Position numbers and translations under genes: made by a program. Shown here piece by piece: positions 1 to 64,000 of a DNA stretch of 64,000 bases (positions within the stretch are counted from its first letter, which is position 1; every line of letters begins with the position of its first letter). Origin of the DNA: Bradyrhizobium sp. 195. GTDB lineage: Bacteria > Pseudomonadota > Alphaproteobacteria > Rhizobiales > Xanthobacteraceae. The notes under the pieces were generated by a model. It saw nothing but the letters and a program-made list of their open reading frames with translations. It was not told where the DNA came from and searched no databases. The DNA lies in contig NZ_CP082161.1 of NCBI RefSeq assembly GCF_023101665.1, positions 4,836,001-4,900,000 of the forward strand, written 5' to 3'.

Positions 1-2
1 CC

Positions 3-791
3 TGGCTCGCGCCGCTGGCCGTCGTCGTCCTGAACTCGCTCCGCACCAACGAGGAGATCGCGCAAGGTTCGATGATCGGCTGGCCGCAACATCTGGCCTG
101 GGGCAACTACACCGCGGCCTGGAGCGGCTTTTGCGTCGCCGAGACCTGCGCCGGCATTCGGCCGTACATGCTGAACTCCGCGCTGGTCACGATTCCCGCG
201 ACAATCTTCTCGACCTTGCTCGGTGCGGTCGCGGGTTACGCGGTGTCGCTCTGGCGCTTTCGCGGCGACAACTGGATCTACGGAATCGTCACCCTTGGCC
301 TCTTCCTTCCCCAGCAGATGCGCCTGTTGCCCTGGACCATCGTGCTGCGGGACATCGGCCTCATCAACACGCTGGCGGGGCTCGTGCTGATCCACACCAT
401 CCAGGGACTGTCCTTCACCACGCTGTTCTGCCGAAACTACTATGTCGCCATTCCCCATGAATTGATCAGGGCCGCGCGGATCGACGGCGCCGGGTTCTTT
501 CGCATTTTCTGGCGCATCATCCTGCCGCTGTCGCCTCCCATCCTGATCGTCACCGTGATCTGGCAGTTCACTCATATCTGGAACGAGTTCCTCTATGGCG
601 TGACGTTCACGAGCGGCCAGCAGCAGCCCGTCACGGCCGCGCTCATCGCGCTATCTGCCGCGGTGGCAGACATCCCGCAGCATGGCGTGCAGAGCGCCGC
701 GGTGATCATCGCAGCGCTCCCCACTTTGTTGATCTATGTCCTCGGCGGCAGATACTTCGTCCGAGGCCTCACCGCCGGGGCCGTGAAATGA
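3..791 (+). CDS. Sugar ABC transporter permease, MalG type (5' end cut off)
   Basis: Inner-membrane permease of a carbohydrate ABC importer of the MalFGK class. The frame is already open at base 3, so the start lies upstream of the window. Several hydrophobic membrane segments are visible. The cytoplasmic EAA loop (residues beginning IPHELIRAARIDGAG, about bases 450-500), which docks on the ATPase, is intact. The protein ends with a hydrophobic helix and a short basic tail, as in MalG-like proteins. The ATPase gene begins 10 bases downstream and an SDR gene follows, so this is the 3' part of a sugar uptake and catabolism operon. The substrate cannot be told from the sequence; the binding protein and partner permease are presumably just upstream. 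Confidence 0.9.
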   Translation, partial: WLAPLAVVVLNSLRTNEEIAQGSMIGWPQHLAWGNYTAAWSGFCVAETCAGIRPYMLNSALVTIPATIFSTLLGAVAGYAVSLWRFRGDNWIYGIVTLGLFLPQQMRLLPWTIVLRDIGLINTLAGLVLIHTIQGLSFTTLFCRNYYVAIPHELIRAARIDGAGFFRIFWRIILPLSPPILIVTVIWQFTHIWNEFLYGVTFTSGQQQPVTAALIALSAAVADIPQHGVQSAAVIIAALPTLLIYVLGGRYFVRGLTAGAVK

Positions 792-801
792 CGAGGCCAT
801 C

Positions 802-1917
802 ATGGCAGCACTGAGCATTCGCACCCTGTCGAAGCGCTACGCCAATCTGGAGGTGCTGAAGGGCGTCGATCTCGATATCGAAAGCGGCGAGTTCACGGTG
901 CTGGTCGGGCCATCCGGGTGCGGCAAGTCCACGCTGCTCAACATCGTTGCCGGGCTCGATCATCCGAGCGCAGGGACGGTCGAGATCGGCGGACGCGTGG
1001 TCAATGACATCCCGCCCAAGGACCGCGACATCGCCATGGTGTTCCAGTCCTACGCGCTCTATCCGTCGATGACGGTACGTCAGAACATCACCTTCGGCAT
1101 GGAATGCCGAGGTGTAGCCAAGGCCGAGCAGGAGAAGGCGGTCGCGAACGTGGCGAAGCTGCTGCAGATCGAGCCGTTGCTCGGACGCAAACCTTCGCAG
1201 CTCTCCGGCGGCCAGCGCCAGCGCGTGGCGATGGGGCGCGCGCTGGTGCGAGATCCCCTGCTCTTCCTGTTCGACGAGCCGCTGTCCAATCTCGACGCCA
1301 AGCTGCGCGTCGAGATGCGGATGGAGATCAAGCGCCTGCACCAGCGCATCGGCGCTACCATCGTCTATGTCACCCACGACCAGATCGAGGCGATGACGAT
1401 GGCGACGCGGATCGCCGTGATGCATCGCGGCGTGGTGCAGCAGTTCGCCGATCCCGATACGGTGTATCGCTACCCCGCCAATCTGTTCGTGGCGCGCTTC
1501 ATGGGCTCGCCGCCGATGAACACGATGCCGGCGCGGCTCGAAGCAGATGGCGACGGGCCGACGGTCGTGATCGGGGCAGGACGATCGGACGAGGTTCGCC
1601 TTCGTCTGCAGGGCTACGATGCGGCGGCACCCTATCTCGGCCGCGAGCTGGTGTTCGGGATCAGGCCAGAGTGTATTGCCGAGGGGGACCGCGCGTTCTC
1701 CGGCGCCGTGAGCGCGCCGGTTGTAATCACCGCGCCGGTTGAGATGGTCGAGCCCACCGGTGCCGAGACCATCGTCCTGCTCCGGCTCGGCGGCGAACCG
1801 GCGCAGGCGCGCATCTCGCCGGACGTCCGCCCCACGCCCGGCACCTCTGCGCCCTTCGCGCTCGACACCCGCCGCATTTGCCTGTTCGACCCCGAGACGG
1901 AGCGACTGATCGCATGA
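802..1917 (+). CDS. Sugar ABC transporter ATP-binding protein, UgpC/MsmK/MalK type
   Basis: Cytoplasmic ATPase of 371 residues powering the adjacent sugar importer. The Walker A motif GPSGCGKST lies near residue 36, the Q-loop is in VFQSYALYP, the ABC signature LSGGQRQR is near residue 134, and Walker B is FLFDEPLSNLD, followed by the switch His in VTHDQ. After about residue 240 comes a TOBE/OB-fold regulatory domain as in MalK and UgpC, and the total length is typical of that family. The start lies 10 bases after the permease stop. The stop overlaps the next ATG by four bases (ATGA), which suggests translational coupling. Family assignment is firm, substrate unknown. Confidence 0.93.
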   Translation: MAALSIRTLSKRYANLEVLKGVDLDIESGEFTVLVGPSGCGKSTLLNIVAGLDHPSAGTVEIGGRVVNDIPPKDRDIAMVFQSYALYPSMTVRQNITFGMECRGVAKAEQEKAVANVAKLLQIEPLLGRKPSQLSGGQRQRVAMGRALVRDPLLFLFDEPLSNLDAKLRVEMRMEIKRLHQRIGATIVYVTHDQIEAMTMATRIAVMHRGVVQQFADPDTVYRYPANLFVARFMGSPPMNTMPARLEADGDGPTVVIGAGRSDEVRLRLQGYDAAAPYLGRELVFGIRPECIAEGDRAFSGAVSAPVVITAPVEMVEPTGAETIVLLRLGGEPAQARISPDVRPTPGTSAPFALDTRRICLFDPETERLIA

Positions 1918-2681
1918 CCAAGACGAACTATGCCGGCCTCGCGGGCCGCGTGGTGCTGATCACCGGTGGCGCCAGCGGCATCGGTGCAGCCTTCGTGCGC
2001 GCCTTCGCCACCCAACGCGCCCGTGTGGCGTTTCTCGATATCGATCAGACGGCCGGCAAGGCGCTGGCCGCTGAGGTCGCGGCTTCCTCCGGTACGGCGC
2101 CGCTGTTCGTGCCGTGCGACCTCCTAGACATCGACGCCTTGCGCGCCGCCATGGCGCAGGTCCAGCGATCGCTCGGTGACGCCGCCGTCCTCGTCAACAA
2201 CGCAGCCAATGATCAACGCCAGGTTCTTTCCGAGGTGACGCCCACCGAGTTCGACTGGATGATCGGCGCCAATCTCAAGCACGTTTTCTTCGCAGCGCAA
2301 GCGGTGGTGCCGCAGATGCAGGCGCGCGGCGGCGGCTCGATCATCAACATGTCATCGATCGCCTGGATGCGAGGCGCACCGGCGCTGCCGGTCTACGCCG
2401 GGGCAAAGGCTGCGATCGTCGGCTTCACCAACTCGCTGGCGCGTTCGGTCGGCCTCGACCGCATTCGCGTCAACGCGATAGCGCCGGGCATGGTCATCAC
2501 CGAACGCCAGCGCCGGCTGTGGTATCCGGACGAGCAGGTCATCGCCGAGATGCGCTCGCGCCAGGCCGTTCCGGATGCGGTGACGCCCGAGGACATCGCC
2601 AACATGGCGCTGTTCCTCGCCTCCGACGAAAGCCAGCGCATCACCAGCCAGTGTTTTCGCGTCGATGGCGGACTTGCGTAG
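1914..2681 (+). CDS. SDR-family NAD(P)-dependent oxidoreductase
   Basis: Classical short-chain dehydrogenase of 255 residues. The N-terminal cofactor motif GGASGIG is followed by an acidic residue after beta-2 (FLDID), which usually means NAD(H) preference. The NNAAN structural motif, the catalytic Ser in INMSS and the YAGAK pair (YxxxK) are all present. I chose the ATG at 1914, which overlaps the upstream stop as ATGA; a longer frame from 1878 would run into the ATPase gene. Co-transcription with a sugar ABC transporter suggests that it oxidises a sugar, sugar lactone or polyol taken up by that system. This is inference from context, since SDR substrate cannot be read from sequence. Confidence 0.9.
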   Translation: MTKTNYAGLAGRVVLITGGASGIGAAFVRAFATQRARVAFLDIDQTAGKALAAEVAASSGTAPLFVPCDLLDIDALRAAMAQVQRSLGDAAVLVNNAANDQRQVLSEVTPTEFDWMIGANLKHVFFAAQAVVPQMQARGGGSIINMSSIAWMRGAPALPVYAGAKAAIVGFTNSLARSVGLDRIRVNAIAPGMVITERQRRLWYPDEQVIAEMRSRQAVPDAVTPEDIANMALFLASDESQRITSQCFRVDGGLA

Positions 2682-2685
2682 TCTT

Positions 2686-2770
2686 GTAGGGTGGGCAAAG
2701 CGAAGCGTGCCCACCAACTCTTCGTGACTGCGCAAGACATGGTGGGCACGCTGCGCTTTGCCCACCCTAC
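2686..2770. repeat. Palindromic intergenic repeat (REP-like)
   Basis: Two 31-base arms (2686-2716 and 2740-2770) are inverted copies with one mismatch and a 23-base loop. The arm begins GTAGGGTGGGCAAAGCG, a type I recognise as a dispersed intergenic element in Bradyrhizobium and relatives. It lies between the convergent SDR and lpxB genes, where the hairpin could end transcription from both sides. No U-tract follows, so a classical intrinsic terminator is not indicated. Confidence 0.8.
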
Positions 2771-2784
2771 TAAACCGCCTCTTA

Positions 2785-3957
2785 TCACCGGCTCTTGCGC
2801 ATCGTGGCGAGCACGATGTCGGCGGCGAGCACGCTTGGTGACTTGTTGCCGGTCGACATGATGGTGTCGAGCCGGGCGAACGCCTCGACCTGCTCCCGGC
2901 GCAGCGGTGAATCCGTCAGCACCTCGGCGAGCGCCGGCGCCAGCTTCTCCGGCGTGCACTCCTCCTGCAAAAACTCCGGAATCACGTCCTTGCCGATCAC
3001 GAGATTGGCGAGGATCACGGAGGAGACGCGGATCGCGCGGCGCAGGATGAAGGCCTCGATGGCACCGACGCGATAGGCCGTCACCATCGGAATGCCCGAC
3101 AATGCAAGCTCCAGCGTCACTGTGCCGGATTTGGCCAGTGCCGCACGCGCGATCCGGAACGCGGTACGCTTCTCGTTCTCGCCGGTCACGATCCTTGGCT
3201 TGACCGGCCAGTTCGCGACGCCCTCGCGGATGGTGGCTTCGAGATGCGGCATGGTCGGCAGTACCAGCTCGAACGCACGCCCTTCCGCCTGCAACCGGCC
3301 GAGCGTTGCGCCAAACACCTCGAGATGGTGCCTGACCTCGCTGCGACGGCTGCCGGGCAATACCAGCAGCACCGGCGGCTCACTGTCGCGACGCGCCTGC
3401 TCCTCTGCGTTTGGCCGCAGCGACGGCAATTGCTCGACCAGGGGATGGCCGACATAGCTGCACGGCGGCCCGCCGAGCTTGCGGTATTCCTCCGGCTCGA
3501 AAGGCAGAAGGCCGAGCACATGGTCGACATAGCCGAGCATGGTCCGGGCCCGTCCCGGCCGCCACGCCCAGAGCTGCGGCGAGACGTAGTCGACGACGGG
3601 AATGGCCGAATTCGTCGCGCGCACGCGACGGGCGACGCGATGGGTGAAATCGGGGCTGTCGATGATGACGAGCGCGTCCGGCGCGGCCTCCAGCACGGCG
3701 TCCGCCGTGTTGCGGATCAACCGCAGGATCTTCGGCAATTGCTGCACCACCGCGGCGAAGCCGACGATCGACAGCTCCTCGATCGGAAACAGAGATTCCA
3801 GCCCCTCGCGCGCCATGGTGCGGCCGCCGACGCCGACGAACTCGACGCCGTCGCCGAGGCGCTGCCGCAGCACCTTCATCAAGGCACTGCCGAGCCGGTC
3901 GCCCGATTCTTCGGTGGCGATCAGGAAGATCCTGCGCTTGGGATCGCGCGACTGCAT
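2785..3957 (-). CDS. lpxB: Lipid-A-disaccharide synthase
   Basis: Peripheral inner-membrane glycosyltransferase (GT19). It joins UDP-2,3-diacylglucosamine to lipid X to form the lipid A disaccharide. The N-terminal part has FLIATEESGDRLGSALM, matching the LpxB hallmark GE(x)SGD. The IDSPDFTHRVA segment and the C-terminal GTVTLELAL segment of the donor-binding half are also present. Length (390 residues) is normal. The ATG at 3957 shares its A with the lpxI stop (TGATG), implying coupled translation; a GTG one codon upstream is an alternative. It is the last gene of the minus-strand envelope cluster. Confidence 0.96.
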   Translation of the reverse strand: MQSRDPKRRIFLIATEESGDRLGSALMKVLRQRLGDGVEFVGVGGRTMAREGLESLFPIEELSIVGFAAVVQQLPKILRLIRNTADAVLEAAPDALVIIDSPDFTHRVARRVRATNSAIPVVDYVSPQLWAWRPGRARTMLGYVDHVLGLLPFEPEEYRKLGGPPCSYVGHPLVEQLPSLRPNAEEQARRDSEPPVLLVLPGSRRSEVRHHLEVFGATLGRLQAEGRAFELVLPTMPHLEATIREGVANWPVKPRIVTGENEKRTAFRIARAALAKSGTVTLELALSGIPMVTAYRVGAIEAFILRRAIRVSSVILANLVIGKDVIPEFLQEECTPEKLAPALAEVLTDSPLRREQVEAFARLDTIMSTGNKSPSVLAADIVLATMRKSR

Positions 3958-4826
3958 CACGCCGGCAGACCGATGACGAAGAGATATTTCGCGTCGGCGA
4001 AGGCGATCATCGCCTGCGGCTCGGCGGCGATAGTGTTGCCGGCGATGACGGCAATGCCGGCCAAGCCGGCGGCGGCAACACCTTCGAGCGTGCGCGGGCC
4101 GATCGTCGGCAGGTCGAAGCGAAGATCCTGGCCGCTTTTTGGCGCCTTCACCAGCACGCCGCGGCCCATGGCGGCGCGGATGCGCCCCTCCTCGCGCAGC
4201 CGCGCAACGCGCGCGAGCAGCGCGTCGGTGCCCTCGATGTCCTCGACCGCCACCACATGGCCGTCGATCACCACCGCGGCCTGGCCGATGTCGAACGGAC
4301 CGAGCGCCGTCAGCACCGCACGGCCGCGCGCGATGTCGGTCTTGCCGGTATCGCTGGGCCAGGCGCGGCTGATGCAGCCTTCGGGCATCAGCAGATCAGG
4401 CGCGACGTCCTTGATGCCGATCATGCGAAAGCCATCCTGCTCGAGGATGCGGCCAACGCCGGACAAGAGATGATCGTCGCCGCCGCGAAAGGCGCGGATG
4501 ACGTTGCCGAGCAGGCGCAGCGTCTTGACGTCGAACCGGATCTCCGCGAGCGAAGGTCGCACCAGCGTCCCGATGAAGATCAGGTCGCGGCAGCCCTCCT
4601 CGCGAAACAGCCGCATGGCGCGACCGAGCTGGCCGACCGAGATCCAGCGGTGGCGGAATTTCTCCACCCGCGCCGGATCGCAGGCCCCGCGAAGGGGAAA
4701 CAGCACGGGCGTGATGCCGCGGGCGGCGAGCGAGTCGGCGACCGCGAACGGCATTGCGCCGCCGCCGGCGACGATGCCGACCGGCGATGCAATCTCCGAC
4801 GCCGCCGATGTCATGCCCGCGGCCAT
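3957..4826 (-). CDS. lpxI: UDP-2,3-diacylglucosamine pyrophosphatase LpxI
   Basis: Hydrolyses UDP-2,3-diacylglucosamine to lipid X and UMP in lipid A synthesis. This is the LpxI (DUF1009) type used by alphaproteobacteria in place of LpxH. The N-terminal part has IVAGGGAMPFAVADSL and the C-terminal catalytic part has PTIGPRTLEGVAAAGLAG with GVLVKAPKSGQD, characteristic of this family. It sits between lpxA (8-base gap upstream) and lpxB (1-base overlap), the usual arrangement. A start four codons later (MTSAAS) is possible. Length (289 residues) is usual. Confidence 0.95.
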   Translation of the reverse strand: MAAGMTSAASEIASPVGIVAGGGAMPFAVADSLAARGITPVLFPLRGACDPARVEKFRHRWISVGQLGRAMRLFREEGCRDLIFIGTLVRPSLAEIRFDVKTLRLLGNVIRAFRGGDDHLLSGVGRILEQDGFRMIGIKDVAPDLLMPEGCISRAWPSDTGKTDIARGRAVLTALGPFDIGQAAVVIDGHVVAVEDIEGTDALLARVARLREEGRIRAAMGRGVLVKAPKSGQDLRFDLPTIGPRTLEGVAAAGLAGIAVIAGNTIAAEPQAMIAFADAKYLFVIGLPA

Positions 4827-4833
4827 CCCAACA

Positions 4834-5625
4834 TCACTTCGTAATAGCGGGAAGACAGAGCGGGCGTTTGCCCTTGCCGATGAAGTCGAGGATCTCGGCG
4901 ATCGCCGGATCTTCGCCGGCGAGCGGCCTGGACGCCTCTAACCGCTCGGCGAAGGTGCCCGGGCCGTGGAAGAGTTTTTGGTAGAACCCACGCACCGTCG
5001 CCAGCCGCTGCTTGGTGAACTTGCGCCGCTTCATGCCGATCAGGTTGAGGCCCTCCAGCACCGCATATTGGCCGTTGACGAGGCCAAACGGGATGATGTC
5101 GTCGCGCACGCCACACACGCCGCCAACCATGACCTGCGGGCCGATGCGGGTAAACTGGTGCACGGCGGACAGTCCGCCAATAAAGACGAAGTCGGCAATC
5201 TCGCAATGACCGCCGAGCGTTGCCGACGTCGCTAAGATCGCGTCATTGCCGACATGGCAATCGTGGCCGACATGGCTGCAGTTCATGAAATAGCCGCGGT
5301 CGCCAACCGTGGTGACCCCGCCGCCGGCGACGGTGCCGGCATTCATGGTCACGGATTCGCGGATGGTGCAGCCCGAGCCGATCTTGAGCTGTGTCAGCTC
5401 GCCACGATAGCTGAGCGACTGTGGCGGCGTGCCGAGCGAGGCGAACGGATAGATGGTGCAATCGTCGCCGATCGTGGTCTGCGCGGTGACGTGCACATGT
5501 CCGACCAGCTTGCAATTGTTGCCGATCACGACATGCGGGCCGATGATGCAATAGGGTCCGATCTCGGTGCCCTCGCCGATCACGGCGCCGTCCGCGACCC
5601 GTGCGGTGGGATCAATCTTGCTCAT
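4834..5625 (-). CDS. lpxA: UDP-N-acetylglucosamine acyltransferase
   Basis: First enzyme of lipid A synthesis, transferring a 3-hydroxyacyl chain from ACP to UDP-GlcNAc. The N-terminal two thirds are left-handed parallel beta-helix hexapeptide repeats (e.g. IGPYCIIGPHVVIG). The catalytic His is in GHDCHVGN (about His121), equivalent to His125 of E. coli LpxA. A helical C-terminal domain follows, for a total of 263 residues. The ATG at 5625 is preferred over the TTG one codon upstream. It is separated from fabZ by the oppositely oriented KTSC gene, so it probably needs its own promoter in 5630-5800 or read-through from fabZ. Confidence 0.96.
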   Translation of the reverse strand: MSKIDPTARVADGAVIGEGTEIGPYCIIGPHVVIGNNCKLVGHVHVTAQTTIGDDCTIYPFASLGTPPQSLSYRGELTQLKIGSGCTIRESVTMNAGTVAGGGVTTVGDRGYFMNCSHVGHDCHVGNDAILATSATLGGHCEIADFVFIGGLSAVHQFTRIGPQVMVGGVCGVRDDIIPFGLVNGQYAVLEGLNLIGMKRRKFTKQRLATVRGFYQKLFHGPGTFAERLEASRPLAGEDPAIAEILDFIGKGKRPLCLPAITK

Positions 5626-5802
5626 CAAGCAAATCTTACTCGTCAGGAAGCTCTGATTATGTGTTGAAGTAGCTCAGTTTTCCGGTGGTTAGCGCGACTA
5701 TGCCCGATCTGTCCAGTGACGTATCATCTCTGCCTGTTTCAAGTACTGGATGAGGCGGCCTTCCCGGTCCGTCAAACATGTTCACACGGAGCTTCAGCAC
5801 TC

Positions 5803-6126
5803 GTGGTCAGGGCCTTGGCACTTCTACTCGCACAGCTCGCGGCGGTGCCGATCGTGTCCGAGACGGTCGAGACCGGCGATCGCCGGCCCATCGATCTCGC
5901 GACATTCGAATGCCGCGAAATCACTCGCAGCACGGTGCTTCAGCGTGTCTGCTATGATCGCGCTCAGCACGACCTCGTCGTCGCGACTGGCGGCTTCTAT
6001 GCGCGCTATTGCGGCGTCGCGGCCGAGACAGTCGACCGCCTTCTGGGCGCGCCGTCCATGGGCCAGTTCTTCAACCGGCATATCGGGCGCGAGGCCGCCG
6101 GCAGCCGCTACGATTGCAGCGCGTGA
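5803..6126 (+). CDS. Small KTSC-domain protein, probably exported
   Basis: About 107 residues from a GTG at 5803. The first 20 or so residues (VVRALALLLAQLAAVPIVS) look like a signal peptide. The C-terminal half has a KTSC-like core: a VCYD strand, YARYCGVAAETVDRLL, then APSMGQFFNRHI. KTSC domains are small, poorly characterised modules of about 60 residues with that closing motif. A GTG at 5716 would give 136 residues but would bury the signal peptide. Two Cys flank the domain (VCYD and RYDCSA) and could form a disulphide. The gene is on the opposite strand between fabZ and lpxA. Function unknown. Confidence 0.65.
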   Translation: MVRALALLLAQLAAVPIVSETVETGDRRPIDLATFECREITRSTVLQRVCYDRAQHDLVVATGGFYARYCGVAAETVDRLLGAPSMGQFFNRHIGREAAGSRYDCSA

Positions 6127-6152
6127 GCCCAGTCGCTCGGGGCCGAAGCCGC

Positions 6153-6614
6153 TCAGTCCGTCAGCATGGCGCCGACATCGGCTTCCGCAACCACCTGCCC
6201 GTTGACCTTGGCGTCGCCGTGAAACCACCACATGGCCTTGCGGCGGCCAACCGAGCGCATGTGGTACTCGATGGTGTCGCCGGGCAGCACGGGCTTGCGG
6301 AACTTGCACTTGTCGATGGTGAGGAAATAGACCGCCCGCGGCTTCTCGGTGCCTTCGACCGACTTGATGCCGATCACGCCCGCGGTCTGCGCCATCGCCT
6401 CGATCATCATGACGCCGGGATAGACCGGACGCTCAGGGAAATGCCCCTGGAAGGCCGGCTCGTTGAAGGTAACGTTCTTGATGCCGATGCCGCTGTAGTC
6501 GGCGCGGATGTTGATCACGCGATCGATCAGCAGCATCGGGAAGCGGTGCGGCAGGGTCTGGAGGATGGCATTGATATCCACCAGCTCGAACTTAACAGGT
6601 GATTCCGCCGTCAT
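6153..6614 (-). CDS. fabZ: 3-hydroxyacyl-ACP dehydratase FabZ
   Basis: Hot-dog-fold dehydratase of type II fatty-acid synthesis, also balancing the hydroxyacyl-ACP pool used by LpxA and LpxD. It has [13 protein letters not shown] near the N-terminus. The catalytic pair is His58 ([12 protein letters not shown]) and Glu72 (MMIEAMAQ). Length is 153 residues. The ATG at 6614 overlaps the lpxD stop by four bases (ATGA). The longer open frame reaching further up inside lpxD is not coding. Confidence 0.97.
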
Positions 6615-7678
6615 TCCCGTCCCTCGTCCTTCGCATCGGCCTTGCTGTCGCGCACCAGACGCTCCACCGCGATGATCTCCTTGAACCATTGCTTGGTCGG
6701 TTTGGCAAAAAAACCACCCCAGCGGCCGCCTGCCGGGATGTCGTCCTTGACGCCGCTCATCGCGGTGACCTGGGCCCCATCTCCGATCTTGAGGTGGTTG
6801 TTGATGCCAACCTTGGCTCCCAGCGCCACGTTGTCGCCAATGGTCAGGCTGCCGGCCAGCCCGATCTGAGCCGCAAGCAGGCAGTTCCGGCCGATGGTCA
6901 CATTGTGGCCGATCTGGACCTGATTGTCGATTTTGGTGCCCTCCCCGATCACGGTGTCGCGCAAGGACCCGCGATCGATGGTGGTGCCGGCGCCGACCTC
7001 CACATTGTTCTGGATCAGCACGCGGCCGGTCTGCGGCACCTTCAGGTGGCCCTCGGGGCCGAAGAAGATGAAGCCATAGCCGTCCTGGCCGATCGAGCAG
7101 CCGGGATGGATCAGCACGTCGTTGCCGATCAGCGCGCATTGGATGGCAGTACGGGCGCCGACGTTACAATCGCGGCCAATCTTGACCCCGGGACCGATCA
7201 CCGCCCCGGCGCCGACCACCGTGCCGCTGCCGATCTCAACGTCCGGGCCGATCACCGCCAGGGGATCGACGATCACGCCGTCCTCGAGCCGGGCCGTGGG
7301 ATCGATGATCGCGGACGGCGCGATGCCGTCATTGCCGACCCAGGATTGCGGCCTGAGCGCATCGCCATGCCATTCCCGCGCGAGCCTGACGAAGGCCCGG
7401 AACGGCTGCGCCACCCGCAGCACCGCCACATGCGCGGGCACCCTGGCTTCGAAGCGCGGGCTCACCAGGCACGCGCCGGCCTTGGTCGCCTTGAGCTCGT
7501 CGGCGTATTTCAGGTTGTCGAAGAATGCCAAATGCATCGGGCCCGCTTCGTCGAGCGAAGCAAGGCCCGTGATGATTTGACCGCCCCTGCCGGGATCGAC
7601 CAGCTCCGCCTTGGTCAGCGCGGCAATGTCAGCCAGTGCTGAGGCAGGCGGCTTTGTGAAGAAGATCGGCTGCGCCAT
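6611..7678 (-). CDS. lpxD: UDP-3-O-(3-hydroxyacyl)glucosamine N-acyltransferase
   Basis: Third step of lipid A synthesis. It has an N-terminal uridine-binding domain (residues about 1-110), a hexapeptide-repeat beta-helix with many IG-x4-IG turns, and the catalytic His near residue 258 (QIGHNVTIG). A helical C-terminus ends in a charged tail. Length (355 residues) fits the family. It is preceded by bamA with a 125-base gap and followed by fabZ with a 4-base overlap. Confidence 0.97.
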
Positions 7679-7803
7679 TCCACCCCGTCGCGGTCCGGCT
7701 TCGGCATGAAGCGGTCAGGCCGCATCATGCCTCATCTGTTGGATTGGCACGATCCCTTTCGGAAACCGGCTCCAGTGATCCGGATCGTGCCGTGCTGTTC
7801 GAA

Positions 7804-10332
7804 CTAGAACGTGGTGCCGCCGCCGAACCGGAACTCCTGCGTACGGTCGTACTTGCCCTTGCTGAGCGGCACGGCGTAGTCGAAGCGCAGCGGACCGAAC
7901 GGCGACTGCCAGATCAGGCCGACACCAACCGACGAACGGACGACCTTGCTGTCGTCATACACGAGGCCGGTACAGGTGCCCGCAGACGACGGATTGACGG
8001 TCGAGGGAATGCAGCCCGGCACATTGACTTCGTTGGTCGTGGTCCAGCTGGTCGGTCCCTTATAGTCGTAGAGGCCGCCGGCATCGGCATAAACCGCACC
8101 CTTCAGACCCACTTCCTTCGGCAGGAACCAGAACGGCATCTGCAGTTCGACCGATGCGCCCCAGTACTTGGTGCCGCCGAGGGCGTCCTGCGTACCGAAG
8201 GGGTTCAAATCGCGCGGGCCGATGCCGTTCGGGGCAAAGCCGCGGACGAGGTTCGAACCCATCTGGAAGTGATCGAGCATGCGCAGATCGCTGCCGATCT
8301 TGTTCAGCATGCCGCTCTGCAGGCGGACGAGGCCGACGATGTCCGACACCAGCGGAGTGTAGTACTTCGCATCGATGACCGACTTCAGGTAGGAGACGTC
8401 GCCGCCGACGCCGGCGAAGTCCTGACGGAAGTCGACGAGCAGACCATCGCTGGGGTTCTTGTTGTTGTCGAGCGTGTTGTAGGTCAGCGTGTAGCCGAGC
8501 GCCGAGGTCAGGGTCTTGCCGTTGGCGAGCTCCCTGCGCACCGGCAGCGAAGCTTCGCCGTCGCTGTAGCAGCCGAGACCATTGGTGGCGCTCAGGTCGA
8601 TCGGCGGAACCTGCGACGCGGCGAAGGCCGGGCTCGGATTGAAGGCCGACGTACCTAGATTGTTGTTACAGTTCGCCAGGTAGTACGGCAGCGTGATTTC
8701 CTGCTGGTAGATCGAGTAGCGCAGCTGCAGCGCCAGATCTTCACGCAGGGAGAAGCCGAGGCGCGGCGAGAAGCCAAGCGTCTTGGTGCCGTAGGAGATG
8801 TAGCTGTTGGACAGTTGCTGGCGCTGATAGAGGTCGAGGCCGAGCGCGACGCGGTAGTCGAGCAGATACGGCTCGACAAACGACAGCGAGTAGCCGCGTG
8901 CATACTGGCCATAGGTCACCGACGCCTTGGCGAACAGGCCGCGGCCGAGCAGATTGCGCTCGGAGATCGAGACTTCGGCCAGCGCGCCGTCGGTGGTGGA
9001 GTAACCGCCCGAGATCGAGAAGTCGCCGGTCGATTTCTCTTCCATGTCGACGATCAGAACCACGCGGTCGCTCGACGAGCCTGGCTCCGTCGTGATCTTC
9101 ACGCTCTTGAAATAGTCGAGGTTCTTCAGGCGACGCTCGGCACGGTCGACCAGGGCGCGGTTGTAGGCATCTCCTTCCGAGATGTCGAACTCGCGGCGGA
9201 TCACGTAGTCGCGGGTGCGCGTGTTGCCGCGCAGGTTGATGCGTTCGATATAGGTGCGCGGGCCCTCGTCGATGTTGAACACGACGGAGACGGTGTGCGC
9301 CTCGAAGTTGCGGTCGCCGCCGGGCCGGACCACGGCGAAGGCATAGCCGCGGCGGGAGGCCTCGATCTGCATCTCCTCGACCGACTTCTCGACCGACTCG
9401 ACATTGTAGAGCGAGCCGACATTGACGCGCGAATAGCCGCGCATCGACGCGGGATCGAAGTTCGGAATGCTGGAGCGGAAGTCGATCGCGCCGACGCGGT
9501 ATTGCGATCCTTCCTCGATCTTGAAGGTGACGTTGAAGCCCTTCTTCTCCGGATCGTATTCGGTGAGCGCAGCCACCACCTGGACGTCGGCGAAACCGTT
9601 CTTGAGATAGAAACGGCGGATCAGGTCGCGGTCGGCTTCGACGCGGTCGGGATCGTAGATGTCGCCACTGGCGAGGAAGCTCAGCAGGTTCGATTCACGC
9701 GTCTTGATGACGTCCCTGAGGCGGTAGGACGAGAATGCGACGTTGCCGACGAACTCGATCGACTTGACGCCGGTCTTGGCGCCCTCCTCGACCGTAAAGA
9801 TGAGGTCGACACGGTTGTTCGGCTGCTCGATGATCTCGGGCGTGACGCGCACGTCGTAGCGGCCGGACCGGCGATAGATTTCGGCGATTCGCAGCGTGTC
9901 GGACTGCACCATGGCGCGGGAGAAGGTGCCGCGCGCCTTGGACTGGACCTCAGTGGTGAGCTGCTCGTCCTTGATCTTCTTGTTACCCTCGAAGGCGACC
10001 CGGCCGATGACCGGGTTTTCGACCACCGAGACGATGATCTGGCCGCCGGCGCCGCGGTTGATCCTGACGTCCTGGAACAGGCCGGTTTCGATCAACGCCT
10101 TGAGGCCGTCATCGACGGCGCCTTGATCCAGGCGACCGCCCGGACCCGGCTTGAAATAGGAGCGGATCGTCTCCACCTCGACGCGGCGATTTCCTTCGAC
10201 GGAAATCGACTGAACGGTCTGAGCGAGCGCAGACGAAGACACAAAAACAGCCCCGACCGGGGCAACCACCGGCGCGCCGAACATGATCAGGGTTGCGAGC
10301 AAGCCCCCCCGGAGTCGCAGTCCAAACTTCAT
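7804..10332 (-). CDS. bamA: Outer-membrane protein assembly factor BamA
   Basis: Omp85-family core of the BAM complex, which folds beta-barrel proteins into the outer membrane. From the ATG at 10332 (MKFGLRLRGG) there is a signal peptide ending near ALAQ, then POTRA domains over roughly residues 30-420. A 16-strand barrel follows, with the loop-6 motif region VRGFAPNGIGPRD. The C-terminal residue is Phe (GGGTTF), the normal beta-signal. An in-frame ATG at 10353 adds seven residues but weakens the signal peptide. It sits in the conserved order rseP-bamA-lpxD. Confidence 0.97.
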   Translation of the reverse strand: MKFGLRLRGGLLATLIMFGAPVVAPVGAVFVSSSALAQTVQSISVEGNRRVEVETIRSYFKPGPGGRLDQGAVDDGLKALIETGLFQDVRINRGAGGQIIVSVVENPVIGRVAFEGNKKIKDEQLTTEVQSKARGTFSRAMVQSDTLRIAEIYRRSGRYDVRVTPEIIEQPNNRVDLIFTVEEGAKTGVKSIEFVGNVAFSSYRLRDVIKTRESNLLSFLASGDIYDPDRVEADRDLIRRFYLKNGFADVQVVAALTEYDPEKKGFNVTFKIEEGSQYRVGAIDFRSSIPNFDPASMRGYSRVNVGSLYNVESVEKSVEEMQIEASRRGYAFAVVRPGGDRNFEAHTVSVVFNIDEGPRTYIERINLRGNTRTRDYVIRREFDISEGDAYNRALVDRAERRLKNLDYFKSVKITTEPGSSSDRVVLIVDMEEKSTGDFSISGGYSTTDGALAEVSISERNLLGRGLFAKASVTYGQYARGYSLSFVEPYLLDYRVALGLDLYQRQQLSNSYISYGTKTLGFSPRLGFSLREDLALQLRYSIYQQEITLPYYLANCNNNLGTSAFNPSPAFAASQVPPIDLSATNGLGCYSDGEASLPVRRELANGKTLTSALGYTLTYNTLDNNKNPSDGLLVDFRQDFAGVGGDVSYLKSVIDAKYYTPLVSDIVGLVRLQSGMLNKIGSDLRMLDHFQMGSNLVRGFAPNGIGPRDLNPFGTQDALGGTKYWGASVELQMPFWFLPKEVGLKGAVYADAGGLYDYKGPTSWTTTNEVNVPGCIPSTVNPSSAGTCTGLVYDDSKVVRSSVGVGLIWQSPFGPLRFDYAVPLSKGKYDRTQEFRFGGGTTF

Positions 10333-10508
10333 CGCGCAACGCGCCCTTATCATTCCGAGCCAGACCCAACCCCAACGCCGGTCTGGAGATTCCCCAAGTC
10401 GAGGCCGCTTGTAGCCAATTTCGCCGACGCCGCAAACGGCCGAAAGCGTCGTGATTTCAATTTCATTCCAAGACGTTGCTCAACAGCAACGCCACAAAAA
10501 AGCCTCCA

Positions 10509-11660
10509 TCAAGATGCCGCCATCCGCAGGATGTCGTTGTAGGTCGCAAACACCATCAACATCAGTACCAAGCCGAGCCCGATTCGGAACCCCATCTCCT
10601 GAGTCCGCTCGGACAAGGGCCGGCCGCGGACCACTTCGGCCGCGTAGAACATAAGGTGGCCGCCATCGAGCAGCGGGATCGGGAACAGGTTCAAAAGGCC
10701 GATCGACACCGACAGCACCGCGCACAGGTTGATCACGAACTGGAACCCGGCGCTGGCCGCCTGCCCCGACATCTTCGCGATTCCCAGAACGCCGCTGACT
10801 TCGTTGGGATTGCCGTTTCCGACGAACAGCGAGCCCAGGAACTTGAACGTGCTGGTGATGATGAACCAGACCTGCTCGACCCCGATCTTGAGCGCCTCGC
10901 CGACGCCCACCGGGGCGGTCGAGGCCTCGCCGGCCTGCGACTTGTGCTCGACGCCGAGCACACCGAGACGGTGGCTGTTGCCGAACGGATCCTTGCGCTC
11001 GAGCAGCGCCGGCGTTGCGGTCAGCGAGACGATGGTCCCGTCCCGCTTCACCTGGAAGGCAAGGGCCGAACCCGCATTCATCGCAACGATTCGCTGCATG
11101 TCGGCAAAGCTCTCGATCGGCTTGCCGTCGATCTGGACGACGACGTCCCCGATCTTGAAGCCGGCCGCCGCCGCGGCGCCGTCGGCGACGACGCCGTCAA
11201 CGCGCGCGATCGTGCTGGGCTTGCCGTAGTAGAGCGCCATGCCCGCGAAGATCAGCGCGCCCAGGATGAAATTGGCGATCGGGCCGGCCGCGACGATCGC
11301 GGCGCGCGGCCCGACCTTCTTGTGGTGGAAGCTGCCGGCGCGCTCCTCGGTCGTCATGGCCGCAAGCGTCTGGGCCGACGGGGTCGAGGCCTCGCTCTCG
11401 TCGCCGAAGAACTTGACGTAGCCGCCGAGCGGGATTGCCGAGATCTTCCAGCGGGTGCCGTGGCGGTCGTTGAAACCGACCAGCTCAGGTCCGAAACCGA
11501 GCGAAAAAGTTAGCACGCGAACGCCCGCCCAGCGCGCGACCAGAAAGTGGCCGAGCTCATGGAAGAACACGACGATGGTCAGGACGAACAGGAAGGGAAC
11601 CGCGTAGCCGAGGAGCCCATGGCTCAACGTATTGAAACTATGGACAAAAAAGTCGATCAT
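10509..11660 (-). CDS. rseP: Site-2 intramembrane zinc metalloprotease RseP
   Basis: Inner-membrane S2P protease that cleaves anti-sigma factors and signal-peptide remnants. The zinc motif HELGH (His34, Glu35, His38) lies in the first membrane helix region. A single PDZ domain covers about residues 120-200 (AAGFKIGDVVVQIDGKPI). The second active-site motif, LLDGGH, is near residue 338. Length is 383 residues; the family in alphaproteobacteria often has one PDZ domain, against two in E. coli. Located between dxr and bamA as usual. Confidence 0.95.
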   Translation of the reverse strand: MIDFFVHSFNTLSHGLLGYAVPFLFVLTIVVFFHELGHFLVARWAGVRVLTFSLGFGPELVGFNDRHGTRWKISAIPLGGYVKFFGDESEASTPSAQTLAAMTTEERAGSFHHKKVGPRAAIVAAGPIANFILGALIFAGMALYYGKPSTIARVDGVVADGAAAAAGFKIGDVVVQIDGKPIESFADMQRIVAMNAGSALAFQVKRDGTIVSLTATPALLERKDPFGNSHRLGVLGVEHKSQAGEASTAPVGVGEALKIGVEQVWFIITSTFKFLGSLFVGNGNPNEVSGVLGIAKMSGQAASAGFQFVINLCAVLSVSIGLLNLFPIPLLDGGHLMFYAAEVVRGRPLSERTQEMGFRIGLGLVLMLMVFATYNDILRMAAS

Positions 11661-11704
11661 CGAATTCCCTCATCCAGCGCCGCAAGGCCCTGGCCGCGAA
11701 CCAT

Positions 11705-12928
11705 CTAGGATGCCTTTAAGGCAATTTGAGGCAATAGGGCGGCAGCCCTATTTCGAGCAACATGGTCAACAGAGATTGCATCGTCGGCGGACGTCAGGGG
11801 CGCCTGGTTCCCGCTGCGGATCCAGTCGTCCAGGGTCGCCTCCACCAGCCGGGCGATCGCGCCGAACCGGATCTTGCCGGCGATGAACGCGGCGACCGCA
11901 ACCTCGTTGGCCGCGTTGTAAACGGTGGTCGCCCCCTTCCCGGTCCGGAGCGAATCGAAAGCCAGCCGAAGCCCGGGGAAGCGCTCGAAATCGGGCGCCT
12001 CGAAGGTCAGCTGGCCGATCTTGGCGAGGTCCAGCTTGGCCGCCGGCCCCTTGATGCGATCGGGCCAGCCAAGGCAGTGCGCGATCGGGGTGCGCATGTC
12101 GGGCGCGCCGAGCTGGGCCACCACCGAGCAGTCGGAAAACTCGACCATGCCGTGGATGATCGACTGCGGATGAACGAGCACGTCGATCTCGTCGGGCGTG
12201 AGCGCGAACAGATAGGACGCCTCGATCACCTCGAGCCCCTTGTTCATCATCGAGGCGGAATCGATCGTGATCTTCTGGCCCATGCTCCAGTTCGGATGCT
12301 TCAGGGCCTGCGCGAGGGTCGCCTGCTCGATATCCGCCGGCTTCCAGGTCCGGAACGGGCCGCCCGAGGCCGTGATGATGACGCGGACGAGCTCATCGCG
12401 ATTGCCTGAAGCGAGCGCCTGGAACAGCGCATTGTGCTCGGAATCGGCCGGCAGGATGCAGGCCCCGGCCTTGGCCGCACGCTGCATGAAGAAATCACCG
12501 GCGCAGACCAGACATTCCTTGTTGGCCAGCGCCACATGCGCGCCGCGATCGACCGCTGCCAGTGCCGGCTTCAATCCGGCGGCGCCGCTCACGGCCGCCA
12601 TCACCCAATCGGCCGGACGCGCGCCGGCTTCGATCACCGCGCTTTCACCGGCGCCGCATTCCGTGCTCGTTCCCGCGAGCGCGGACTTGAGCTCGGCGAG
12701 CTTGGAGGTGTCGGCGATTGCGACGTAGCGCGCGGAAAATTCCTTCGCGAGCTTCGCTAGCGCTTCGACGTTGCTGTTCGCCGTCAAGGCCTCGACGCGG
12801 TAACGCTCGGGCGAGGCGCGCAGCAGATCCATCGTGCTGTCGCCGATCGAACCGGTGGCGCCGAGAACCGAGACGCTGCGGACGTCGGACGCAGCAAGCC
12901 TGTTATTACGCAATGGGACTGCGCTCAT
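11705..12928 (-). CDS. dxr: 1-deoxy-D-xylulose 5-phosphate reductoisomerase
   Basis: Second enzyme of the MEP isoprenoid pathway, converting DXP to MEP with NADPH. The NADPH motif GATGSIG lies near residue 23. The metal-binding region ([15 protein letters not shown]), a Ser/Gly-rich active-site loop (ASGGPFR) and [16 protein letters not shown] are all present. The start at 12928 gives 407 residues. Upstream in-frame ATGs lie inside cdsA and are unlikely. The cdsA stop is four bases upstream, so the two are co-translated in one operon with uppS. Confidence 0.96.
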
Positions 12929-12932
12929 ATCC

Positions 12933-13775
12933 TCACCAAACCATAAGACCGCTTCCGGCGCTATGCACACCATGGCGGAGAAAGCCGATAATCCATGCCG
13001 CCAGGATGGCGGCGACAAAGCCGTCCAGGCGGTCCATAAGCCCGCCATGGCCGGGAATTAAGTGACTGGAATCCTTGACGCCGAAGCGCCGCTTCACTGC
13101 GGATTCGAACAGATCGCCGAGCGCCGATACCACCGAGAGGATGGCGCTGACGAGCAGCAATGGCGCCATCTTTCCGAGCCCGCAAGCCGCAAAGCCGACC
13201 GCAACCAGGAGGCTTGCGACAAAGCCGCCGATCGCGCCCGCCCAGGTCTTCTTGGGGCTCACGCGCGGCCATAGCTTCGGTCCGCCGATGCTGCGGCCGG
13301 CGAAATAGCCGCCGATATCGGTTGCCCACACCACCAGCAGCACGAACATCAATGCCGAGAAGCCGTTGACGAGATCCTTCCGGAGCAGGATTGAGGCGAG
13401 TAGCGCCGCCGCCGCATACGCGAACCCGGTCGCGGCCCAAATGAATTTGCCGCGCGCCATCAGCGTCACGATCGCGCCGCCGATGAGGCCGACGATGACG
13501 GAGGTCTTGAGCCCGCCAAAAGCGACAGCGGCCCCCATCATCGCGATGACCACCGTCCCTGCCCCGGTCAGCGCGGCCGATCCCGCGCCCACCACCGTCA
13601 GCCATTCTGCGAATAGTCCGATCGAGACGAGGGTGACGAGCAACACCCACAGCCAGCCGCCGGCATAAGCGATCGCAATGGTCAGCGGCGCCAGCACCAG
13701 CGCTGCGAGGACTCGCATCACGAGATTGCTCGGGGCAGGCTTGGCGCCCGCCGGTGCGGCGTCTTGTTCGCTCAC
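12933..13775 (-). CDS. cdsA: Phosphatidate cytidylyltransferase
   Basis: Polytopic inner-membrane enzyme making CDP-diacylglycerol from phosphatidate and CTP. It has about seven or eight hydrophobic segments over 280 residues and the C-terminal CdsA signature region ([18 protein letters not shown]). The start overlaps the uppS stop by four bases and dxr follows with a four-base gap, the usual uppS-cdsA-dxr arrangement. Confidence 0.95.
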
Positions 13776-14530
13776 GAGGCGGTTTTCGCGACCAGGCCGC
13801 CGAAACGGCGCTCGCGCCTGGCGAATTCGGCGATCGCGCTTTCCAGCGCCGCCTTGTCGAAATCGGGCCAGTGGATCGGCACGAACACGAGTTCGCTATA
13901 GGCGGCCTGCCACATCAGGAAATTGGACAGGCGCTGCTCGCCGCTGGTGCGGATGATGAGGTCGGGATCCGGAATATCAGGCGCATCGAGATGCGCGCCG
14001 AGCGTCTCGGCGTCGATCGAATCAGGGTCGCGCCTCCCCTCCGCGACCTCGCGGGCAAGCTTCTGCGCCGCCTTCGCGATCTCCTGCCGCGAGCCGTAGT
14101 TGAAGGCGACGACGAGCGTGAGGCGCGTGTTGTCGCGCGTCAGCTCTTCGGCCTCGTTCAAAAGCGCGCAGATGTCGCCCTCCAGCCCTTCGCGCTCGCC
14201 GATGATGCGGACCTTGACGCCGTCACGATGCAGGCTCGCCAGGTCGTTACGGATGAAGCGGCGGAGCAGACCAAAGAGATCGCCGATTTCGCTCGCCGGG
14301 CGCGACCAGTTCTCCGAAGAGAAGGAGAAGATGGTGAGATAGCGGATGCCGAGCTCGTGCGAGGCACGCACGACGCGGCGCAGAGCCTCGACGCCGCGGC
14401 GATGCCCCTCCGCACGCGGCAGACCGCGCGCGGCCGCCCAGCGCCCGTTGCCATCCATGATGATGGCGACATGCGCGGGCGCCTCGGACCGATCTGGTCC
14501 TTCCGTTGCGGGCGCGGCGGCGTTGGACAT
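13772..14530 (-). CDS. uppS: Isoprenyl transferase (undecaprenyl diphosphate synthase)
   Basis: Cis-prenyltransferase making the C55 lipid carrier for peptidoglycan and O-antigen. The catalytic Asp26 lies in the diphosphate loop [19 protein letters not shown] and the C-terminal [18 protein letters not shown] with SELVF are the other family signatures. Length is 252 residues. It lies between frr (12-base gap) and cdsA (4-base overlap). Confidence 0.97.
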
Positions 14531-14542
14531 GAAGGCGATGCC

Positions 14543-15106
14543 TTAAACGGTGAGGACTTCTTTTTCCTTGGCGGCCAGCAGCTGGTCGATTTCGGCGATC
14601 GTGCTGTCGGTCGCCTTCTGCACCTCGTCGGCGTGGCGCTTCTGGTCGTCCTCCGACATCTCGTGGTTCTTCTCGAGCTTCTTGAGGACGTCGAGACCGT
14701 CGCGGCGGACGTGGCGCGCGGCGACCTTGGCGGCTTCCGCATATTTATGCGCGACCTTCACCAGCTCCTTGCGCCGCTCCTCGTTGAGCTCGGGGATGCG
14801 CAGACGCAGCACCTGGCCCTCGGTCGCGGGCGACAGGCCGAGATTGGAATCGACGATCGCCTTCTCCACCGCCTTGACCATCGACTTGTCCCAGACCTGG
14901 ACCGAGATCAGGCGCGGCTCCGGCACGCTGACGGTGGCGAGCTGGTTCAGCGGCATGTGACTGCCGTAAGCGTCGACCTGCACCGGATCGAGCATCGAGG
15001 CGGAGGCGCGCCCCGTCCGCAGGCCGCCGAGCTCGTGCTTGAGGGAGGCGACGGCGCCCTGCATGCGGCGCTTCACTTCGTTGAGGTCGAAATTTTCCGT
15101 GGGCAT
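14543..15106 (-). CDS. frr: Ribosome recycling factor
   Basis: Cytoplasmic factor that splits post-termination ribosomes with EF-G. Length is 187 residues, as usual. The RRF hallmark GRAS (LRTGRAS) and PVQVDAYGS come early, and [20 protein letters not shown] comes in the last third. The ATG at 15106 is preferred; a GTG directly before it is in frame. The gene sits between pyrH and uppS as in other alphaproteobacteria. Confidence 0.97.
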
Positions 15107-15172
15107 CACGTTTCTCCTTCAAAATCCCGGCGGCTGCTCGGCGCCCTTCCCTCGGGCGCGCCAGACGAGCCG

Positions 15173-15889
15173 TCAGCCGGCGACGATGGTTCCGTGGCCG
15201 ACGCCGCGCAGAATCGCGCCGATCGACCCCGGCTCCGCGATCGAGAATACGATGATAGGCAGCGACGTCTCGCGGGCAAGCGCGAAGGCGGTCGCATCCA
15301 TCACCTTGTAGCCACCCTCGATCGCCTGCGAATGGGTCAGCCGGTCAAACCGCGTGGCGGACGGATCCTTCTTCGGATCGGCCGAGTAGACGCCGTCGAC
15401 ATTAGTCGCCTTCAGCACCGCCTGGGCGCCGATCTCGGCGGCGCGCAACACCGCGGTTGTATCGGTGGTGAAGAACGGATTGCCGGTGCCGCCGCCAAGC
15501 AGCACGATGCGGCCTTCGGCGAGATATTTGTGCGCCGCAGTGCGGGTGAACAGCTCGGAAATCTCGGGCATAAGGAAGGCCGACAGCGTGCGCGCCGGCG
15601 TGCCCTTCCGCTCGATCGCCGCTTCTAGGGCGAGGCAGTTCATCATGGTGGCGAGCATGCCCATGGTGTCGCCGGTCGGGCGCGACACGCCGCGGGCCGA
15701 GACCTCGACGCCGCGCACGATATTGCCGCCGCCGATCACGACCGCAACCTCGGTGCCGAGCTTGCGGGCCGCGATCAGGTCGTCCGCAACCCGGTCGACT
15801 GTCGGCTGATCGATGCCAAAGCCTTGCTGTCCCGCGAGATATTCGCCGGACAGCTTGATCACGACGCGACGATAGACCGGATCAGTCAT
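15173..15889 (-). CDS. pyrH: Uridylate kinase
   Basis: Bacterial UMP kinase of the amino-acid-kinase fold, forming UDP and feeding nucleotide-sugar synthesis. It begins [14 protein letters not shown], has [11 protein letters not shown], and then the nucleotide-binding [17 protein letters not shown]. The start at 15889 gives 238 residues. A longer open frame upstream would overlap the tsf-pyrH spacer without a plausible start. It follows tsf by 61 bases. Confidence 0.97.
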
Positions 15890-15927
15890 GAGCACTTTTC
15901 CTTGTCCGGGCGCCGCTTCCGGCGGCA

Positions 15928-15949
15928 CGCCGGAAGGAACGTTCCGGCG
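15928..15949 (-). other. Hairpin in the tsf-pyrH spacer
   Basis: An 8-bp perfect stem (CGCCGGAA paired with TTCCGGCG, 6-base loop) lies directly after the tsf stop codon. No T-run follows on the minus strand, so I read it as an RNA-stability or attenuation element rather than a complete terminator. Confidence 0.35.
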
Positions 15950-15950
15950 C

Positions 15951-16874
15951 TTACTTCTTGCCGCTGGCCGCGGCGACCTCGGCTGCGAAGTCGCTTTCCT
16001 GCTTCTCGATTCCCTCACCGAGAGCATAGCGCACAAAGCCCGCGATCTTTACAGCGCCGCCGACCTTGCCCTCGGCCTCCTTCACCGCCTGCGCCACCGA
16101 CTTGCCGGTGTCGTGGATGAAGGCCTGCTCGAGCAAACAGACTTCCTTGTAGTAGGTCTTGAGGCCGGACTCGACGATCTTCTCGATCACGTTCTCGGGC
16201 TTGCCCTGCTGGCGATATTTGTCGGCGAGCACGTCCTTCTCGCGCTTGACGACCGCCGGATCGAGGCCGGACGGACCGAGCGCCAGCGGGTTGGCGGCAG
16301 CGACATGCATCGCGATCTGGCGGCCGAGGGCTGCGAGCTCGTCGGCCTTGCCGGGCGATTCCAGCGCCACGATCACGCCCATCTTGCCGGCGCCGTCGAC
16401 GACGGCACCGTGGACGTAATGCGCCACGACGCCCTGGCTCACCTCGAGCGAAGCTGCGCGGCGCAGCGTCATGTTCTCGCCGATGGTGGCGATCGCGTCA
16501 TTGATCGCGGCTTCGACCGTGACCTCACCGACCTTGGCGGCCTTGATCTTCTCGACATCGGCGCCGGCGTCGAATGCGACCTGGGCGACCAGCTTGACCA
16601 GGCCCTGGAATTGACCGTTGCGCGCGACGAAGTCGGTCTCGGAGTTGACCTCGACCACGACGCCCTTGGTGCCCTTGGTGAGCGCGCCGATCAGACCCTC
16701 GGCCGCAACGCGGCCCGACTTCTTGGCGGCCTTGGACAGCCCCTTCTTGCGCAGCCAATCCTGCGCCGCTTCCATGTTGCCGTCGTTCTCGGTCAGCGCG
16801 GCCTTGCAGTCCATCATGCCCGCGCCGGTCGACTCGCGCAGGTCCTTGACCATCGCAGCTGTGATCGTTGCCAT
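15951..16874 (-). CDS. tsf: Elongation factor Ts
   Basis: Guanine-nucleotide exchange factor for EF-Tu. The N-terminal UBA-like domain carries [16 protein letters not shown], the core motif TDFVARN is near residue 81, and two dimerisation-type subdomains follow. Length (307 residues) is normal for alphaproteobacteria. It pairs with rpsB upstream, separated by 131 bases that contain a hairpin. Confidence 0.97.
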
Positions 16875-16967
16875 CGTTGAAAATCCTTTGTGCCTGCCGG
16901 TTCGCCGCGGCGCGGCCTGATCGCCTCGCCGCGGTCCATCTCAGGGATTCGCGTCAACTGAAATGGT

Positions 16968-16986
16968 GGCCGGATCCTATCCGGCC
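16968..16986 (-). other. Hairpin between rpsB and tsf
   Basis: A perfect 8-bp stem (GGCCGGAT/ATCCGGCC) with a 3-base loop lies in the rpsB-tsf spacer. There is no U-tract on the minus strand. Such spacer hairpins often lower tsf expression relative to rpsB, but here that is only inferred. Confidence 0.35.
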
Positions 16987-17005
16987 AACCCATCGCTCTT
17001 TTTGA

Positions 17006-18001
17006 CTATTCCGCTTCCGCGGTCAGCGCCTTGGCCTTGGCCACCCAGGCATCCGCACGGCTCGGCAGACCGACTTCTTCGCCGATCTTGTGCGCGGTGT
17101 CGTGGTCGAGCTCGGCGAGCTGCCAGTAGTGGAAGATGCCGAGGTCGTTGAACTTCTTCTCGATCGCACCCGACACGCCCGGGAGCTTCTTGAGATCGTC
17201 GGCGGTGCCGCGCGGACCTGCAAGGCCCTGGAAGCCGCTCGACGAGGCCGCCGGCAGCTCTTCAGCAAGCGGACGGGCGGACGCGCCGACGTCGATGCCC
17301 GAATCACCCTGGGCGCGGGAGATGCCGTCGATCGCGGCGCGCGCGATCAGGTCGCAATAAAGCGCGATCGCACGGCCGGCGTCGTCATTGCCCGGCACCA
17401 CATAGGTGATGCCCTTGGGGTCCGAATTGGTGTCGACGATCGCGGCGACCGGGATGTTGAGGCGCTGGGCCTCCTGGATCGCGATGTCTTCCTTGTTGGT
17501 GTCGATGACGAAGATCAGGTCGGGCAGACCGCCCATGTCCTTGATGCCGCCGAGCGAGCGGTCGAGCTTGTCGCGCTCGCGCTGAAGCGTCAGGCGCTCC
17601 TTCTTGGTGTAGGAGCTGGCATCGCCGCCGGCCAGCACGTCGTCGAGGTGACGCAGGCGCTTGATCGAGGCCGAGATCGTCTTCCAGTTGGTCAGCGTGC
17701 CGCCGAGCCAGCGCGAATTGACGAAATACTGCGCGCAGCGCTTGGCAGCGTCCGCGACGCCGTCCTGCGCCTGGCGCTTGGTGCCGACGAACAGGATACG
17801 GCCGCCCTTGGCGACGGTGTCGCTGACCGCCTGCAAGGCCGTGTGCAGCATCGGCACGGTCTGCGCGAGGTCGACGATGTGAATGTTGTTGCGAGCGCCG
17901 AAAATGAACGGAGCCATTTTCGGATTCCAGCGGTGAGACTGGTGACCAAAGTGCACGCCAGCTTCAAGCAGCTGACGCATAGTGAAATCGGGTATTGCCA
18001 T
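17006..18001 (-). CDS. rpsB: 30S ribosomal protein S2 with C-terminal HhH extension
   Basis: Small-subunit protein uS2. The S2 core (about residues 1-230) starts at [20 protein letters not shown] and contains GGTLTNWKT and the [12 protein letters not shown] region. The protein has 331 residues against about 240 in E. coli. The extra C-terminal part is a linker followed by a helix-hairpin-helix-like module ([20 protein letters not shown], then WQLAEL and a final helix), of the kind also seen at the end of some NuoE proteins. A GGAG ribosome-binding site precedes the ATG at 18001. In-frame upstream sequence is non-coding. Confidence 0.95.
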
Positions 18002-18114
18002 CGTTCTAATTCTCCGGTTGGTTCCTCCGGAAACGTGTGAGCAAAACGGAGCGTTCTCGCCCCGGCTGCCACCGGACGGCCTTGTGAGCCATGTTTCCGT
18101 GTGAGATGGCGCGC

Positions 18115-18142
18115 TGTATAGCGCCATTTCGGCCAGAAGCAA
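18115..18142 (-). promoter_or_regulatory. Candidate sigma-70-type promoter for rpsB-tsf
   Basis: On the minus strand, TTGCTT (18142-18137) and TATACA (18120-18115) are separated by 16 bases, about 115 bases upstream of the rpsB ATG. The boxes match consensus at four of six positions each. No experimental support is visible in the sequence. Confidence 0.35.
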
Positions 18143-18209
18143 GGAAATAAGGGCCTTTCGGGGGCGGTATTCGCCTCCGGGAGGCCTTTCATGGCGGGCG
18201 GGCCGTCCC

Positions 18210-20852
18210 CTAGCACTTCGGCTGGTTCGGCGGACATTTCTTCGCCGCAGGCGGCGGCGCTGCGGGACGCGGCGGAGGCGCTGCCGGGCGCGGCGGGGGT
18301 GGTGGTGCGACCGCCATCCGGGGCGGTGGCGGGGGAGCCGGCCGAGCGACCGGCGACGGTGGCGCTGCACGCGCCATTGGGGGCGGTGCGGGCCGGGCAA
18401 TGGGCGGTGGTGGTGCCGGGCGCGCTACGGCCACGGGCGGAGGCGCAGCCCTTTGCGGCGGAGGTGGTGCGACCCGAGGCGGTGGCGGCGGGGTCGGTCT
18501 CGCCAGAGCTTGTGGATGGGCTGGGGGCGCAACGGGCTTGGCGGCCTGCGGCGGCGCAGCGGGCCGCTGACCTTGAACCCTGGACGGCTCCCGTGCTGCC
18601 ACGGGCGGCGGTGGAGGTGCCACCGGCTTGACCGTGTTCGGGACGGCCGGTTTGCCCGCAGCCGCGCTCGGCGGCGGCAAACCGCCCGGCTGCGGGCCGG
18701 TCGGCCTGCCGCGCGGGTCAGTCGCGGACGGAGGCGATGCCGCAGGCTTGGGCAGCCCAGCGGACGGGGTCGTCCCTCCGGAAGCCGGCGGCTGGTTGGG
18801 CGCCGTAGCGGTTGCCGCGTTCGGCTGCGCCGGGGGGATATTGCCGGCGGGCGACGGGGTAGTCGCAACGGGTTTGCCATGGGATGGGGCGGCGCCGGGC
18901 GCGCCCCCTGCCCGTGCTGGGGGCGGCGGTCCGCCAGGCGTCCCGGGCACCGGCAGCGTATTGGCCTGCGGCAGCGTATTGGCCTGCGGCAGCTTGGCCG
19001 GTGCCGCTGCTTGCGGGGTCGCAGCAGCGTTGCCAGCCGGGACCGTCGCGGTCGGACTCGGCGTGCCGTTCGGCGTGACAACGCCGGGCACCACCCCTGC
19101 CCCGGCGGCTGGAGCGCCAGGAGTGCCAGGTGCCGGCAAGGTATTGGCCTGCGGCGGCTTTGCGCCCGCCGGCGGCGGCGCTGTCGTGAGAGGAGCGACA
19201 TTGGCCGGAGGCGGTGCCGCGGGACCGGGCCTTGCCGTCGGCTGGATGGTTGCGCTCGGCGGCATCGGCGCCTTGCCCTGCTGGATCAGCGCGGCTCGCT
19301 GTACGACCGCCTGCGGCACGGCGGGTCCGGCCGGGTTGGCACGGCCGGCGACCGCGGGCGCCAGATTGCCCAGCGCGGGCCCTGCGCCCGTCGGCGGAGC
19401 CGGCGGGCGGTTGATCACGGTGTTGATGACCGTCGTATTGTGGATGTTCTGATAGATGATGTTGTTCGGCGGCGGCGCGACATAGACCGGCGGCCTGACG
19501 AACACCGGGATCGGCACGAACACCGGCTGCGGCAGCACGAACAGGCCGACCACCGGCAGCGGCGGCGGCAGCACGATGAAATCCGGCGGCGGCGGCGGCA
19601 GATAATAGACCGGCGGCGGCGGTGGCGGCACGAAGCCGAAATCGGGGTCGCTGAAATACAGCACCGGGCGATCGACATAGACCACCTCCTCCGGCGGCGG
19701 TGGCGGCACGTCGTAGTCGATCATCGCAAAGGTCGGCGGCGGCTCGGCCGGTGCGGTGAGAATCGCGAGGCGCCGGCGTGCATCGGCCGCGTGCGGCCCG
19801 CGCGGATAGCGGCGCAGATACGACCAATAGGCCTCCGGCGTGTCGTTCCGGTAGGTGCGCCGCCAGGTGATCGCCTCGCGGCGCGCCGCGACGATCGCCA
19901 TCACGCGCTTCGACAAGGGATCACCGGGATAGGCCGCGAGGAATTCCTCATAGGCCGGCAGCGTGTCGCGCTCGAGCGCGGCGGCATAGGCATCCTGCAC
20001 GCCGAGATCTCGGATCGGCTTGCTCCTGATCGCGGCGACCTGGTCGGGCGCGGTCTCCGGCGGCGGCGCGTCGGGCGCCCGCTCGAAGAACGAAAACGGG
20101 GCTGTGATCTTCTGCTCGTTCCAGGGCACTTGCGCACCCTTCGAGGCCTCGTTGACGCGCAGGCGGACGCGGTCGAACACCTCAGGCAGCGGCAGGCCGC
20201 CGGTGCGGATCATCTCGGCCAGCGACTGGGCGTAAATGCCGTAGGGGCCCGGCTCCTCCGGCGCCACCGTGCCGGGCGCCGCGTTGAAGGCGATCAGCAT
20301 GTTCGGATCAGGTTCGACCAGCGCCAGGCCGCTGGCGATCGGCTGGCCGCCCTCGATGAAGGGCTGCGCGCGGGCAGCATCGAGCACGACGATGTTGGCC
20401 TTGAGCGGAATAGCGGCAAGCTGCCGCGCATAGTCGCTGATGCGCAAGGCCTCGGTCGGGATGTCGGTATCGCGGGTGATGTTGGAATCGACTGGGATGA
20501 AATAGTTCTCGCCGGCGAGTTGCACGCCGTAGCCGGCCAGATAGACCATCGCGACGGTGCCTGGTCCCGACGCCTGCGCCTTCTGGACGAAATCGCGAAA
20601 ACTCTTGCGCAGCGTGTCGCCGTCGAGGTCGCGCGCGCCGACCACGTCGAAGCCCGCCGCCTGCAGCGTCTGGGCGATCAGGCCGGCATCGTTCGCGGTG
20701 CTCGCCAGCGGCGACTTGGCGTAGGCACCATTGCCGACCACGAGCGCGATGCGCTTCTCCTGCTGCTGGGCGCCCGCTGGTCCCGGCGCGCCCGCGGCAA
20801 GCGCCACGATCGGCAGGAGAAGGCAGATGAAGAGTTTGAGCGTCCCACGCAT
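18210..20852 (-). CDS. Caspase-fold (peptidase C14) protein lacking the catalytic dyad, with long proline-rich tail
   Basis: An 880-residue exported protein. A signal peptide covers residues 1-29. A C14/caspase p20-like domain follows at about 33-250 ([33 protein letters not shown]). The residue normally His in AGHG is Tyr108 (LAGYGVQ), and the residue normally Cys in LDACR is Ala160 (LDAARAQPF), so proteolysis is not expected. Residues about 290-375 hold two short YxxFLxxYPxxP-type helical repeats. From about 380 to the end the chain is Pro/Ala-rich and low in complexity, including PPPPP runs and repeated QANTLP units. It may be a periplasmic or cell-surface scaffold. It is transcribed towards rpsB and stands alone. 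Confidence 0.85.
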
Positions 20853-21053
20853 GGCTTGCTTGCCCGCTAGTGTCGTTGAGGTGCCGCGCGCATCCAGGCG
20901 CGCAGCCGGCTGAATGGTGCTTGAACGAAAGCTTGAATAACGAAAGGCTTGAATTATGAAAGGCTTGGATTGAGGCGGTGGCGTGGCCAGATCGTTCCGG
21001 CCGTCAGCCCCAGGCCAGCCTCGCTGCCCTGCGGCACCCCGCTCCGTCCTCGT

Positions 21054-21794
21054 TCATCCCTGCGCAATCAGGTCGACCGTCCCCGTCTTGAGCCGGTAGA
21101 TGCCGCCCAGGACATTCAGCTTGCCCTGCTCCACGGCCGCATTGAGGATCGGCGCCGCCGACTTCAGCTTCGCGACGTTATCGATCACGTTCTGCCGAAT
21201 CGCCTGGTCGAGCACCTCCCCGCCCTGCTGCATGGCCGCCTTGGCGGCAGGCGCGATCGCATCCACGAGCGCGGGGATGTGGCCGGGCGGCGACGTGTTG
21301 TCCTTGATCGCCTTCAGCGTCGCATCGACGGCGCCGCAAGCGTCGTGGCCGAGAACGAGGATCAGCGGCGCGCCCAGCACGGCGACCGCATATTCCATGC
21401 TGGCAATGGTCTCGACGCCGGCGAAATTTCCGGCGACGCGGCAGACGAACAGATCGCCGCGGCCGGTGTCGAAGGCATATTCCGGCGCGATGCGTGAATC
21501 GGCGCAGCTCAGCACCGCCGCGAACGGGTTCTGCCCGCCGGCCAGCGCCTCGCGCTCGTGCTTGAAATCGTGCCGCCGCGACACGCCCTGGACATAGCGC
21601 GCATTGCCCTCCGTCAGACGCTTCAAGGCGGCATCCGGCGAGAGCACGTTCTGCGGCTTGGGCGGCGCCTTCGCCTCCTTGGCAAGGGCCCTGCCAGTGA
21701 AGGCGAGGCCGAGCGCAGAGGCCGCAAGCAGCATCGCGGACCGCCGCGAGGGGACGAACCCGTCATGTCGAGATTCAGAGCACTTGTGGCACAT
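21054..21794 (-). CDS. Tat-exported beta-class carbonic anhydrase
   Basis: Zinc enzyme interconverting CO2 and bicarbonate. The predicted ligands are Cys97 and Asp99 with Arg101 (SCADSR), and His150 and Cys153 (GHDACGA). The N-terminal region carries a twin-arginine-like signal (SRRSAMLLAASALGLAF), so the enzyme acts in the periplasm, which is less usual than cytoplasmic beta-CAs. The N-terminus also has two Cys (CHKC) before the twin Arg. Length is 246 residues. It stands alone between the caspase-like gene and dnaE. Confidence 0.9.
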   Translation of the reverse strand: MCHKCSESRHDGFVPSRRSAMLLAASALGLAFTGRALAKEAKAPPKPQNVLSPDAALKRLTEGNARYVQGVSRRHDFKHEREALAGGQNPFAAVLSCADSRIAPEYAFDTGRGDLFVCRVAGNFAGVETIASMEYAVAVLGAPLILVLGHDACGAVDATLKAIKDNTSPPGHIPALVDAIAPAAKAAMQQGGEVLDQAIRQNVIDNVAKLKSAAPILNAAVEQGKLNVLGGIYRLKTGTVDLIAQG

Positions 21795-21936
21795 CTCTCA
21801 TCTCCTCCCGGCGCGATCGAAGCCGTCGCCGCGAATACGCGACGACGCCGCGATCATAGCCGCGATGACGTGACGAAACCACAACATCTGCCGCCCGAAC
21901 CCGCGGCCTTCACGGGGGTGCGTCCGCGGCGCGCGA

Positions 21937-24900
21937 TCATAGCTGCTGCACGTCCACCACGCCCGCGACCGCCTTGATCGCGCCGGCGATCTGCGGCGAG
22001 ACCTTGAAGCGGCCGGGCAGCTTCATCTCGACTTCGGTCTCGAGGTCGAGCATCATCACCAGTGAGACCTCGCCATCGCCGTTCGAGCGTGGTGCGATGC
22101 CCGGACTGCCGATCTTTGGCGCGGCGCCATTCGATGCGGCCATGTCGGGGCTGGCCAACCGCTTGGCAATCGACTCCAGCGGCTTGGTGTCGCGCACAAA
22201 GATGCGCAGCCCCTTCTGCGTCTTGGCGGCGGCATCATCCAGCGGCTCCGCATGCAGCACGCGGGCGCGCACGTCCTCGCCCTGGAGCTCGGCCCCGAGC
22301 TGCAGCAGCACGGCGGCGCCCGGCTCCAGCACATCGCGATATTGCGCGAGGCCTTCGGAGAACAGCACCGCCTCGAAATGGCCGGTCGGATCAGACAGGC
22401 CCATGATGCCCATCTTGTTGCCGGTCTTGGTGCGCCGTTCCATGCGCGACACCACGGTGGCCGCGACCTTGCCGGCGGTGGCGCCGGTCTTCACGGCGCG
22501 CGAGAATTCGGCCCAGCTCTGCACCCGCAGGCGCTTCAGCACTGTGGCGTAATCGTCGAGCGGATGTCCCGACAGGAAGAATCCGATCGCATCATATTCG
22601 CGGCGCAGCTTTTCGGCCGGCAGCCACGGCTCGATCTGCGGCAGCATGATGGTCGGTGCATCCGCCGACATCCCGAACATGTCGTTCTGGCCGATGGTCT
22701 CGGCCTGATGCGCGCGCTGGCAGGCGGCGAGGATCGAGTCCGCGCCGGCGAAGACGCGGGCGCGGTTCGGCTCCAGCGTGTCGAAGGCGCCGGCGGCGGC
22801 GAGACTTTCGATGATGCGCTTGTTGATCGCGCGCGGATTGACCCGCGCGGCAAAGTCGGCGAGCGAGGTGAACAATCCCCGCTTGGTGCGCTCCTCGATG
22901 ATCTGCTCAATCGCCTGGATGCCGACGCCCTTGAGCGCTGCGAGCGCGTAGTAGATCGTCTTTTCGCCGACCTCGAAGGTCGCGCCGGAGCGGTTGACGT
23001 TCGGCGGCTCGACCTTGATGCCGAGGCGCTGCGCCTCCGAGCGGAATTCAGAGAGCTTGTCGGTGTTGTTGAGATCGAGCGTCATCGACGCCGCGATGAA
23101 CTCCACCGGATAATGCGCCTTCATGTAGGCGGTGTGGTAGGACACCAGCGCATAGGCCGCCGCGTGGCTCTTGTTGAAGCCGTAGTCGGCGAACTTGGCG
23201 AGCAGCTCGAAGATGGTCTCGGCCTGTGCCTTCGGCACGCCGTTCTTCACCGCGCCCGCGACGAAGATGTCGCGCTGCTTGTCCATCTCGGCGCGGATCT
23301 TCTTGCCCATGGCGCGGCGCAGGAGGTCGGCGTCGCCGAGCGAATAGCCCGACATCACCTGCGCGATCTGCATCACCTGTTCCTGGTAGATGATGACGCC
23401 GAAGGTCTCTTTCAGGATCGGCTCCAGCACGGGATGCAGATATTCCGGCTCCTCGTCGCCGTGCTTGCGCGCACAATAGGTCGGGATGTTCGCCATCGGG
23501 CCCGGGCGATACAGCGCGACCAGCGCGATGATGTCCTCGAACCGGTCCGGGCGCATGTCGACCAGCGCGCGCCGCATGCCCTGGCTTTCAACCTGGAACA
23601 CGCCGACCACCTCGCCGCGCGCCAGCATCTGGTAGCTCTCGGCATCGTCGATCGGCAGCGTCGCAAGATCGACGTCGATGTTGCGCGGCTTGAGCAGCTT
23701 GCACGCGACGTCGAGCACGGTCAGCGTCTTCAGGCCGAGGAAGTCGAACTTGACGAGGCCGGCCGGCTCGACCCACTTCATGTTGAACTGGGTCACCGGC
23801 ATGTCGGATTTGGGATCGCGGTAGAGCGGCACGAGCTCGCTCAGGGGCCGATCGCCGATGACGATGCCGGCCGCATGGGTCGAGGCATGGCGCGTCAGGC
23901 CTTCCAGGCGCTGGGCGATGTCGAAGGCGCGCGCGACCACCGGGTCTTCGTCGCGAAACGCCTGGAGCTTTGGCTCGCTCTCGATCGCCGCGGCGAGCGT
24001 CACCGGCGCGGCCGGATTCTGCGGCACGAGTTTTGTGAGTTTGTCGACCTGCCCGTAAGGCATTTGCAGGACGCGGCCGACGTCGCGCAGCACACCGCGC
24101 GCCTGCAGCGTACCGAAGGTGATGATCTGCGCGACCTGGTCGCGGCCGTAGCGCTGCTGCACGTAGCTGATCACCTCGCCGCGGCGGTCCTGGCAGAAGT
24201 CGATGTCGAAGTCCGGCATCGAGACGCGTTCGGGATTGAGGAAGCGCTCGAACAGCAGGCCGAACTTGATCGGATCGAGGTCGGTGATGGTCAGCGCCCA
24301 GGCGACCAGCGAGCCTGCGCCGGAGCCGCGGCCCGGCCCGACCGGAATCCCTTGGCCCTTCGCCCATTTGATGAAGTCGGACACGATCAGGAAGTAGCCC
24401 GCGTATTTCATGCGCATGATGACGTCGAGCTCGAACGCCAGGCGCTTGTTGTAGTCCTCTTCCGTGGTGCCCTGCGACAGGCCGTGGACGCTGAGACGGT
24501 TGGCAAGCCCCGCCTCCGCCTGGCGCTTCAATTCCGCCGACTCGACCGCCGCGGCGTCCGAGCTCTGCGCGGCGCCGACGGTGAAGAACGGCAGGATCGG
24601 CTTGCGCGTCATCGGCCGGAACGAGCAGCGCTCGGCAATCTCCACCGTCGAGGCCAGCGCCTCCGGAATGTCGGCGAACAGCACCGCCATCTCGGCGCGG
24701 GTCTTGAAACGGTGATCGGGCGTGAGCTGCTCGCGCTCGGTCTCCGCGATCAGCCGCCCGCCGGCGATGCAGAGCAGTGCATCATGCGCTTCGTAATCGT
24801 CGGTCGAGGCGAAATACGGCTCGTTGGTCGCAACCAGCGGCAATCCCTTGGCGTAGGCCATGTCGATCAGGCCGCTTTCGACACGCCGCTCCTTGTCGGT

Positions 24901-25440
24901 GTTGTGGCGCTGCAATTCGATGTAGAGGCGGTCGCCGAACAGGCCGGCCAGACGCTCGCAGCGCAGTGCGGCAAGTTCGGCGTGACCGCCGGCAAGCGCC
25001 AGCGAGATCGGCCCGTCCGGTCCGCCCGTCAGCGCGATCAGTCCTTCGGTCTCGCCGTCGAACCAGTCGAGCCTGACGAACGGAGCATGGCTGTCTGGCG
25101 ATTCGAGGAACGCGCGCGAGTTCAGCCGCATCAGGCTGCGATAGCCGCGCTCCTGCGCCGCCAGCAGCACCACGCGCGAGGGCCCCATCGCGTTGCGCGC
25201 GTTCGGATCCTGGTCACCGAAATCGATCGCCAGCTCGCAGCCGACGATCGGCTGGATGCCGGAGCCCGCCATCTTGTCGGAGAACTCCAGCGCACCGAAC
25301 AGATTGTCGGTGTCGGTCAGTGCCAGGGCCGGCTGGTGATCCTTCTTGGCAAGCTCGGCGAGCTTGGCGATCTTGATCGAGCCCTTGAGCAGCGAATAGG
25401 CCGAGTGAACGTGAAGGTGAACAAATCCGGCGCTCGGCAT
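21937..25440 (-). CDS. dnaE: DNA polymerase III alpha subunit
   Basis: Replicative polymerase catalytic subunit, 1167 residues, similar in length to E. coli DnaE. The N-terminal PHP domain begins FVHLHVHSAYSLLKG. The polymerase palm has the catalytic acidic motif PDFDIDFCQDRR, followed by YGRDQVAQIITFGT. The thumb/finger region, a tandem HhH region (GIQAIEQIIEER) and a C-terminal OB fold follow. It is the main DnaE and not the error-prone ImuB-associated DnaE2, judging from the full PHP and C-terminal domains and the absence of imuA/imuB neighbours. Confidence 0.96.
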   Translation of the reverse strand: MPSAGFVHLHVHSAYSLLKGSIKIAKLAELAKKDHQPALALTDTDNLFGALEFSDKMAGSGIQPIVGCELAIDFGDQDPNARNAMGPSRVVLLAAQERGYRSLMRLNSRAFLESPDSHAPFVRLDWFDGETEGLIALTGGPDGPISLALAGGHAELAALRCERLAGLFGDRLYIELQRHNTDKERRVESGLIDMAYAKGLPLVATNEPYFASTDDYEAHDALLCIAGGRLIAETEREQLTPDHRFKTRAEMAVLFADIPEALASTVEIAERCSFRPMTRKPILPFFTVGAAQSSDAAAVESAELKRQAEAGLANRLSVHGLSQGTTEEDYNKRLAFELDVIMRMKYAGYFLIVSDFIKWAKGQGIPVGPGRGSGAGSLVAWALTITDLDPIKFGLLFERFLNPERVSMPDFDIDFCQDRRGEVISYVQQRYGRDQVAQIITFGTLQARGVLRDVGRVLQMPYGQVDKLTKLVPQNPAAPVTLAAAIESEPKLQAFRDEDPVVARAFDIAQRLEGLTRHASTHAAGIVIGDRPLSELVPLYRDPKSDMPVTQFNMKWVEPAGLVKFDFLGLKTLTVLDVACKLLKPRNIDVDLATLPIDDAESYQMLARGEVVGVFQVESQGMRRALVDMRPDRFEDIIALVALYRPGPMANIPTYCARKHGDEEPEYLHPVLEPILKETFGVIIYQEQVMQIAQVMSGYSLGDADLLRRAMGKKIRAEMDKQRDIFVAGAVKNGVPKAQAETIFELLAKFADYGFNKSHAAAYALVSYHTAYMKAHYPVEFIAASMTLDLNNTDKLSEFRSEAQRLGIKVEPPNVNRSGATFEVGEKTIYYALAALKGVGIQAIEQIIEERTKRGLFTSLADFAARVNPRAINKRIIESLAAAGAFDTLEPNRARVFAGADSILAACQRAHQAETIGQNDMFGMSADAPTIMLPQIEPWLPAEKLRREYDAIGFFLSGHPLDDYATVLKRLRVQSWAEFSRAVKTGATAGKVAATVVSRMERRTKTGNKMGIMGLSDPTGHFEAVLFSEGLAQYRDVLEPGAAVLLQLGAELQGEDVRARVLHAEPLDDAAAKTQKGLRIFVRDTKPLESIAKRLASPDMAASNGAAPKIGSPGIAPRSNGDGEVSLVMMLDLETEVEMKLPGRFKVSPQIAGAIKAVAGVVDVQQL

Positions 25441-25655
25441 GGTCGCGTGACGGCCTCTTGCAGATGAGATGGAGCGGTCGCCGGCTCTTCAAGGCATCAT
25501 GCCCTCGCCCGGCCGACTCGCCTCACAATGGTGAGGTGTCACTGCTCCAGAGTCCACGCCGGAGCGGCCGATTCGCCGCGTCGTCCCGCTTTTCCCCAAG
25601 GGGCCACCGACAAGAGGAGCACCGGTTCACAAGCCGCCGCCCTGGAGCTGCGGAA

Positions 25656-25754
25656 TCAGAGCTGCGGTATGACCTGGGCCCAGATGGCGATCATCCCTAC
25701 GAACAGCGTGATGGACGCCAGGGCTGCAGCTTCTTCCACGAAAATCTTGAACAT
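25656..25754 (-). CDS. 32-residue membrane microprotein, putatively SOS-induced
   Basis: A small frame on the minus strand from ATG 25754 to TGA 25656. The product starts MFKIFVEEAAALASITLF, is hydrophobic from about residue 9 to 28, and ends WAQVIPQL: one membrane-spanning helix with an acidic pair (EE) near the N-terminus. A good ribosome-binding site (GGGAGCGAG) lies 3-11 bases upstream. Two LexA-type boxes overlap a likely promoter just upstream. The size, single helix and LexA control resemble SidA, the 29-residue SOS-induced division inhibitor of Caulobacter. I cannot claim sequence homology. It lies between dnaE and an omp gene, all on the same strand. Confidence 0.7.
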   Translation of the reverse strand: MFKIFVEEAAALASITLFVGMIAIWAQVIPQL

Positions 25755-25772
25755 GATCTCGCTCCCTTGCTA

Positions 25773-25816
25773 GAACGTATGAAGAACATTGTTCTCATTT
25801 CGTTCTCAGGAGTCAA
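25773..25816 (-). promoter_or_regulatory. Promoter with two overlapping LexA (SOS) boxes
   Basis: Two boxes fit the alphaproteobacterial LexA site (GTTC-N7-GTTC): 25791-25805 reads GTTC-TCATTTC-GTTC on the plus strand, and 25773-25787 reads GAAC-GTATGAA-GAAC, the same motif on the other strand. On the minus strand, TTGACT (25816-25811) and AACAAT (25793-25788) are 17 bases apart and form a good sigma-70 promoter. One box covers the spacer and -10, the other the expected start site. The transcript would begin about 25-30 bases before the microprotein ATG. Confidence 0.7.
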
Positions 25817-25865
25817 GCCACCTCAACCATCCCGCAATCGAATGGTTAACTCGTTGAATCCGCAC

Positions 25866-25901
25866 AATAAAAAAAGCCCCGGCGCAAGGCCGGGGCTTTC
25901 G
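25866..25901 (-). terminator. Rho-independent terminator of the Omp25/31-like gene
   Basis: Perfect 11-bp stem (25873-25883 with 25889-25899, 5-base loop GCAAG). On the minus strand it runs into a T-rich tail (complement of 25866-25875). It lies about 30 bases after the stop of the outer-membrane protein gene and separates it from the microprotein promoter. Confidence 0.85.
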
Positions 25902-25928
25902 ACAAACGCCCGAAGAGAGCGATTGATA

Positions 25929-26648
25929 TCAGTAACGGCCGAGGATCGGGCCGCCGAACTTGTAGTTCAGGCGAACGAGGCCCATGTCCACGTCCTGCTT
26001 GACGCGCTCGACAGCGCCACTGGCAAAGGTGACGTCGTGGTCGCCGAGGAAGATGTGATTGTACTCGACGCCGACCGACCAGTTCGGAGCAAAGCCAAAC
26101 TCCAGGCCCGCGCCGACCGTGCCACCCCAACGGGTCTCATCGGCCCGGTCGAGGTTCGCACCCGTGACAGCGCTGTAAACGTCGTACTTGTTGCTGACGA
26201 CGGCCGCACCGCCCTTCGCGTAGAGCAGGACGTTGTTCCAGGCATAGCCAACCTGGCCGGTGATCAGACCGAACGAGTCGACACGCGTGCGGTTCCGGAA
26301 GCCGGTGATGCCGCTGATGTTGTCGCCCGAGAAGTCGGCCCAGTTGCCCTGGCCTTCGACGCCGAACACGAACTGGCCGGACTGCAAGCGGTAACCGACC
26401 TGACCACCGACCGTGCCGCCAGTGGAATTGTGGGAGCCTTCGGGGCCGAAGCCGACGAGGTTCCACGAGGTATCGGCCGAACCGCCGCCGCCGTTGATAC
26501 CGATGTAGAAGCCGCTCCAGTCGTAGATCGCGGCGACCATCGCTGGCGCCTTGGTGTAGGGCCGTGCCGCGAGATCAGCAGCCAGCGCCGGCGCAGTCGC
26601 GCTCAGCGCGACAAGGCTCACAGCAGCAAGCAACAAATTCTTCTTCAT
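25929..26648 (-). CDS. Outer-membrane beta-barrel protein, Omp25/Omp31 type
   Basis: Small porin-like or structural outer-membrane protein of 239 residues. The signal peptide is MKKNLLLAAVSLVALSATAPALAAD. The mature start contains the family pattern YDWSGFYIGINGGGG. Alternating amphipathic strands follow, with a C-terminal segment VRLNYKFGGPILGRY. Bradyrhizobium genomes carry many paralogues of this type. It is monocistronic, with a strong terminator after the stop. Confidence 0.9.
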   Translation of the reverse strand: MKKNLLLAAVSLVALSATAPALAADLAARPYTKAPAMVAAIYDWSGFYIGINGGGGSADTSWNLVGFGPEGSHNSTGGTVGGQVGYRLQSGQFVFGVEGQGNWADFSGDNISGITGFRNRTRVDSFGLITGQVGYAWNNVLLYAKGGAAVVSNKYDVYSAVTGANLDRADETRWGGTVGAGLEFGFAPNWSVGVEYNHIFLGDHDVTFASGAVERVKQDVDMGLVRLNYKFGGPILGRY

Positions 26649-26901
26649 TTGAGTCCCGTTCCAGTTTCGTCGTTAGGCCCCCTGGCCGCGCAGTGGTCAT
26701 AACAGCGAACAACGGAATTGCTGTAACCTCGACGCCACAGTTCGCACCAAAGGCCCGCGCTTCATGAATGAAGATTTATCAACGCGGGCTGGAAACCCTT
26801 TGAAACAAGTGTTTTCTGTAGTTCCAATGTCGGCAACACGAGATAAATTGCATGCACGCGTAACAACGTCGCTCGCACGTTCGCGTGATGGAGAATTGAA
26901 G

Positions 26902-27222
26902 ATGCCTAGACGAGTTGCCCTCCCCATTGTGGCCACATTTTCGCTCGCACTCGCCACATTTGCACTCTCGTCGAGCGCAAGCACACCGGCGCGCGCGTTC
27001 GGCACGCACCATCCATTTTGCCTCACCGGCGATGAATGGCCGGGTCTGAGCAATTGCAGGTTCGACACCTACGCGCAGTGTCAGGCAAGCGCATCGGGTC
27101 GCGCGCTGACCTGCATCGCGAATCCCTTCTTCGCCGGACAGAGCGACGACCCCTACGCCTACCAGAATCGTCCGCGCGCGCAGACGCCGGGTTATTCACC
27201 CGGCTACTACCTGCCGCGCTGA
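26902..27222 (+). CDS. DUF3551 exported protein (first of a tandem pair)
   Basis: A 106-residue secreted protein with a signal peptide (MPRRVALPIVATFSLALATF). It also has the DUF3551 pattern: FCLTGDEWPGLSNCRFDTYAQC, then a second Cys pair ending TCIANPFF. The four Cys probably form two disulphides in the periplasm. I chose ATG 26902 because GGAGA lies just upstream and the signal peptide starts there; earlier in-frame starts (26764) would bury it. The tail is rich in Tyr, Pro and Arg. DUF3551 proteins are abundant in Bradyrhizobium and have no known function. Confidence 0.8.
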   Translation: MPRRVALPIVATFSLALATFALSSSASTPARAFGTHHPFCLTGDEWPGLSNCRFDTYAQCQASASGRALTCIANPFFAGQSDDPYAYQNRPRAQTPGYSPGYYLPR

Positions 27223-27223
27223 G

Positions 27224-27490
27224 ATGCACCGCCCTCGCCTCGCACTCGTCGTGATCGGTCTGCTCCTCGCGGGCGGATCTGCACGCGCGCAGACCTATGA
27301 TCCGAGCTATCCCGTGTGCATGCAGATCTACGGCCCCGTCGGCTATTTCGACTGCCGCTACGGCTCGCTCGAACAGTGCAGATATCTCGCCGTCGGACGT
27401 TCGGCGAGTTGCGTGGTGAATCCGTATTTCTCGCAGAGGAAACCGCCGCCCTCTCGTCGCTCCAGACGCGGTGCAGCTGACACCGAATGA
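27224..27490 (+). CDS. DUF3551 exported protein (second of a tandem pair)
   Basis: An 88-residue protein with signal peptide (LALVVIGLLLAGGSARAQ) and the DUF3551 Cys pattern (YPVCMQIYG; FDCRYGSLEQC; CVVNPYFSQ). The tail is short and Arg-rich. The start is one base after the stop of the preceding DUF3551 gene, so the two are co-transcribed and probably arose by duplication. Function unknown. Confidence 0.75.
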   Translation: MHRPRLALVVIGLLLAGGSARAQTYDPSYPVCMQIYGPVGYFDCRYGSLEQCRYLAVGRSASCVVNPYFSQRKPPPSRRSRRGAADTE

Positions 27491-27516
27491 TTCCCCAACT
27501 ATTGCCTTCGCGTCCC

Positions 27517-28155
27517 TCAGCTTTGCCAAGGCGTATTGCGGATGCGCGTGCACGCGTTCGGCTTGCGGAAACTCGGATCGTGATCTTCGATGTAGTCGAA
27601 ATTGACCGTCCCGAACGTCGTCTGCGGCTTCTTCAGGGCCGAACAGGTCTGCACCTTGAGGAATTCGTTCTTGAAGTCGCCACGCGGAAACGCTGATATC
27701 ACCTGGTCCCGCTGCTCCGGTGTGTAGTCGTCATATCCAACGCCGACGACGTCCACCAAAACGCCTGCGTTGGTGAGAGCGATCTCCGGCCTCATATATT
27801 GTGGAATGCCGGGCGTGGTGTGCAGCGCGATTGCTTCCCAGACCAGATCGGCCTGCGGCTCGGCGATACCGCGCGTCCGGAGAAACTCACGCGCAGCGTC
27901 GGCTCCGTCGACCTCAAATCGCTTTGTCTGCGTGTGATAATGATCGACCAAGCCGAGGTCGTGGAACAGCGCCGCGACATAGAGCAGCTCGGAATCGAAT
28001 TTCAGTTTCTGACGCAGCCCCTTCATCGCGCCGAACACGTAGACGCGGACGGAATGATTGAACAGCATGTCGTCTTCGTAGCTGCGCACCAATTCAGTGG
28101 CCTCTCGCGCCAGTTGGCTGTCGGGAATTTTGACGCCGGAAATCACGCTCGTCAT
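27517..28155 (-). CDS. HD-domain metal-dependent phosphohydrolase
   Basis: A 212-residue cytoplasmic HD-superfamily protein. The metal ligands are the N-terminal His34 (LFNHSVRVYVF), His65-Asp66 (ALFHDLGLV) and a distal His in IALHTT, with an Asp in LVDVVGVGYDD. Some relatives are annotated as cyanamide hydratase-like or generic HD phosphohydrolases; the substrate is not evident. The ATG at 28155 is used; the TTG two codons upstream is unlikely. It follows an AhpD-like gene by 44 bases and is probably co-transcribed with it, divergent from a MocR regulator. Confidence 0.85.
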   Translation of the reverse strand: MTSVISGVKIPDSQLAREATELVRSYEDDMLFNHSVRVYVFGAMKGLRQKLKFDSELLYVAALFHDLGLVDHYHTQTKRFEVDGADAAREFLRTRGIAEPQADLVWEAIALHTTPGIPQYMRPEIALTNAGVLVDVVGVGYDDYTPEQRDQVISAFPRGDFKNEFLKVQTCSALKKPQTTFGTVNFDYIEDHDPSFRKPNACTRIRNTPWQS

Positions 28156-28199
28156 TTTCAAGCTCCTGCTTTGCGTTTCGGCTGATGCCGCACGATCCG

Positions 28200-28661
28200 T
28201 CAGGCCGCCTTCTCGAGCGCGGCCTGCGGCATATTTCGGAAGCTGATCGACATACGATTGTACGCATTCATCAGGCTGATGGCGATCGTGAGATCGACAA
28301 GTTCACGCTCACCGAAGACCGCGCGGGCAGCCTGATACGCCTCATCCGGCACGCCCGTCTCGGCGACGCGAGTCACCGTCTCGGCCCATGCGAGCGCCGC
28401 GCGCTCGCGTTCGTCGAAGAGATCGCCGGCCTCAGCCCATGCCTGGACCAGCGCGAGCTTTTCGATCTTCACCCCGCTCTTGAGCAGATCGCGGGTGTGC
28501 ATGTCGAGGCAGTAGGCGCAATTGTTGATCTGCGAGATGCGCAGGTAAGCGAGGGTCACCAGCGTCGCGGAAAGTCCGCTCTGCATGACGTAGCCATAGA
28601 CGCCGCCGAGCGCCTTCGCGCCTGCCGGTGCGATGTGGTTGTAGTTGAGGCGTTCACTCAT
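28200..28661 (-). CDS. Carboxymuconolactone decarboxylase/AhpD-family protein
   Basis: A 153-residue alkylhydroperoxidase-like protein with the redox motif Cys48-x-x-Cys51 and His55 (CAYCLDMH), the proton-relay arrangement of the AhpD/CMD family. The start at 28661 is preferred because AAGGAG lies seven bases upstream; the ATG at 28667 would be too close. It is first in a two-gene operon with the HD protein. A MocR gene is divergent, and shared repeats in the intergenic region suggest control by it. Likely a role in oxidative or electrophile stress; the substrate is unknown. Confidence 0.87.
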   Translation of the reverse strand: MSERLNYNHIAPAGAKALGGVYGYVMQSGLSATLVTLAYLRISQINNCAYCLDMHTRDLLKSGVKIEKLALVQAWAEAGDLFDERERAALAWAETVTRVAETGVPDEAYQAARAVFGERELVDLTIAISLMNAYNRMSISFRNMPQAALEKAA

Positions 28662-28725
28662 CTGCATTCTCCTTGATGATCGAGGGGACAAGCACTCCCC
28701 CTTCCTCTCTCAAATGCCCTCGCTC

Positions 28726-28774
28726 TGGTTCATAAAAAAGAACCAAGAACGCACGAAAATCATGTACCAAGAAC
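28726..28774. promoter_or_regulatory. Candidate MocR operator between divergent genes
   Basis: Three related sites occur within 50 bases: the inverted repeat TGGTTC-N8-GAACCA (28726-28745), and the direct repeat ACCAAGAAC at 28742-28750 and 28766-28774, spaced 24 bases apart. MocR/PdxR regulators typically bind sites made of direct and inverted repeats. The last copy abuts the regulator's own ATG (28776), which suggests autorepression. Confidence 0.5.
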
Positions 28775-28775
28775 C

Positions 28776-30185
28776 ATGACCAAACCGCTGCGGCTGGAGC
28801 TCGATCGGTCCGCGAAGGCACCGCTGGCAGAGCAGATCCACAAAGGGATCAGGGCCGCCATCGAAAGCGGCGTGCTCGCACCGGGCGCACGCCTGCCTTC
28901 ATGGCAGGATCTGGCCGCCCAGCTTGGCGTTGCGCGCGGCACCGTACGCTCAGCCTATGAAAAGCTCGCATCCGCCCAACTGATTGTCGCAGCCCGCGCG
29001 ACAGGCACGCATGTCGCGGACCGGCCGCGCCTCCCCGTGCGGCGGGACAAGGCCCCCGCCCCCGGCTCATTCATGGAAATGTACCAGGAGCTCACGGCGG
29101 GCCCGGCGATCTTCCAGATGGGCGTGCCTTCACAGGAGACCTTTCCTGCGACGCTGCTCGCGCGAATGCGGTCGCGGGCGGTTCGTGTCGAAATGAGCGC
29201 TCCTACGATTTACCCCGATCCGCGCGGCGAGCCGGACTTGCGAGATGAGATCGCGGCCTACCTTGCGCTGGCGCGCGGGATCGAGTGCACGCCGTCCCAG
29301 ATCATCATCACCAGCGGCTTCAGCGGCGGCCTCGGCCTGACGCTCCGTGTCCTCGGCATCGAGCAAAAGCAGAAGGTCTGGATCGAGGATCCCGGCTTTC
29401 CCTTCACCCGGCACGGGCTCGGGCTTGCGGGATTGTCGATCGTGCCGATCCCGGTTGACGATGATGGCATTGATGTCGATTTCGGGCTGCAACATGCACC
29501 CGACGCGGCGCTGGTTGTCGTGACCCCAGGGCAGCAAGCGCCGCTCGGATCCACACTGTCACTGGCACGGCGCGCGCGCCTGCTCGACTGGGCGGCCCAA
29601 AGCAAGGCATGGGTGATCGAGGATGATTATCTGAGCGAACTTCAACTTAAGGGCCGGGCCACGCCGGCGCTCGCCTCGCTCGATCGCGCGGGCCGGGTTA
29701 TTCACATCGGCTCCTTCAGCAAGACCATAACCCCTGCCTTGCGGCTCGGCTTTGTCGTGGTACCCGCCGCTCTGGCGTCGCGATTCGCCGAGACTGCGGC
29801 GTGCCTCGCGCCGGCACCCGGGCCCGCGGTGCAGCTCGCCACGGCCGATTTCATGCGCGACGGCCATTATCTCAGGCATCTGCGACGCACGAAGCGCACC
29901 TACGCCGCGCAAGGCGATGCGTTGCTGAAATACCTTCGCCCACGCACCGCAAACGTTGCGATTGCCGGATTGGCGGCGGTGCTGCGATTGCCGGACCGGG
30001 CATCCGATCTTGCCATCGCCCGGGAAGCAGCACCGCTTGGGCTGGCGCCTACGCCGCTGTCGCTCTGGTATGCGTCGAAGGCTTCGGCGCGCCCAGGACT
30101 GTTGCTGGGTATCGCAACGTCTCCGCTCAGGAGGATCGAGGTGTCCTGCGACCGGCTCCTCAAGATCATCAACCGCCCATCGTGA
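28776..30185 (+). CDS. MocR/PdxR-type transcriptional regulator (GntR wHTH fused to aminotransferase)
   Basis: A 469-residue regulator. Residues 10-80 form a GntR winged helix (LPSWQDLAAQLGVARGTVRSAY). From about 110 onward comes a fold-type I aminotransferase domain. The PLP-binding Lys is about Lys316 (GSFSKTITPALRLGF), with the Asp284 partner (EDDY). Such proteins sense PLP or an amine adduct and do not act as aminotransferases in vivo. It is divergent from the AhpD/HD pair, which is its likely target. No pdxS/pdxT genes are adjacent, so PdxR itself is not indicated. Confidence 0.92.
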   Translation: MTKPLRLELDRSAKAPLAEQIHKGIRAAIESGVLAPGARLPSWQDLAAQLGVARGTVRSAYEKLASAQLIVAARATGTHVADRPRLPVRRDKAPAPGSFMEMYQELTAGPAIFQMGVPSQETFPATLLARMRSRAVRVEMSAPTIYPDPRGEPDLRDEIAAYLALARGIECTPSQIIITSGFSGGLGLTLRVLGIEQKQKVWIEDPGFPFTRHGLGLAGLSIVPIPVDDDGIDVDFGLQHAPDAALVVVTPGQQAPLGSTLSLARRARLLDWAAQSKAWVIEDDYLSELQLKGRATPALASLDRAGRVIHIGSFSKTITPALRLGFVVVPAALASRFAETAACLAPAPGPAVQLATADFMRDGHYLRHLRRTKRTYAAQGDALLKYLRPRTANVAIAGLAAVLRLPDRASDLAIAREAAPLGLAPTPLSLWYASKASARPGLLLGIATSPLRRIEVSCDRLLKIINRPS

Positions 30186-30207
30186 TTCGACTCCGGCCTC
30201 GATGACC

Positions 30208-30957
30208 TTAACCAGCCAGCGTCACGATCAAAGGTCCGTTTCGCGTGGCGATCACGGTGTGCTCGTACTGGACGGTCGGTGCCGCGGGGCTGCTATAGAG
30301 CGTCCACGGATCATCGCCATCCTCTGCCCACTCGGCGCCAAGAGACAGGAATGGCTCGACGGTGAACACCAGGCCCTCGTTCATGAGGCGGCGCTCGGAG
30401 CGGTCGGGCCATGTTGCGATCTCGGTCGGCTCCTCGTGGAGCGACAGGCCGACGCCATGACTGGCGAGATTGCGGACCAGGCTGTAACCGTTCTTGCGCG
30501 CAAACGTCCCGATGGCTTGACCGATGCCGGCAATCGGTTTGCCGGCTCCGACCTGCTGCAGGCCCGTCCACATCGCGCGCCGGCCATCCCTGCAAAGACG
30601 TTCGACAGCGCGCGTTGCGGGCAGAACGGCGAACGAGGCGCCCGTATCGGCAAACAAGCCGTTCTTCTCGGCTGACACGTCGATGTTCACGAGGTCGCCG
30701 CGCGCGATCCGCCGCTCGCCAGGAATGCCGTGAGCGATCTCCTCGTTCACGCTGATGCAAGTCGCCCCGGGAAAATCGTAGGCGAGCTCCGGGGCCGAAC
30801 GCGCTCCGGCGCCCTCCAGGAGCTTTCGCCCGATCAGGTCGAGTTCGGAGGTGGTCATGCCCGGCTCAAGCGCCTTCCCCATCGCCTCCAGCGTATTGGC
30901 GACGATACGCCCGATCTCTTTCAGGCGCGTGAGGTCGTCGTCATCCGAGATCGTCAT
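30208..30957 (-). CDS. map: Type I methionine aminopeptidase
   Basis: Removes N-terminal Met from nascent proteins. It is 249 residues from ATG 30957 (MTISDDDDL). Metal ligands are Asp93, Asp104, His167, Glu201 and Glu232 (NIDV; FADTG; ASHGVG; TVEPF; QYEHT), with His174 as substrate-contact residue. The usual GHG is SHG here, a small departure. An in-frame upstream start (31008) would add an unlikely 17 residues. It is convergent with the MocR gene. Bradyrhizobium genomes usually carry more than one map gene, so this may be a second copy. Confidence 0.9.
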   Translation of the reverse strand: MTISDDDDLTRLKEIGRIVANTLEAMGKALEPGMTTSELDLIGRKLLEGAGARSAPELAYDFPGATCISVNEEIAHGIPGERRIARGDLVNIDVSAEKNGLFADTGASFAVLPATRAVERLCRDGRRAMWTGLQQVGAGKPIAGIGQAIGTFARKNGYSLVRNLASHGVGLSLHEEPTEIATWPDRSERRLMNEGLVFTVEPFLSLGAEWAEDGDDPWTLYSSPAAPTVQYEHTVIATRNGPLIVTLAG

Positions 30958-31038
30958 GCCATGCTCTTCCGAAAGCGCTGGCATAGCGCTTGCGAAGCCG
31001 GCTTGCAAACCGCAGAGTTCTCCTCGCCCGAAACGTCT

Positions 31039-34000
31039 TCAACCCTCGTCGAGCAGATTGCGAACCTTGGCGGCCAGGTCTTCGATCGCGAAGGGCTTGG
31101 AAAGCAGATGCTTGCCGGCATCGAGCATGCCGTTGTGAACGATCGCGTTGCGCGTATATCCGGTGGTGAACAGCACTTTCAGATCCCGGTGTCGCTTCGA
31201 CAGTTCGGTCGCAAGTTCAGCGCCGGTCATGTCGGGCATGACGACGTCGGTAAACAGCAGATCCGGAACGAAACCACTTTCGATCGTCCTGATCGCTTCC
31301 TTGGCGCTCGCGGCCTCGATCACCGTATAGCCAAGCTCGCGCAGGCTTTCGGATGAGATGCTGCGGACCCGCTCGTCGTCCTCGACGACGAGGATGGTCT
31401 CGCCGCGAAGGCTTGCACTGGGATGTGTCACGCCTTGCGACGGAGTCGAGGCAGCCGTCTCGCCCGCGAAACGCGGAAGATAGATCTTCACGGTCGTGCC
31501 GACGTCGACTTCCGAGTAGATTTTGACATGACCGCCCGACTGCCGGACGAAGCCGTAGACCTGACTGAGGCCGAGACCGGTGCCCTTGCCCACGACCTTG
31601 GTCGTAAAAAACGGATCGAATACCTTTCCCAGCACGTCGGCTGGAATTCCAATGCCGTTGTCCGTCACGGCAATGAGAAGATACTGTCCCGGCGACAATG
31701 CGTATTCGCGGGCGAATTTCCGGTCGATCGAGACGTTGCTGGTTTCTATCGTCAGCCTGCCGCCCTTCGGCATCGCATCGCGCGCATTCACCGCGAGGTT
31801 GATGATCGCGCTTTCCAACTGGGCCGGATCCGCCCTGACGCGCCAGAGGCCGTCCGCAAGGACCGTTTCGAGGCGGACAAGCTCGCCGAGCGATCGCTCC
31901 AGCAGCTCGCTCATCCCTCCGACCATCTTGTTGAGGTCTACGACTTCGGGCGCCAAGGGTTGTTGGCGAGAGAACGCGAGCAACCTTTGCGTCAAGGTGG
32001 CAGCCCGGTTTGCTCCGTCGATGGCGCCCTCGATGAAGCGGTCGATGTTGACCTCTCCCTTGCCGAGCCGCCGCTTGGCGAGATTCAAGCTGCCGAGAAT
32101 CACGGCCAGCATATTGTTGAAGTCGTGGGCGATGCCTCCGGTCAACTGACCCACGGCTTCCATCTTCTGGGATTGTCGCAATTGCTCCTCGGCCTTCATG
32201 CGCTCGGCGATCTCATCTGCGACACGCTGCTCCAGCTCGGCGTTGAGCGCCTCGAGCCGGGTCAGAAGCCGGGCGTTGTCGATCGCGGTGGCAGCATGGC
32301 CGGCAATTCCGAGCAACGCGGCCTCATGCTCGGGCTGGAATTTACCTGTCTCGGCATGACCGAAGAAAAGCCCCCCGAGCACCTCGCCGGTCCGCGAGAT
32401 CACAGGGACCGCCAGATAGGATCGGACCGGTAGATGGCCCTCGGGCATGCCCTTCCGCGGTGCGTTCTTGCCATAGCGCGGATCCTGCAGGATGTCGTCG
32501 GACCTCACTACGCCTGTGCCCTCGAAGGTCGGCCCGAACACGGCAGTATTGCGGGGCATCGGAAAGTTCTCGAAGGCGGATCGCGGCACGCCGGACAACG
32601 AATAGAGCATGTAGCTGCCGCCGTCCGCCGTCAGAACGTTGTAGAAGAAAGCTCCAAATTGGGCACCCGTCAGCTCGACGCCGGCATCCGTCACGGTCTG
32701 CACGATTTTCTCGAGGTCGCGTTCACGGGCGACCGACGCACCTGTGTCGTTCAGTAGTCTGAGGTGACGCTCGGTTTTCTTTTGCGCGGTGATGTCCAGG
32801 ACCGTCCCGATGAATCGAACGGCCTGGCCGTCGGCAAAGATGGCTTCACCAGTCGCGGCAACCCAGCGCTCGACACCATCCTCGATCCCGACGGTTCGGT
32901 ATTCGATGTTGTAACCCGTCGGTGCATTGGAATTTAGCGCTGCTGATACGGCTTCGTGAGCGCGCTGCCTGTCGTCGGGATGAATGCCCCGCAGGAACGA
33001 CGCTTCATAGCTGACCTCGGCGTCCGGCGAGAGACCGAACACCTCCTTGCAGCGGCTGTCCCATCGCAGAACGTCGTTGACCGGATCGTAGTCCCAGGTG
33101 CCGATGCCGGCCGCCTTGTTCGCGAGCACCAGCCGCTCGGCTGCTTCCCGGGCAGCCTGTTCGGAGCGAACGCGCTCGATATGCGCCCAAGATCGCTCGG
33201 TCACCTCGGTGAGCAGGGCGAGCTCGCGCGACGTCCACCGATGCGGGCCGCGGTGATGGATCGCCATCAAGGCGGTGAGCTGCCCTTCCTTGACCAAAGG
33301 CATGCAAATCGTCGAACCGATCCCGATGTTCTGGAACGTGGCAGCTTCCTCGGGTGCAATCTCCTTCAGATTGTCGTTGATGATGAGTGGCCTGCCGGCA
33401 CCGAGCTCTCGCACCGCCTTCGTGCCGAAATCAGCGAGGCTGTAGTGGCCAAGGATATGCATCGCGCCGGGCGCGGCCCAATCGCCGCGAATGGTGAAGC
33501 CGTCCTGATCGGGATCCATGTCAGCATAGGCACAATTGGAAACACCGAGATGCTCGCCAAGCATCCTGGTCGTCACCGCCATCACGCCATCGGCATCGCG
33601 CGTCTTGGCCGTCTCCTTGTTCAGGGCGTCCAGGAAGAGCAGCCGGGCCTCGTTCTCCCGCACGGCCGTCTCTGCACGGCGACGCTCGACCGCAGTGCGC
33701 GTGCGCTCGGCGACGTCGCGGATGAGCTCCAGCTCTTCGAGGCTCCATTCGCGGGGCGCGGCGTTGTTGAGATACAGCAGCGCCACGACCCCGTCGGGCT
33801 CCGAGATCGGCATGTTGACGAGCGCGCGCGCGGAGATGGCCTCGAGAGCCCCGGCGCGGTCGCCGACACGAGGATCTTTTTCCGCATCCGCACAGACGAC
33901 GGTGTCGCCGCGCTTCAGATCTTCGATGTAGCTGCCGTAGTCCCGGAAGCGCAGCACCCCCGCCAGGCTGGAGATTCCGGGCGCGTTCCAGTCGCGAACG

Positions 34001-34188
34001 ATGGTGATGGTCTCGGCCGAAATATCGACCGTGCCATAGCCTGCCCGGCTCACCTTCAAACTGCGGCCGAGCAACTCTGCCGCAGCATAGGCAAGATGGT
34101 CGGGGTTAGCGATCTCTCGGATGTAGTCGCCAAGTGCGGCCAAGACGGCATTGCGATCGGTCGAGTTCTCCCCGGCCGCCGTTGTCAT
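31039..34188 (-). CDS. Soluble hybrid sensor histidine kinase (GAF-GAF-PAS-GAF-HK-REC)
   Basis: A 1049-residue multidomain signalling kinase with no signal peptide or membrane segment. Visible domains are GAF at about 20-170 and 185-345, PAS at about 355-470 (with PAC end [15 protein letters not shown]), and a third GAF at 480-640. A coiled coil spans 640-680. HisKA follows with phospho-His688 ([11 protein letters not shown]), then HATPase_c (N-box [24 protein letters not shown]). The C-terminal receiver at 930-1045 has phospho-Asp981 ([11 protein letters not shown]). It probably senses a cytoplasmic small molecule or light/redox cue. No response regulator is adjacent. Confidence 0.93.
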
Positions 34189-34408
34189 CTGACTCCCCCC
34201 GACAGTTTGCTCGTTTCACCAAATAGCGTTTCAAAGCAAGCTTGCGACGTGATGTCCGCTTCGAGCCGACGACGACGCCAGCGAGAAATCGGCACCCGCG
34301 CGTCCGATAACTTCATGAAGGCGTTAAGGTTCCGCCGGCGCACGTCATACGCCGGGTTGCTCCACTCCCCGCCTCCGACACTGGTGAGAGCGAACTGAGG
34401 CTGCCCTA

Positions 34409-34490
34409 CAGCGGCGTGCAATCACGAACTTCAGTCGGGGATTATCGTCGGCCTGGTAGCTCGTGTTGCTCGAACCGGCGCGGGATGTCG
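34409..34490 (-). pseudogene. Decayed 3' fragment of an XRE regulator related to the gene at 35957-36742
   Basis: About 80 bases align with the 3' end of the XRE regulator (about 35970-36055) with small indels. Both contain a segment reading GCGGCGTG...ATCACGA.CTTCAG on the plus strand, then GGCCTGG.AGCT..TGT. Translation breaks into FEQHELPGRR and a stop, where the intact gene reads FEHTSFQANDDP. No further part of the gene is recognisable. The rest of 34189-34586 shows no gene. Confidence 0.5.
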
Positions 34491-34586
34491 CAAAATAAAC
34501 GCGGCCCGAGACGCCACCGCAAGTTGTGACGGCGCCGATCGTCGTATAGCGTCGCTGTTGGTATGCACCTCGTGGTCTGACAGTTC

Positions 34587-35891
34587 ATGCTCGTCCGAGT
34601 CCTGTTTCTCCTGGCCTGCCTGTTTCCCGGCGCGTTGCGCGCAGAAGGACCGCCGGCCGAGAAAGCCGGATTTTCGTCCAAGCTGACGATCTATCTCGCC
34701 AAGGGCGCCCCCGACGCGTGCGGGCCGGGTTGCGACCGCTGGATCGCGATCGAAGGCCAAATCGACCAGGACGCAGCGTCCCGCCTTCGCCGCTTCCTCG
34801 CCGGCGTCAAGGACACGCAGCGGCCGATCTACTTTCATTCGCCCGGCGGAAACGTGGAGCAGTCCTATGTGATCGGCCGGCTGCTGCGCAGCCGCAAGGC
34901 GGTCGCGCGGGTTGGCCGAACGATCGCGACGGCGTGCGCCGCAGGCGCGCAGGAGGACGCCGCATGCCTGAAGATCAAGAATGCGACCGGCGAGGTCGAG
35001 GCCGACCTCACCACCTACCATGCGATGTGCAACTCGGCCTGCGGTTACCTGTTTTTCGGGGCGACCTCTCGCGAGGTTGCGCCCGATGCCGCGCTGGCGG
35101 TCCATAACTCCAGGCTGATCCTCCACTTTCGCGGCAATCCACCTCCGGAGGTGGTCGCAGAGGCGCGGCGGCGCCGGATCGCCGGCGCAGACCGCGACCG
35201 CGCCGCGTACATTGCGGCGATGGGAATCAGCGGCGAGCTCGATGCGCTGATCCGCACCGTGAAGTTCGAAAGCCTGCACGTGCTGACGCGGCCCGAGCTC
35301 TATCGGTTCGGAGTAGACACGCGGCCGCTGGCCGAGACGATGTGGCGGCTGGAGAAGGGAGCACGACCGTTCATCAGCAAGGTCGCCGCGGTGAAGAAGG
35401 AGAGCGACGCCTCGTTCCGGACCATGGAATGGCGCCTGTATTGCGAAAACAAGAAGCGCGTCCCGCTGATGTTCGCAAGCGAGATCGACGCATCCGCCAC
35501 CGGCAAGAAATCGATCCTGATGGCCGCCAGCGCCGACCTGAGCAAGGAAGCGGGAGGACCTCCGGTGCGGCTCGGAAAGTACGAGGTCTGGAGCGGCGCC
35601 GTCGATCCCGACATGGTCAAGGCGGTGCTTGCCTCGCACTCCCTGCAGGTCCGGGAAACCACGCCGGAATCAGAGGGAAAGGCTGAGGTCACAAGCTTCA
35701 ACATCGACATGTCCGGTTTGACTTCGCTGTGGATTCAGCTCGGGACGTCGTGCAGCTCGGCGGCGGCACGCCCGGCAAAACCCTGGCCAGCGAATGCTCT
35801 GCAGCCGACACCCTGGACGGCCACTCCCTGGACAGCAGCAGGTTCCTTGCCGAACGTCAGCGCAGCGCCTTCGGCCGCGCCCGCGCCGTAA
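34587..35891 (+). CDS. Exported ClpP/crotonase-fold protein
   Basis: A 434-residue protein with a signal peptide (MLVRVLFLLACLFPGALRA). A ClpP-like fold occupies about residues 30-260. IYFHSPGGNVEQS matches the ClpP oxyanion-loop motif SPGG. Ser150 in CNSACGYLFFG sits at the nucleophile position, and His173 in AVHNSR lies 23 residues on, close to the ClpP Ser-His spacing. It may be a periplasmic serine hydrolase. Residues 265-380 form a second region with no recognised domain. The C-terminal tail is Ala/Pro/Trp-rich and contains a short duplication (TPWTATPWTA). Transcribed alone; substrate unknown. Confidence 0.75.
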   Translation: MLVRVLFLLACLFPGALRAEGPPAEKAGFSSKLTIYLAKGAPDACGPGCDRWIAIEGQIDQDAASRLRRFLAGVKDTQRPIYFHSPGGNVEQSYVIGRLLRSRKAVARVGRTIATACAAGAQEDAACLKIKNATGEVEADLTTYHAMCNSACGYLFFGATSREVAPDAALAVHNSRLILHFRGNPPPEVVAEARRRRIAGADRDRAAYIAAMGISGELDALIRTVKFESLHVLTRPELYRFGVDTRPLAETMWRLEKGARPFISKVAAVKKESDASFRTMEWRLYCENKKRVPLMFASEIDASATGKKSILMAASADLSKEAGGPPVRLGKYEVWSGAVDPDMVKAVLASHSLQVRETTPESEGKAEVTSFNIDMSGLTSLWIQLGTSCSSAAARPAKPWPANALQPTPWTATPWTAAGSLPNVSAAPSAAPAP

Positions 35892-35956
35892 GCACGCGGC
35901 AAGCGATGGGCCGGCTTGCCAATCACCCCTTCCGAAGCCGAAGCGAGCCCGGTCCG

Positions 35957-36742
35957 TCAGTCTCCGCCGTCGAGCGGCGTGTAAATCACGAGCTTCAGCG
36001 CAGGATCGTCATTGGCCTGGAAGCTGGTGTGCTCGAAATTCAGCACGCCCCTGGTCGGATGGTTCATGGTCTTGAGGCCGGACATGGTGCTGCGGATATC
36101 GTGAGCTTCCCACCATTTGACGAATTCCGAACTGCCCTGGCGCAACCGCGTCAGCAGTTCCGAGAAGGCGGGATCGCCGGCCCAGACATCGTGGGTGGCG
36201 CGAAACATCGCGACCATGCTCTTGGCCACGTCCGTCCAGCCCGCGCCGTAGAATTTTCGCGTCTGCTTGTTCGTCAACACCAGCAGCAGCGTATTGCGAT
36301 CCTGCTCCGGCAACTGGCCGAATCCAAAGATCTCCTCGGCCGCCGCGTTCCAGGCCAGCACGTCCCAACGTCGCCCGGTGATGTAGGCCGGCTGCTTCAG
36401 GCTTTCGATCATCCGCCGGATGGGCGGCGGCACGATCTCGGGCACGAAGGCGGCCCTCGCGCCGTCACGGGCCAGCGCCTTCAGATGCGCGTGCTCGGTC
36501 TTGGTAAGACGGAGCGCGCGGGCCAGCGCGTCGATGGTGGTGACGGACGGGCTGACGGTGCGGCCCTGCTCGAGGCGGACGTACCAGTCGACGCCGATGC
36601 CGGCGAGCTGCGCGACCTCCTCACGCCGCAAGCCTGCGGTGCGCCGCCGGCGGCCCGCCGGAAGGCCCACGATCTTCGGCGACAGCTTTTCGCGGCGGGA
36701 CCTGAGAAAATCGCCGAATTCGACGCGCCGTGGGTCGGCCAT
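35957..36742 (-). CDS. XRE-family regulator with MmyB-like ligand domain
   Basis: A 261-residue transcription factor. The N-terminal helix-turn-helix spans about 10-85 (TAGLRREEVAQLAGIGVDWYVRLEQG). The C-terminal MmyB-like PAS-type domain (ITGRRWDVLAWNAAAEEIFGF; FEHTSFQANDDPALKLVIYTP) is typical of regulators that often bind fatty acids or small aromatics. ATG 36742 has a GGGAGCGACAG ribosome-binding site; earlier in-frame starts are unlikely. It is divergent from a medium-chain dehydrogenase gene with 110 bases between them, so regulation of that gene and of itself is likely. Confidence 0.9.
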   Translation of the reverse strand: MADPRRVEFGDFLRSRREKLSPKIVGLPAGRRRRTAGLRREEVAQLAGIGVDWYVRLEQGRTVSPSVTTIDALARALRLTKTEHAHLKALARDGARAAFVPEIVPPPIRRMIESLKQPAYITGRRWDVLAWNAAAEEIFGFGQLPEQDRNTLLLVLTNKQTRKFYGAGWTDVAKSMVAMFRATHDVWAGDPAFSELLTRLRQGSSEFVKWWEAHDIRSTMSGLKTMNHPTRGVLNFEHTSFQANDDPALKLVIYTPLDGGD

Positions 36743-36768
36743 TGCTGTCGCTCCCGCGATGGAGGGCT

Positions 36769-36793
36769 CCTGGAATACTAGGATAATACCAGG
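36769..36793. promoter_or_regulatory. Candidate operator between XRE regulator and dehydrogenase
   Basis: A 25-base imperfect palindrome with CCTGG and CCAGG ends (36769-36773 and 36789-36793) around an AT-rich centre. Eight of twelve half-site positions are symmetric. It is centred in the divergent intergenic region, the expected place for an autoregulatory XRE operator. Confidence 0.4.
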
Positions 36794-36852
36794 CCTTCTT
36801 GTCCCCTCCAAGGCGGTGCATATCGGCTTCACCCGATCTTGAGGTGAACATC

Positions 36853-37932
36853 ATGAAAGCTGCCGTGCTCAAATCCTTCGGCTCGCCGCTGGCGATCGAG
36901 AATGCCCCCGCCCCGGTGCTCGGCACCGGCGAGGTCATCGTCGATATCGTCGCCACCCGCGTGCTGTCCTACATGAACGAGGTCTTCGACGGGACGCGCA
37001 ACTACGCGCTCGACCTGCCGATCATCCCCGGCCCCGGCGGCATCGGCCGCGTGCGTGCGATCGGCCCGGACGCGACCAAATTGGCCGTCGGCGACTGGGT
37101 GTTCTGCGATCCGACGGTGCGTTCGCGCGACGACGCCGTCGCGCCCGACATCGCCCTGCAAGGACTGACCGCTGCCGGCCCCGGCGGCATGCGCCTGCAA
37201 CAGCATTTTCGCCACGGCTCGTTTGCCGAGCAGATGCGCGTGCCGACCGAGAACGTCAAACCCCTCGGCGCGATCACATCGCAGCAAGCGACGCAATGGT
37301 GTGCCCTTGGGACATTGATGGTGCCCTATGGCGGCTTCCTCGCCGCGAAACTGCGACCAGGCGAGAGCGTGCTGGTGAGCGGGGCAACCGGCAATTTCGG
37401 CAGCGCCGCCGTCTCGGTCGCGCTGGCGATGGGCGCGGCCTGCGTGGTCGCGCCCGGCCGCAACGAGGAGATCCTGGCCGACCTCGTCCGCCGCTTCGGC
37501 GCCCGCGTGAAGCCGGTGAAACTCACCGGCAATGAGGACGACGACCGCGAAAGCATGAAGCGCGCCGCATCAGGCCCGGTCGATTGCGTGTTCGACATCA
37601 TGCCGCCTTCGGTCGGCACCAACGTCGTGCGGGCGGCGGTCATGACGGTGCGCCCCTATGGCCGCGTCGTGCTGATGGGCGGCGTCGGTATGGCGGGCGG
37701 CCCGGGGCTCGAGCTGCCCTACCCCTGGATCATGCGCAACTGCATCAGCATTCATGGCGTCTGGATGTATCCGCCGGACGCCGCGAGCCGCCTGATCGCG
37801 CTGGTCCGCGCGGGTCTGCTGCGGCTCGACGAGTACGAGGCCACGGCTTTCGACCTCGACCATGCCAACGAAGCCATCGCTCATGCCGCCGCCAACGGCG
37901 GACCGTTCAAAATGACGGTGATCAGGCCCTGA
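36853..37932 (+). CDS. Medium-chain alcohol dehydrogenase/quinone-reductase-like oxidoreductase
   Basis: A 359-residue MDR-superfamily enzyme with an N-terminal GroES-like domain (PGPGGIGRVRAIGPDATKLAVGDWVF). A Rossmann domain with cofactor motif SGATGNFGSAAVSVALAMG follows at about residue 175. The classical catalytic-zinc Cys/His pattern is not clear, so it may be zinc-independent. The ATG at 36853 has GAGGTG upstream; an earlier start at 36799 would cover the promoter. Divergent to an XRE regulator, its probable controller. Substrate unknown. Confidence 0.87.
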   Translation: MKAAVLKSFGSPLAIENAPAPVLGTGEVIVDIVATRVLSYMNEVFDGTRNYALDLPIIPGPGGIGRVRAIGPDATKLAVGDWVFCDPTVRSRDDAVAPDIALQGLTAAGPGGMRLQQHFRHGSFAEQMRVPTENVKPLGAITSQQATQWCALGTLMVPYGGFLAAKLRPGESVLVSGATGNFGSAAVSVALAMGAACVVAPGRNEEILADLVRRFGARVKPVKLTGNEDDDRESMKRAASGPVDCVFDIMPPSVGTNVVRAAVMTVRPYGRVVLMGGVGMAGGPGLELPYPWIMRNCISIHGVWMYPPDAASRLIALVRAGLLRLDEYEATAFDLDHANEAIAHAAANGGPFKMTVIRP

Positions 37933-38022
37933 GCATTCGGGCGGCGACGGAGCGCCGTCGCCTTGTTTTTCGTCAGTCCGACCAGGCACTTGGCTACTGT
38001 GCATGGGGTTGTTTTCGCGTTT

Positions 38023-38727
38023 CTATTCGAGCTCGACCACCTGGCCGTTCGACAGTGAGACGCGCCGGTCCATGCGGCCGGCGAGCTCCATGTTGTGAGT
38101 CGCAATCAGCATCGAGACCTTGGTTGCCTTGACCAGCTGCATCAGCGCCTGGAAGACGTGATCGGCGGTGTGCGGATCGAGATTGCCGGTCGGCTCGTCC
38201 GCAAACAGCACGCGCGGCGCATTGGCAACCGCGCGCGCGATTGCGACGCGCTGCTGCTCGCCGCCAGACAACTCGGCGGGGCGATGGGTGATGCGGTCGC
38301 CGAGACCGAGATAGCCAAGGATCTCCTTGGCGCGCTTGACGCTCTCGGACTTCTTGAGGCCGCGGATCATCTGCGGCATCATGACGTTCTCTAGCGCAGA
38401 GAACTCCGGCAGCAGCCGGTGCGACTGGTAGACGAAGCCGATATCGGTACGGCGCAGCTGCGTGCGCTCGATGTCGGGCAGCTGCGAGGTCGGCGCGCCC
38501 GAGACATAGACCTCGCCGGAATCCGGCGCTTCGAGCAGCCCCGCGATGTGCAACAGCGTCGATTTGCCCGAGCCCGACGGCGCGACCAGCGCGACCGATT
38601 GGCCGGCCCAGAGCGCGAGCTTGGCGCCGTCGAGGATCGTCAGCGGCACCTCGCCCTGCAAGTACTGCCGCTTTATCTCGTGGAGATAAATGACCGGTAC
38701 ATCTTCAGCCCCCTGCTGCTGCTCCAT
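38023..38727 (-). CDS. lolD: Lipoprotein-releasing ABC transporter ATPase LolD
   Basis: ATPase of the LolCDE complex, which extracts lipoproteins from the inner membrane for delivery to the outer membrane. In its 234 residues are Walker A (APSGSGKST), a Q-loop ([10 protein letters not shown], as in MacB/LolD), signature LSGGEQQR, Walker B ([12 protein letters not shown]) and switch His (ATHNMEL). The permease gene ends seven bases upstream, so the two form an operon with possible inclusion of proS. Confidence 0.94.
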
Positions 38728-38734
38728 CAGCCCC

Positions 38735-40015
38735 TCACTCGTACCGGAGCGCTTCGACGGGATCGAGGCGCGCGGCGCGCCACGACGGATACAGCGTCGC
38801 CAGGAACGACAGCGTCAGCGCCATGATGACGACGGCCGTGGTCTCGCCGACGTCGATCTCGGCGGGCAGTTTCGACAGGAAATAGAGTTCCGGCGAGAAC
38901 AGCTCTGTGCTGGTCAGCCAGGACAGGAATTGCCTGATCGATTCGATGTTGAGGCAGATCACGAGGCCGACGAAGAAGCCGACCATCGTGCCGACCACGC
39001 CGATCGAGGCGCCCGTGATCAGGAAGATCCGCATGATCGATCCTTGCGAGGCGCCCATCGTGCGCAGGATCGCGATGTCGCTGCCCTTGTCCTTCACTAG
39101 CATGATCAGGCCGGACACGATGTTCAGCGCCGCGACCAGCACGATCATGGTCAGGATCAGGAACATCACGTTGCGCTCGACCTGGAGCGCGTTGAAGAAG
39201 GTCGAGTTGCGCTGCCGCCAATCGACCAGGAAGACCGGACGGCCCGCGGCCTCCGTCACCGCCTTGCGGAAGGCGTCGATCTTGTCGGGGTTGGTGGTGA
39301 ACACCTCGATCGAGGTGACGTCGTTGCTGCGGTTGAAATAGGCCTGCGCTTCGGCGAGCGGCATGAACACGAAGCCGAGATCGTATTCGGACATGCCGAT
39401 TTCGAACACCGCGGCGATCTTGTACGGCTTGATGCGCGGCGTCGTGCCCATCGGCGTGACCGCGCCCTTCGGCGCCACCAGCGTGATGCTGTCGCCGGCA
39501 TGCAGCGAGAGCTGGTCGGCGAGGCGCCGGCCGATCGCAACACCCTGCCCGTCGTCGAAGCCCTCGAGCGAGCCCTGCTTGATGTTCTTGGCGATCGAGG
39601 TGAGGTTGTTGAGGTCGTCGGAGCGAATGCCGCGCACCAGCACGCCAGAGGCGTTCCACGGCGATGACGCCAGCGCCTGACCATCGACCACGGGCGCGGC
39701 GAGCCGGATGCCCTGGACCTGGCTGAGGCGGTCGGCGACGTCCTTCCAGTCGGTCAGCGGCGATTCCAGCGGCTGGACCAGGATGTGGCCGTTCAGCCCC
39801 AGGATCTTGTCGAGCAGCTCTTTGCGGAAGCCGTTCATGACGGCCATGACGATGATCAGCGTCGCCACGCCCAGCATGATGCCGAGAAAGGAGAACCCGG
39901 CGATGACCGAGATGAATCCCTCCTTGCGGCGCGCCCGCAAATAGCGCCCCGACAGCATCCACTCGAATGGCGCAAAAGGCGCGGTCTGCACGGTTTCGGT
40001 CATGGTCTCATCCAT
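38735..40015 (-). CDS. lolC: Lipoprotein-releasing ABC transporter permease LolC/LolE
   Basis: Inner-membrane MacB/FtsX-type permease with 426 residues. One N-terminal membrane segment ([23 protein letters not shown]) is followed by a large periplasmic domain (about 50-260) and then three C-terminal membrane helices with the FtsX-family region. The N-terminal pattern [20 protein letters not shown] is typical of LolC/E in alphaproteobacteria. With only one permease gene present, it may work as a homodimer (LolF type). A start four codons later (MTETVQ) is possible. Confidence 0.93.
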
Positions 40016-40105
40016 CGCTCGATAATCCCATGATTCGGGGTCAAATGTGGCCGGATTGGCGGCCGCGATCTCGCGCGATGAACAATATTCAGCCGACCAG
40101 CCTTA

Positions 40106-41425
40106 TCAGCCCACAAGTCTTGCGACCGCGTCGGCAGGCGACATGGTCTCGCGGGAGCCGTCACTGCGCCGCTTGATCTCGACCTTGCCGTCGGCGAGCC
40201 CCTTCGGCCCGATCATGATCTGCCAGGGGATACCGATGAGGTCGGCGGCGGCAAACTTGGCGCCGGCGCGTTGGTCGGTGTCGTCGTAGAGCACGTCAAC
40301 GCTCTTGGCGGTGAGCTCGGCATAGAGCTTCTCGCAGGCCGCATCGACGGCAGCATCGCCCTGCTTGAGGTTGAGGATCGACACGCGGAACGGAGCCACC
40401 GCCTCCGGCCATTTGATGCCGGCATCGTCATGGCAGGCCTCGATGATGGCGCCGAGCAGGCGCGAGACGCCGACGCCGTAGGAACCGCCATGGATCGGCA
40501 CGTCGACGCCGTCGGGACCCGCAACCAGGGCCTTCATCGCGTCCGAATATTTGGTGCCGAAATAGAAGATCTGCCCGACCTCGATGCCGCGGGTGTTCAC
40601 CCGCTTGTCCACGGGCACTTCCTGCTCGAAGCGCGCGGCATCGTGGACGTCTTCGGTGGCGGCGTAGACCGAGGTCCACTGCTTGATGATCGGCGTCAGG
40701 TCGCTCTCATAATCGACGTCCTCGCCGGGCACCGGCAGGTCCAGCACGTCGCGATTGATGAAGACGCCGGATTCTCCGGTTTCGGCCAGCACGATGAACT
40801 CGTGGCTGAGGTCGCCGCCGATCGGGCCCGTCTCGGCCCGCATCGGGATCGCCTTCAGCCCCATGCGCGCGAAGGTGCGCAGGTAAGCCACGAACATCTT
40901 GTTGTAGGCAACACGCGCCGCGGCCTCGTTGAGGTCGAAGGAATAGGCGTCCTTCATCAGGAACTCGCGGCCGCGCATCACGCCGAAACGCGGACGCTGC
41001 TCGTCGCGGAATTTCCATTGAATATGATAGAGATTCAACGGCAGGTTCTTGTAGGACTTCACATAGGCCCGGAAGATCTCGGTGATCATTTCCTCGTTAG
41101 TCGGCCCGTACAACAGCTCGCGCTTGTGGCGGTCGGCGATGCGCAGCATCTCCGGACCATAGGCGTCGTAGCGGCCGCTCTCGCGCCAGAGGTCGGCAAG
41201 CTGCAGGGTCGGCATCAACAGTTCCAGCGCGCCGGAGCGATCCTGCTCCTCGCGCACGATCTGCTCAATCTTCTTCAGCACGCGGAAGCCGAGCGGCAGC
41301 CAGGCATAAATGCCGGCCGCCTCCTGCCGGATCATGCCCGCGCGCAGCATCAGCCGATGCGAGACGATCTCCGCCTCTTTCGGATTTTCCTTCAGGATGG
41401 GCAGAAAGAACCGCGACAACCGCAT
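40106..41425 (-). CDS. proS: Prolyl-tRNA synthetase, short alphaproteobacterial form
   Basis: Class II aminoacyl-tRNA synthetase of 439 residues. Motif 1 region ([18 protein letters not shown]), motif 2 ([23 protein letters not shown], cited in part) and motif 3 ([15 protein letters not shown]) are all present, followed by the C-terminal anticodon-binding domain. Between motifs 2 and 3 the editing insertion (INS) of about 180 residues seen in E. coli ProS is absent. This is normal for alphaproteobacteria, where free-standing ProXp/YbaK proteins edit mischarged tRNA. It lies upstream of lolC/lolD with a 90-base gap. Confidence 0.96.
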
Positions 41426-41569
41426 GGCAATACTCTGGGAATCAGTGATCGCCTGCAGTGAAACCGGATTGAGAGCGAAAACACAAGACCGGGAATGAGG
41501 AAAAGCCGCTAAGGCAACGGAATTCCTGTCATTTTTCCGTCGGACTTCAGGTTCTGCTTAAGCTGTGCC

Positions 41570-43132
41570 TTACGGCAACGTGACGTCGAGTTCATCTTCG
41601 AGCGTGATTTGCTCGAAGTCGGTCACCAGCGCGTCAATTCGCACATGCCAGCGGCCGGCAAAGGGAAGCTCCACCTTGCGCACATGCCAGTAGCCGTCCG
41701 CCCCTAGCGAGGCCTTCCGCTCCATCGGCTCGATGCCGCGCTCGGGCAGGCTCAGCGTCAACGTCGCCTCCTTGGCCGCCAACGGTGTCCCCTCGCCGGT
41801 CATGAGCTGGAGCACGAAATCGTCGAGCCCCGCCTTGCCCGGAGAGACCAGGACCTGGAACATCGCCTTGTCGCTGTGGATGTGGATCGCCAAAGGCGTC
41901 TCCGGAACGATGGTCCGCGGCGGCGGCGTAAAGCGCCAGCCGGCGACCACGGCGAGAATGGCGAGAGCGATGGCGCATTCGAGCAGGATCGAGCGCTTGA
42001 GGGCGGGCGTCCCTGTCTCGTTCCGGGCCAGAGCCGGAGTCAGCCGGAACCGATTGAGCGCGGCCAGCGCCAGCAATCCCGTGACCAGGACGAGCTTGAT
42101 CGAGAGGATCAGCCCGTAACGGGTCGCGACCAGCGCTCCCGGCTTTTCGAGCTGCACGATCGCGAGTGCGAGGCCGGTCAAGGCCAACACGCCGACCGCG
42201 AGCGCAGCAATGCGGGAAAAGCGGTTCACGATCGGGAGTGTCGCCGTCGTCGGCTTCGACACCAGCGCGACCAGCGGCGCGAGAGCGCCGATCCACAAGG
42301 CAACACCGAGGCCATGGAGAAAGACCGCCGGCCGTGTCAGCGCCTCCGGCGGCGCCGTTGCGGCGTGCCCGGTCATGGCGAGCGACAGACCGACACCGAT
42401 GAATGCGATCATCGCAAAAGCGCGCGCGTACCATGCGCTGTGCAGCGCCATCCATGCGAACAGCGTGGCTGCGAGGGCAACGATCAAGGCAGGGCCTGCG
42501 CTGGTCGCAAATGCGACCTTCCAGGGACTGGCCGTCGCAAGAGCAGTCGGAGGCAGCCCGAGGAGATCGAGGCCCAATACGCCAACGGAGACCACCGCAC
42601 TCGGAAGGCCGATCGCGAGCGCCAGGCGCGGAACGGCCATGCCGATCATCGACCACGCAACCCAGCGCGCGAAGAACACGCCGCCGATTCCGACGAACAG
42701 CCCGACATAAAGCCCGATCCGCGCCAGCCAGATCAGCACGTCCAACCTGTTATCCGCGGCAGCCGGAGGCTTCGTCGCCGTCGGCATGCCGATCGAGAAG
42801 GTCACCGATCCCGTGACGGGATGGCCGTCCTGCGAGATCACACGATAGCTGACGACCGCAGTCCCCTCAGGCAGGTCCGCCGGCATCGCGACCGAAATCG
42901 TCTCGCCCGATGCGCTGACACGGGTATCGTTCCGCGCCCTGCCCGCAGCGTCGATCAGCCGGATCGCGCCGGGCGTCACCGTCTCGTTGAAGCGCAACTC
43001 CACCGCCTTGGGCGCGGTCTTGAGCATGCTGCCGCTCGCCGGCTCGACCGAGACCAGCGCGGCGTGCGCCCACGCGGCGCTCGCGAGGCCGGCAGCGAGG
43101 AGCAGCGTCGCAAGCGCGGCGAGAAGGCGCAT
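41570..43132 (-). CDS. pcuE: CopC-CopD fusion (YcnJ-like) copper transport protein
   Basis: A 520-residue inner-membrane protein. After a signal peptide cleaved at AWA-HAAL, the mature N-terminus is His. With Asp102 and His104 (SQDGHPV) this rebuilds the CopC Cu(II) site (His1, Asp, His). CopC occupies about 23-115. The CopD membrane domain with eight or so helices follows at 130-400, including GHAATAPPEAL and FLHGLGVALW with conserved His. A soluble C-terminal domain is at 400-520. This is the layout of YcnJ and B. japonicum PcuE. It is the last gene of the copper operon and overlaps the YcnI gene by one base. Confidence 0.85.
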   Translation of the reverse strand: MRLLAALATLLLAAGLASAAWAHAALVSVEPASGSMLKTAPKAVELRFNETVTPGAIRLIDAAGRARNDTRVSASGETISVAMPADLPEGTAVVSYRVISQDGHPVTGSVTFSIGMPTATKPPAAADNRLDVLIWLARIGLYVGLFVGIGGVFFARWVAWSMIGMAVPRLALAIGLPSAVVSVGVLGLDLLGLPPTALATASPWKVAFATSAGPALIVALAATLFAWMALHSAWYARAFAMIAFIGVGLSLAMTGHAATAPPEALTRPAVFLHGLGVALWIGALAPLVALVSKPTTATLPIVNRFSRIAALAVGVLALTGLALAIVQLEKPGALVATRYGLILSIKLVLVTGLLALAALNRFRLTPALARNETGTPALKRSILLECAIALAILAVVAGWRFTPPPRTIVPETPLAIHIHSDKAMFQVLVSPGKAGLDDFVLQLMTGEGTPLAAKEATLTLSLPERGIEPMERKASLGADGYWHVRKVELPFAGRWHVRIDALVTDFEQITLEDELDVTLP

Positions 43133-43659
43133 CAGGGCTTTGGCAACAATTTCACGCCCGGCGCCGGCGCCTTGCCCTCGGACTTGCCCTCATGTGAATG
43201 CCCTGCCCCCGCCGCCGGAATTTCGATCCAGCGGCTGACGCCTGCCTCGCATTCCTGAACGACGGGGAAGTACAGAATCGTGTTCGCCTTCAGGGCGTCG
43301 GTAAGGAACGTGCTAAGGACGAACTCGTCATAATTCTTGTCCGGCAGCTTGCCGCCGGACCACACCACCTCCTTGACGCCGGAGGAGAGCTTGTTGCCGT
43401 GATAGTCATATTCGCCGGCATATTTGCCCTCGACGACGTCGACGTTCCAGCCCGCCTTCGGCATCGGCTTCACCGCGATCACCCCTTCCGGGATCTGGAC
43501 GCGGATCTTCACCGTCGGCGAGCCCGCGCAGCCGTGCGGCACGGTGAAAACAGCCTTGTACGACGCGCCGACCGTTGCTTGCTTGGTCTCGAGCGAGACA
43601 TGCGCCGCCGCCGGCGAGGCGGCGAGCGCGGCAGTCAGGAACAGGCAGGATCGCTTCAT
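43132..43659 (-). CDS. pcuD: YcnI-like (DUF1775) periplasmic copper-binding protein
   Basis: A 175-residue exported protein. Signal peptide MKRSCLFLTAALAASPAAA is followed by His20, which becomes residue 1 of the mature protein (HVSLETKQATVG). In B. subtilis YcnI the N-terminal His, a Glu and a Trp form a mono-histidine brace that holds Cu(II); here a Trp is kept in VSRWIEIP. The C-terminal tail adds HSHE. The start at 43659 is preferred over 43692, which lacks a signal peptide start. Gene order (after pcuC, before the YcnJ-like gene) matches pcuD of B. japonicum. Correspondence to PcuD is inferred from order. Confidence 0.8.
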   Translation of the reverse strand: MKRSCLFLTAALAASPAAAHVSLETKQATVGASYKAVFTVPHGCAGSPTVKIRVQIPEGVIAVKPMPKAGWNVDVVEGKYAGEYDYHGNKLSSGVKEVVWSGGKLPDKNYDEFVLSTFLTDALKANTILYFPVVQECEAGVSRWIEIPAAGAGHSHEGKSEGKAPAPGVKLLPKP

Positions 43660-43688
43660 GTTCGGTCTCCCGAGAGCCCAGATCAGTC

Positions 43689-44225
43689 TCATTTCATTTT
43701 CATTCCCGAATGGTCCGGCATTTTCTTCATGTCCATGTGACCTGAATGCCCGGCATCACCAGGCGCCTGCGCACCCACGCCCTGGACGTCGAGGGAGACG
43801 GCGACTTTGCCGGCCCTCTCGAATTGCAGCGTCACCGGCACCTTGTCGCCCTGCTTGAACGGGCCCTTCAGCTCCTGCAACATCAAATGATTGCCACCGG
43901 GCGCGAACTTCACCATCTTGCCGGGATCGATCGCGAGCCCCTTGTCGAGTGGGCGCATCTTCATGACGCCATTGTCCATGGCCATCTCGTGAATCTCGGC
44001 CTTGCCCGCGATATCGGTGGACACGCTGATCAGCTTGTCTGCCGCCGTCCCCTTGTTCTCGATGGTCAAATAGCCGCCGGCGACCTTCGCGCCGCCCGGC
44101 GTCGCGCGGCTCCACGCCTGCGAGATCACGAGATCGCCGGCCTTGACGTCGTCCGCGACCGCCGGTGCTGCGCAGAGCGCAACAGCGAACGCAGCGAGCA
44201 GCACGTCTTTCAACATTGTCTTCAT
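43689..44225 (-). CDS. pcuC: Periplasmic copper chaperone PCuAC
   Basis: A 178-residue periplasmic Cu(I) chaperone for assembly of the CuA centre of cytochrome oxidase. A signal peptide precedes a cupredoxin-like fold. The ligand set is His79 (IHEM), Met90 (VMKM), His113 and Met115 (NHLM). These are the same residue numbers reported to bind Cu in B. japonicum PcuC. The tail (GHSGHMDMKKMPDHSGMKMK) is rich in His and Met, a second copper-binding site in relatives. Upstream in the operon lies a TlpA-like thioredoxin, which could reduce the target Cys pair. Confidence 0.92.
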   Translation of the reverse strand: MKTMLKDVLLAAFAVALCAAPAVADDVKAGDLVISQAWSRATPGGAKVAGGYLTIENKGTAADKLISVSTDIAGKAEIHEMAMDNGVMKMRPLDKGLAIDPGKMVKFAPGGNHLMLQELKGPFKQGDKVPVTLQFERAGKVAVSLDVQGVGAQAPGDAGHSGHMDMKKMPDHSGMKMK

Positions 44226-44252
44226 AACGGTATTCCCTTTGCAGACTGAACT

Positions 44253-44753
44253 TCAGCGTTTGGAGCGTTGTTGCGCCGACCATTTTTCGAGATCGGCAAT
44301 TTCGGCGGAGCCTTCGATCGTCGTGATGGCCCCTTCCCGGGAGATGAGCATGGTCCTGGGGATGTCGCCTTGCCAGGCAGGGTCAATCTCGAACCGCAAG
44401 CGCTCGGCAAAGCCGTCGTTGAAGACGAAGTTCTCGGTCGACGACAGTCCCGCCTTGTCGAGCATCGATTGCGTGGCGGCCGGCAGGTTCGGCACGAGAT
44501 CGGCGCTGATCGTGACGACGTCGATCTCTGGATGGTCTTTTGCAAACCGCCCGAGCAGCGGCAGCTCGACCTTGCAGGGCCCGCAGGTCACGCCCCAGAA
44601 GTGCACGAGCGTCGGACGCCCGGTATGCCCCCTCAGTACGCTTTGCCAAGTGCCGCGTTCGAACGGTTTGAGGCCGGGCGACGCCCCAAGCGCCGACGCC
44701 GATGCGACCAGGACACCCAGACCCAGAATAATAGCTGCAAGTCGACGTCTCAT
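44253..44753 (-). CDS. TlpA-like periplasmic thioredoxin (CGPC)
   Basis: A 166-residue membrane-anchored or exported thioredoxin-fold protein. The N-terminal hydrophobic segment (LAAIILGLGVLVASASALG) is followed by the redox motif Cys57-Gly-Pro-Cys60 (FWGVTCGPCKVELP). The cis-Pro is in GDIPRTMLI. Proteins of this type reduce disulphides in CuA-site subunits or Sco proteins during oxidase assembly. The start at 44753 overlaps the stop of the beta-propeller gene as ATGA; pcuC follows 27 bases later. The gene is not part of the five-gene B. japonicum pcu operon as I know it. Confidence 0.87.
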   Translation of the reverse strand: MRRRLAAIILGLGVLVASASALGASPGLKPFERGTWQSVLRGHTGRPTLVHFWGVTCGPCKVELPLLGRFAKDHPEIDVVTISADLVPNLPAATQSMLDKAGLSSTENFVFNDGFAERLRFEIDPAWQGDIPRTMLISREGAITTIEGSAEIADLEKWSAQQRSKR

Positions 44754-45961
44754 GGTTGGTCCTCGATCGCGATAAGACGATAGCCATCCGCCTTCGTCAT
44801 CCATGACAGGTAGATCTGCCCACCGTTGGAAACGAGCAAGGGATGGTCGGAGGTGTCGGTCGTGCTCGATATCGCCTTCGGCGGCGACCAGGTCTCGCCA
44901 TCATCGCGGGAGGTCTCGATGTGGACTGAGGTCTTCTCGCCATCGAACTCCTTCCAGGCGATCACCGTTCCCTTCGCGCCTGCAAGCACGTAGGGGCGTG
45001 TCGGGTTGCGGCGTGGCTGCCCCAGCGCCATCGGCGCAGAGAAGGTCCGTCCTTCGTCGCGGGAGTGGGAGTAGAACAATCCCTTTCGCGCCTTCCCGTT
45101 CGTGTACCAGGCGACGTGATAGGTTCCGTTCGGCGCAACGGTGAGACTCGGCCCGTGATGCGGGCAGGCATTGATCTGCCAGTCGTCTTCGCTGACCCGA
45201 CGGATTTCGCCCGGTGTCGACATATCGGTGAAGGTCATCACCGCATGGTCGCGCACGCCGCCGTCGAAGATGTTTCTGAAGATCACGGCCGGCCGCCCGG
45301 GCGCCGCGAACGTCACCCCTAATCGGCAGCACTCGCAGGTGCCCTCACGCGCAAGAGCGGCTTCCGCGTAGGTGGCGCCGCCATCGCGCGAGGCGGCAAA
45401 GAACAGCCCCGCTCCCTCGTACTTGCGTCCTGCCTCCTTGGCAGGGACACGATTGCGCTTGTCGACCCAGGCCGCAAAGACCGTTCCATCCTGATCAAGC
45501 GCCAGCGCCTCGAACCGCTGGCTCTCGTTGTTTGCGGTGATGGGCTTCAGCTCCGCGAAGCTCTTACCCCCGTCGGCCGAGCGCGTGTAGAGCACCTCTC
45601 CGTTGAAGGCCTCGTCCCTGAAGGCCGAGAACGCGAGCGCGATGCCGCCCTTGCGGTCGATGACGATCTTCGGCCGCGCATCCGGCCCCCAATCGAGATT
45701 CAGCCGCTTCGTCGTGACCTGGGTTGACGCCGAAAAACTGCGGCCTTCATCCTGCGAACGTGCGACCGAGACCTGCCCCCCCGCCATCCAGACCAGCCAC
45801 AACGTTCCGTCCGGGCCGAAGGCCGGCGTCGCCTTGGTCGCACAGCGCAGCGTCGGCTCCTCACAGGCCGCTTCGGACGCGTGCTTGCCGTGCATCTGTC
45901 CCTGGGCCGCACTTTGCAGGAACACGCAGGCGACTATCCCGAGCAAGCCGGTTCGGATCAT
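44750..45961 (-). CDS. Exported Asp-box beta-propeller (sialidase-like) protein in copper operon
   Basis: A 403-residue secreted protein with a signal peptide (MIRTGLLGIVACVFLQSAAQG). Five Asp-box (SxDxGxxF/Y/W) repeats are visible: SQDEGRSF, SADGGKSF, SRDGGATY, SRDEGRTF and SRDDGETW, as in six-bladed sialidase propellers. Cys are unusual for the fold: CEEPTLRC near the mature N-terminus and CECC in the middle, together with an MHGKH segment, all possible copper ligands. No sialidase Arg triad is obvious, so enzyme activity is doubtful. The start at 45961 has AGGGAG upstream. The stop overlaps the thioredoxin start, so it belongs to the operon. Confidence 0.82.
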   Translation of the reverse strand: MIRTGLLGIVACVFLQSAAQGQMHGKHASEAACEEPTLRCATKATPAFGPDGTLWLVWMAGGQVSVARSQDEGRSFSASTQVTTKRLNLDWGPDARPKIVIDRKGGIALAFSAFRDEAFNGEVLYTRSADGGKSFAELKPITANNESQRFEALALDQDGTVFAAWVDKRNRVPAKEAGRKYEGAGLFFAASRDGGATYAEAALAREGTCECCRLGVTFAAPGRPAVIFRNIFDGGVRDHAVMTFTDMSTPGEIRRVSEDDWQINACPHHGPSLTVAPNGTYHVAWYTNGKARKGLFYSHSRDEGRTFSAPMALGQPRRNPTRPYVLAGAKGTVIAWKEFDGEKTSVHIETSRDDGETWSPPKAISSTTDTSDHPLLVSNGGQIYLSWMTKADGYRLIAIEDQP

Positions 45962-45987
45962 GGCCCCACTCCCTTCAAGAGCCCGGA

Positions 45988-48396
45988 TCATTTGAACGCC
46001 ACCTTCATACCTGCAACGAACAGGCGCGGCGAGCCCGCATAGATCGATCCCGTCGTGTTTGCGAGCGTGCTCCCGGGAATTTGAAGGCCGGCCGCCGTCA
46101 CCGTATTTGCGATGTTGTTTGCCGACGCAACATAAGTGCGATCGAATACGTTCCTGACTTCGAAAAACAGATTGAGTGACCTGAAAGTGTCGGACACCAG
46201 ATCGGTCTTGTAGTGGACGTTCACATTGACCAGTTCATAGCCCGGCGCCTTCAGCAGATTCGCATTGTCCATGTAGAAGGAGTCCTTCCACTGGACCTCG
46301 ACGAAGCCTCCGAGGCCAGCCAGCGGTCCGGCGAACTCGTCGTAGCCAATGCGGGCTGTCAGCTCATTGGGTGAGATACCGGGAATCTTGTTACCCGCAC
46401 GGTTGAAGCTGAAGACGGCGCCATTGGTGATGTTCTCGACATATTCGGTGTAGACCTCATCGAGATAGGTATACGCCGCCATGAACCGCCAGCCCGGATA
46501 GAACTTCCAGTCGGCGGCAAGCTCGATGCCGCGGTGCTCCGACCGCGGCGCGTTGAACATATAGGTCGTGTTGCTCGCGCTGGGATTGCTGGCGGCCTGG
46601 CTGACCAATTCATTCCGGAAGAACTCGTAGAATGCCGTTGCACTCAGCTTGACCGCATTGCTTGGCGTCCAATCAAAGCCGAGATCATAGCCGACATTGG
46701 TTTGCGTCTTGAGCTGAGTGTTGTTGCCGAAATCACCGTTCGGAAGAACGAACAGATTCGACACTTGCGGCGTTCCGTAACCGGTCGCGACCCGTCCGCG
46801 AAACTGCCATTCCTGATTGAGCCTGTAGAGCAGCGCCAATTCGGGAGCCGTGTTCTCAATCCTGCGGTCGACGGCGGTGGGCGTAGGTATCGTAACGACC
46901 GGAACGTTGATCGTGTTGTATTTGTAGAGGGTATTGACGCCCTTCAGAATGGTGGTTTCCCATCCAATTCCGGCGATCGCGGTCAAGTCGGGAGTGAGCT
47001 TCAACTCCTCCCTCGCCCGTATCCCGTAGTTGGATGTATCGCTGTAGGTGTTGGCCGAGATCAGTCCCAGCGTGGCGTTTCCGCCGGGCATGACGTTACG
47101 CGTGTCGCTCGAGGCCACGAGCGTGTTGTACCAGGCGCCAACCAATGTGGTGGACTCCATGCCGAAGATCTCGCCGCGCTTCGTGATGTCGCTCATGTAG
47201 TTGTACGAGGGGAAATCGCCGATCGCGCTGGTCGCGCCGGTGGGCTGGCTGATGTTCCTGTCGTCGAAGACGAACTGGTTCCGCCAAGTCATCGTGTTAT
47301 CGAAGTCGTGCTCCCATCGTGCTCCGACAATGGTTCGTCGATCGTTTCGCCCGAGACCTGCTTGCGTCGCTGTCTCGGTGTCCTTGCCGCCGTTAAAGCC
47401 GTTGTTGAAGAGAGACACGGTGGGACATCCGGCGGCCGCCGTTGCACCGGTCGAGCACCCCCGCTGGAACGGATTGGTGTAGAACTGGTTCAGCGACTGC
47501 CGGATCGGCAGCCGCGCGCTGAGATCGTTGTTGATGATCTTGACCGTGAAGCGATCGTCCGGCGTCGCCTGGAGGGTGCCGAGGAAGTTGACGGTCTGGG
47601 TATTGAACCAGCTGTTGCCGATGTAGCCGTCGCCCCTTGTGTCGCTCGCGAACAGCGAGCCCTCGAAATTCCCGACCTTCTTGCCGGCGGCGAGGTAGTT
47701 GTTGAGATAGCCGTAGCTGCCGCCGTCGACGCCATATTCGACGCCGTCGATCGTGCCGCCCGGCCGCGTCCGGAAATTGAGCGCGCCGCCGGTCGCATAA
47801 TTGCCGTAGAGCGCCGACGAAGGGCCGCGGACCACGTCGATCGCACCATAGGCATGGGGATCGATCAGGTCGCTGCGCGACAGACCGTCCGGCTGTGTCA
47901 CCGGGAAGCCGTCCTCGAAGATCACGAGATTGCGGATCGCGAAGCCGTTGCGGGCGTTGGAGCCGCGAATCGAGATGCCGAAGTCCCGGGGACCGTTGCC
48001 CTGCTTGATCGAAATGCCCGGACTGTCCCGCAGGACGTCGCTGACCGAAAACGACGGGCGATTGTCGAACTGGCTGCGGTCGATGGTGGTCGCGGTCTGG
48101 CCGGCCGGCGACTGGTTGAGGCTAGCCCGCGCTTCGCCGGCGCTCCCGGCGTTGTTCTGCCCATGGGCGCCATCGGTCGCGTTCCGCGCGACCGGCCTCA
48201 CGGCACGGGCCGCCGAAGCGGAGCGCGATCGCGATGGCCGGGTGATTGGCTTGGGACGGGCGACCTGCGGCGCCTCGACCGTCACCGCGGGGAGCGCTTC
48301 CGAGGCAGACTGGGCGAGCGCGCCTGAACCGATCGGGGACACCAGTCCGACAAGCACGGGCAAGCCCGCGCTCCCGATCGCACGAATGCGTAACAT
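45988..48396 (-). CDS. pcuB: TonB-dependent outer-membrane receptor, probably for copper
   Basis: About 802 residues from ATG 48396 (MLRIRAIGSAGLPV); an ATG at 48414 would add six residues. After a signal peptide comes an Ala/Arg/Ser-rich linker, then the plug domain (SVSDVLRDSPGISIKQGNG; DVVRGPSSALYGNYATGG). A 22-strand barrel follows, with a closing segment ending GMKVAFK. The TonB-box region is probably AVTVEAP near the mature start. Receptors beside PCuAC and CopCD genes are thought to import copper or a Cu chelate. In B. japonicum the equivalent PcuB was reported as dispensable under the conditions tested. Confidence 0.85.
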   Translation of the reverse strand: MLRIRAIGSAGLPVLVGLVSPIGSGALAQSASEALPAVTVEAPQVARPKPITRPSRSRSASAARAVRPVARNATDGAHGQNNAGSAGEARASLNQSPAGQTATTIDRSQFDNRPSFSVSDVLRDSPGISIKQGNGPRDFGISIRGSNARNGFAIRNLVIFEDGFPVTQPDGLSRSDLIDPHAYGAIDVVRGPSSALYGNYATGGALNFRTRPGGTIDGVEYGVDGGSYGYLNNYLAAGKKVGNFEGSLFASDTRGDGYIGNSWFNTQTVNFLGTLQATPDDRFTVKIINNDLSARLPIRQSLNQFYTNPFQRGCSTGATAAAGCPTVSLFNNGFNGGKDTETATQAGLGRNDRRTIVGARWEHDFDNTMTWRNQFVFDDRNISQPTGATSAIGDFPSYNYMSDITKRGEIFGMESTTLVGAWYNTLVASSDTRNVMPGGNATLGLISANTYSDTSNYGIRAREELKLTPDLTAIAGIGWETTILKGVNTLYKYNTINVPVVTIPTPTAVDRRIENTAPELALLYRLNQEWQFRGRVATGYGTPQVSNLFVLPNGDFGNNTQLKTQTNVGYDLGFDWTPSNAVKLSATAFYEFFRNELVSQAASNPSASNTTYMFNAPRSEHRGIELAADWKFYPGWRFMAAYTYLDEVYTEYVENITNGAVFSFNRAGNKIPGISPNELTARIGYDEFAGPLAGLGGFVEVQWKDSFYMDNANLLKAPGYELVNVNVHYKTDLVSDTFRSLNLFFEVRNVFDRTYVASANNIANTVTAAGLQIPGSTLANTTGSIYAGSPRLFVAGMKVAFK

Positions 48397-48489
48397 CTCT
48401 TGAATTCCTGACATCCGGCATGTCGGCCGGTCATTGAGCACGCCATCGGCACGCAACGGCGCGCACCAACGGTTCGGTTTGTCGCTACG

Positions 48490-48876
48490 TCAGGAAGATT
48501 GAGGTGGGGCGCGCGCCTGAGCGCTCGTGCCCGCGTGAACGGCGATCGCAAGCGCATCCGCCGGGTGCCACACCACGGGTTCGGCATGGCGGAAGGGAAT
48601 TTGGAGTACCGCATGCGTCGGCGAATCGAGCGACGCATTGGCTTGGCCCAGACAACACAGGGCGCACGCGCCGGCATGCGCGGTCGGCGCGCCGGTCCGA
48701 TCGTTCAGGCCGCCTTGATCGCCCCCACTGTGGCAGATGATTCCGGCAGACAGCGGATCGGCAACGGCGAGCCCCGTCGCCCAGCAGGCGGCAATCGGCG
48801 CCAGCACCTGCATCGCCAAAGCGAGCAAGACCAGGGGCAGGAATTCTTGTAGCCGCGCGCGCATCCGCCGAACCAT
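48490..48876 (-). CDS. pcuA: DUF2946 protein, first gene of the copper operon
   Basis: About 128 residues (or 124 from ATG 48864). It has a signal/anchor helix (FLPLVLLALAMQVLAPIAACW), the DUF2946 Cys pattern with an IICHSGG segment and CALCC in the middle, and a tail ending ARAPPQSS. His and Cys are plentiful, consistent with metal binding. DUF2946 genes commonly precede TonB-dependent receptor genes. The position before the receptor matches pcuA, which encodes a periplasmic protein in B. japonicum; naming is by gene order only. The receptor start is 93 bases downstream. Confidence 0.65.
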   Translation of the reverse strand: MVRRMRARLQEFLPLVLLALAMQVLAPIAACWATGLAVADPLSAGIICHSGGDQGGLNDRTGAPTAHAGACALCCLGQANASLDSPTHAVLQIPFRHAEPVVWHPADALAIAVHAGTSAQARAPPQSS

Positions 48877-49296
48877 TCGTTCGTCTGCTAACTAAACACC
48901 GTGCCGGCCCCAAGTCGAGGTCAGTTCCGCCGCCTTCTTGGTCCAGCGCAAATTTGGCCGAGAACCGTGGTCGGAGTAACCCACCACGGGACCGGGGTCG
49001 GGGATTTGAGGCGCGTCAAACGGCCCGCCGCCCACAGATTTCTTAGATTTGTCATATACTTGGGGGCCAAAAGCCCGATCATTTCGCCAACTGCTCGAAT
49101 TTTGAACATTCGTTGCCGAAAATGATGACAAGTGAGAAAAGTTGATCTAGCATCCCTCTTGCTCAGGCGCTGACCGCGAGGTCAAGGCCTGGTGGTCCAA
49201 GTCTCGGGAGGAGCCCCTGGCGCGCAAAACGCAGCGTCGCCCCGTCAATCAAGAGCAAATCTTAGAATCGGGGATAATAGGGTCGACACAATTTTT
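48877..49296. other. Intergenic region, no gene assigned
   Basis: Divergent region between the copper operon (minus) and the globin gene (plus). Several short open frames occur on both strands, but none has a good start signal or a recognisable domain. The part from about 49200 to 49296 could be a short transcribed leader or small RNA ending at the strong terminator at 49297. No clear metal-responsive operator was seen upstream of the copper genes. Confidence 0.5.
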
Positions 49297-49326
49297 GAGC
49301 GGGGCCAGGGCCCCGCTCTTTTTTTG
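49297..49326 (+). terminator. Strong rho-independent terminator upstream of the globin gene
   Basis: Stem GAGCGGGGCC (49297-49306) pairs perfectly with GGCCCCGCTC (49309-49318) and is followed by seven T. It points in the plus direction, yet no plus-strand gene precedes it. It therefore ends either a small RNA or an attenuated leader of the globin gene, which begins at 49347. Confidence 0.8.
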
Positions 49327-49346
49327 TCCGCGAGGCTGAGGCGCCG

Positions 49347-49751
49347 ATGCATGCGTCTCCCAATCCCATCGAAAAGAGTTTTGAGCTTGCAGCCTCCCGT
49401 TGCACTGATCTCACGCCGCTCGTCTATCAACGGTTGTTCAAAGAGCATCCTGAAACACAGGCGATGTTCCGCTCGCAAGGCAGCGGGCTCGTGATGGGGT
49501 CGATGCTCGCGCTGACGATCGAGGCGATCCTCGACTTCGCAGGCCAGCGGCGCGGGCATTTCCGGCTGATCACCTGCGAGATCGCCTCGCACGATGGCTA
49601 CGGCACGCCGCGCGAGCTGTTCATCGCCTTCTTCGCCGTCATCAGGGATACGCTGCGCGATCTGCTCGGCGATGAATGGTCGACCGAGATCGCGCAAGCC
49701 TGGGACACATTGCTCGTCGACATCGACGCACTCACCGGCGCGACCGGCTGA
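49347..49751 (+). CDS. Single-domain globin
   Basis: A 134-residue bacterial globin. The segment EIASHDGYGTPRELF aligns with the F-helix of Vitreoscilla haemoglobin (KHCQAGV...HYPIV), which makes His82 the likely proximal haem ligand. LGDEWSTEIAQAWDTLLVDI matches the C-terminal helix pattern of that family. The first helix ends with YQRLFKEHPETQAMF, the common globin B/C-corner pattern. No reductase domain follows, so it needs a separate reductase. Possible roles are O2 or NO handling. It follows a terminator by 20 bases; the sugar ABC genes start 138 bases downstream. Confidence 0.75.
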   Translation: MHASPNPIEKSFELAASRCTDLTPLVYQRLFKEHPETQAMFRSQGSGLVMGSMLALTIEAILDFAGQRRGHFRLITCEIASHDGYGTPRELFIAFFAVIRDTLRDLLGDEWSTEIAQAWDTLLVDIDALTGATG

Positions 49752-49889
49752 CGCTTTGCGCTGCACCAACCCGGCTTGCCGCGATGGCGAGTGATTGCGG
49801 ATTGAGTGGCACCAACTCTTGTGAGACACTTTCGGACATCGGTCGCGCAATCAATGACGCGCCGACGATAAAGTGTATGGGAGCGAGCG

Positions 49890-50912
49890 ATGTCCGGGAC
49901 GAAAGATTTCTCGACGACGAGGCGCGATCTTCTTCAGGCGGCCGCGACCGCCGGCGCCGGAGCTGCCCTCTTCGGCAGCATGGGTATCAATCCAGCACTG
50001 GCGGCCGAAGTCGGACGCAGCGAGAAGCCGCTGAAGGCGGCATTCTCCAATGCGGGCCTTCAGGCCACCTGGTGCGCACAGGGCAAGCAGGCCGCGGAGT
50101 TCTGGGGCAAGCTGTTCAACGTCGAGGTCACCTGGTTCGATGGCCAGCTCGACGCCGTGAAGCAGCGCGCGGCGATCGACAACATGGCCTCGCAGAAATG
50201 GGATTTCGTCGCGATCCAGGCCTTCGGCATCGGCACCCTCACCCAGCCCGTGCAGAAAATGATCGACGCCGGCACGCCCGTGATCGACATGGACACGCTG
50301 ATCGCGCCGCTCGACCAGATCAACGTCCACTCCTTCCTCGCCCCCGACAACGAGTTCATGGGCGCCTCGGTGACCCAGGCCCTCTGCAACGCCATGGGCG
50401 GCAAGGGCAAGATCATCATGACGCAAGGCGCGCTCGGCCATACCGGCGCGCAAGGCCGCGCCAAGGGCTTCACCTCGGTGGTCAAGCAATTCCCCGGGAT
50501 CGAGGTACTCGATACCCAGCCGGCCGACTGGGACGTCTCCAAGACGGCGCGTCTGTGGGAAACGTATCTGACCAAGTATCCGCAAATCGACGCGGCGTTC
50601 TTCCACAATGACGACATGGCGCTCGCCGCCGCCAACATCATGAAGGCGCGGGGCCGCACCAACATCCTGATCGGCGGCGTCGACGCCATGCCGCCGGCGA
50701 TCCAGGCCGTCAGCGAGGGCCGCATGTTCGCGACCGTCCGCAACCCCTCCTGCCGCATCCATGGCGGCGCCATCATCGCGGGCGTCTCGGCCGTGGTCGG
50801 CGGCGAGAAGAGCGGACAGGGCATTCCCAAGAACGTCGTCACCGACGGCCCGGTCGTGACCAAGGCCAATGCCGCCGGAATGCAGTGGATGCAGGATCAC
50901 TTCCTGATCTGA
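49890..50912 (+). CDS. Sugar ABC transporter substrate-binding protein, RbsB type
   Basis: Periplasmic binding protein of 340 residues exported by a Tat-like signal (TTRRDLLQAAATAGAGAALFG). The mature part has the periplasmic-binding-protein-like (Peripla_BP_4) pattern: AAIDNMASQKWDFVAIQA, then AGTPVIDMDT, FFHNDDMALAAANIMKA and IGGVDAMPPAIQAV. RBS GGGAGCGAG lies just before the ATG. It heads a three-gene operon with an RbsA-like ATPase and an RbsC-like permease. The sugar is unknown; no catabolic gene is adjacent. Confidence 0.92.
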   Translation: MSGTKDFSTTRRDLLQAAATAGAGAALFGSMGINPALAAEVGRSEKPLKAAFSNAGLQATWCAQGKQAAEFWGKLFNVEVTWFDGQLDAVKQRAAIDNMASQKWDFVAIQAFGIGTLTQPVQKMIDAGTPVIDMDTLIAPLDQINVHSFLAPDNEFMGASVTQALCNAMGGKGKIIMTQGALGHTGAQGRAKGFTSVVKQFPGIEVLDTQPADWDVSKTARLWETYLTKYPQIDAAFFHNDDMALAAANIMKARGRTNILIGGVDAMPPAIQAVSEGRMFATVRNPSCRIHGGAIIAGVSAVVGGEKSGQGIPKNVVTDGPVVTKANAAGMQWMQDHFLI

Positions 50913-50933
50913 GCCTCCAAGATCTGAACTTTC

Positions 50934-52436
50934 ATGTCAGAGGGTCGCTCGCCCATCCTTGAACTGCAGGGCATCACGAAGAGCTTCGGCGGCGTCGAAG
51001 CACTCCGTGGTGTCGACTTCGCGCTTCTTCCCGGCGAGATCCACGGTCTCGTCGGCGAGAACGGCGCCGGAAAAAGCACGCTGATGAAGATCATCGCCGG
51101 CGTGCACACCGAATTCTCCGGACGCTTCCTGATCGACGGGACGGAGACACATTTTCGCTCGGCCCGCGACGCGCACGCGGCCGGCATCGCCATGGTGCAT
51201 CAGGAGCTCTCTGTCGCGCCCGACCTCACGGTCGCCGAGAACGTCTTCCTCGGCAACCAGCCGACCAACGCCTTGGGCCTCGTGCAATGGCGGCGCATGG
51301 CGCGCGAGGCCGGCGAGCAGCTCGCCCGCTTCGGCATCGACGTCGATCCGATGAGCAGGCTCGGCGACTTGCCGATCGGGCTGCAGCAGCTGATCGAGAT
51401 CGCCCGCGTGCTGTTCTCCGGCGCCCGCATCGTCATCCTGGACGAGCCGACCTCCGCCCTCTCCCCGCCCGAGGTCGAGCGGCTGTTCGCAACGCTTCGG
51501 CGCCTGCGCGAGCAAGGCACTGCCATCGTCTTCATTTCGCATTTCATCGAGGATATTTTGCGCGTGTCCGACACCGTGACTGTGTTCCGCAACGGGCGGA
51601 AGGTCGCGGAGACGGCGAGCGCCGCGACCAGCAAGGGCGCGCTGATCGAAGCGATGATCGGCCGCGGCGGCGAGGCGCTCGAGCACAGCTACACCGACGA
51701 TCTGATGTTGCCACAACCGAGCGGAAGCTCGGTGATCCTGAAGGTCGACCAGCTATCGCTCGCCCGCACTCTTCAAGACGTCTCCTTCGAGGCGCGCGCC
51801 AGCGAGGTGCTCGGCATTTACGGCTTCATGGGCTGTGGCCAGCAGGAGCTGTCGCGCATCCTGTTCGGCAAGCTGAAGCCGGACAGCGGCACGCTCGCGG
51901 TCGAGGGCAAGCCAAAGACCTTCGCCAGCACGGCGGCGGCCCGGCGGGCCGGGGTGGCGCTGGTGCCCGAGAGCCGGCGCGACATGCTGTTTCACCAGGA
52001 GCCGGTCTACAAGAACATCTCGATCAGCATTCTGGACCGCATCTCGGCGCTGCTGCTGAAGCCGGCGCAGGAGCGCGACATTGCCCAGCGCCAGGTCGAG
52101 CAGCTGCAGATCAGGCCGCCGGTGGTCGGCCTCGACCTCGGCATGCTCTCCGGCGGCAATCAGCAGAAGGTCGCGCTGGCGAAATGGCTGACCTACCCGC
52201 CCAAGCTTTTGGTGTTGTGCGAGCCGACCCGCGGCATGGATGTCGGCGCCAAGAACGACGTCATCAACATCGTCCGCGACCTCCGCGCCAAGGGCCTTGC
52301 GATCATCGTGCTCTCGACCGAGCCGGAAACGGTGCTGTCGCTGGCCGACCGCATCCTCGTGCTCAAGCGCGGCGCGGTGGTACGGGAATTCAAGAACGAG
52401 CCGGTCAGCAAGGACCGCCTGCTGGAAGCGGCGTGA
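50934..52436 (+). CDS. Sugar ABC transporter ATPase with two ABC domains, RbsA/MglA type
   Basis: A 500-residue ATPase with tandem ABC domains. The first has Walker A GENGAGKST and Walker B VILDEPTSAL. The second is degenerate at Walker A (GFMGCGQQEL), as is normal for this family, but keeps the signature LSGGNQQKV. It starts 21 bases after the binding-protein gene. The permease gene follows after 12 bases. Confidence 0.94.
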   Translation: MSEGRSPILELQGITKSFGGVEALRGVDFALLPGEIHGLVGENGAGKSTLMKIIAGVHTEFSGRFLIDGTETHFRSARDAHAAGIAMVHQELSVAPDLTVAENVFLGNQPTNALGLVQWRRMAREAGEQLARFGIDVDPMSRLGDLPIGLQQLIEIARVLFSGARIVILDEPTSALSPPEVERLFATLRRLREQGTAIVFISHFIEDILRVSDTVTVFRNGRKVAETASAATSKGALIEAMIGRGGEALEHSYTDDLMLPQPSGSSVILKVDQLSLARTLQDVSFEARASEVLGIYGFMGCGQQELSRILFGKLKPDSGTLAVEGKPKTFASTAAARRAGVALVPESRRDMLFHQEPVYKNISISILDRISALLLKPAQERDIAQRQVEQLQIRPPVVGLDLGMLSGGNQQKVALAKWLTYPPKLLVLCEPTRGMDVGAKNDVINIVRDLRAKGLAIIVLSTEPETVLSLADRILVLKRGAVVREFKNEPVSKDRLLEAA

Positions 52437-52448
52437 CGGAGAAGCACC

Positions 52449-53477
52449 ATGGCGAGCAGTGAAACGGTTCCGGCGGTGGGGCAGCGGGCACGCGGTCTAG
52501 CGCCCTTCCTGCGCTCGCAGATGCGCAACATCGCCCCGTTCCTGACGCTGATCTTCCTGTCCGGCTTCTTCGCCTTTGCCAGCCCGTCCTTCGCGACGCT
52601 GGACAATCTCGGCAACATCCTGACGCAAGTGTCGGTCACCGGCATCATCGCGGTCGGCCTCACCTTCGTGATCCTCTGCGCCGAGATCGACCTGTCGATC
52701 GCCAGCATCGCCAACGTCACCGGCATCGCGGTCGCCTACTTCACGCTCCAGGAATCCTACGTCAACATCGCCAACGTGCCGCTGCCCGGCGCAGTCGCGA
52801 TTCTGCTGTCGATCCTGCTCTGCGCCCTGCTCGGCCTCGTCAATGCCCTCGGGCTGACCGTGATCGGCATCCCCTCCTTCATCATGACCTTGGCGATGAT
52901 GCAGATCGCGGCCGGCATCTCGGCGCTGCTGGTGCGCGGACAGATCGCCTACAAGGTTCCGAGCCTGATCACGACGCTCGGCTCGGGCTCGATCGGCGGC
53001 ATCCCTTGGCTCGTCATCGTCGCAGCCATCATGCTGCTCGCCGGCCATCTGGTGCTGACCTACACGCGCTTCGGCCGCTACGTCTACATGGTCGGCGGAA
53101 ACCGCGAGGCGGCCGAGTATGCCGGCCTTAACGTCAAGCTCATCCTCGGCGCGGTGATGGTGATCTCGGCGGTCTGCTCCGGCATCGGCGGCATGCTGGG
53201 CGTCGCCCATTTCGGCAGCGCGCAGCAGAACGAGTTCGACACCTATCTGCTCGACTCCATCGCCGCCGTCGTCGTCGGCGGCACCAGCCTGTTCGGCGGC
53301 CGCGGCGGCATCGGCAACACCATCGTCGGTCTTTTCGTGCTCGGTGTTCTCAATAACGGCCTCGACCACGTCAACATCGACAGCTTCCTGAAGATCCTGA
53401 TCCGCGGCCTGATCCTCTTGGCTGCGCTGGTCATCAACGTCTATGCGCAGCGGCTGAGGGAAAAAGCGGCGGAGTAG
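52449..53477 (+). CDS. Sugar ABC transporter permease, RbsC type
   Basis: A 342-residue inner-membrane permease with about ten hydrophobic segments. The RbsC-family sequence GLTFVILCAEIDLSI (where E. coli has TGGIDLSVGS) is early, and ANREAAEYAGL and GGTSLFGGRGGIGNTIVG are in the second half. Last gene of the operon; no terminator hairpin with T-run follows, only palindromic repeats. Confidence 0.93.
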   Translation: MASSETVPAVGQRARGLAPFLRSQMRNIAPFLTLIFLSGFFAFASPSFATLDNLGNILTQVSVTGIIAVGLTFVILCAEIDLSIASIANVTGIAVAYFTLQESYVNIANVPLPGAVAILLSILLCALLGLVNALGLTVIGIPSFIMTLAMMQIAAGISALLVRGQIAYKVPSLITTLGSGSIGGIPWLVIVAAIMLLAGHLVLTYTRFGRYVYMVGGNREAAEYAGLNVKLILGAVMVISAVCSGIGGMLGVAHFGSAQQNEFDTYLLDSIAAVVVGGTSLFGGRGGIGNTIVGLFVLGVLNNGLDHVNIDSFLKILIRGLILLAALVINVYAQRLREKAAE

Positions 53478-53572
53478 CCTCCGCTCGAAACAAAAAGTGC
53501 GAAAACAACCCCATGCACAGTAACCGGGGCTAGCGAAATCAATGGCTTGCCGGCGACGCGCAAAAGGGTGAT

Positions 53573-53621
53573 CCGTCGCCCTTCGAGGCCTCCGCTGCGC
53601 TCCGGCACCTCAGGGTGACGG
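53573..53621. repeat. Palindromic intergenic repeat element
   Basis: An imperfect inverted repeat with ends CCGTCGCCCT and AGGGTGACGG (one mismatch) around GAGGCCTCCGC...GCTCCGGCACCT. I recognise this as a dispersed intergenic element type in Bradyrhizobium-like genomes. It lies 30 bases before another palindrome, downstream of the sugar permease gene. Confidence 0.65.
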
Positions 53622-53651
53622 AGAGAGAGCGAGGCTCGCTGTATCGATCCC

Positions 53652-53731
53652 GTCATTGCGAGCGCAGCGAAGCAATCCAGAATCATTCCGCGGTGGCAGC
53701 CTGGATTGCTTCGCTGCGCTCGCAATGACGA
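53652..53731. repeat. Perfect 30-bp inverted repeat (REP-like)
   Basis: Arms 53652-53681 and 53702-53731 are perfect inverted copies of 30 bases (beginning CGTCATTGCGAGCGCAGCG) separated by 20 bases. This is a very common intergenic palindrome in Bradyrhizobium and related genomes. It lies between the convergent sugar permease and ATC-hydrolase genes. No transposase is near. The whole gap 53478-53770 contains no other gene. Confidence 0.85.
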
Positions 53732-53770
53732 TGTGGCGACAAGAGGGCTGAACAACGTTGAGAACGTTGC

Positions 53771-54475
53771 TTAGCTCCCGGCGGTCCGGTCCGGCGGAAG
53801 CCGCGAAAATCTGAAATCGCAGTGGCTCGCGCCGCCGGCCAGCGTTTGCGTCCGTTCCAGGCGGATGCCGCGCGTTGCGTAGGCGTCGAAATCGAGCCCG
53901 CAGATGTTCGGCAGGATGGCCTTGTCTCCGTGGCGAGCAGCGAATTTGCAGAAGCCGCAAGCCTTGTAGTCGATACCGAATTCAAAGTGGTCACCCGGAC
54001 CGGGTTCGACGAAATCGTAGACGAAATCTTCCGAAAACGCGTCCCGATGGCTCTTCGTGACGCTCTCTGCGGCCTGCTCGCGGAGCAACGCTTGGTTCTC
54101 CGGCGACATGAATTGGCGTCCCGCGGCTAGACGTTCCGCTTCAGGCACCGTGAGCAATTGCGCCTTGTAGGTTTCCCGCTCGATGTCGCCGATCACGGGC
54201 AGCGGCACGCCGTGTCGCCGGAGCACGCGGCTGATGGCCATGAAGCCCATGAGACGCATGAAGAAATCGCTCATGCGGCTTGCCGCGCCACCGACATAGG
54301 GCATTTGGGTGAGCACGAGCTCGAATTCGTCCATCACCTCCCGCCGGATGGCGTTGGTATCGGACACAAGGGCGCGCTTGGACAGCATCGTTTCGGCGAG
54401 GTCGAGCCGATGGCACATGGCGGCTTCCATGGCACCGCGATGCGCTTCGTAAAAGGAATGGATCGTCTCAGGCAT
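53771..54475 (-). CDS. L-2-amino-thiazoline-4-carboxylate (ATC) hydrolase-family protein
   Basis: A 234-residue protein of the ATC hydrolase family, whose founding members open the thiazoline ring of L-ATC on the way to L-cysteine in Pseudomonas. The C-terminal half has the family pattern: YDFVEPGPGDHFEFGIDYKAC, GFCKF and LPNICGLDFDAY, with three Cys and a His that probably form the active site. The family is broad and many members have no tested activity, so the substrate is uncertain. It lies 32 bases after a RidA-like gene, in one operon divergent from a LysR-type regulator. Confidence 0.8.
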   Translation of the reverse strand: MPETIHSFYEAHRGAMEAAMCHRLDLAETMLSKRALVSDTNAIRREVMDEFELVLTQMPYVGGAASRMSDFFMRLMGFMAISRVLRRHGVPLPVIGDIERETYKAQLLTVPEAERLAAGRQFMSPENQALLREQAAESVTKSHRDAFSEDFVYDFVEPGPGDHFEFGIDYKACGFCKFAARHGDKAILPNICGLDFDAYATRGIRLERTQTLAGGASHCDFRFSRLPPDRTAGS

Positions 54476-54507
54476 TGGATGTTTCTCGATCGGGTTGGAC
54501 TGTCACT

Positions 54508-54900
54508 TCACTCTGCAGCGATCGCCTCGATCTCCAGCAGCCATTTGCTGTCAACGGTCTCGACGATCACGACAGTTAACGCGGGCTGATGATCGCCGAG
54601 CATCGCGCGCCGAATGGTACGGTTGGTCACGACCTGGTTGCGGTCAGTCAGGAACGTCGTGACCTTGACCAGATGCGCGACGCCGAGGCCGGCTGCGGCG
54701 AGCACTTCCTTGACGTTGCGCCAGGCCTGCTCGCATTGCGCCTCGAAACCTTCGGGCACGGCGCCGTCGGAGCTTTCAGGGACCTGGCCGCTGATGAACA
54801 ACAGGCGCCGATGCTGCTTCAGTTCAAGTCCCATGCTGTAGCCGCCGGCGGGCGCGTTGACCGTTGCAGGATTGTGGCTGACGATATGAGCTGGGGACAT
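54508..54900 (-). CDS. RidA/YjgF-family protein lacking the catalytic Arg
   Basis: A 130-residue Rid-family protein. RidA proper deaminates enamine/imine intermediates such as 2-aminoacrylate. The fold markers are present: ISGQVPES, KVTTFLTD and LLEIEAIAAE. The Arg105 that binds the substrate carboxylate in RidA (normally in PARS) is Leu108 here (PALT), so it belongs to another Rid subfamily with different chemistry. It is the first gene of a two-gene operon with the ATC-hydrolase-like gene. Confidence 0.87.
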   Translation of the reverse strand: MSPAHIVSHNPATVNAPAGGYSMGLELKQHRRLLFISGQVPESSDGAVPEGFEAQCEQAWRNVKEVLAAAGLGVAHLVKVTTFLTDRNQVVTNRTIRRAMLGDHQPALTVVIVETVDSKWLLEIEAIAAE

Positions 54901-55028
54901 GGGCTTCTCCGGGTTGCAGACCGAAGCCTATCCGGCGGCGTCGCGGCGGCGCAAAGCATCATTCCTGCGGTTCAGCGCAAGAAAATCTATTGCAAGGCCG
55001 TGCTCCATCGGTGTCAAAGTGCCGCGCG

Positions 55029-55655
55029 ATGACCTACGCTCTTCCACCACTCAACGCGCTTCGCGCATTCGAAGCCGCGGCCCGGCATCTCAGCTTCAAG
55101 CTGGCCGCGCACGAGCTGCACGTGACGCCCGCCGCCGTGGGGCAGCAGGTGAAGGCGCTGGAGGCGCGCCTCGGCGTACGCCTGTTCGAGCGGCTGCATA
55201 AGCAGCTCATCCTCACCGCAGCCGGCCAGGCCTATTTGCCCGGGATATCCGAAGGCTTTCGTCACATTGCCGAAGCGACCTCGCATTTGAAGCCAGCAGG
55301 CGCGGTGCTGCTGCAATTGGGGGTCCATGGCAGCTTCGACCTGCGCCGCCTCGAATTGGCGGAGTTTCGCAGCGCGCATCCCGACATCGGTCTGCGGGTG
55401 CTGCAACCTGCCGGCCTGCACGAACTGGTCGAAGGCAAGGTCGATCTGCTGATCGCCCGCGGTCTCGGCCACCATCCCGGCTATCGCTGCGACCGGATCG
55501 ATGAGGGATCGGGTTTGGGTGATTGGCTGATTGCGCCCGAAGGTACGGCGGACTGTCCCGAGGTCGTCAGTTTTCGCGAATGGCTGCGCGCCCTGAAGGC
55601 TGAGAAGCCGCGCGCAGACCAACACCGCCCTCGCCTGGTGGGCATCAGACGATAG
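55029..55655 (+). CDS. LysR-type regulator with shortened effector domain
   Basis: A 208-residue protein similar to GcvA-type LysR regulators, which are about 300 residues long. The HTH (LNALRAFEAAARHLSFKLAA; VTPAAVGQQVKALE) is complete and the start of the effector-binding domain is normal to about residue 160 (RCDRIDEGSG). Then the sequence jumps to a typical C-terminal end (LGDWLIAPEGTADCPEVVSF). About 90 residues of the middle are missing in frame. It may be a non-functional remnant or a constitutive DNA binder. It is divergent from the RidA/ATC-hydrolase pair. ATG 55029 is chosen because the HTH begins there. Confidence 0.75.
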   Translation: MTYALPPLNALRAFEAAARHLSFKLAAHELHVTPAAVGQQVKALEARLGVRLFERLHKQLILTAAGQAYLPGISEGFRHIAEATSHLKPAGAVLLQLGVHGSFDLRRLELAEFRSAHPDIGLRVLQPAGLHELVEGKVDLLIARGLGHHPGYRCDRIDEGSGLGDWLIAPEGTADCPEVVSFREWLRALKAEKPRADQHRPRLVGIRR

Positions 55656-56006
55656 GCTCGACCGGCAATCCATAGCCTCGCCGCGACGACGGTTGGACAC
55701 GTCGGGCAAAACAGGATCAGAACATCATCATGCGGCGATCGCGTGTCTGGCGAGCTCTAAGCTCAAACCCAGCTTGGTCGTTCGAGCCGCACTCGCCTCC
55801 TAATCGGGAGCTTGAATCACGGCTAGGCGGTCTGGCTCAACCTAGCCTGCCGCCGAGCAGATTGGCGGCAATATGCCCGAAAGCAGACCTATTGCGCTCA
55901 GTTCGGGCTTTGTCGTTCATGACCCCTGCCGGAAGCTGGCCTCTGGGCAATGATGCGTCTAGTCGTGTCCGACCATCCCATCCTTACTTGGCGGAAAATC
56001 GAACGA
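55656..56006. other. Intergenic region, no gene assigned
   Basis: A plus-strand frame at 55730-56080 exists but has no recognisable domain, poor amino-acid composition and no ribosome-binding site, and it overlaps the DUF1127 gene. I see no RNA gene, promoter or repeat that I could support here. Confidence 0.5.
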
Positions 56007-56249
56007 TCATTCGGCGGATCGGATGCCCCGCGGGTCGATACCCCTGTTCGAGGCGACGTAGTCGATCTCGCCGCGCGTAGTACCGATATCCATTAGCTCC
56101 CTGTCGCTCAGGTCGCACAAGTTGGCTATCAACCTCTGGCGTTTGCGTCGTTCCTGAAACGCGCCCCAATATGTCATGAAAAAACTGGAGACGCGCCGGG
56201 TCGATACGGCCGACTGTCCCAACCCTGTTGCACCATAGGTCGTGCTCAT
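56007..56249 (-). CDS. Small DUF1127 protein
   Basis: An 80-residue protein whose C-terminal part has the DUF1127 pattern: RKRQRLIANLCDLSDRELMD, then IGTTRGEIDYV. DUF1127 proteins are small, basic, common in alphaproteobacteria, and some act in RNA metabolism or in stress and phosphate responses. Before it comes a short hydrophobic stretch (SSFFMTYWGAF). Transcribed alone, divergent from the winged-helix/TPR regulator gene. Confidence 0.75.
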   Translation of the reverse strand: MSTTYGATGLGQSAVSTRRVSSFFMTYWGAFQERRKRQRLIANLCDLSDRELMDIGTTRGEIDYVASNRGIDPRGIRSAE

Positions 56250-56412
56250 GGCGGAATCTCCTGGGTGTTGTTTCTACCCGGACGAGGGTGCCAAGGCATA
56301 AGCGAGCGCGCTTGACATTCGGCTTACATTTTCCTTACCGGCGGCTTATTCTTTGCGTTCCAAGCGGTGCTAGAGGTCCCGACGATCGGAGGCCGCCTGA
56401 GGGATTGGCAGC

Positions 56413-57984
56413 TTGCGCTATCTCTTCGAGGAGTACGCAATCGACACTGACCGGCGCGAGCTGCATCGCGGGGCGGACGTCGTCTCCGTCGCGCCACAGG
56501 TATTCGACCTGCTCGACTACCTGATCCGCAACAGGGAGCGCGTCGTCAGTAAAGACGACCTCATCAATTCCATTTGGAACGGCCGTATCGTGTCCGATGC
56601 GGCGCTGACAACGCGCCTGAATGCCGCCCGCAGTGCGCTCGGCGATTCCGGTGAGGAACAACGCCTCATCAAAACCCTCCCGCGCAAGGGCTTCCGTTTC
56701 GTCGGACCAGTGCGGGAAGCACAGGGAGCCACAGATGCGGTAGTCACCGATAACGCCGTAGAACCGTCGAAACCGGTCCTTACGCTGCCCGATAAGCCTT
56801 CGATCGCGGTGTTGCCATTCCACAACCTGTCAGGTGATCCCGAACAGGAGTATTTCGCGGACGGAATGGTAGATGACATCATCACGGCGCTATCCCGGTT
56901 CAAGGCGCTGTTCGTCATCGCTCGCAACTCGAGCTTCACCTACAAGGGGCGCGCCGTTGACGTGAAGCAGATCGGGCGAAAACTAGGGGTGCGTTACGTG
57001 TTGGAAGGCAGCGTTCGCAAAGCAGCAAACCGAGTGCGCATCACGGGACAGCTCGTCGATGCCGCCACCGGTGCACATCTATGGGCGGACCGGTTTGATG
57101 GTGGTCTCGGCGACGTCTTTAATCTGCAGGATCAGGTGACCGAGAGCGTTGTCGGGGCGATCGCGCCAGCGCTGGAGAAAGCCGAGATCGAGCGTGCCAA
57201 GCGCAAGCCGACCGAGAGTCTCGACGCCTATGCCATCTATTTACGCGGTTTGGCCAGGTTTTATCAGTTTGCTGGTCGGCAAGTGAACGACGAGGCATTG
57301 CGCCTGTTCAACAACGCGATCGAGATCGACCCGGATTTTGCGTCGGCCTACGCTCGTGCCGCGTCTTGCTACGCCTATGCCAAGGGCAATGGCTGGATTT
57401 CAGGCACACCGAGCGAGATTGCCGAAGTGACGAGGCTCGCTCAGCGGGCGGTTGAGTTGGGTAAAGATGATGCGATGGCGCTCGCCGCCAGCGGGTGGGC
57501 GTTAGCCCATGTTGTTCGCGATCTGGAGGCAGGGGCCGGCTTAATCGATCGCGCGCTTGTGCTCAATTCCAATCTGGCCGAGGCATGGTTTTACGGCGGC
57601 TGGGCAAAAAACTACCTCGGCGAGCCGGAACTGGCGATCGAGCGCTTCGCGCGTGCCATGCGCTTGAGCCCACTTGATCCGCGGGCGTTAGCCTCGCGGG
57701 CTGGGACCGCGCATGCACATTTCTTCCTGGGCCGCTATGCCGAAGCGGCATCGTGGGTGGCAATGGCGTTGCAGGACAACTATCAACCTGGACTACGGAT
57801 CGCCGCCGCAAGCAATGCGATGGCCGGACGCCCGGAGCAAGCACATCAGGCCGTGGCTCGGGTGCGGCAACTCAACCCCACGCTACGTGTTTCCACTCTA
57901 AAAGACGTGGTAGGCCCTTTTCGGCGGGCGGTAGACCTCTCGCGATTTGAAGAGGGATTGCGGCAAGCCGGGCTGCCGGAATGA
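56413..57984 (+). CDS. Winged-helix regulator with TolB-like and TPR domains (CadC-like, soluble)
   Basis: A 523-residue protein starting at TTG 56413 behind a GAGGGA ribosome-binding site. Residues 1-100 are an OmpR/CadC-type winged helix (APQVFDLLDYLIRNRERVVS; TLPRKGFRFVG). Residues about 125-255 form a TolB-like N-terminal-type domain (SIAVLPFHNLSGDPEQEYFADG; YVLEGSVRK). From about 270 there are TPR-like repeats (LRLFNNAIEIDPDFASAYAR; AIERFARAMRLSPLDPRALA). No membrane helix separates the domains, unlike CadC. Similar proteins are often annotated as adenylate-cyclase-like. Base composition appears somewhat lower in GC than the core genes. Target unknown. Confidence 0.85.
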   Translation: MRYLFEEYAIDTDRRELHRGADVVSVAPQVFDLLDYLIRNRERVVSKDDLINSIWNGRIVSDAALTTRLNAARSALGDSGEEQRLIKTLPRKGFRFVGPVREAQGATDAVVTDNAVEPSKPVLTLPDKPSIAVLPFHNLSGDPEQEYFADGMVDDIITALSRFKALFVIARNSSFTYKGRAVDVKQIGRKLGVRYVLEGSVRKAANRVRITGQLVDAATGAHLWADRFDGGLGDVFNLQDQVTESVVGAIAPALEKAEIERAKRKPTESLDAYAIYLRGLARFYQFAGRQVNDEALRLFNNAIEIDPDFASAYARAASCYAYAKGNGWISGTPSEIAEVTRLAQRAVELGKDDAMALAASGWALAHVVRDLEAGAGLIDRALVLNSNLAEAWFYGGWAKNYLGEPELAIERFARAMRLSPLDPRALASRAGTAHAHFFLGRYAEAASWVAMALQDNYQPGLRIAAASNAMAGRPEQAHQAVARVRQLNPTLRVSTLKDVVGPFRRAVDLSRFEEGLRQAGLPE

Positions 57985-58138
57985 CCATCGCGGCCAGGTG
58001 CTCAGCCGTGGCGACGAGCTGAATAATGGCGTGACTTCTGCTGTTGGCCCTTAACGAACTTATGGACGCTGTAGTGGACTTGTCCGCTGCTGCCCCAACC
58101 TAGACATTGGCGCGAGGCTTCTGTCCCGCGTTTTGTGT

Positions 58139-58357
58139 TTAGGACCACGGCGGCTCTTCGCTCGTCCCGACCGCCTCGTGGTGGATCGTGACACCCGCCG
58201 AACGCAAGCCGGTCAGCAATACGGTTCTCACAGAGGCCGGATCGAATCCAATATCCTTGGCGTTTGGTGGATGTGCTTCGCTGCCCTTCAATCGGAGCGC
58301 CAAGTGCAATTGCTCGCAAAGGTGCTGAACGACGAGATTGACCTGATCGTCAGTCAT
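58139..58357 (-). CDS. Small hypothetical protein
   Basis: A 72-residue frame with a very good ribosome-binding site (AGGAGAGG, six bases before the ATG at 58357). The product begins MTDDQVNLVVQHLCEQLHL and ends in an acidic stretch. It has no signal peptide, membrane segment or domain I recognise. Isolated between the TPR regulator and the peptide ABC operon. The remaining parts of 57985-58561 show no further gene. Confidence 0.5.
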   Translation of the reverse strand: MTDDQVNLVVQHLCEQLHLALRLKGSEAHPPNAKDIGFDPASVRTVLLTGLRSAGVTIHHEAVGTSEEPPWS

Positions 58358-58561
58358 GATCTGCCTCTCCTGCTACCATTTTGCTATCCAACTAGGTAGC
58401 ACACATGGAAATGCGACGGTACGCGATTGGACCGCCTCTAGGATCAACCCCGCGCGATTGCCCATGGGCGCGCTCCAAATCGTCCGCTATCGGGACAGAC
58501 CGGAAGTGACTGGCGCGCGATTAGGACCATGCTTTTGACGCACAATGGATGCGCCATCCAC

Positions 58562-59614
58562 CTAGGGATGTCCGCTTTCGGTCGTGGCTAATACCGCCTG
58601 CCCCGCAATCTCGTCAGCCCGCCAACACCGCACCGCATGCCCGTCGGGCCGCGTCTCCAGCACTGGCCCCGGCTCGTGGCGGCACACGCCCTCCGCATAA
58701 CGGCAGCGCGGGCTGAACGCACAGCCGTTGGGCGGATTGAGCGGATTTGGCAGATCGCCGCCTGTCGTCGCCAGCGGCGCATGGCGCAGCGGATCGGGAA
58801 TGGCGGCAATCAGGGCTTGCGTGTACGGGTGCGCCGGCCGTTCGAAGATCTCGCGCCAGTCGCCATTCTCGACGATGCGGCCGAGATACATCACGGCGAC
58901 GCGGTCGCTCATGTGCTCGACGACGCCGAGGTCGTGACTGATCATGATGTAGGAGAGGCCGAGCGTCTCCTTCAACTCCAGCAGCAGATTGATGATTTGG
59001 GCGCGGATCGAGACATCGAGCGCCGAGACCGGCTCGTCGCAGATGACGATCTTGGGGTTGAGGATCAGGGCACGGGCAATGCCGATACGCTGGCGCTGGC
59101 CGCCGGAGAATTCATGCGGGTAGCGGCCTGACTGTTCGGGCCGCAGGCCCACATGTCGCAGCATCGTGGCGACGCGGTCCTCGATCTCGCTCTTTGCGGT
59201 CACGCCATGCACGCGCAGCGGATCTTCGAGCGTGCGACGCACGGTCTGGCGTGGATTGAGCGAGGCGTAAGGGTCCTGAAATACCATCTGCACGATGCGA
59301 GCCAACGCCTTGCGATCGCCGGATTGCCGGTTCGTGACGACCTCCCCGTCCAGCACAATGCGGCCGCGTGTCGGCGTCAGGAGACCAAGGATCGACAAGG
59401 CGACCGTCGACTTGCCGGAACCGGACTCGCCGACGAGGCCGAGGCATTCACCCCGCCTCAAGCTGAGATCAACGCCGTCGACGGCCCGGAGCAGCCGCCG
59501 GCCACGGCCCAGCAAGCCGCCTCCCAGCGGAAAATGCACCGCGAGATCCTCGACGCTGAGGATGAGATCGTCGTTCGGCCTCGCCTTGCCCTGCACGACT
59601 TGCGGCTCATGCAT
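58562..59614 (-). CDS. Peptide ABC transporter ATPase, DppF/OppF type
   Basis: A 350-residue ATPase for a dipeptide/oligopeptide importer. Walker A is GESGSGKST, the Q-loop is in VFQDPYASLNP, the signature FSGGQRQR, and Walker B VICDEPVSALD. The C-terminal oligopeptide/dipeptide ATPase extension contains Cys (CAFSPRCRYAEGVC) that may hold an Fe-S cluster, as in DppD/DppF. The ATG at 59614 overlaps the preceding gene by eight bases; a longer frame upstream would lie inside it. Last gene of the operon. Confidence 0.93.
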   Translation of the reverse strand: MHEPQVVQGKARPNDDLILSVEDLAVHFPLGGGLLGRGRRLLRAVDGVDLSLRRGECLGLVGESGSGKSTVALSILGLLTPTRGRIVLDGEVVTNRQSGDRKALARIVQMVFQDPYASLNPRQTVRRTLEDPLRVHGVTAKSEIEDRVATMLRHVGLRPEQSGRYPHEFSGGQRQRIGIARALILNPKIVICDEPVSALDVSIRAQIINLLLELKETLGLSYIMISHDLGVVEHMSDRVAVMYLGRIVENGDWREIFERPAHPYTQALIAAIPDPLRHAPLATTGGDLPNPLNPPNGCAFSPRCRYAEGVCRHEPGPVLETRPDGHAVRCWRADEIAGQAVLATTESGHP

Positions 59615-60587
59615 GGTGATGACACCTGACCAGACCGCCTGCCTCCAGGGGATCCGTCTCCGGCGCGACAGTCCGGCAAATATCGGTCGCCTGCGCGCAG
59701 CGCGGATTGAACCGGCAGCCATCAGGGAAATTCGTGATGGCCGGGACGACGCCCGCGATCTCCTTGAGCCTGCTGCGCCCGAGCGCGGCGCGGCTGCCGA
59801 GCCGCGGCAGCGAGGCGACCAGGCCTTGCGTATAGGGATGCGAGGGCGAGCGGAAGATATCCGCCGAGCCGCGCTCCTCGACGATGCGGCCGGCATACAT
59901 GACGGCGACGCGGCGGCAGACATTGGCGACCAGGCCGAGATCGTGGCTGATCATCAGGATCGCCGTTCCTCGCTCCGCGCATAAATTCCGCATCAGCTCG
60001 ATGATTTCGGCCTGCACGGTCACGTCGAGCGCGGTGGTCGGCTCGTCGGCGATCAGGAGATCCGGACCGCATGCCAGCGCGATGGCGATCATCACGCGCT
60101 GACGCATGCCGCCGGACAGCTGGTGCGGATAATCCTTTACGCGGCGCTCGGGTGCGGGAACGCGCACACTCGCCAGCGCCTCGACCGCGAGTTGATCGGC
60201 CTCCCGCCAGCTCTTGCCCTTGTGCAGCACGAACATCTCGGCGATCTGCCGGCCTACGGGTGAGACCGGGTTCAGCGCCGTCATCGGCTCCTGGAAGATC
60301 ATGGCGATGCGATTGCCGCGGAGCTCCCGCTGCCTGGCGGCGGAAAGGTGCTGGATCTCCCGCCCCTCGAACCGGATGACGCCGCCGCCGATCGACAAGG
60401 GGTGCCGCAACAGGCCGATCAAAGCGAGCGCCGTGATGCTCTTGCCGCAGCCGGATTCGCCGACGAGGCCGAACGTCTCGCCGCGGTCGATGCGAAACGA
60501 AACGCCCTCGGCTGCCGCAACGGCTCTGGACCCGTCATCGAGATCGATGCGCAGATCCTCGACTTCGATCAGCGGCGTGCCGGTCAT
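59607..60587 (-). CDS. Peptide ABC transporter ATPase, DppD/OppD type
   Basis: A 326-residue ATPase partner. Walker A is GESGCGKS, the Q-loop is in [12 protein letters not shown], signature LSGGMRQR, Walker [12 protein letters not shown], switch His ISHDLG. The C-terminal Cys-rich extension ([14 protein letters not shown]) is present. The start at 60587 overlaps the permease stop by four bases. Confidence 0.93.
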
Positions 60588-61405
60588 GTCCGCCGGCTCC
60601 GCGATTGGGGATCGAGGATGTCGCGCAGGCCGTCGCCGAGCAGATTGAGGCCGAGCACCGTCAGGAAGATTGCGAGGCCGGGAAAGATCGAGAGCCACGG
60701 CGCCGTCGTGATCTGCTCGCGGGCTTCAGACAGCATGCTGCCCCAGCTCGGAAAAGGCGGGCGGACCCCGAGGCCGAGGAACGACAATGCGGCCTCGGAC
60801 AGCACCGCGCTGCCCATGCCGAGCGTGCCGATGACGACGATCGGTCCGAGCATATTCGGCAGCAGCTGCGTGATCATGATCCGCGCATCGCCATAGCCAA
60901 GCACGGTTGCAGCCTGCACGTAGCCCTGGCTCCTGAGCGACAGCGCCGAGGCCCGTGCGATCCGGCAGGTGAAGGACCAGTTGGTCAGACCGAGGGCGAT
61001 AAGCAGGCTTGTCAAGCCTGGTCCCAGCACCGCCATGATGGCGAGCGCGAAGATCAGCGAGGGGATCGCGAGCATGACATTGGTCAGGGCGTTGACGACA
61101 TCATCCCACCAGCCGCCCCAATAACCGGCGCTCAGGCCGAGGGCCACGCCGATGACGCTGTTGATCAGCTGCGAGATGATGCCGACCGTCAGCGAGACCC
61201 GCGCGCCGTACACGACGCGGGAATAGATATCGCGGCCCTGGTCATCGGTCCCGAACCACCAGGTCCAGCTCGGCGGCTCCTCCGCGTTCATGAGGTTGGC
61301 GTCCATGACGGGATCGGTGTGCGCCAGCCAGGGCGCGAGCAGGCCAACGAAGATCGCCAGCGCGAACAACACGCCACCGATGACGAGATTGGCCCGGAGC
61401 TTCAT
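60584..61405 (-). CDS. Peptide ABC transporter permease, DppC type
   Basis: A 273-residue inner-membrane permease with an N-terminal helix (LVIGGVLFALAIFVGLLAPWL) followed by the family pattern WWFGTDDQGRDIYSRVVYGARVSL and the cytoplasmic EAA loop (YVQAATVLGYGDARIM). A C-terminal pair of helices ends GLNLLGDGLRDILDPQSR, typical of DppC/OppC. It overlaps the DppB-type gene by four bases. Confidence 0.93.
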   Translation of the reverse strand: MKLRANLVIGGVLFALAIFVGLLAPWLAHTDPVMDANLMNAEEPPSWTWWFGTDDQGRDIYSRVVYGARVSLTVGIISQLINSVIGVALGLSAGYWGGWWDDVVNALTNVMLAIPSLIFALAIMAVLGPGLTSLLIALGLTNWSFTCRIARASALSLRSQGYVQAATVLGYGDARIMITQLLPNMLGPIVVIGTLGMGSAVLSEAALSFLGLGVRPPFPSWGSMLSEAREQITTAPWLSIFPGLAIFLTVLGLNLLGDGLRDILDPQSRSRRT

Positions 61406-62325
61406 GCGTATCTGATCCTGGGATCGATCACGCCGTAGAGCACGTCGATCAGCAGATTGATCGCGAGAAAGGCCAGCACCACCACGAGAATGGAGCCCTG
61501 AACGGCCGGAATGTCGCGCTGGAGTACGCTGTCGACCAGCAGCGAGCCGATGCCCGGCCAGGAGAACAGTTTCTCGACGACGACTGCCTGCCCCATCAGT
61601 CCGCCGAACTGCAGGCCGACCGTCGTGAGGATGATGACGAGCGCATTGCGCATCACGTGCCACTTCACCACCCTGGTCTCGCTCATGCCCTTGGAGCGTG
61701 CGGTGCGGACGAAATCAGCGGTCATGATCTCGAGGACCGCAGCGCGCGTGGTGCGGGCGAAAAGCGCCATCGGCGAGACACCGAGCGTCACGGCCGGCAG
61801 CAGCAGATATTTCAGCCCGCCATCGCCGTAGCCAAAACTCGGAAGCCAGCCGAGCTTCAACGCAAACAGATACATCAGCACCAGTCCGAGCCAGAATTTG
61901 GCAATGGAAAGGCCCGACACGGCCACGACCATGGCGAGCGTATCGACGATGCCCCCGGGTTGAAGGGCCGCGATAAAGCCAAGAGGAACGCCGATCACGA
62001 CGGCAAACGCCATGGCGGTGAATATGAGTTGCAGCGTCGGCCATGCCCGCTTGGCAATCATGCTTGTGACAGGCTCGTGCGTCCGGAACGAGGTCCCGAA
62101 ATCGCCGCTCGCGAGCTTGGCAATGTAGACGCCGAAACGCACATAGACGGGGTCGTCGAGGCCGAGCTGCTTTTTCATGCGCAGCTCGACCTGCGGATCT
62201 GCATCATCACTCATGCTCGAAGCGATGCTGCCGGGAACGACGCTGAACAGCACGAAGACCAGCAGCACGACGGCGAGCACGGTCGGAATGGTCTGCAGGA
62301 GTCGACGGAACAGGAACGAGAGCAT
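61402..62325 (-). CDS. Peptide ABC transporter permease, DppB type
   Basis: A 307-residue inner-membrane permease. The N-terminus MLSFLFRRLLQTIPTVLAVV is typical of DppB/OppB. The EAA loop (DFVRTARSKGMSETRVVKWHVMRNA, cited in part) and GGLMGQAVVVEKLFSWPGIG are present. A GTG at 62331 two codons earlier also has a usable ribosome-binding site; ATG 62325 fits the family N-terminus better. It follows the binding-protein gene by 60 bases. Confidence 0.93.
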   Translation of the reverse strand: MLSFLFRRLLQTIPTVLAVVLLVFVLFSVVPGSIASSMSDDADPQVELRMKKQLGLDDPVYVRFGVYIAKLASGDFGTSFRTHEPVTSMIAKRAWPTLQLIFTAMAFAVVIGVPLGFIAALQPGGIVDTLAMVVAVSGLSIAKFWLGLVLMYLFALKLGWLPSFGYGDGGLKYLLLPAVTLGVSPMALFARTTRAAVLEIMTADFVRTARSKGMSETRVVKWHVMRNALVIILTTVGLQFGGLMGQAVVVEKLFSWPGIGSLLVDSVLQRDIPAVQGSILVVVLAFLAINLLIDVLYGVIDPRIRYA

Positions 62326-62385
62326 CGGCACTTTTCCTCTCTCCCTCCATCACATGATGCGATGGAGGGAGCGCGACAGCGCGTG

Positions 62386-63975
62386 TCACTTCGCGGGCGA
62401 GGTCTCGTCGACCCAGAGGTCCTCGACGTTCTGATGGGTCAGCTCCGTCGCATTCAACTGAACGCCCTTGAGCCACGGCTGCACCGCCATGACCGCCTTG
62501 TTGTAGTTGAAGAACCAGACCGGCGCCTCCTCATAGAGCAGCGCATTGGCCTTTTGCAGCAGCTGGATGCGCTTGGCGGGATCGTCGGCCTGCCCGGCCT
62601 CGTCGACGATCTTGTCGAAGTCGGCGTTCTTGAAGGTCGTGTAGTTGCAGGCCGGCTGCGGCGTCGACGAGTGGAAGCATTTGAGCGCGGCCTGCGGATC
62701 CGGCCCGCTCGCCTGGGAATAGATGAAAGCCTGGTAGTCGCCGCTGCGAACCACCTCCGCCAGCACCGCGGTCTCGACCTGCTTGACCTTGGCCTTGATG
62801 CCCACCTTGTCCAGCATCGGGATGACGGCCGAGACGATCGGCAGGCCCCAGCTTTCATTCTGGCTGGTGGTCCATTCAAATTCGAAGCCGTTGGGATAGC
62901 CCGCCTCGGCGAGCAGTTGCTTGGCCTTGGCGGGATCGTAGGGGTACGGCTTCATCGCCTTGTCGTAGGCCGGAGCGGTCAGCGGCAGCCAGCTGGTGGC
63001 GCGGTAGGCCTTGCCCTTGACTAGCTTGGTGATGATCAAATCGGTGTCGATCGCGTAGTTGATGGCCTGCCGGACGCGCTTATCGGCGAACGGCTTGAAC
63101 GAGGGATTCATGCCCATGTAGCGCGTGAAGACCTCGGCGACCTCGACGATGGTGCCCTTGAGGGCGGCGTCGGATTGATAGGCGACGTATTGCGCCGGCC
63201 CCAGCACCGAGGTGTCGATCTCCTTGTTGCGGAAGGCAACATCGCGGGCCGCGGCTTCGCCCATGACGGACACGACGATCTTGTCGGCATAGGGCTTGCC
63301 GGGCTTGTAGAACCGGTCCCACCGCTCCAGCACGATGCGCGATCCCGGCACGTGCTCGACGAATTTGAACGGTCCGAGACCGATCGGCTTCTGGATGAAG
63401 CTTTCCTTGGCGCCCTCGTCGGCGGGATAGATCGAGGTCAGCGCGGTGAAGAAGTAAAAGCCGGGATCGACCTTCTCTGTCAGCTTCATTTCGAGGGTGA
63501 AATCGTCGATCTTCTTCAGGCCGGAGATCTCCTTGGCCTGGCCCTTCTCGACCGCGGCCGCGCCCTCGATCACGCGGACGAAACGCGCACCGGGAAAGGC
63601 CTTGGTGCCGTCCATGATGCGGGTGTAGGACCAGATGACGTCGTCAGCCGTCATCTTACGGCCATTGTGGAAATAGGCGTCGTCGCGCAGCTTGAAGGTG
63701 TGAACGAGACCGCCACCCGAGACGGCATCCTCCTTGGCCAGTTCCAGAACCGGTTTGCCTTCCGCCGAATTCCAGACGTAGAGCGAGCGATGCAGCGCCT
63801 TGGCGTAGATCTCGTCCTGGGCGCGCTGCGTGGTGTGAATGTCGAGACTCGTGAAGCTCGAACCGTAGGGCGCGGTCATGCGGATGGTTCCGCCCTTGCG
63901 TGGAGTCTGGGCCTCCGCCGATCCGGCGAGCGCCAGTCCCAAACCAGCGACGATCGCAATCATCCTGAACATCAT
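62386..63975 (-). CDS. Peptide ABC transporter substrate-binding protein (SBP family 5)
   Basis: A 529-residue periplasmic binding protein with signal peptide MMFRMIAIVAGLGLALAGSAEA. The family 5 pattern is clear: LHRSLYVWN, TFKLRDDAYFHNGRKMTADDV (cited in part), KPIGLGPFKFVEHVPGS, and DKRVRQAINYAID. Ligands in this family include di- and oligopeptides, opines and nickel chelates, so peptide uptake is only the default call. First gene of the five-gene operon (binding protein, two permeases, two ATPases). Promoter would lie beyond the window end. Confidence 0.93.
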   Translation of the reverse strand: MMFRMIAIVAGLGLALAGSAEAQTPRKGGTIRMTAPYGSSFTSLDIHTTQRAQDEIYAKALHRSLYVWNSAEGKPVLELAKEDAVSGGGLVHTFKLRDDAYFHNGRKMTADDVIWSYTRIMDGTKAFPGARFVRVIEGAAAVEKGQAKEISGLKKIDDFTLEMKLTEKVDPGFYFFTALTSIYPADEGAKESFIQKPIGLGPFKFVEHVPGSRIVLERWDRFYKPGKPYADKIVVSVMGEAAARDVAFRNKEIDTSVLGPAQYVAYQSDAALKGTIVEVAEVFTRYMGMNPSFKPFADKRVRQAINYAIDTDLIITKLVKGKAYRATSWLPLTAPAYDKAMKPYPYDPAKAKQLLAEAGYPNGFEFEWTTSQNESWGLPIVSAVIPMLDKVGIKAKVKQVETAVLAEVVRSGDYQAFIYSQASGPDPQAALKCFHSSTPQPACNYTTFKNADFDKIVDEAGQADDPAKRIQLLQKANALLYEEAPVWFFNYNKAVMAVQPWLKGVQLNATELTHQNVEDLWVDETSPAK

Positions 63976-64000
63976 GAGTCCCCCAACAACGCAGGTGCAT

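Follow-up and report, generated by a model that had tools for sequence, protein, structure and literature searches.

A 32-codon reading frame upstream of dnaE in Bradyrhizobium sp. 195 is very probably an orthologue of sidA, as judged from its sequence together with its chromosomal position. The frame lies in the window, the whole stretch of 64,000 nucleotides that was analysed (positions 4,836,001 to 4,900,000 of contig NZ_CP082161.1). SidA of Caulobacter crescentus is a 29-residue, LexA-controlled division inhibitor of the inner membrane, which spans the membrane with one helix and binds FtsW (PMC4211646, in part). A sequence-only reading of the DNA had proposed a SidA-type peptide, and the conservation of both the frame and its LexA boxes supports that interpretation.

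The frame (25656 to 25754, minus strand, TGA stop included) runs from an ATG at 25754 to a TGA at 25656 and encodes the peptide MFKIFVEEAAALASITLFVGMIAIWAQVIPQL. A ribosome-binding site, AAGGGAG (25762 to 25768, minus strand), is located 7 nt ahead of the start codon. The peptide has one predicted hydrophobic segment, with a maximum Kyte-Doolittle mean of 2.08 over a 19-residue window, and AlphaFold2, supplied with the single sequence, predicted one helix from residue 2 to residue 31 (mean pLDDT 93). With 32 residues, the peptide is about as long as SidA, and it would likewise have a single membrane helix. Pfam and NCBIfam models gave no match to it or to other members of the family (four members searched), and Rfam at gathering scores gave no match anywhere in the window. 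Among 43 distinct same-genus sequences of the frame, pN/pS was 0.12, and the variable columns numbered 13, 3 and 28 of 31 at the first, second and third codon positions, respectively. The frame is therefore a protein under purifying selection.

The region before the frame holds a promoter, TTGACT (25816-25811) and AACAAT (25793-25788) separated by a 17-nt spacer (25788 to 25816, minus strand), found by a motif scan. It is the sole sigma-70-like match in 25400-25960, where shuffled sequences average 0.1, and no promoter-like site was seen on the opposite strand of the same interval. The promoter overlaps a distal LexA box, GAACGAAATGAGAAC on the coding strand (25791 to 25805, minus strand), and abuts a proximal one, GTTCTTCATACGTTC on the coding strand (25773 to 25787, minus strand), the two being spaced 18 bp start to start. 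Both are exact matches to the motif, and the complete dyad, GAACN7GAACN3GTTCN7GTTC, is seen at a single place in the window and in 0 of 100 shuffles. The frame with its ribosome-binding site, the single-pass topology (by prediction) and the two boxes overlapping the promoter thus all stand as the sequence-only reading had them. Two exact, conserved putative boxes are what a LexA-controlled promoter would be expected to carry. Single LexA boxes were dropped as evidence because their counts are near or below those of the controls (the window has 4 where 1.82 were expected; genome-wide there are 199, against 239 for the reversed control pattern). Use of this motif in the genome is supported by a box of the same type before the genome's own lexA: the only match to the Pfam domain for DNA binding by LexA begins about 100 nt beyond that box.

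Loss of the frame in related genomes would have counted against the sequence-only reading, but the idea survived: the frame was present in all 36 same-genus genomes and in 37 of 60 genomes altogether in that search. A larger sample of the family contained it in 318 of 391 genomes and 35 of 47 genera, with one same-genus genome (G388) giving no match. Using a broader Rhizobiales profile (A2), it was found in 109 of 297 genomes of the order, representing 46 of 122 genera. Searched across the class, the Rhizobiales profile matched only 6 of 385 genomes, two of them from its own genus, and a positional approach via dnaE was therefore used instead.

Conservation extends to the upstream LexA boxes, which that reading had proposed as a check. 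The double box was detected by script in 44 of 45 same-genus loci and by eye in the 45th (L014), which the script had missed because the upstream sequence asked for exceeded that supplied. All 35 loci from other genera of the family carry an exact box, 28 having two or more and 24 the dyad with the 3-nt gap. Outside the family, 21 of 24 order places have an exact box no more than 110 nt from the match, the remaining three being L108, L119 and L120. In a further set of 78 order places, many of them with weak peptide scores, an exact box was found within 100 nt of the chosen start in 54, compared with 7 of 3794 control windows taken from the same loci.

Nine of the 24 boxless places in this set are f44/g115 frames that precede dnaE and whose second half-site is broken; another four are f44 copies in other positions, which leaves eleven. 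Of the eleven, two (L213 and L226, both f11) are boxed before a longer frame and one (L232) has its box at -101; the start-codon rule gave short or internal starts in L213 and L226, and 54 of 78 is therefore a conservative count. Some of the eleven, such as L188, L209 and L236, look spurious. In the f44/g115 frames upstream of dnaE (L163-L168, L170, L174 and L177) the second half of the LexA box is degenerate (GAACAAAACAAATAC type), and LexA control may have been lost or changed, to judge from these letters.

Several lineage variants were seen in the same material. In six f11 loci (L211, L215, L219, L221, L228 and L229) the SidA-like helix forms the C-terminus of a frame of 98-114 residues; these extended frames conserve a PTVRDFT stretch and are preceded by a LexA box, and L226 looks alike when the longer frame is read. 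Second copies of the f44/g115 peptide (L178, L179, L202 and L235) have neither a LexA box nor dnaE, and their neighbours include genes for SSB (L178) and for ERF-type recombination (L202) and, as a weak match, a sliding clamp (L235), which suggests that these copies lie in phage-like regions. In L233, L237 and L238 (f24/g108), overlapping boxes 11 bp apart with a common middle half-site (GAACN7GAACN7GAAC) precede the microprotein; no dnaE was found nearby. Carriage of the microprotein on a mobile element was considered and set aside: the window peptide had no match in 72,556 plasmid records, nor did the f44/g115 peptides in phage or plasmid collections.

The next gene downstream is dnaE (21937 to 25440, minus strand), encoding the DNA polymerase III alpha subunit with its PHP domain (Pfam PF07733, PF17657, PF02811 and PF14579). 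It begins 215 nt after the stop codon of the small frame, and no terminator-like site was found in the interval. A terminator-like hairpin detected by a sequence scan (25872 to 25900, minus strand) lies on the other side of the sidA promoter, after an outer-membrane beta-barrel gene (25929 to 26648, minus strand; PF13505) that provides context only. Of 178 loci collected, 160 encode a DnaE N-terminus on one strand or the other. Within the set of 78 order places, 62 have dnaE downstream in the same orientation, at gaps of 20-631 nt, and 16 have no same-strand dnaE downstream within the fetched stretch. Eight of these 16 are boxed, one of them (L169) running into the end of its contig after about 420 nt of downstream sequence. 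The other seven boxed loci (L193, L206, L217, L224, L233, L237 and L238) have no dnaE that could be found within about 1.5 kb downstream, indicating that the microprotein is separable from dnaE.

Genes for a lolD-like and a lolC/E-like ABC transporter, names that we assume for them, are found about 12 kb upstream of the frame on the same strand (38023 to 40015, minus strand; PF00005, and PF12704 with PF02687), again as context only. In many relatives from other genera the lolD-like gene is within the fetched locus itself. Such a match was present in 3 of 40 genus, 21 of 35 family, 56 of 103 order, 15 of 27 named and 17 of 29 class loci, counted anywhere in the locus on either strand, with the proviso that other ABC ATPases could match. 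The distance in the window perhaps reflects a local insertion or rearrangement in its genus.

Named genomes were reached through Caulobacter DivK, and dnaE was found in 27 of 28. These 27 are mostly Caulobacter relatives, together with Roseibium, Stappia, Methyloceanibacter and a Parvibaculaceae genome. Upstream of dnaE, 25 of the 27 have a hydrophobic frame of 28 to 45 codons; no such frame was seen there in L352 and L373. An exact LexA box accompanies 16 of the 25 frames by script, and the other nine have degenerate boxes that were read by eye and confirmed. Two boxes at an 18-bp pitch, the same as in the window, are present in 7 of 9 Caulobacter-group promoters with degenerate boxes. In Caulobacter the frame is mostly 29 codons long (for example L360). 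The probable closeness of sidA to dnaE in strain NA1000 follows from locus tags, in that we take CC1926 and CCNA_02004, which belong to two numbering systems, to be neighbours. The former is dnaE (PMC1839093, in part) and the latter is sidA (PMC10769358, in part). The frame upstream of dnaE in Caulobacter was identified as SidA because of its 29-codon length, its LexA boxes and the proximity of these locus tags.

The chromosomal position upstream of dnaE is accordingly the same in the window, in its relatives and in the relatives of Caulobacter. This common place of the two genes did not figure in the sequence-only reading. In a wider class sample, which was not random but consisted of the best 69 DnaE places of 279 genomes with a match, a boxed hydrophobic frame was found in 17 loci (two of them from the same order as the window) and an exact box in 18, compared with 0.8 boxed loci expected from base shuffles. 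A comparable position has been reported in Sinorhizobium meliloti, where sORF25 is a small frame detected by Ribo-seq in the dnaE1 5'-UTR (PMC10117765, in part); it is possibly the same gene.

For the comparison of sequences, profiles were built for the genus (A1), the Rhizobiales (A2) and the Caulobacteraceae (A3). HHalign aligned A2 and A1 with A3 in register, with P values of 7e-5 and 5e-5, respectively, and probabilities of only 63 and 69%. The residues common to the window peptide and the Caulobacter frame are E-AL-S-FV-M-AQ. When the columns of A3 were permuted within hydropathy classes, scores as high were obtained with A2 in 0 of 300 and then 4 of 1200 permutations and with A1 in 0 of 1200. 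The sequence-only reading had seen no similarity to SidA; a weak one is apparent from the in-register alignment with a LexA-boxed, mostly 29-residue peptide encoded upstream of dnaE in Caulobacter. Searches of whole genomes gave weak and in part negative results. With A2, searched against 26 of the 28 named genomes, the frame upstream of dnaE was the best genome-wide match in 5, namely Roseibium (E 8e-7), Maricaulis (E 1e-3) and, weakly, C. ginsengisoli and two Brevundimonas (E 0.035 to 0.14), and in the other 21 it was missed or outranked by other places. The reverse search with A3 matched the place upstream of dnaE in 0 of 29 judgeable Rhizobiales genomes (30 searched; G222 left out). Sequence similarity by itself is insufficient to establish orthology with SidA, which becomes likely when it is combined with position, regulation, length and topology. 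Weighing against orthology, besides these searches, are the boxed frames in no more than 17 of 69 class loci, the 6 of 385 class genomes matched by the Rhizobiales profile and the broken half-site of the f44/g115 group.

We consider it likely that the window peptide acts as SidA does, being derepressed on cleavage of LexA, inserted in the membrane and holding FtsW/FtsI/FtsN inactive until repair. Regulation by LexA is suggested by sequence and position, and a block of division would be expected by analogy with Caulobacter; we infer LexA binding, induction, membrane insertion and FtsW as the target. In undamaged cells, LexA would occupy the two boxes across the promoter and keep the gene silent. 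Upon DNA damage, activated RecA would promote cleavage of LexA and the 32-residue peptide would be made, entering the inner membrane as a single helix. There it would bind the FtsW/FtsI/FtsN septal peptidoglycan complex and keep it inactive, such that division is delayed until repair is done. A double operator would suit a product that stops growth. Read-through into dnaE, or its co-induction, may be an extra effect.

The size, the single helix and the LexA boxes would fit equally well a LexA-controlled membrane microprotein that is no division inhibitor, acting instead on another envelope or respiratory target or causing a loss of membrane potential as TisB does. TisB of E. coli is likewise a LexA-controlled membrane peptide, of 29 residues; it acts as a type I toxin that depolarises the membrane and is paired with an antisense RNA antitoxin, features that would set it apart from the window peptide. 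A function other than division inhibition would also agree with the few residues that the peptide has in common with SidA. However, its chromosomal place and in-register alignment are those of a proven division inhibitor, and we regard this explanation as unlikely. A type I toxin-antitoxin system in particular is opposed by the occurrence of the frame in 36 of 36 same-genus genomes, by 0 matches in 72,556 plasmid records and by the lack of any Rfam match in the window, which is unlike a mobile module.

Separate origins, with SOS microproteins arising independently before dnaE in Rhizobiales and Caulobacterales, would be in keeping with the weak sequence scores and the negative reverse search. 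Such a coincidence appears very improbable in view of the same place and strand, the 18-bp pitch that 7 of 9 Caulobacter-group promoters share with the two boxes of the window, profile scores reached by only 4 (A2) and 0 (A1) of 1200 permutations, and the Maricaulis and Roseibium frames found by the Rhizobiales profile. We assign slightly less probability still to a leader peptide or uORF that regulates dnaE, the LexA boxes really controlling dnaE itself. It is true that dnaE shares the strand of the frame, that no terminator-like site was found to separate the two, and that in Sinorhizobium sORF25 is translated in the dnaE1 5'-UTR, a uORF role having been suggested for some such frames (PMC10117765, in part). 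Nevertheless, selection acts at the amino-acid level, the distance to dnaE ranges between 20 and 631 nt, and similar boxed frames are kept in seven loci without dnaE within about 1.5 kb downstream. The constant coupling to dnaE expected of a leader peptide was not found, as 16 of 78 order places have no same-strand dnaE downstream. Moreover, SidA, which seems to be encoded at the same site, has been proven to act in trans as a protein (PMC4211646, in part).

A second Caulobacter inhibitor, DidA, resembles what is proposed here in being a DNA-damage-induced, single-helix inhibitor of the FtsW/FtsI/FtsN complex but is unlike the window peptide in its 71 residues, its LexA-independent induction by DriD and its binding to FtsN (PMC4211646, in part). 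SidA, with LexA control, about 30 residues and one membrane helix, is alike by prediction (PMC4211646, in part). Differences from SidA are the length (32 compared with 29 residues), a W-AQ-x-x-PQ tail that is conserved within the genus, EE rather than RE at the membrane entry, and the opposite orientation of the proximal LexA box. YneA (B. subtilis), SosA (S. aureus), ChiZ (M. tuberculosis) and DivS (C. glutamicum) are larger proteins of other phyla, for which we know of no sequence relation to the window peptide. All four inhibit division after induction by DNA damage, and most have been described as small proteins of the membrane. FtsW is bound by YneA, and SidA, SosA and ChiZ are likewise placed on it in AlphaFold 3 models of low confidence, with SidA on TM7 (PMC13396833, in part).

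In the literature, SidA is discussed for Caulobacter, and the matches listed contain no report of it elsewhere, an earlier remark being possible; a search for a LexA-controlled microprotein in Bradyrhizobium likewise found none. The main text of a paper on small ORFs of Bradyrhizobium japonicum does not contain dnaE, LexA or SOS (PMC5082802). Taken together, SidA is probably an old alphaproteobacterial DNA-damage checkpoint, tied to dnaE and LexA in several orders and with lineage variants: an inverted double operator as in the window, tandem boxes in Caulobacter relatives, N-terminally extended forms of about 100 residues, and boxless copies beside phage-like ssb or ERF genes.

For the arrest of division after DNA damage in alphaproteobacteria other than Caulobacter, the literature searched gave no named effector. 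A wide SidA family would offer an immediate candidate for soil symbionts and many further bacteria, in the form of one small gene that is directly testable. It would tie division arrest to the locus of the replicative polymerase, and the alignment of its diverse relatives suggests which residues may be important for the proposed contact with FtsW.
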